Of a stretch of DNA of 22,678 bases, positions 1 through 22,678 are shown one piece after another. How positions within the stretch are numbered: position 1 is the first letter of the stretch; each line of letters starts with the position of its first letter. The position numbers and the translations under genes were made by a program. Source of the stretch: a virus; the IMG/VR virus record IMGVR_UViG_3300032331_002710, positions 1-22,678 of that record, one strand, 5' to 3'. A model generated the notes under the pieces. The model searched no databases and was not told the DNA's origin. It saw only the letters and a list, made by a program, of their open reading frames with translations.

Positions 1-22
1 AGAATTTTAAAGGATTAAAAAT

Positions 23-1204
23 ATGCCAAGAAATCGTGTAATTTACCAATCAGAAGCTTTATTCAATACAAATGACGTTATTGACGTAACAGCTTCTACC
101 CCACCACAAACTGGAGCATTATATATTAACCAGTTTTCTCGCGTTCAATCTTGCAATTATAATTTCAATATTGCAAGAAAAGATGTCAATCAATTCGGCA
201 ATCTTGCTGCTATTGATCGTATTATCGTAGAGCAGCCAACTGTTGGTCTAGATTTTTCATATCTTCTTTCAGATATGGGCAATGAAAAGAGCCTAGGCTT
301 TTCTGTTGTCACCACTGGCACTACTACTGCTAATATTATTGCTGCTAATGCTGTTCAATCTTGTTTGTCAGGAATTTTAACTAGTGGATTTGTAAATACT
401 AAAAATTACTATGTTAGAACAGTTACTGAAGGTAATGACGCTTCTGCATTTGGCGCTGATGCTTCTCCAAATATTACTCAAGGAAATACAATTGGTTTAG
501 GCAATGGTTTCTTAACTAACTATAGCGTAAATGCCGCCGTAGGAGATTTCCCAACTGTTTCTTCTACTCTTGAGTGTCTAAACATGAATTTCACTGCTGG
601 AAATTCAGGAAATGCTCCCGGTGTAACTGCTGCTGGAGCAATTGCTGGAGGAGTTTTTGCTTTACCACAAACTGCTACAAATCCTAATGGTGAAAATGCA
701 TTGGGTAGAGTTTCAGCATTAAGACACGGAGATATCACTCTTACGTTATCAAAGACCGCTGGAACGTCTTATGGCGGTACTGATATTACTACTGCTGCCG
801 CTATTCAAAACTTCTCCATTACAATGGGTTTAAATAGAACTCCATTGCAAAAACTTGGAAGCAAGTACGCTTTCTCTAGAGAAATTGATTTCCCAGTTAC
901 TGTCTCTTTCAGCGTCAATGCTCTAGTCCAAGATCTTACTACTGGAAATCTTGTTGATGTAGTAAATTCTGATGCTCTTTATGATGCCGTAGTTATTCTT
1001 GCTGCTCCTGCTAGTGCTAATACTAATTACGCTACAAATGAAGGCGTTGGATACGTTCTCAAGAGATTGAATCTAGACTCTCAAGAGTTCTCATCTTCAA
1101 TTGGAGCTAACAAATCAGTGACATTGAACTTCAGCACTCAAATTGGATCTCCTCAACAAACCGATAGAGGACTGTTCATGTTTGAAACATTGCCTCTCCA
1201 ATAA
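23..1204 (+). CDS. Major tail tube protein
   Basis: This 393-residue protein is most likely the subunit that polymerises into the tail tube. The N-terminal part alternates short beta-strand-like stretches with polar turns, including a 'SRVQS..Y.FNIAR.DVNQFG..A.IDR' stretch at residues 38-66 of the kind I associate with phage tube proteins. The C-terminal part (about 270-393) is again beta-rich, which suits a beta-sandwich tube subunit. It has no signal peptide, membrane segment or cysteine-rich motif. The ATG at 23 follows an AAAGGA ribosome binding site at 9-14 with 8-base spacing. A strong terminator right after the stop suggests a separately ended, highly expressed transcript, as expected for the most abundant tail protein. 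Position upstream of chaperone-like genes and the tape measure supports the call. The family was judged by eye, not by a search. Confidence 0.8.
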   Translation: MPRNRVIYQSEALFNTNDVIDVTASTPPQTGALYINQFSRVQSCNYNFNIARKDVNQFGNLAAIDRIIVEQPTVGLDFSYLLSDMGNEKSLGFSVVTTGTTTANIIAANAVQSCLSGILTSGFVNTKNYYVRTVTEGNDASAFGADASPNITQGNTIGLGNGFLTNYSVNAAVGDFPTVSSTLECLNMNFTAGNSGNAPGVTAAGAIAGGVFALPQTATNPNGENALGRVSALRHGDITLTLSKTAGTSYGGTDITTAAAIQNFSITMGLNRTPLQKLGSKYAFSREIDFPVTVSFSVNALVQDLTTGNLVDVVNSDALYDAVVILAAPASANTNYATNEGVGYVLKRLNLDSQEFSSSIGANKSVTLNFSTQIGSPQQTDRGLFMFETLPLQ

Positions 1205-1223
1205 TAGTTAAAATAATCACACT

Positions 1224-1253
1224 AAGCCCCAGCCTAAAAACTGGGGCTTTTTT
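1224..1253 (+). terminator. Intrinsic terminator after tail tube gene
   Basis: A perfect 9-bp stem pairs AAGCCCCAG (1224-1232) with CTGGGGCTT (1241-1249) across an 8-base loop. T bases run from 1248 to 1253 and a further T-rich stretch follows. It lies 20 bases after the tube protein stop, in the longest intergenic gap. It probably ends most tube transcripts, while read-through or a new promoter feeds the genes downstream. Confidence 0.9.
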
Positions 1254-1264
1254 ATTTTTACAGC

Positions 1265-1282
1265 GTGTAAATAACATTAGGT
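1265..1282 (+). promoter_or_regulatory. Upstream motif, copy 1 (shared with 3331-3348)
   Basis: An 18-base element starting GTGTAA and ending TTAGGT lies between the terminator and the start at 1303. It matches the element before the tape measure gene at 14 of 18 positions. It includes TGTAAATAA, which loosely resembles the TATAAATA late promoter of T4-type phages. Its place just after a terminator would suit a promoter, but with two copies and AT-rich DNA chance is possible. Confidence 0.2.
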
Positions 1283-1302
1283 AAAGGTTTTTCAAAGGCT
1301 AT

Positions 1303-1524
1303 ATGGCAATAGATATTAAGTTAAAAGATTATGTCCTATTTAAGAATAGGAGACAGGTCGTAAATTTATATAAAAACTTCTTAATCTTACTTGAAGATTT
1401 AAAAGAAGATGGTTATAATATTAGTGATGAAAAGTATCAGCGTCTAAGAAAAAAAGTATTAGACTCTGGTAATGACAGCATTAGGCAGTTCGAAGAAGAA
1501 CTAAATAATATAGATTTACAATGA
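1303..1524 (+). CDS. Small tail-cluster protein of unknown function
   Basis: I do not recognise this 73-residue protein. It is highly charged and predicted mostly helical: a Lys/Arg-rich first half, a Leu-rich amphipathic stretch around residues 22-33 and an acidic Glu-rich end. It has no signal peptide, membrane segment or Cys motif. The ATG at 1303 follows AAAGG (1294-1298) with 4-base spacing. Its TGA overlaps the next ATG as ATGA at 1521-1524, so the two genes are probably translationally coupled. Lying between the tube gene and the tape measure gene, it may be a small tail-assembly factor, such as a first chaperone or a partner of the next gene. That role rests on position only. Confidence 0.7.
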   Translation: MAIDIKLKDYVLFKNRRQVVNLYKNFLILLEDLKEDGYNISDEKYQRLRKKVLDSGNDSIRQFEEELNNIDLQ

Positions 1525-2261
1525 AAACAGTATACGAATTTAACATCAATAAAGATGGTGTTGTAAAAGAAGTAGAAGAATCAGTAAATGAAGCTGGGCA
1601 AAAGGTAACTATTACTAAAGATGTAGTAAAGCCAATTCCCAATAAGTACTTCATTAAGAAGCCAACTAGAGCTTTGTTTGATGAAGCTGAATTATTTTAT
1701 GGCGTTAAGCTTTCTGAAGGCGTAAAGGCCGGTTTGCTAACTCGCACTCTTCTCAATAAGCGATATATTGATGATGGAGGAATTTTGGGCGACAAGGGCA
1801 AGAATGCAGAAGCAGATGCTTATAAAGACCTATACGAAACCCAAGGCGAGCTACAAAGACTAGAAGGCTTGCCAGAGAAAGAACGCCCAGACTATTTTGA
1901 AGCCAAGAAGCAAGAACTAGAGTCAAAAATTACTCTAATTAAGAGTTCTCTAACGGAACTAGAGATGCAAAAGGAATCTCTATTCGATAATACCGCAGAA
2001 ACGAGAGCTAGAAATAAAGTAATTACTTGGTGGATATTATTTTTGTCATACTATGAAAAAAACGGGGAAAAACAGCCATTTTTTGGTGAAGGTGATTATG
2101 ATGCCCGAATGAACAAGTATGACGAAATTTTCGAATCAGAAGACCCTCATCTAGTAAAGGCTGCTAATGCATTTATTTACTTTATTAGCTTCTGGTATAT
2201 TGGCAGAGCCAATTCAAAGGAAGATTTTGATGCTCTAAAAGAAGAGCAGAAAATAAGTTAG
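1521..2261 (+). CDS. Coiled-coil protein, putative tail assembly chaperone
   Basis: This 246-residue protein has a short N-terminal beta-like region (1-40), a 'NKYFIKKP' motif at 41-48, a helical middle and a coiled coil at about 102-155. The coiled coil ends in 'ELE.QK..L..NT.ET' (146-161), and an aromatic-rich segment (168-178) and an acidic tail follow. The same order of landmarks appears in the 338-residue protein two genes upstream of nothing but the tape measure, so the two look like diverged paralogs. The slot between tube and tape measure genes usually holds tail assembly chaperones (lambda G and T), which bind the tape measure and recruit tube subunits. Chaperone function is inferred from position, not homology. 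No clear Shine-Dalgarno precedes the start, so coupling through the ATGA overlap is likely. A hairpin follows the stop. Confidence 0.6.
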   Translation: MKTVYEFNINKDGVVKEVEESVNEAGQKVTITKDVVKPIPNKYFIKKPTRALFDEAELFYGVKLSEGVKAGLLTRTLLNKRYIDDGGILGDKGKNAEADAYKDLYETQGELQRLEGLPEKERPDYFEAKKQELESKITLIKSSLTELEMQKESLFDNTAETRARNKVITWWILFLSYYEKNGEKQPFFGEGDYDARMNKYDEIFESEDPHLVKAANAFIYFISFWYIGRANSKEDFDALKEEQKIS

Positions 2262-2282
2262 TTTCTTGCATTAATTAATCCT

Positions 2283-2308
2283 AGCCCCTGCGAAAGCGGG
2301 GGCTTTTT
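2283..2308 (+). terminator. Terminator-like hairpin at the start of the next gene, possible attenuator
   Basis: AGCCCCTGC (2283-2291) pairs with GCGGGGGCT (2296-2304) over a GAAA tetraloop, giving 9 bp with one G-U, followed by five T (2304-2308). This is a good intrinsic terminator. The next ATG is only 5 bases after the T-run, and the only G-rich block that could serve as its ribosome binding site (GGGGG, 2298-2302) lies inside the 3' arm. The hairpin could therefore reduce both transcription and translation of the 2314 gene. Confidence 0.75.
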
Positions 2309-2313
2309 AGTAT

Positions 2314-3330
2314 ATGGACTTACAAGCATTCAATAAAAACCTAAAATCACTTTACTGGGAAATAGTAAATGGATCTTCTGCATTTGAAGTAAACAAACAA
2401 AGATACTTCATAAAGCACATGTCTCCCAAAGATGCTGGAATTATTGAAATTCGCGAAAATTACTATTACAATAAAGCGAAGTCTCAAGGCATCCCCACAA
2501 ACGATCAAAAAATAGAAGAGTTGATTAAAGAAGGTATTTATAACCCAAAAGACGATCAAAAAATCTTCAATAATAAAATGACTCTTGCTAATCTAGTTAA
2601 GACTCGCCGCAAGTTGTATTTAACTAGAGATCTTGATAATATCGACAAACAAGTAAAAGAATTAAATCAAGAAATAGCAGATCTCGAAAATAAAAAAAGT
2701 GAACTCCTAGAAAACACTTGTGAAACCTATACGGGCAAAAGAATGAATGAGTTTTATATTTATTACTCAGTTTATTCTGATGAGAATTGCCAGAACCATG
2801 CTTTTACATTAGAACAATTTGAAGAATTAGACCAGCTTGAGTTGTTTAATTTTGTTACTTATTATTCTGAAAGCGCAAGAAAATTTAGCCATCATAACTT
2901 AAAAAGAATTGGTGTTAGCAGTTTTTTCCTTAATTACTTCTATTTATCAGAGGATAATCCATACTTCTTTTATGGCAAACCAATTACTCATTTGAGTTTT
3001 TATCAAGTTGAGCTATTTGGTTATGCAAGGTACTTTAAAGACTTAATGGGTAAATCTACCGTTAAGCATCCTGATGAATATAATGATGATGTAGATAAGA
3101 TTATAGACTGGTATGAGTCTAGTAGTAACCTTGAAAAATTACACGAAGATAAGAATGCTGCTAGTGGAAAAGAAACCGCTGTTCAGGCAGTTTCTGTCAT
3201 GGGAGCCACTAAGGAAGACCTGAAGAAGTTAAAACAAGAGAATACTGGAAGCATTTCTCTAGAAGATGCGGCGAAGAAAAAAGGCGGCACATTAAGCTTT
3301 GAAGATTTAATCAAATTACACGGCGTTTAA
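2314..3330 (+). CDS. Coiled-coil protein, paralog-like partner, putative tail assembly chaperone
   Basis: This 338-residue protein repeats the landmarks of the 246-residue neighbour: 'YFIK' at 31-34, 'E..E.YYY.KA...GI.T' at about 45-62, and a coiled coil at about 95-132 ending in 'DLENKKSELLENTCET' (123-138). After that it is longer, with a Tyr/Phe-rich region (140-250) and a polar, Lys-rich C-terminal tail (about 270-338) that is probably flexible. It has no signal peptide or membrane segment. An in-frame TAG at 2308-2310 makes the ATG at 2314 the earliest start. No normal Shine-Dalgarno is present, and the candidate GGGGG is buried in the hairpin just upstream. Its place directly before the tape measure suggests a chaperone or tape-measure-binding protein, but no known family was recognised. 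Confidence 0.65.
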   Translation: MDLQAFNKNLKSLYWEIVNGSSAFEVNKQRYFIKHMSPKDAGIIEIRENYYYNKAKSQGIPTNDQKIEELIKEGIYNPKDDQKIFNNKMTLANLVKTRRKLYLTRDLDNIDKQVKELNQEIADLENKKSELLENTCETYTGKRMNEFYIYYSVYSDENCQNHAFTLEQFEELDQLELFNFVTYYSESARKFSHHNLKRIGVSSFFLNYFYLSEDNPYFFYGKPITHLSFYQVELFGYARYFKDLMGKSTVKHPDEYNDDVDKIIDWYESSSNLEKLHEDKNAASGKETAVQAVSVMGATKEDLKKLKQENTGSISLEDAAKKKGGTLSFEDLIKLHGV

Positions 3331-3348
3331 GTGTAATTATTCTTAGGT
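3331..3348 (+). promoter_or_regulatory. Upstream motif, copy 2 (shared with 1265-1282)
   Basis: This 18-base element begins right after the preceding stop codon and ends 10 bases before the tape measure ATG. It shares 14 of 18 bases with the element at 1265-1282 (GTGTAA..TA...TTAGGT). Both copies are followed by an A-rich AAGG sequence. A shared promoter or translation-related leader is possible; the evidence is weak. Confidence 0.2.
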
Positions 3349-3358
3349 TTAAGGACAT

Positions 3359-6300
3359 ATGGCTACATCAGCAGGAAATATTCCCATTTCAGCGACGTTT
3401 GGCTCTGCCCAGCTTGAAAAAGATGTTTTGGCAGCGTTGAATCGTATTCAAAGTAAAAGCTCTCTTACTTTAAATACTAAGAACTTTAGTCAGCCGCTTG
3501 GCAAAATCACTGGTCAAGCTAATGAATTTCAAAAATCTTTAGAGGCTTCTAATGCCCGTGTTATCGCCTTCGGAGCTTCTGCTGGCGTTATTTACAATGT
3601 ACAGAAAGCTTTTAGTGCATTAGTAAGTTCTACTATCGAAGTAGAGAAATCGCTTACTGATATTAATATTGTATTAAATACATCTGCTTCTGGTATTAAG
3701 CAATTTGGAGATCAATTATTTAATGTTGCAAAACAAACTGGCTCTTCTTTTAAAGACGTAGCTGCTGCGGCAACAGAGTTTTCAAGACAAGGTTTGGGAT
3801 TAGAGGAAACGTTGAGAAGAACAAGAGACGCTCTTGTGCTTACTCGCTTGTCTGGCCTTGATGTAGTATCTAGCACAGAAGCTCTAACTTCTGCCGTAAA
3901 CTCATTTACGAAAGAAGCCCTTACTACTACTGAAGTAGTTAATAAATTAGCTGCTGTTGATGCTAGATTTGCTGTAAGTTCAAGAGATCTTTCTGAAGCT
4001 ATCCAACGTGTAGGTTCTTCTGCAAGCGAAGCTGGAGTTAGTTTTGATGAACTATTAGGTATTGTAACTTCTGTTCAGCAAACTACTGCCCGTGGTGGTG
4101 CTGTTATCGGTAACGCCTTAAAGACTATTTTTACAAGAATAGAAAGACCTCAAGTAATTAATGACCTAAGAGACTTTGGAGTTACAGTTACTGATCTTTC
4201 TGGAAATGCATTACCAGCAATAAAAGTATTGGAAAATCTTTCTCAATCTTTTCAAAACTTAAGCCCAGTAGTTAAATCTCAAGTTGCTGAATTAGTTGGT
4301 GGTGTTTATCAGATTAACATTTTAAAAGCCTCTTTAGCTGACCTTTCTAAAGAAAACTCTGTTTTCGCTGGGGCTACAAATGCATCTTCAAGAGCAGTTG
4401 ATGAAGCTATAGTAAAAAATAAAGCCCTAAATGAAAGTTTATCTGCTTTACTTAGTGAAACTACTGCCAATGCAACTCAGTTTGCTGCTAAAGTAGGTTC
4501 TGTAAGCGTTGCTCCGGGAATTAGAAAAGTTTTAGGCTTTATTAATGACCAACTTTCTTCTGTAAATGATAAAGATTCCGAAAGCGTTGGAGCGAAAATT
4601 GGAACTGGCATTATAAGCGGTATAACTAATTTTATTACTGGCCCCGGCGTGGCGATAGGGATAATTGGTTTGGGCAAGCTTTTCGTTACGTTTAGTAAAT
4701 TCGCAAAAGATGCTGGCTCAAGTTTTTTAGGTTTAAATACTATATCTCAACAACAAGGAGTGCTGCAAGAAGGTATTTCAGCTATACTTACGAAGCAACC
4801 TACTTTAATGCAGCAAATGACTTTGTCAGCTACGGCTCGTCTCAATGTAGAAAAAGAAGTTACAAAAAATTTATTAGACCAGTCTGCTTTGTTACAGGGA
4901 ATGGATCAATCTTCTCTTATTTTAGCTAAGACTTTAATGCAGCAAGGAATAGGAGCCGATACGAAAGGAAGAGTTACTAAAGGAAGAGCCGGTGGATATA
5001 TTCCTCCACAAGACAAAATGGCAGAAGTAATGGGAGCAGCTAAAGGTGGATATGTTGCTGGCAATGTAGTTAATGCTCCTGCTTCTGTTGGGGGAGTAAT
5101 GAATACTGCTGAAACAGTAAAATATGTTCCCGGCTTTAGCCAGCCATTTATACTGCCGCCAGCAGGTTCTAAAGCTGCTTCTTCTTTAGCTTCTCGTTCA
5201 ATGAATCAAACAGGAGTTAATCCTTATATGGCTAAGGGTTATGTGCCTAATTTTTCTGTTTCACCTAAAGACTGGCTTGAAGCTGGTCAAAAAAGAGGTT
5301 CATATAAAACTGCTTTCTTAAATCCAGATGGCACTCTTGGTGGTAAATGGGGAAATGCTACTTTAAATGGAGCTATTGACAACGGAGTCTCAATCGAAGA
5401 TGTTAGAAGAATTTCTAAAAATCCAACTTGGGTGTATGGACAAGCTAAAGAAGAGAGAGATGTGAAAAGAGAGCTTGCTCAATTGCCTCCTTATCAAGCT
5501 AGAGCGACAATGTTGACTTTAGAAAGCCCACAAGATTCTGGGCAAACGTTTCAAACAATAAGACCAAATGTAAAACTTGTAAGAGATAAAGGAGAAAAAC
5601 CAAAAAAAGATCTTACTCAAGAAGAAATAGCAGCACTTCAAGATGATCGTCGCGTCGATATAGCTTTTAAAGTTATCAACCTTGGCAAAGAGATTTTAGA
5701 AAAAAGTAAAGTAGATTTAAGAAAAAGAGCTGATAATTCTGCTAATGAAATATTAACTGATTTCGCTAATTCGTTACCGGGAGGAGAAAAAGCCACAGAC
5801 CAATCAAGAGAAAAATTCCTCGGTTTAGTGCAAAACCCAGCAGCGCAATTTGCAGGTAAACTTTTTGAAGCTGGGATTAATCTTTCGAGAGATTATGTTA
5901 GAGATGCTCAAGGTCAAGCTGGAGGCGATTTCGATATTAGAGGAGGGGCAAATATTGGTAGACTTAAAGAGCTTTTTCCCGGATTTAATACTAATTTAGG
6001 CGATTATAAACTAGTAAATAATATAGAAAATAGGACAAGTTTTGCTAAAAAAGTAACTGCGGAAGAATCTGGACTTATTAAAGTATTTGAAGACCAAGCA
6101 AAGTTTGATTCTAGAAATGTAGATATTGTAGCTGCTGCATCTAAATTAAAAGCTTCCAGAGCAGGTGGAAAAGCTTTTGGATTTATTCCTAACTTTAATC
6201 CAGTTCAAGAAGCAATAGGGAGAGAGATGTCTGCTGGATATTCCTCTTCTCAAGTTAAACTAGGTCAAAATAGTCAATTAAAAACATCATTTAATCCAAG

Positions 6301-9300
6301 CGGTCTTGGTGTTTACAATACAACCGAAGGAAGTCTAGGAAATGGAATTTCTCTAGCAAAAAAAGCAGGAATAAATCCTCAAACTAAAGGAATGGCCGCA
6401 GGTTTTATCCCTAATTTTGCAGATGAGTTTGATATTTCAATGGTGACTGTATCTCTTATTGCTTTTGGAAGTCAATTAAAATCTTTAGCTGGCGGCTTCA
6501 AAGAAATTAATGCTCAAACTCAAGCTCTAGTAAAGAATAAACAAATTGAAATCTCTCAAAGCGCAAACTCAGTTAAAACACTAAAGAAAGAAGCTAGATC
6601 AAAATTTAATCTTTCTAATGCTGATAATGATTTAAATGTCACTGGAAGGCTTAGGACTTCTAGTGGGAGATTCGCTACCGCTGCACAAGTCGCAGATCTA
6701 GAGGACATCAAAAGCAAAATAAGAGGACAAAGAGAAATTGCAAGAAGCGCTGCTGAACAAGCGAGAATAGGTTCAGCAGGATATTTAAATCCTTTAAGCT
6801 TAAAAGAAGGTGGTAAACTTAATAATTTAATTAGGTCTTCTGGAACTGGTGCAGGTTTAGCAGCGGCTGGGGCATTAAATATTGCAGAACAATTTGTCCC
6901 TGAGTCCGATAAAAAAACGAAAGCCGCATTTTCGGGCGCTGCGGATGTCGCTCAATATGCTGGTTTAGGTGCTGCATTTGGTCCAGTTGGCGCTGCTGCT
7001 GGCGCATTAGTTGGCGTAGGAATAGCTGCTAAAAAAATAGTAGATTCAAAAGCAGAACAAGCCATCTTTGACATCTCTACCAATTTAGATAAAGTTAAGG
7101 AATCTTCTTCAAAGTTTTCTGGCGCATCACAAACTTATGCGACCTCATTAGAGAGCTTACAAAATGCTTTAAATGATCCAAAAACTCAACCCCAAGCCCT
7201 ATTAAAATTTCAAACTAGTATAACTGATTCTCTTGCATCTATCCCTGATGAGTTTAGAAGCAAGATATTAGCCGCAGGAACTGATATTGGTAAAGTAGCT
7301 GATGCTGTTGCTAGAGTAAATAAAGAGATGTCCGATGCTCAACAAAATTTAGAAAGGCAATTAGCAATTACTAAATTAGTTAAAGATAAAACAGGAATTA
7401 TTGCTGGTAATAATTTAAAGGCTTCTGATCAAGATCAATTAAATAGATTATTCACTCAATCAATAGATCCTCAAAAAATTCTTTCTGAATTTAAAGGTGG
7501 GGCAGGAGAATTTGGTTCTTTTATTAGTAATTTAAAAGGTCAATCAATAAAAACTGATAAAGTTCTTGAATATGGAGCTAACCCTAATTTTGTAGGTTCG
7601 TCTGCTCCTAAATTTGTCGAGAGAACTAATGTCGATCAATTAGGTTTGAAACAAATTAGATCGCAATTAGAATCTAAGGGTATTTTTGGACCAGAACTTG
7701 CTGCTAAATTTGAAGAAGTTTCTAAAAATATTAGCGTAGAGAATGTCAAATCTCTTTTCGATGCAATCGATAAATTTGGTAAAGGTGTTTTTTCTTCTAA
7801 AGAAGCTGCGGATAATCTTTTAGCCGTTCAGAAACAAAATATTGAAATAGCGAAAAAGAACGCAGATATCCTAAAGGATTTAACTCAAAGATATGAAAAT
7901 CTAAATCTTTCTCTCTCTTCTCAAATTGAGGCAGAAAAAAATAGAGCTACTACTCTTAGGGAGTTAAATAAAATACAAGCAGAAGGCTCTGTACAATTAG
8001 CTTCAGCAAGGACAAAAGGTGCTTTAAGTTTGGCTTCCCCTTTCATGACCGAAGCAGATAAAGCTGCCGCAGAGTCAAGCCTAGCCATTACAGATCTTCA
8101 AAATAAACAAAATTCTGAAATTAGAAATGCTTTAGACAAAGGACTTTCTTCCTTTACTGATATTGTTACTAAAAAAGCCGAAGATATAAGATCAAAAGCT
8201 CTTCCAGCAGTAACAGATTTATCAAAGTCTCCAGAGGATATCACAAAAGAACTAAACGTTTTTAATAAAAATATCCAAGGTATTTCTCCTCTCATCGCAT
8301 CTTCTTTAAAAGAATTAAGTACTGGCGGCAAGATAGAAGACATAAAAAATAAATTAATTCAAGGAGTCACGGCAACAGGTCTTTTCAAAAAACCTGAAGC
8401 CGAATTAATCGCAGGAGAATTACAAAATACTTTTGAAGGCGTTTTAAATGAACTAGTTAAGCTTACTGAACAAGGAAAATTTGATTACGCTATTCAAAAA
8501 GTCAATTCTGATTATCAAAAAAGAAGCGCAGCTCTATCTGAAAAGCTTTCTCTTGCTGGGGGTGCCGCAGCTTTGGGGTCAACTGGTCAAGTTGGGGTTT
8601 CTGATTTATTTGATAAGTTAACCGAATTGACTTCTACTTTGGGACAAAATGTTAGAGTAGGAAATCCAACAGAAACAGGATCTGGATTTTTTAAATTGCT
8701 AGATAGTCTTTCTAATCAATATGGAATTAGAGGTGGAGGAGTTGGGGCAGAACTAGCCCCATTGCAAAACTCTTCAATAACCGCAAGGGCAGAACAGCTT
8801 AAAAAAGAAAATGAAAGAGCAAGAGCTTTAACTAATATTTCATTGATAGGACAAACAGGAAGCGGAATTCAAGCTGGTGGTGCGTTAGATAAAGCTTTCA
8901 ATAACTTTAATGAAAACGCTATGAGCGTTGCTATTGATCAAGTAACTTCTCAATTGAAACTTGATAATATCGGAACTTATTTTGATTTATTAGCTCAAGA
9001 AAGTAAATACGCAAATGAATTAGCGAAAGCTCAAACAGAAATCCTAGCGAGACAAGCTCCAGATATAAGTAAAACTTTTACAGAAATCACTACGACTCAA
9101 GTGGGGTCAAAAATAACCGAATTAAATAAGTCTTTAATTGAAGCTCTAAAAGAGATTAATGTAACCCAAAATAAAACAGAGCTAAATAAACAAATACAGA
9201 ATTTATTACCTATCGCCTCTCCTAAAAGAAGAGATGAAATATTAAAAGACATAGAGAACACTAAAGCGCAGTATGATTATTTCAATAATCCAAATCAAAA

Positions 9301-11281
9301 AGCTTCTCAATTATCTGGTGCAGTAGGCAGAAATCCAGAGATTGCTAAAGAAAATATTTTAGGAATTTTTAAATTATTAGAAGATATCGCCAAATTACGC
9401 AGCGCAATACCTGATCCAAAAAATCCTGCTCCTTTATCGGCTTATGGCCCTTATGCAAATGGCTATAAGTTTCCTCCTGAGCAGTCATCCTCTTTTAATA
9501 CTAATATTATGGGTGGTGCCAATAATCAACCTGTTATTCCAGTAAAACCTCAATCTTTAATAGATGCAGAAATAGCTTTAGCTAAAACTCAAGAGAATAT
9601 TCAGCTTGAAAAAAATAAGAAGATACAAGAAATCAATCAAATTTATGCAAATGGCAATAAAGAATTAGCCGATCAAATGTACTTGGAAATGCAAATAGCA
9701 GATGAGAGGGCAAAAGTAACTGAGCGTTTGAATAAAACAAAAGAAGAGACTAAGAGGCTTTATGCTTCTGCTTATGGCGACACATTCTTCAAAGAAGAAA
9801 AAGCCGCTAGAATGAATGCTCAGATAGAAGATAATGCTAGACTTGGAAGAGTTGATATAGGAGGTATTACAGAAAAGAATACCACTTACAACAGAGCAGA
9901 CTTCGCAAAAGATACTGGTCAATTAATAGATACCTTCCAAACTGATTTCAAGTCTGGAATTGCTAGTGCATTTGGTGAAGCTATCAAGGGTACTAAGACT
10001 CTTAAGGATGCTTTTAGAGACATGTTCCAAGGCATCTTAAATAGAATGCTTGATAAGTCTTTAGAAATGGGTGTTGACGCTTTGTTTGCTTTTGGTAAAG
10101 CTTATGCTACTGGTAAAAAAGATGGTGGTTTAATTAAAGGATATAATTCTGGAGGCGTGGTCACTGGTGGCTCTGGGATGAAAGATGACGTACCTGCAAT
10201 GATGAGCGGAGGAGAGTATGTTATTAAGAAGTCTTCTGTTAATAAATATGGCACTAGTTACTTAAGAGCTTTGAATGGTGGAGCAATTCCAACATATGCA
10301 ACTGGAGGTTTCTCTGTGGGTCCATTACAAAATGAATTCTTATATGATAACGCAGATCGCCCAAGTGCTGGTGAATACGCTGTTGATTCTAGATTGTCAG
10401 CAATGGCTCTAACTGATGAAAATAATCCTCAAAATAAGTTAAGACAAGACCGTTATGAGAAGCTTGATCAATACTTACAAGACCGAGCCCAATATGAGAA
10501 AGACAAGAAACAAAGTCTTAAAAACTATAAAAATCAAGTAAATAGCACCTTCTATTCAGGACTAACTTCTGCTGCTATTCAATTAGGCGCTGCTGGACTT
10601 ACAATCGGAGCCAGTAATCTTAGGACTTCTGCTTCTGCTTCTGCTGCAAGAGGTTTAGAACCCGGAGGTAACTTAACTCAAGATCAATTAAACGCACAAT
10701 ACGCAAAAAATCTTAGATCAGGAGGAGGTTATATTGCTAAATTTGCTGGCGGCGGTTCTACAGGCGAAGATAATATTCCCGCTTTGTTAATGGGCGGCGA
10801 ATATGTCATGAATAAAAAAGCTGTAGACATGTACGGTAAAGACTTCATGGGTCAATTAAACTCTGGAACTCTTCCTAAATATGCTAGTGGCGGAATGGTT
10901 GGAACAAGTTATAGTGGTGGTCAAACTAATACTGATCAATCCTCTAGCATGGATGAATTAGTAACAGCATTGAATACTTTAAATGATAACTTATCTAAGG
11001 ATTCGGGAATAACTCAATCAGAATCAGGAAGAACTTCTGTTGCTGGGGCTACCCAAGAATCTGGAATGTCTGTAGTAAATAACATTTCAATCAATGTAGC
11101 TCAAGGTGGAGAAGTCACTTCTGAAGCTAACTCTACCACTCAAAAAGGTGCATCCAATTCCAAAAACGATCAAAACAGCATTCAAAACAATGCCAAGCTT
11201 GCTGAGTTACTTAGAAATAAAGTTGTCGAAGTCTTGGTTGAGCAAAAGAGACCCGGAGGGCTACTTTACGCTAGTCGATAA
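3359..11281 (+). CDS. Giant tail tape measure protein with embedded nuclease-like domain
   Basis: At 2640 residues this is about three times lambda gpH (853). Residues about 70-330 match the TP901-type tape measure domain (PhageMin_Tail): 'FGASAGVIYNVQKAF', 'SSFKDVAAAATEFSRQGL' and 'TTARGGAVIGNALKTIFTR' are typical. Hydrophobic or Gly/Ala-rich segments near 414-440, 1162-1175 and 1201-1226 could insert into the host membrane at ejection. G-[YF]-[IV]-PNF motifs lie at 627-632, 941-946 and 1015-1020. Between the first two is a candidate PD-(D/E)XK domain (E837, D857/D859, D882-Y-K884). Residues about 1230-2240 are largely helical with coiled-coil stretches. Two Gly-rich GGEYV modules lie at 2265-2317 and 2460-2512. 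ATG 3359 is the earliest in-frame start, as a stop sits at 3350-3352. AAGGA (3351-3355) is close, at 3 bases. The stop overlaps the convergent gene by 21 bp. Confidence 0.95.
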   Translation: MATSAGNIPISATFGSAQLEKDVLAALNRIQSKSSLTLNTKNFSQPLGKITGQANEFQKSLEASNARVIAFGASAGVIYNVQKAFSALVSSTIEVEKSLTDINIVLNTSASGIKQFGDQLFNVAKQTGSSFKDVAAAATEFSRQGLGLEETLRRTRDALVLTRLSGLDVVSSTEALTSAVNSFTKEALTTTEVVNKLAAVDARFAVSSRDLSEAIQRVGSSASEAGVSFDELLGIVTSVQQTTARGGAVIGNALKTIFTRIERPQVINDLRDFGVTVTDLSGNALPAIKVLENLSQSFQNLSPVVKSQVAELVGGVYQINILKASLADLSKENSVFAGATNASSRAVDEAIVKNKALNESLSALLSETTANATQFAAKVGSVSVAPGIRKVLGFINDQLSSVNDKDSESVGAKIGTGIISGITNFITGPGVAIGIIGLGKLFVTFSKFAKDAGSSFLGLNTISQQQGVLQEGISAILTKQPTLMQQMTLSATARLNVEKEVTKNLLDQSALLQGMDQSSLILAKTLMQQGIGADTKGRVTKGRAGGYIPPQDKMAEVMGAAKGGYVAGNVVNAPASVGGVMNTAETVKYVPGFSQPFILPPAGSKAASSLASRSMNQTGVNPYMAKGYVPNFSVSPKDWLEAGQKRGSYKTAFLNPDGTLGGKWGNATLNGAIDNGVSIEDVRRISKNPTWVYGQAKEERDVKRELAQLPPYQARATMLTLESPQDSGQTFQTIRPNVKLVRDKGEKPKKDLTQEEIAALQDDRRVDIAFKVINLGKEILEKSKVDLRKRADNSANEILTDFANSLPGGEKATDQSREKFLGLVQNPAAQFAGKLFEAGINLSRDYVRDAQGQAGGDFDIRGGANIGRLKELFPGFNTNLGDYKLVNNIENRTSFAKKVTAEESGLIKVFEDQAKFDSRNVDIVAAASKLKASRAGGKAFGFIPNFNPVQEAIGREMSAGYSSSQVKLGQNSQLKTSFNPSGLGVYNTTEGSLGNGISLAKKAGINPQTKGMAAGFIPNFADEFDISMVTVSLIAFGSQLKSLAGGFKEINAQTQALVKNKQIEISQSANSVKTLKKEARSKFNLSNADNDLNVTGRLRTSSGRFATAAQVADLEDIKSKIRGQREIARSAAEQARIGSAGYLNPLSLKEGGKLNNLIRSSGTGAGLAAAGALNIAEQFVPESDKKTKAAFSGAADVAQYAGLGAAFGPVGAAAGALVGVGIAAKKIVDSKAEQAIFDISTNLDKVKESSSKFSGASQTYATSLESLQNALNDPKTQPQALLKFQTSITDSLASIPDEFRSKILAAGTDIGKVADAVARVNKEMSDAQQNLERQLAITKLVKDKTGIIAGNNLKASDQDQLNRLFTQSIDPQKILSEFKGGAGEFGSFISNLKGQSIKTDKVLEYGANPNFVGSSAPKFVERTNVDQLGLKQIRSQLESKGIFGPELAAKFEEVSKNISVENVKSLFDAIDKFGKGVFSSKEAADNLLAVQKQNIEIAKKNADILKDLTQRYENLNLSLSSQIEAEKNRATTLRELNKIQAEGSVQLASARTKGALSLASPFMTEADKAAAESSLAITDLQNKQNSEIRNALDKGLSSFTDIVTKKAEDIRSKALPAVTDLSKSPEDITKELNVFNKNIQGISPLIASSLKELSTGGKIEDIKNKLIQGVTATGLFKKPEAELIAGELQNTFEGVLNELVKLTEQGKFDYAIQKVNSDYQKRSAALSEKLSLAGGAAALGSTGQVGVSDLFDKLTELTSTLGQNVRVGNPTETGSGFFKLLDSLSNQYGIRGGGVGAELAPLQNSSITARAEQLKKENERARALTNISLIGQTGSGIQAGGALDKAFNNFNENAMSVAIDQVTSQLKLDNIGTYFDLLAQESKYANELAKAQTEILARQAPDISKTFTEITTTQVGSKITELNKSLIEALKEINVTQNKTELNKQIQNLLPIASPKRRDEILKDIENTKAQYDYFNNPNQKASQLSGAVGRNPEIAKENILGIFKLLEDIAKLRSAIPDPKNPAPLSAYGPYANGYKFPPEQSSSFNTNIMGGANNQPVIPVKPQSLIDAEIALAKTQENIQLEKNKKIQEINQIYANGNKELADQMYLEMQIADERAKVTERLNKTKEETKRLYASAYGDTFFKEEKAARMNAQIEDNARLGRVDIGGITEKNTTYNRADFAKDTGQLIDTFQTDFKSGIASAFGEAIKGTKTLKDAFRDMFQGILNRMLDKSLEMGVDALFAFGKAYATGKKDGGLIKGYNSGGVVTGGSGMKDDVPAMMSGGEYVIKKSSVNKYGTSYLRALNGGAIPTYATGGFSVGPLQNEFLYDNADRPSAGEYAVDSRLSAMALTDENNPQNKLRQDRYEKLDQYLQDRAQYEKDKKQSLKNYKNQVNSTFYSGLTSAAIQLGAAGLTIGASNLRTSASASAARGLEPGGNLTQDQLNAQYAKNLRSGGGYIAKFAGGGSTGEDNIPALLMGGEYVMNKKAVDMYGKDFMGQLNSGTLPKYASGGMVGTSYSGGQTNTDQSSSMDELVTALNTLNDNLSKDSGITQSESGRTSVAGATQESGMSVVNNISINVAQGGEVTSEANSTTQKGASNSKNDQNSIQNNAKLAELLRNKVVEVLVEQKRPGGLLYASR
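5237..5254 (+). repeat. G-Y-V-P-N-F motif 1 in tape measure protein
   Basis: Residues 627-632 read GYVPNF, followed by Ser. It is the first of three copies of the pattern G-[YF]-[IV]-P-N-F. Degenerate relatives come just before it: GGYIPP at about 545 and KYVPGF at 588-593. It marks the start of the insert that holds the nuclease-like domain. The repeat exists at protein level; the DNA copies differ. Confidence 0.7.
5840..6040 (+). other. Candidate PD-(D/E)XK nuclease-like domain inside the tape measure
   Basis: Around tape measure residues 828-895 the order of conserved acidic positions fits the PD-(D/E)XK fold. A helix 'FAGKLFEAGI' carries E837, a Gly-framed strand 'GGDFDIRG' carries D857 and D859, and after 22 residues a strand 'GDYK' supplies D882 and K884 as the (D/E)xK signature. 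The following Lys-rich helix (about 893-900) could complete the core. The domain probably extends upstream to about residue 735. This is motif recognition by eye, not a profile match. Non-nuclease members with this fold exist, so catalytic activity is an inference. Confidence 0.45.
6179..6196 (+). repeat. G-F-I-P-N-F motif 2 in tape measure protein
   Basis: Residues 941-946 read GFIPNF. It closes the segment that contains the nuclease-like domain and opens a shorter unit of about 74 residues that runs to motif 3. That unit contains 'REMSAGYSSSQVKLG', 'NPSGLGVYN' and 'NGISLAKKAGINP', a block that looks like one copy of a repeat type. Confidence 0.7.
6401..6418 (+). repeat. G-F-I-P-N-F motif 3 in tape measure protein
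   Basis: Residues 1015-1020 read GFIPNF, followed by Ala-Asp. This is the last copy. Downstream the protein returns to ordinary helical tape measure sequence. All three copies are preceded by small residues or Lys (KG, FG, AG), consistent with exposed linkers between inserted domains. Confidence 0.7.
10151..10309 (+). repeat. C-terminal Gly-rich GGEYV module, copy 1
   Basis: Residues 2265-2317 of the tape measure form a Gly-rich module with 'DDVPAMM' (2276-2282), 'GGEYVI' (2284-2289), then 'KYG..YLRALN' and a closing 'ATGG'. Modules of this kind are common near the C-terminal end of tape measure proteins. A second copy with the same order lies about 195 residues further on. Confidence 0.8.
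10736..10894 (+). repeat. C-terminal Gly-rich GGEYV module, copy 2
   Basis: Residues 2460-2512 repeat the first module in the same order: Gly run, 'EDNIPALL' (2470-2477), 'GGEYVM' (2479-2484), 'MYGKDFMGQLN', then 'ASGG'. The Pro-to-Glu spacing is 7 residues in both copies. The two share layout rather than close DNA identity, so this is an old internal duplication. Confidence 0.8.
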
Positions 11282-12088
11282 TTCTTTAATCTTAGAGTCT
11301 ATAGTCAGTATAGCCTGATTATAGATTTGCTCTATATTATTATTTTTAGCTAATGGCAAGTTTAGAAAAGGAGTCTTCTCTACTTTAAGAAAAAAAGAAT
11401 GGCTAGAGTATTCTTTATTTGTAGGTTTATTTAAAGTAATACGATATCGCTTTATATAAATCTCGCCAACGAGGAAATTGTCTTTAATCTTTTCATCCAA
11501 TTCTATAAAAGTAGAACCTTGTTCTCGCTTAACATTTAATACAGAGAAGAACTTTAAAACCTTTTTGTCGTGCTTGCCTAGGATTAGGCTTACTTTTGCT
11601 CCTTTACCAGAACCTCCATCTAGTTCTGCTTGCTCAAAGTTTTGAGTAAACCTGCCATTATTAACTAAATGGAGTTCAGTAATACCTCCATTGCTATCAA
11701 TAGATTTGACTTGGAGAGTAGCTCTTTCATTTCTATCGTTGCTAGAATCGAAATAAGCATTTTTATTAATGTTAACATATTCATTTACTTTGTATCCAGA
11801 TCCAGATTCAGTAATTTCATTAATTAGAGCAGCATAATAAGTAACAAAATAACAATCAATAGTATCTCCATCTAAAACTAAATCCTTGATGGTGCTATTG
11901 ATTTTAATTGTTGAATTTGACTCTACTGTAAAAATTTTATTGTAATTAATAACATTAGCGCGGACGACAGAGAATACCTCTTCGTTTCCTATGATTTCAA
12001 TCTCTTTGCCGGGGTCAATTACAGACCAATTAGCTAAATTATTAGAATAAATAAACTCATCACCGAAACAAAACAACACATCTGTCAT
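11261..12088 (-). CDS. Beta-repeat structural protein, last gene of tail-tip operon
   Basis: I do not recognise this 275-residue protein as a named family. It looks beta-rich. Residues 90-170 carry 'ESGSGYKVNEYVNI', 'GGITELHLVNNGRF' and 'ELDGGSGKGAKVSLIL', the G-S-G-Y and GG-S-G-A pattern I know from repeat segments of phage virion proteins. The 232-residue neighbour has the same kind of segment. It starts 2 bases after the preceding stop without a Shine-Dalgarno, so it probably relies on coupling. Its last 21 bp overlap the end of the convergent tape measure gene. Its place after the J-like tip gene suggests a tip accessory, fibre or fibre-attachment protein. That role is inferred from position. 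Confidence 0.65.
   Translation of the reverse strand: MTDVLFCFGDEFIYSNNLANWSVIDPGKEIEIIGNEEVFSVVRANVINYNKIFTVESNSTIKINSTIKDLVLDGDTIDCYFVTYYAALINEITESGSGYKVNEYVNINKNAYFDSSNDRNERATLQVKSIDSNGGITELHLVNNGRFTQNFEQAELDGGSGKGAKVSLILGKHDKKVLKFFSVLNVKREQGSTFIELDEKIKDNFLVGEIYIKRYRITLNKPTNKEYSSHSFFLKVEKTPFLNLPLAKNNNIEQIYNQAILTIDSKIKELSTSVK
11298..11325 (+). terminator. Weak hairpin after the tape measure stop
   Basis: An 11-bp stem (11298-11308 with 11315-11325, one G-U pair on the plus-strand RNA) with a 6-base loop begins 17 bases past the tape measure stop, followed by a T-rich but interrupted stretch. It is AT-rich, so weaker than the two GC-rich terminators, and lies inside the 3' end of the opposing gene. 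It could end the plus-strand transcript, or be chance. Confidence 0.3.
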
Positions 12089-12090
12089 AT

Positions 12091-12789
12091 TTACATTATA
12101 TTCGAAATCACTGCTTTTAGAATAGGATGTTTAGTATTTTCTCCTTCATATCCGCTGATTTTAATATCGGGGTCTGAAATATAACCACATCCTAGCTTTT
12201 GCATAGAAATAGAAAGTAATTCTCCTTTTGATCCTCTAATAGCATTAGCAGAAGCCGTTAATCCATAATTAGATTCAGTTTCTTCAGGGGGTGAAATAGT
12301 AACAGAAGGAACAGGCTCTGAACAACCATATCCGGGGTCAATGATTTGTATGTCTACTATATTATAGAATGCGTTGAACTTATGGATCTTTTCGCAGTCA
12401 TGCAAATGGTACATTTCTGTTCTGCAAGAGAGTTCTCTTAAGAAGTTTTTATTATTTTTAATAACTTCTGTTTGTTTATTGTTTGGAGATTCAAGAGAGA
12501 TAAGGAAGTCTATATCAAGCTTTTGCAACAAGGCATTCCTTTTAATTGTCATCTCTTGGACTTTTCTATTTATGAGATTTTCTTTTTTCCAAATAGAGCT
12601 TCCATCAGGCAAATACTTTCTATGGTCTAATGTGTTCTGATCAATATGCTTGTCTAATGGCACAATATAATCAACAACATCGTAATCAATTCCGATCATG
12701 TGCAAGTTATCTAGATTGTTCATTATATCAAATGAGGTAGAAATGTATTGGTGGCTACCGTTGATAAAGTAAATGATATAGTATTTCAT
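12091..12789 (-). CDS. Tail-tip accessory protein with fibre-assembly-like segment and beta repeat
   Basis: This 232-residue protein has three parts. Residues 1-80 are a mixed region ('MKYYIIYFINGSHQYIS'). Residues 83-121 are helical: 'KRNALLQKLDIDFLI', then 'NNKNFLRELS'. That resembles the 'R..LL..sD...yR..LRd' signature of tail fibre assembly chaperones, though the usual Trp residues are missing. Residues 146-230 are beta-repeat-like, with 'DPGYG.SEPVPSVTISPP' and 'LGCGYISDPDIKISG', the same type as in the next gene. It starts 3 bases after the J-like stop with no Shine-Dalgarno. Being directly downstream of the receptor-binding gene would fit a fibre chaperone, but the repeat region suggests it could instead be a virion component. 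Both readings are tentative. Confidence 0.6.
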   Translation of the reverse strand: MKYYIIYFINGSHQYISTSFDIMNNLDNLHMIGIDYDVVDYIVPLDKHIDQNTLDHRKYLPDGSSIWKKENLINRKVQEMTIKRNALLQKLDIDFLISLESPNNKQTEVIKNNKNFLRELSCRTEMYHLHDCEKIHKFNAFYNIVDIQIIDPGYGCSEPVPSVTISPPEETESNYGLTASANAIRGSKGELLSISMQKLGCGYISDPDIKISGYEGENTKHPILKAVISNIM

Positions 12790-12792
12790 TTG

Positions 12793-15700
12793 TTAGTAAG
12801 TTATTACTATTGAGAGTTCTAATGCTTGAATGTGGAAGTTGTATTTTGGTATGCTTCCTAATGCTTTCTTGGCAGATAAGTGAGCGAAAGCCAAATTCTT
12901 TGGATCATTAAACTTCCAGAACTGCTGATTAACAAGCGGAGTTGTTATCGCTGATCCTGCGTTATAAGAGTTTGCATAAGTATAATAATTCTTGGGGATT
13001 AAATTGTTTAAAGTAATTACTATATTATTAGAAACTCCTTGTTTTATTTGAGTGGTATTTACTTGTGCGCTTGTGAGTAAATCTTCACCATTATAGCACC
13101 AAACTTTAATCGTCTTTGTTTGAGTTGGCAGATCTGGAATTTGTATTGCTATTGATAGACTTCCTATATTTGCTAGTACTGGAACTCCAGCATAGTATAG
13201 ATCATTAAGATTAGAGATAGCAAATTGATTATTAATACTGGCTCCATCTAAAGAATAAACTGTTATTGCTTGAGAAGAACTAGATAAAGAAACAGAAGTA
13301 TTTTTTGGTGAAATACCTATATCTTTTCCATTATCTTCTGGAGTAATGTTGATTACATTAAATGGAGAAGAGAATATTCCATTATTAATTAGAGTATTAA
13401 ATATGGTCTTAGAGTTTGCTTCGGTATTTGAAGTTGTAAAGTTTACAAGAACGCTATTATCTAATGCAAAATTTAAATTTTGATTTGTTATATCATCCTT
13501 TAAAACTCCAGATAAATCGCTAAGTCTAATAATAGAAATATCAAAAAGCTCTTCGCCGTCTTTTCCAAAAGAACTGTCTGCAATTGCATTTCTGATTTGG
13601 AATATGTTTGATGCAGCGCCTTCAGGAGATGCACCTTCCAATAGTTTTGGCTGAGAGGCAAAAGAGGGGCCAGTATTTTCTACTAATGCTCTAGTAAATA
13701 TTTTATTGCCATTCAAAGGATAAGCTCTCTTGCTTTGAGGTATATTTGGAGAAATAGAAGCTGCTATAGGGAGGTTTCCTCTATTCTGTAAAGAAAGTTT
13801 ATAATAAGCGTTGCTGCCATTTGGATCTGTAGAAAGAATAGTATTATCTTGAGTAGCCGTTAAGTTAGTATTTAAAGTAGGTTTATAAACTACACTCTTT
13901 CTGCTAATGGTATAGTTAGGGAATACAGATGATGCAGCGACAGAGGTATCAAAAATATTTTCTATCATCATTGTTTGATTCAATGTAAAGTGAAGATACT
14001 TACCGTCAGCGTCTTTTATTATGTTCTCTAAAGAAGTGGTATAAGTTGGGTCAACAGCTTTCTTTATTCCAATTGGACTGCTGATTTGAGGATAAATTTT
14101 ACCAATACTGCCGTCTTTATCAATAAATAAAGAAGTATAGTCTAGGATACTTCTTGTCGTTCCATCTTCTGAAGAGTTCGCCCATGTAGACATTAAAGAA
14201 TCTTGTGCTATTAAATAAGCTTTATAAGCAGTCGAATCAAATGGTTTTCCATTAGTATCAGTATTTGAGTTAAACGAAAATACAAGTTGACTATTTGGTA
14301 CTGATATAAAATGAGAATCTATAATTTCATTTCCTGAATCGTCTTTAATTCCAAATGGATAAGTGTCTTTATATATTACAGTATTAACTCCAAATTGGAA
14401 GTTCTGAGAAATAGGAATCAACAACAAATAGAATTGATTAACAAAAGAATCTGCGGAGCTTTGATTAATTACGACGTTTAAATAGTTTGAAGCGTTTAAT
14501 GTGTTTATTGAGAAAGAGTTGCTAGTGCTTGTTAAAACTGCATCTAAAGAAGCTTTTAAATCTGAATCTTGATTATCGTATGTAAATAGCAAAAATCCAT
14601 TTTCATTTTTAAAATCATTTGATGTAGAATATAATTTTCCATCTACAAGACTAGACTTATCTATGGCAATAGAAAAGTCTCTGTATTTTGCTTTACTGGT
14701 ACTAGTCAGATAGGTATATATGTTATTTGTTGGAATGATATTGTCATCACTGAATATATAGCTAAATGGATCTGAAGAGGCTTGATACTTTGATAGACTG
14801 GTTATGAAAGAGGCTTTTGTTGTGACTTTTTCAGGAATCATTCTTAGTCTGTATGGATAAGTAGTATTGTTAAACTTTGTCAAATCAGAAATGAAGTCCA
14901 AAGGAATGTTAATTGCCAAAGAACTTGCTGGTCTAAGAGCTTTAGCGTTTGTTGGCGTTGACGAAGCAAAATACATGTTCCTGTTTTGAAGAACAGGTGA
15001 ATTAAAAGCATAACTAGCACTATTTAAAGAAATATTTTTTGGATTAACATCTTTATATGTGATTGGTATACCAGCGGGGAAAGAGGTTATGTTTGTATCA
15101 GAGCTATCTTTACCCTCTGTATAAGACAGTGGAGATTCATTATTAATGTTAACTCCATATACTCTTATGGCTCCATTAGTAAGAGGTTTTGATATTGAAG
15201 CGCTTACATATGATTCATAAAGGTTAATAGGAACAAACGTAAATGCGCTGTTTGTATTTGGATTAAAATCAGAACCGTAGACGTTGCTGGAAAAGATTTT
15301 GAATCCTATGGTGCTAGTTTTAATTGATGAATCGTAGTATATACCCAAGTCAATTTTGTCTCCATTTAAGGTAAATAAGACATTTAATGGAGAAGAAGCT
15401 GAACTTGCAGGAGGCTTTGGAGGCGTGATATTTAATCCAGATTCTATTTGCGTATATTTTAAATTATATACTTGAGAACCTAATACGGTATAATTTGTCC
15501 CTTCAGTAGATTCTTGAATTCTAAAAATTCTATAAAAGTCATAATCGCTATCTGTAGAGCCATCAAGATTGCCAGAGTTTTCTAAAGCCCAAGTTATTGA
15601 CTTTGGAGAAAGTCCAGAAGCTCCAGTAAAAAATCCCAATCCAGTTACATTTAATCCAGAAGCCATCACAGAGGTTAATCCAGTGATTCTAATAGAGTCA

Positions 15701-18700
15701 TAGTTTTGACCAGTGATTAAGTTTCCGCTATTAATTATAAATGAATTAGTTAATGGTTTTCTGTATTCGTTATAATCATTGCTTGTAGTGATAGCTCCAT
15801 TGACGCTTGGATCTAGATTATATTTAGGAGAAAGTATTGTTAACTTATAATTTTGACCTCCAGAAAAATTGAAATCAAGTTTTCGATCTAACGTTAGTGT
15901 ACCAGTAGTAGCAATTGCTCCTCCAGAAATATCAATATAATTTAAGCGTCCGCCTACTGTTTTGTATTTCTTATTGTAATCATAAACTTTGATTACGTCT
16001 CCGGGTTTTAGATAAACACATTCAGGACCAGCTTCAAAGGATACTGTTTCTGTTTCATTATATTCTGAAGCTAATAACCATCTGCCGAGTCTTTGCGCTT
16101 GTCCTCTGCTTGTGCATCCAAATGCTGTTAATTCGCTTTCTCTAAATCCAAATTTTCTAACTGCTTCTATGTTTTCTACATATTCTACTGCTGGTTTATA
16201 AAGATTGTTCTTATCAATATAACGCACATAAACAGCAGAGTTTCTGTCTTTTAAGGAAGTAGACTCGTAATTAAAGTTACCATCTATTACATTAGAATTT
16301 GTAAAAGAATAAACAGGAGTCTCTTCTGGCATATCATTTATTGAGAAAATGAATCCATTTGAATAATAAAACATTCCTCTAAATATTGAAGCCATGTCGG
16401 CCAATACTTTAAGAGCATCTTCTTGAGTTTGGATATAAAGGTTACAAGAGAATCTAGGTTCTACCCCGCCAAAGCCGTCGCTCACCAGTTCGTCGCAATA
16501 TTTGCCAATCTGATATAATGACCATTTATCTACGTCGCTTTCAGAAACATAGTTTCCTGCTCCGTATCTCTTGTTTGTTAGAAGGTCATAAAAGCACCAA
16601 GCTGGATTATCTGTCCATTCTTTACTAGCTTTAAAGGTCCCATCCCAATAATCAGTTGAAGATGAATAAGGTTGAACTACAGTAGGAACATAAGTAGTTG
16701 TTTTCCTTGGAAGACCTTCCGCGAGCAAAGTTCTTGAATAAGCTTTAGCAAGAGAAACTCTATCAAATTCAATTTGATTAACTCTAATAGAGTCAGCAAA
16801 TCCAATAAACTTTCCTCCAAAACTACTGGCACTTTTATCTGTAAAGATTTCTATTTGAGAACTGTTGTTGATAAAATAGGCAGGAATAAATGGCCCAGTT
16901 TTTGTATTTGTTTTATTAAAAGCATTAAAAATTTGACCAGCTTGCAAAGGAAGTAAAACATTAGTTTGGGTTGAAGACAGGCTTACAGAGGCAGAAGATG
17001 CGTCAAAAGTTTTGTCTATATTTAGATTATTGTAAGTATTTAAAGCTTCTTGAGATAATTTTTCAACCCTTTGTCTTTCAAAAAGTACGCTCGCTTGATC
17101 TCCTTGATTAGCGTCTGTAGTCGCTTCAAATGGTCTCCAATCATATCCTGCACAAAGAGTTTGATAATAAGGGTAATTTGCTATGTTTATATTGCATTGA
17201 ATTTGCTTTTCTAAATCTAAAAGAACATCAATCTCTGCGTTTAATATATCTGGGAAATAGTCTTTTGCAAGTTGTCTATTACCATAAACGACAGCGTTGT
17301 TAGGTTGATTAAAAGTGAATGCAATATATTTCTGACAGTTCTTTGGAAGATTAGATATTTCTGTATAGTCAGTATCTTCTCTAAATGAAATTCCTTGGAC
17401 CATTGAGGTCCACTGATTTATGGTTAACCCTAATTCTCTTGCTAAAGCTGCATCGTCTACGTTAACGGCTTTTCTTAAAGTAGCAAAGTAAGTGTCAATC
17501 CAAGTCATATCGCTGGCATTAATATTACTAATTTTGCTTGCGTTTGGTTTAAATAATAGAGTTGGTTTTACTATTTTTGGTAATACATATAAACTGACTC
17601 TTGTAAATTTGCCTTTAAGTATTGTAGTCGAATATTTTAATGGATCTAGGGTTTTTGTTATAGTGTAATTTTTGGTTTCATTACTAGAAATAATATTTAA
17701 AATTAAACTAGTATTATCGCCATCTAATTTTATACTAAGATTAAACTGACCATCTCTATGGATTAAAGTATAGGTTCCATTTCCAATGCCTGAAGCTAAT
17801 TTTAAATAAAAATCACAATAAAAACTACAAAATCCTTGCTCTTTTAAAGTAAAGTTTTGTTGAGTTTTCCAATTTTTCCAATATCTCTGAGGTATTAAAT
17901 CAAATTCATAATAATCTGCCGCAGCAAGCCCAGAGTCATTGTAAGCCTTGCTTCTATGCCCGTTGGCACATATAGTATCCAAAGGCATCTTCAAATAAGT
18001 ACTGGCTCCAACGCTAAGGACATTTGTGTTGTAAGCGCCAGTGGTGGTGGTGTAAGTTAAACTGTTTCTAGTTACGTTCCATTTATTATTAAGCCAGTTT
18101 CTTACTTTAATAGAGTCTGTTTTAGAAAGTGCTTTTTTATAAATTAAAACTTCAAATACAGTACATTTACTTGCTTCAGTAACATTAATAGCAAGCCCTT
18201 TGGGAGCGACAGTAGCATCTGTTGGTTTTATATAGTAAACGCTATTTTGCCAAAATAAATTTACATCTTTTGAACTAGTGACGCTTGCTCCTATAATATA
18301 TGTATTTGAATCGCTAGAAGCATTCCAGTAATTAGAACGATTAAATTGAGAAAATACTCCGGGTAACAATCCATAAACCCAGTTGCCTATAAGAAAAGCA
18401 TTATTAAAATTTTGATAATTACCTAAAATCCAGTTACCGCTATTACCAGAAGAAGATAAAATTCTTTTCCTTTCTGCGGATGTCGAAGTGTCATGCCATT
18501 TTGCTACAATAAATACAGTATAGTTTCCATTTGCATCACTAAATGAAGTTGGCGTATCTGAATCAATAAACTTTACATATTGACTAGTGGTGAATGATAC
18601 TCCGTAGCTGCTTCCATTTGGGCTTGTCTCAGAAAATGTACTTCCTTTTGTTGGCTTATTCGCTGCACCGACTGGAGAAGCGTATGTTCCGTTGCCTAAA

Positions 18701-20169
18701 ACGCATTTTACAGGTGATCCAGCCACGCTGTTATTCCAAGTAACTACGGTTCCTGCTGTAGTCGTAGCTACGTTTGCGTCAAATTGTCCATACAGTGAAT
18801 CTGTAATTGGAGGAGTTGTATCTGTCGTGTTTGCGTAAACGTTGTTTTCTCCCACGAAGAAATCAGGAGCAATTGCTTTATCAGTCTTAGAATAGGTATC
18901 GATAGTAGTAATTGTACGAGTCGTGCTTTCCCCATATGTTTTAGTCAATGGATCATAATTAGAAGGCACTTTAACCTTTAAGAGTTTTACATCATAAGTT
19001 CTATCTGGTATTTTGGAAAAGTAGGCTGCATTAAATTTAGAAGTAACAATTGCTGAATTTGTATATCTAAATGAAGAAGAATAAATTTCAGTAATGCTCT
19101 CTAATGTTATGAAAGAGCTTCTTGAAGAATAGGTATCTTCTGGAGTGATTTTTAATACTGAAAGATCCCAACCTATCCAGTTTTCATTTGTATTATATGA
19201 AGCGAAAACTTTAGACATGTCAAGGATAATTTGCTTGGAGTATCCTTGAGTGACTTTGCCCTTAGATTCTATTTCTATTATTTGAGGGGCTGCGTCTAAA
19301 GTAATAGAAAGGTCTTTAGCGTCAGGAACAGACTTTGCAGTAGAGGAAACTATGTCAAGAGCAGCAAGGTTTGCATTATAACCTTCTTTAAAAATTGGAG
19401 TTATTTTTATTCTTAGTTTAAATTTATAATAGAGAACAGATCCAACGCCGCCTTTAATACTCGTCTCATTATTCTGTAATTGTCTATCTGTGGTACTCAA
19501 TTGAAAAGATGAATCGCTTACATTAGCGCCATCAACACCCTCTACCGTCAAAGTCTTATTTGAAATAGGGGTTAGGTCTTGATACTTTAAAGTGACATAA
19601 AGAGAAGAAATTCTAAAGTTTAAAGATACCTTTTTACATTCTTTATTTGATATGCGATAAGATCTTTGATAATCAGAAATTTCATCTTGAGTTGTAGCTA
19701 AAGTATTTGGCCCTCTCAATCTTTCTCCAATTGAGCGAATGTAAGAAACATTATCAAATAATCCATTTACAGAAGTTCCAACGGGAGTTCCATTTGAAAC
19801 ATTTACGTTTATTTGCTGAAAGTTATATTTATCTTGACTATCTAAAAGAGGGGTTTGATTCCATTGAATAGATTTTAAATAATTGACTTGCGAGGTATCT
19901 CCTACTGTTGTGGGGTACTCATTATAAGTTACCTTGCTGTATCCTAGATTTCCAATCGCACCACTAAAGACGTATTGACCATTTACTAATCCATCAATTG
20001 GGCCTTCAGAAAGCAAATCTTTTACTTTACCAAACTGATAAACATTATAGTTGGTTCCATTGTAAATAAATCCCTCTGGATCTTCATAGGCTGCTGTTGG
20101 CTGTGCTGCTTGTGAGCCTCCACCGCCACCAAAGCCTTTTATGTATTTAAAATCTTCAAGATTGTTCAT
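12793..20169 (-). CDS. J-like tail tip attachment / host specificity protein
   Basis: At 2458 residues this is about twice lambda gpJ (1132). The N terminus is typical of J: a Gly run at 14-18, 'KDLLSEGPIDGLVNG' (50-64) and a 'TPLLDSQDKYNFQ' segment. The J core lies at about 1175-1400: 'YWDGTF', 'WTDNPAWCFYDLLTNKRYG', 'EPRFSCNLYIQTQEDA', 'GRWLLASEYNETETVSFEAG' and 'LKPGDVIKVYDY' (phage tail protein 3 type). Between the two is a long insertion with a LamG-like domain (455-699) and a second beta-sandwich-like region (778-862). Residues about 585-1690 after the core begin with a fibronectin-III-like segment near 1585-1690. The last 770 residues are beta-rich with no recognised domain and likely hold receptor-binding parts. 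It forms the central tip, crosses the outer membrane contact and sets host range. No Shine-Dalgarno is visible before the ATG; it starts 2 bases after the I-like stop. Confidence 0.93.
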   Translation of the reverse strand: MNNLEDFKYIKGFGGGGGSQAAQPTAAYEDPEGFIYNGTNYNVYQFGKVKDLLSEGPIDGLVNGQYVFSGAIGNLGYSKVTYNEYPTTVGDTSQVNYLKSIQWNQTPLLDSQDKYNFQQINVNVSNGTPVGTSVNGLFDNVSYIRSIGERLRGPNTLATTQDEISDYQRSYRISNKECKKVSLNFRISSLYVTLKYQDLTPISNKTLTVEGVDGANVSDSSFQLSTTDRQLQNNETSIKGGVGSVLYYKFKLRIKITPIFKEGYNANLAALDIVSSTAKSVPDAKDLSITLDAAPQIIEIESKGKVTQGYSKQIILDMSKVFASYNTNENWIGWDLSVLKITPEDTYSSRSSFITLESITEIYSSSFRYTNSAIVTSKFNAAYFSKIPDRTYDVKLLKVKVPSNYDPLTKTYGESTTRTITTIDTYSKTDKAIAPDFFVGENNVYANTTDTTPPITDSLYGQFDANVATTTAGTVVTWNNSVAGSPVKCVLGNGTYASPVGAANKPTKGSTFSETSPNGSSYGVSFTTSQYVKFIDSDTPTSFSDANGNYTVFIVAKWHDTSTSAERKRILSSSGNSGNWILGNYQNFNNAFLIGNWVYGLLPGVFSQFNRSNYWNASSDSNTYIIGASVTSSKDVNLFWQNSVYYIKPTDATVAPKGLAINVTEASKCTVFEVLIYKKALSKTDSIKVRNWLNNKWNVTRNSLTYTTTTGAYNTNVLSVGASTYLKMPLDTICANGHRSKAYNDSGLAAADYYEFDLIPQRYWKNWKTQQNFTLKEQGFCSFYCDFYLKLASGIGNGTYTLIHRDGQFNLSIKLDGDNTSLILNIISSNETKNYTITKTLDPLKYSTTILKGKFTRVSLYVLPKIVKPTLLFKPNASKISNINASDMTWIDTYFATLRKAVNVDDAALARELGLTINQWTSMVQGISFREDTDYTEISNLPKNCQKYIAFTFNQPNNAVVYGNRQLAKDYFPDILNAEIDVLLDLEKQIQCNINIANYPYYQTLCAGYDWRPFEATTDANQGDQASVLFERQRVEKLSQEALNTYNNLNIDKTFDASSASVSLSSTQTNVLLPLQAGQIFNAFNKTNTKTGPFIPAYFINNSSQIEIFTDKSASSFGGKFIGFADSIRVNQIEFDRVSLAKAYSRTLLAEGLPRKTTTYVPTVVQPYSSSTDYWDGTFKASKEWTDNPAWCFYDLLTNKRYGAGNYVSESDVDKWSLYQIGKYCDELVSDGFGGVEPRFSCNLYIQTQEDALKVLADMASIFRGMFYYSNGFIFSINDMPEETPVYSFTNSNVIDGNFNYESTSLKDRNSAVYVRYIDKNNLYKPAVEYVENIEAVRKFGFRESELTAFGCTSRGQAQRLGRWLLASEYNETETVSFEAGPECVYLKPGDVIKVYDYNKKYKTVGGRLNYIDISGGAIATTGTLTLDRKLDFNFSGGQNYKLTILSPKYNLDPSVNGAITTSNDYNEYRKPLTNSFIINSGNLITGQNYDSIRITGLTSVMASGLNVTGLGFFTGASGLSPKSITWALENSGNLDGSTDSDYDFYRIFRIQESTEGTNYTVLGSQVYNLKYTQIESGLNITPPKPPASSASSPLNVLFTLNGDKIDLGIYYDSSIKTSTIGFKIFSSNVYGSDFNPNTNSAFTFVPINLYESYVSASISKPLTNGAIRVYGVNINNESPLSYTEGKDSSDTNITSFPAGIPITYKDVNPKNISLNSASYAFNSPVLQNRNMYFASSTPTNAKALRPASSLAINIPLDFISDLTKFNNTTYPYRLRMIPEKVTTKASFITSLSKYQASSDPFSYIFSDDNIIPTNNIYTYLTSTSKAKYRDFSIAIDKSSLVDGKLYSTSNDFKNENGFLLFTYDNQDSDLKASLDAVLTSTSNSFSINTLNASNYLNVVINQSSADSFVNQFYLLLIPISQNFQFGVNTVIYKDTYPFGIKDDSGNEIIDSHFISVPNSQLVFSFNSNTDTNGKPFDSTAYKAYLIAQDSLMSTWANSSEDGTTRSILDYTSLFIDKDGSIGKIYPQISSPIGIKKAVDPTYTTSLENIIKDADGKYLHFTLNQTMMIENIFDTSVAASSVFPNYTISRKSVVYKPTLNTNLTATQDNTILSTDPNGSNAYYKLSLQNRGNLPIAASISPNIPQSKRAYPLNGNKIFTRALVENTGPSFASQPKLLEGASPEGAASNIFQIRNAIADSSFGKDGEELFDISIIRLSDLSGVLKDDITNQNLNFALDNSVLVNFTTSNTEANSKTIFNTLINNGIFSSPFNVINITPEDNGKDIGISPKNTSVSLSSSSQAITVYSLDGASINNQFAISNLNDLYYAGVPVLANIGSLSIAIQIPDLPTQTKTIKVWCYNGEDLLTSAQVNTTQIKQGVSNNIVITLNNLIPKNYYTYANSYNAGSAITTPLVNQQFWKFNDPKNLAFAHLSAKKALGSIPKYNFHIQALELSIVITY
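18073..18807 (-). other. LamG / concanavalin-like lectin domain inserted in the J-like protein
   Basis: Residues 455-699 of the J-like protein look like a LamG-type jelly-roll. They open with 'LYGQFDA', continue with 'GVSFTTSQYVKF', 'YTVFIVAKW', 'WILGNYQ' and 'SNTYIIGASV', and close with 'VFEVLIYKKALS' and 'VRNWLNNKWNV', the usual ending of such domains. They often bind glycans. The segment is bounded by Thr/Pro-rich linkers, which fits a mobile domain inserted ahead of the conserved J core. Confidence 0.7.
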
Positions 20170-20171
20170 TT

Positions 20172-20909
20172 TTATATATTGTTTATTTGACCTTTAACGT
20201 CTGCTGATGTTGACTTAATATCTAGTTCGACATTGTTCATTGATATCTCAACGGTTTGAGATCCTATTTTCATTCTTCCATATCCAACTGGAACAGGTCC
20301 GCCCTCTCCAAGAATGTTAGAAGGTCCGTCAAATAAGTAGTTAGGCTTACTGCCATCATTTATTTTTCTAAAGTCATCAAATTTTGGAGGAGACATCATT
20401 AATAAAGTAACGCCAGTTACTGCTAGACCAATACCTGCTCCAATTAAGGCGCTAGAAATTATTGAAGTAGAAGTTGCTCCAGCGGCAAAAGTGCTTCCCA
20501 TGAGCGTAAATCCCCCTGCTGCTCCAATACCTGTTGCAATTAGTATAACGCCTAAAACTAAGGCTATTATTCCTTTGCTACTGCTTCCGCCTCCACCACC
20601 GCCAGCGCCTTTGATAATAGGCACAATATCTAAACTCTCTAGTTTATCATTTATCATTACTAACTCAGAATTAAAAATAGACTCTGGCCTTTCTAAAGAT
20701 ATATCTTCTGCCGCCATCATTTCTCTTTTATTAACGAGAATCTTATATTCGACGCTTTTCTCTGCTGCACCAATTAAATACTTCAATAGCTTGCCCTTAG
20801 ACAAGACTTGGATAGCTCGCAAAGCTTCCTTTATAGAATTTACCTTTAAATTCCATTTTTCTCTACCTACTTGTTCTGCTATCTCGCCGTGTAAAGTTAT
20901 ACTAGTCAT
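20172..20909 (-). CDS. I-like tail assembly protein
   Basis: This 245-residue protein matches the lambda I family (tail assembly protein I). Residues 1-95 form a ubiquitin-like beta-grasp region ('ITLHGEIAEQVG', 'AAEDISLERP'). A Gly run follows at about 103-108, and then two hydrophobic segments at about 113-130 and 150-172. The C-terminal signature is 'GPSNILGEGGPVPVGYGRMKIGSQTVE', the 'G.PVPV.YGR..VGS' pattern of the family. In lambda, I is needed for tail tip assembly and is not clearly part of the finished tail. The order K-I-J is kept. Its start lies inside the end of the K-like gene (8-base overlap), and no Shine-Dalgarno is visible. The hydrophobic segments are normal for the family and do not make it a holin. 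Confidence 0.88.
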   Translation of the reverse strand: MTSITLHGEIAEQVGREKWNLKVNSIKEALRAIQVLSKGKLLKYLIGAAEKSVEYKILVNKREMMAAEDISLERPESIFNSELVMINDKLESLDIVPIIKGAGGGGGGSSSKGIIALVLGVILIATGIGAAGGFTLMGSTFAAGATSTSIISSALIGAGIGLAVTGVTLLMMSPPKFDDFRKINDGSKPNYLFDGPSNILGEGGPVPVGYGRMKIGSQTVEISMNNVELDIKSTSADVKGQINNI

Positions 20910-21648
20910 AGAGATTGTTTCTCATTATGTAAATTACCCATTTTTTATAGCCATTAGAAAGTCTTTCGGTGGTAGAAATGCTATCCCCCGGATGGTGCAA
21001 GATCGTATCTTTACCCAAATAAACTGCACAATGGATGGGAAAATTGAATTTTTCTGTTCTCATTATTAGAACATCGTTTTTCTTTAGGTCAGAAACTTGC
21101 CTAAACCCATTGTACTCAAAGTACTTCTTAAGGTAATCGTCTTTATCTTTTAAAGATTCTGCTTCATTAATGAATCTTTTGCTTGCCATCTCATTATACT
21201 CTTCTTCAGAAACATTATTTTTAAGAACTTCTAGCTCTGGACAAAAATGAATATTTAAATCATGGCAGTAATAATCTTTTACTAGCCATAAACAGTCAGC
21301 AAATCCCAAAAGGAAAGGTCTTCCTGTGTATTGAATTTTGTAACCATTTGGATTGTAAACGTGGAAAGATCCGCTTTGCTTATTATAAACAACACACGTT
21401 AATCCTAGTCTTTCAGAGACAATTATATCTGCATCTGAAATACTATCAAAATCAATATGAGAATGATAGTAACCAACAATATTGGACTGCTCATTGACAT
21501 CCATCATGAACTCAGTGGCAGAATTAATTAGGTTTTCTTTTCTTTGAACTTCTATTCCGTTATCCGTATGCACTAAAAAGCCGCATACTTCGTTATTAGA
21601 AGTATTAGCATGTTCAATGATCTGATTTTTAATTTCCTCTATTAGCAT
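20902..21648 (-). CDS. K-like tail tip protein, second copy (JAMM + NlpC/P60 peptidase)
   Basis: With the start at 21648 the protein has 248 residues. The N-terminal half is a JAMM metallopeptidase domain: E20 in 'NEVCGF', H62-S-H64 in 'YYHSHIDF', then S71 and D74. The C-terminal half is an NlpC/P60 domain with catalytic Cys119 ('LGFADCLWLVKDYY'), His206 ('PIHCAVYLG') and a further His pair at 218-219. In lambda, K has this layout and acts at the tail tip, where the P60 part probably cuts peptidoglycan during entry. An upstream in-frame ATG exists at 21672, but AAGGAG at 21658-21663 is 9 bases from the ATG at 21648, which also gives a normal 7-base overlap with the preceding gene. It is preceded by a second K-like gene. 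Confidence 0.88.
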   Translation of the reverse strand: MLIEEIKNQIIEHANTSNNEVCGFLVHTDNGIEVQRKENLINSATEFMMDVNEQSNIVGYYHSHIDFDSISDADIIVSERLGLTCVVYNKQSGSFHVYNPNGYKIQYTGRPFLLGFADCLWLVKDYYCHDLNIHFCPELEVLKNNVSEEEYNEMASKRFINEAESLKDKDDYLKKYFEYNGFRQVSDLKKNDVLIMRTEKFNFPIHCAVYLGKDTILHHPGDSISTTERLSNGYKKWVIYIMRNNLYD

Positions 21649-22400
21649 AACTGTTTGCTCCTTGCGAAACAATAGATTCTTCTCTTCTCTGCGTCTGTTA
21701 GTTTTTCAATGATTGATTTCTTATTCCTTGGCTGGTGCAAAATATAGTTTTGCCCAAGATAAATGCCAAAGTGAGAAGGGTAATTTTCTAGATATTTGAA
21801 AACAATGATGTCGTGTTTTTGGGCATTTTCAATACTTTCAATTTTAATAAAGTTTTCTTTTTCGAAGAACTTATCGAAGTTCTGTGAATCACAAAACTCC
21901 GCCAATTTGTCTTTCACAAACTCTGCATAATTTTTATCCCAATCTGTTCCTCTTTCATAATGAAAAATTTTAATACCAAACTCTTCATTGTAATAGTTCT
22001 CTACTATTGATAAACAGTCAGACTTGCCGATTACAAAGTCTTTATCAATGTATTTATTATAGTAATTTTCTGGAGAGTATTCTTCAAAAGAGTCTTTTTT
22101 AAGTATATAAACTATATTTTTTAGATTAAGCTTGTGACTTATTTGCTTATCTAACTCCGAAAAGGAATTGTCTTGTATGCAGTGCGAATGATAAATACCA
22201 GTAATTTTACCATTCATAGTGGCCTTTAAGTAATCCATTTGACATACAATGAATTCATTCTCTTTATCTTGAGCGACGTTTCTGCATGGAAAGGCTTCTA
22301 ATACATTTTTACCATTTAAAAGCAAGAGGCCGCAACATTCATCTGGATTTTCCTTTAATGAATGCGCTTTTATTTTAGCTTTTATCTCATCTGAGATCAT
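21642..22400 (-). CDS. K-like tail tip protein, first copy (JAMM + NlpC/P60 peptidase)
   Basis: This 252-residue protein has the same two domains as its downstream neighbour. The JAMM half has E21 ('PDECCGLLLL'), H71-S-H73 ('GIYHSHCIQD'), S81 and D84. The NlpC/P60 half has Cys129 ('IGKSDCLSIVENYY'), His210 ('PSHFGIYLG') and His222 ('ILHQP'). All expected catalytic positions are present, so it does not look like a decayed copy. The ATG overlaps the L-like stop by one base (TAATG), with GAGGGG about 7 bases upstream as a possible ribosome binding site. The end overlaps the second copy by 7 bases. In lambda only one K follows L. The protein probably sits in the tip complex and remodels the cell wall; division of labour with its paralog is unknown. 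Confidence 0.88.
   Translation of the reverse strand: MISDEIKAKIKAHSLKENPDECCGLLLLNGKNVLEAFPCRNVAQDKENEFIVCQMDYLKATMNGKITGIYHSHCIQDNSFSELDKQISHKLNLKNIVYILKKDSFEEYSPENYYNKYIDKDFVIGKSDCLSIVENYYNEEFGIKIFHYERGTDWDKNYAEFVKDKLAEFCDSQNFDKFFEKENFIKIESIENAQKHDIIVFKYLENYPSHFGIYLGQNYILHQPRNKKSIIEKLTDAEKRRIYCFARSKQLC
21658..21663 (-). promoter_or_regulatory. Shine-Dalgarno site that fixes the 21648 start
   Basis: On the minus strand AAGGAG lies 9 bases before the ATG at 21648. It is the best ribosome binding site in the minus-strand operon. It lies inside the 24 bases that a start at 21672 would translate, so it argues for the shorter protein. Confidence 0.8.
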
Positions 22401-22678
22401 TACATCGCCCCTCTATTATAATTAGATACTCCATAAAATCCTCCAAAAGGTAAAGGATTTTCTCCGAATCTAATTTTGCATCCTTTAACACTCTTAGAAC
22501 ATTGATCTGCTAACCAATATTGTCCATTAGGAGGGGGGATGTTAATTGGAACTTCTAATTTTGCGACGAAATAAAAGTTTATGCCTTTTTTGGCTATAAA
22601 GACTACATCTCCTTTTTTATAAGAAGTTGATGACCCCCATTCATTAGGGGCATTCGAAATAGGAACCCCGGCAAATAG
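22400..22678 (-). CDS. L-like minor tail protein, C-terminal end (partial)
   Basis: This reading frame enters from beyond the window edge and ends in TAA at 22400-22402; 92 residues are visible. The last 40 residues are a clear match to lambda L: 'CSKSVKGCKIRFG', then 'PLPFGGF'. In lambda this region holds paired cysteines that bind an iron-sulfur cluster; the two here are 7 positions apart, and earlier ones would lie outside the window. Just before them is an insert-like segment with 'EWGSSTSYKKGDVVF', 'YFVAK' and 'GQYWLAD', which resembles a CBM5/12 chitin-binding-type module. L joins the tip complex at the end of the tail tube. The order L-K-K-I-J keeps the lambda order apart from the extra K. 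The M-like gene is expected just outside the window. Confidence 0.85.
   Translation of the reverse strand, partial: LFAGVPISNAPNEWGSSTSYKKGDVVFIAKKGINFYFVAKLEVPINIPPPNGQYWLADQCSKSVKGCKIRFGENPLPFGGFYGVSNYNRGAM

Follow-up and report, generated by a model that had tools for sequence, protein, structure and literature searches.

Two long-diverged K-like tail-tip genes in tandem, each encoding JAMM and NlpC/P60 domains, in a virus record of IMG/VR

The stretch of DNA analysed here, referred to as the window, comprises positions 1 to 22,678 (22,678 nt) of the IMG/VR virus record IMGVR_UViG_3300032331_002710. Its minus strand carries the gene order L-KA-KB-I-J, in which a pair of K-like genes is located between L and I and upstream of J:

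22400..22678, minus strand: C-terminal end of the minor tail protein L (PF05100, 25.1 bits against a cut-off of 25; phrog_18), the gene being cut by the window edge
21642..22400, minus strand: KA, K-like tail-tip protein with JAMM and NlpC/P60 domains, 252 aa
20902..21648, minus strand: KB, second K-like protein with JAMM and NlpC/P60 domains, 248 aa from the ATG
20172..20909, minus strand: I, tail assembly protein (phrog_32, 2e-31), the likely partner of the JAMM domains
12793..20169, minus strand: J-like central tail protein of 2458 aa, 3' of I (Phage-tail_3, 5e-25)

Neighbouring genes overlap, with 7 nt shared between KA and KB and 8 nt between KB and I. The reading frames of KA and KB are free of internal stop codons. 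The ATG of KB is preceded by the sequence AAGGAG, and an earlier in-frame TTG start was found at 21672.

The tail module of the window is arranged in two convergent arms, with a tube-like protein and the tape measure on the plus strand and L-K-K-I-J on the minus strand. The arms meet near position 11,270, and relatives such as G007 and G004 show the same order. In the relatives G001, G003, G004, G006, G007, G009 and G010, a longer ORF (approximately 555-581 aa) that resembles the 393-aa tube-like protein of the window adjoins the counterpart of that protein, and in some of these relatives a weak match of 274 aa is located near M. The extra tube-like ORFs are possibly paralogues of the tube protein. 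The tail genes at 23-1204, 1521-2261, 2314-3330 and 11261-12088 of the window gave no clear Pfam or PHROG match.

An earlier note on this DNA had described the tandem genes as each encoding JAMM plus NlpC/P60 with intact active sites, which is borne out by profiles, residues and AlphaFold2 models. Both proteins are matched along their length by phrog_30 (minor tail protein; KA 7.3e-48, KB 5.9e-37) and both pass the Pfam cut-off for NLPC_P60 (KA 2.4e-9, KB 4.2e-6). The JAMM half of KA is above the Pfam cut-off (Prok-JAB, 35.5 bits vs 25), whereas that of KB is below (Prok-JAB 17.9 vs 25; JAB 18.5 vs 22.5), with a fold that is clear in the model. The JAMM residues are E21, H71, H73, S81 and D84 in KA and E20, H62, H64, S71 and D74 in KB. 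Both copies have the catalytic Cys, the His and the third polar residue of NlpC/P60 enzymes (C129, H210 and H222 in KA; C119, H206 and H218 in KB). The JAMM motif is given as EXnHS/THX7SXXD in the accessible part of a 2003 paper (PMC300881). With x7 between HxH and S, KA fits this motif exactly, while KB reads HxH-x6-S-x2-D and thus has all JAMM residues but is one residue short of the published x7. Since the x6 spacing was also found in 10 rows (unique sequences) of single-K phages, the shorter form is probably workable.

KA and KB share 28-30% identity, depending on the aligner. Their global alignment score of 245 compares with a mean of 18 (SD 7, maximum 42) for 200 shuffles, so the resemblance is far beyond chance. 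The AlphaFold2 models reached a mean pLDDT of 90.7 for KA and 89.2 for KB, with pTM values of 0.63 and 0.77, respectively, and are confident within the domains. Both match solved JAMM and NlpC/P60 structures, including Rpn8-Rpn11 entries. The top PDB match of both is PfJAMM1 of P. furiosus (5ld9), which is also available in complex with the ubiquitin-like SAMP2 (5lda), and the P60 halves match MepS.

Compared to known systems, KA and KB share domain order, active-site residues, fold and the gene place between L and I with the lambda-type tail assembly protein K (TAPK; JAB plus NlpC/P60; phrog_30). What differs from the usual single K is the presence of two long-diverged copies in tandem, of which KB has the x6 JAMM spacing. 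A single copy per tail module is usual for lambda-type K, although not strictly defining, and the window has two. The K rows of isolate phages that were examined show 20-31% identity to the window copies. PfJAMM1 and the archaeal desampylases, which act on ubiquitin-like SAMP, share the JAMM fold and the metal-site residues with KA and KB, but are stand-alone cellular enzymes without P60, and the matches of the window copies to the desampylase profile (desamp_Halo) are weak and far below the cut-off. The murein endopeptidases MepS/Spr (NlpC/P60) share the P60 fold and its Cys and His residues, but are secreted host enzymes that lack a JAMM domain. In lambda itself (NC_001416, L088:4134-4876), the start of the JAMM domain with its Glu lies in an ORF at 4134-4364, in another frame than the annotated K (4277-4876), which lacks the first ~48 profile positions.

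When used as separate queries, KA and KB recovered the same 46 IMG/VR contigs, all close relatives (visual comparison of the two lists). Apart from one contig that starts inside KA, all of these carry both frames in full, and exactly two K matches were present in 12 of 12 larger records examined. The earlier note had proposed a search for other phages with two K genes in tandem, and this yielded, by hand count, at least 68 contigs from several deep lineages, a figure that includes three contigs in which one copy is cut by the contig end and that, like the counts below, is a lower bound rather than a survey. The more distant pairs comprise at least 3 contigs at ~61% to KB, at least 2 of the L103 type, at least 15 of the L370/L373 type and at least 1 each for L314 and L365.

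Isolate phages were matched by KA in 1,444 records (1,446 places) and by KB in 40 records (40 places); two other second copies matched 966 places in 965 records and 1,502 places in 1,500 records. No tandem pair was present among the top matches listed, which are a part of the 1,444 records matched by KA. Two K places occur in Moraxella phage Mcat5, but they lie ~20 kb apart and so do not form a tandem; one further isolate record matched by KA has two K places and lies outside the matches listed. I directly follows a single K in 151 of 157 unique rows in which 900 nt or more of sequence flank the K on either side. Together with the isolate matches, this agrees with the expectation of the earlier note that one K is usual in lambda-like phages. 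The second copy of a pair is likewise directly followed by I (43/44 rows). A megablast search of isolate phages with the first 11.3 kb of the window gave no match, and one host genome scan gave a distant single-K match in a Methylococcaceae MAG, outside the K group of the window. Among the freely accessible papers found in a literature search, as far as their available text goes, we recognised none that describes tandem K genes.

Median dN/dS values in the clade of the window, obtained with a counting method from pairs with dS between 0.1 and 2, are 0.056 across 33 KA sequences and 0.113 across 37 KB sequences, so both copies are under purifying selection there. The JAMM and P60 halves evolve at similar dN/dS within KA and likewise within KB. 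The P60 halves are about as slow as the JAMM halves, and there is no sign of a relaxed P60 in this clade. The retention of distinct roles, as suggested by the earlier note, is likely because both copies are kept in the close contigs.

In the tandem lineages that were sampled, the active sites of the two copies differ in their constancy (the rows counted here are unique but not independent). In 44 of 44 first-copy rows, every residue scored for JAMM and P60 is in place. Second copies keep the JAMM set in 46 of 47 rows, the exception being an exchange of S for T, and the P60 set in 32 of 47. In the 15 changed rows, which amount to about three independent events, either the Asp before the Cys is replaced by G, T or S (12 rows) or the His is absent (3 rows, which belong to the two contigs L314/L505 and L365). 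Replacement of this Asp does not necessarily inactivate a P60 enzyme. Among 208 single-K control rows, a few of which come from contigs that cut a pair, the Asp is changed in 4 and the His absent in none, while 11 differ or are gapped at a JAMM position. The P60 site of KB is complete in the clade of the window and in L103.

The I protein of the window has a predicted ubiquitin-like N-terminus, followed by a GAGGGGGG linker and a hydrophobic stretch. Such a Gly-rich linker is also present in I of single-K phages, while it is weak or absent in the tandem phages L370 and L373; it was therefore rejected as a mark of tandem phages, and I offers no feature that would account for two K. In the available part of PMC1779556, Iyer et al. 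(2006) predict that K uses its JAB domain to free the ubiquitin-like domain of I at a terminal glycine. In the accessible portions of the literature on K and I, we found no demonstration of cleavage of I by K. According to the accessible sections of two reports (PMC10721106 and PMC11101478), lambda virions contain gpI, the N-terminal part of which is unresolved, but gpK was not detected in them; the negative result for gpK comes from mass spectrometry (PMC10721106). Some related phages have a K consisting of JAMM alone (ORFs of 111-168 aa) in the usual place. Seven such loci were found (L514, L515, L517, L518, L521, L522 and L524), and I lies directly behind this K in 6 of 6 loci inspected, mostly by eye (all but L515).

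The two JAMM sites are constant in tandem phages, whereas P60 is constant only in KA, which favours a JAMM-centred reason for the presence of KB. The explanation we rank first, and to which we would give an even chance, is that the pair is kept mainly for JAMM, with KA as the dedicated P60 enzyme and KB as a second JAMM peptidase or assembly factor serving I. We infer the following mechanism from sequence comparison and models. The tail-tip K gene would have been duplicated long ago, giving the paralogues KA and KB, and JAMM would be the part for which both copies are retained. During tip assembly, the JAMM domain may engage or cleave I at the Gly-rich linker of its ubiquitin-like N-terminal domain. 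JAMM-dependent maturation of different partners, as suggested in the earlier note, would gain indirect support from this link to I. The main contribution of KB would be a further JAMM peptidase or assembly partner with a different tuning, for I or for another tip protein, while KA would carry the P60 activity, with peptidoglycan or protein as its putative substrate. In the clade of the window, KB may hydrolyse too, since its P60 site is still complete there. A heterodimer, two peptidoglycan specificities and a role in counter-defence all rank below this reading.

Formation of an obligate MPN-type heterodimer, in which KA and KB pair via their JAMM domains and one copy serves to activate its partner or to position it in the tip, is rather unlikely. 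Such an arrangement fits the match of both models to JAMM/MPN folds, Rpn8-Rpn11 among them, as well as the joint retention of the copies in the close clade. Rpn11-Rpn8 and BRCC36-KIAA0157 pair as MPN heterodimers, in which one partner lacks its metal site. Here, by contrast, the site is kept in both partners, as seen from the above counts for first and second copies.

The earlier note had also considered that the copies cleave different peptidoglycan cross-links. Two hydrolases differing in cross-link or stem-peptide specificity would be in line with the complete P60 sites and the purifying selection on both P60 halves in the clade of the window, and with the resemblance of these halves to MepS. 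This proposal found no support, because the P60 site of the second copy changes in three other lineages (none of the 44 first-copy rows is affected) while its JAMM site stays. In addition, a JAMM-only K suffices for related phages at this locus, where the K place alone was examined, and the reported absence of gpK from the lambda virion proteins detected also speaks against it. We thus regard two peptidoglycan specificities as improbable.

With regard to the origin of the pair, a recent duplication was ruled out by the low identity of the copies and by a top local DNA match of less than 70 nt, in agreement with the divergence noted earlier. The phylogeny proposed as a check in the earlier note placed the copies not in unrelated families, but together in a single family of K proteins. 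With the exception of that of L365, the second copies (14 rows) group in one clade (97/89) in a tree built from 71 K proteins, as did 11 second-copy rows in a smaller sampling (94/87), and the second copy of L103 joins KB of the window at 99/89 in a separate tree. This makes the pair look old. The 71-protein tree, for which no root was inferred, does not unite the first copies in one clade, so that gains and losses of KB are indistinguishable. The copies of L365 are each other's nearest relatives (100/99), which on sequence grounds identifies this pair as a separate, independent duplication.

A separate duplication in every lineage, with the copies kept by chance or for dosage, is quite doubtful despite the case of L365. 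AU tests did not reject the sisterhood of the own pair for the window lineage (p 0.078; 0.215 in an earlier sampling) and L103 (p 0.093; 0.139 in the earlier sampling), and an old shared duplication is hence favoured for the window pair, but not proven. The same tests rejected own-pair sisterhood for the L370 type (p 0.0003) and the L373 type (p 0.0045), and the single clade of second copies likewise argues against repeated duplication. An identity as low as that of KA and KB, combined with dN/dS values of ~0.06-0.11, is unlike dosage redundancy.

It is highly improbable that KB is a counter-defence deconjugase whose JAMM strips ubiquitin-like host proteins, attached by Bil-type immunity, from J at the tail tip, while KA does the normal assembly and the P60 of KB is a vestige fading in some lineages. 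In favour are the closeness of the JAMM domains to desampylase and PfJAMM1 and a reported bacterial ISG15-like system by which ubiquitin-like proteins become attached to the phage central tail fibre (PMC11364771, accessible part). A counter-defence gene would, however, be expected to have a patchy distribution, whereas KB belongs to the invariant structural series L-K-K-I-J and was present in every close contig found.

Retention of the pair mainly for JAMM bears on a long-standing question. The function of lambda K was stated as unknown in 2003, when its JAMM half was noted (PMC300881, available text), and the cutting of the ubiquitin-like part of I was a guess of 2006 (PMC1779556, likewise). 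Phages with JAMM plus P60 twice, with a changed second P60 and with JAMM alone constitute a natural set that separates the two activities and makes the JAMM question testable by mutants. The set hints that, at the position of the K gene, P60 is more readily dispensed with than JAMM, which is at odds with the customary label 'tail-tip cell-wall peptidase'.

Two deviating arrangements were observed among the other loci. In L314 (4462-6703), I is part of a single open frame that spans 747 aa or more, as though it had been joined to J. In the single-K protein of L104 (2962-3699), the JAMM site may be dead, since HxH reads H-S-Q there.
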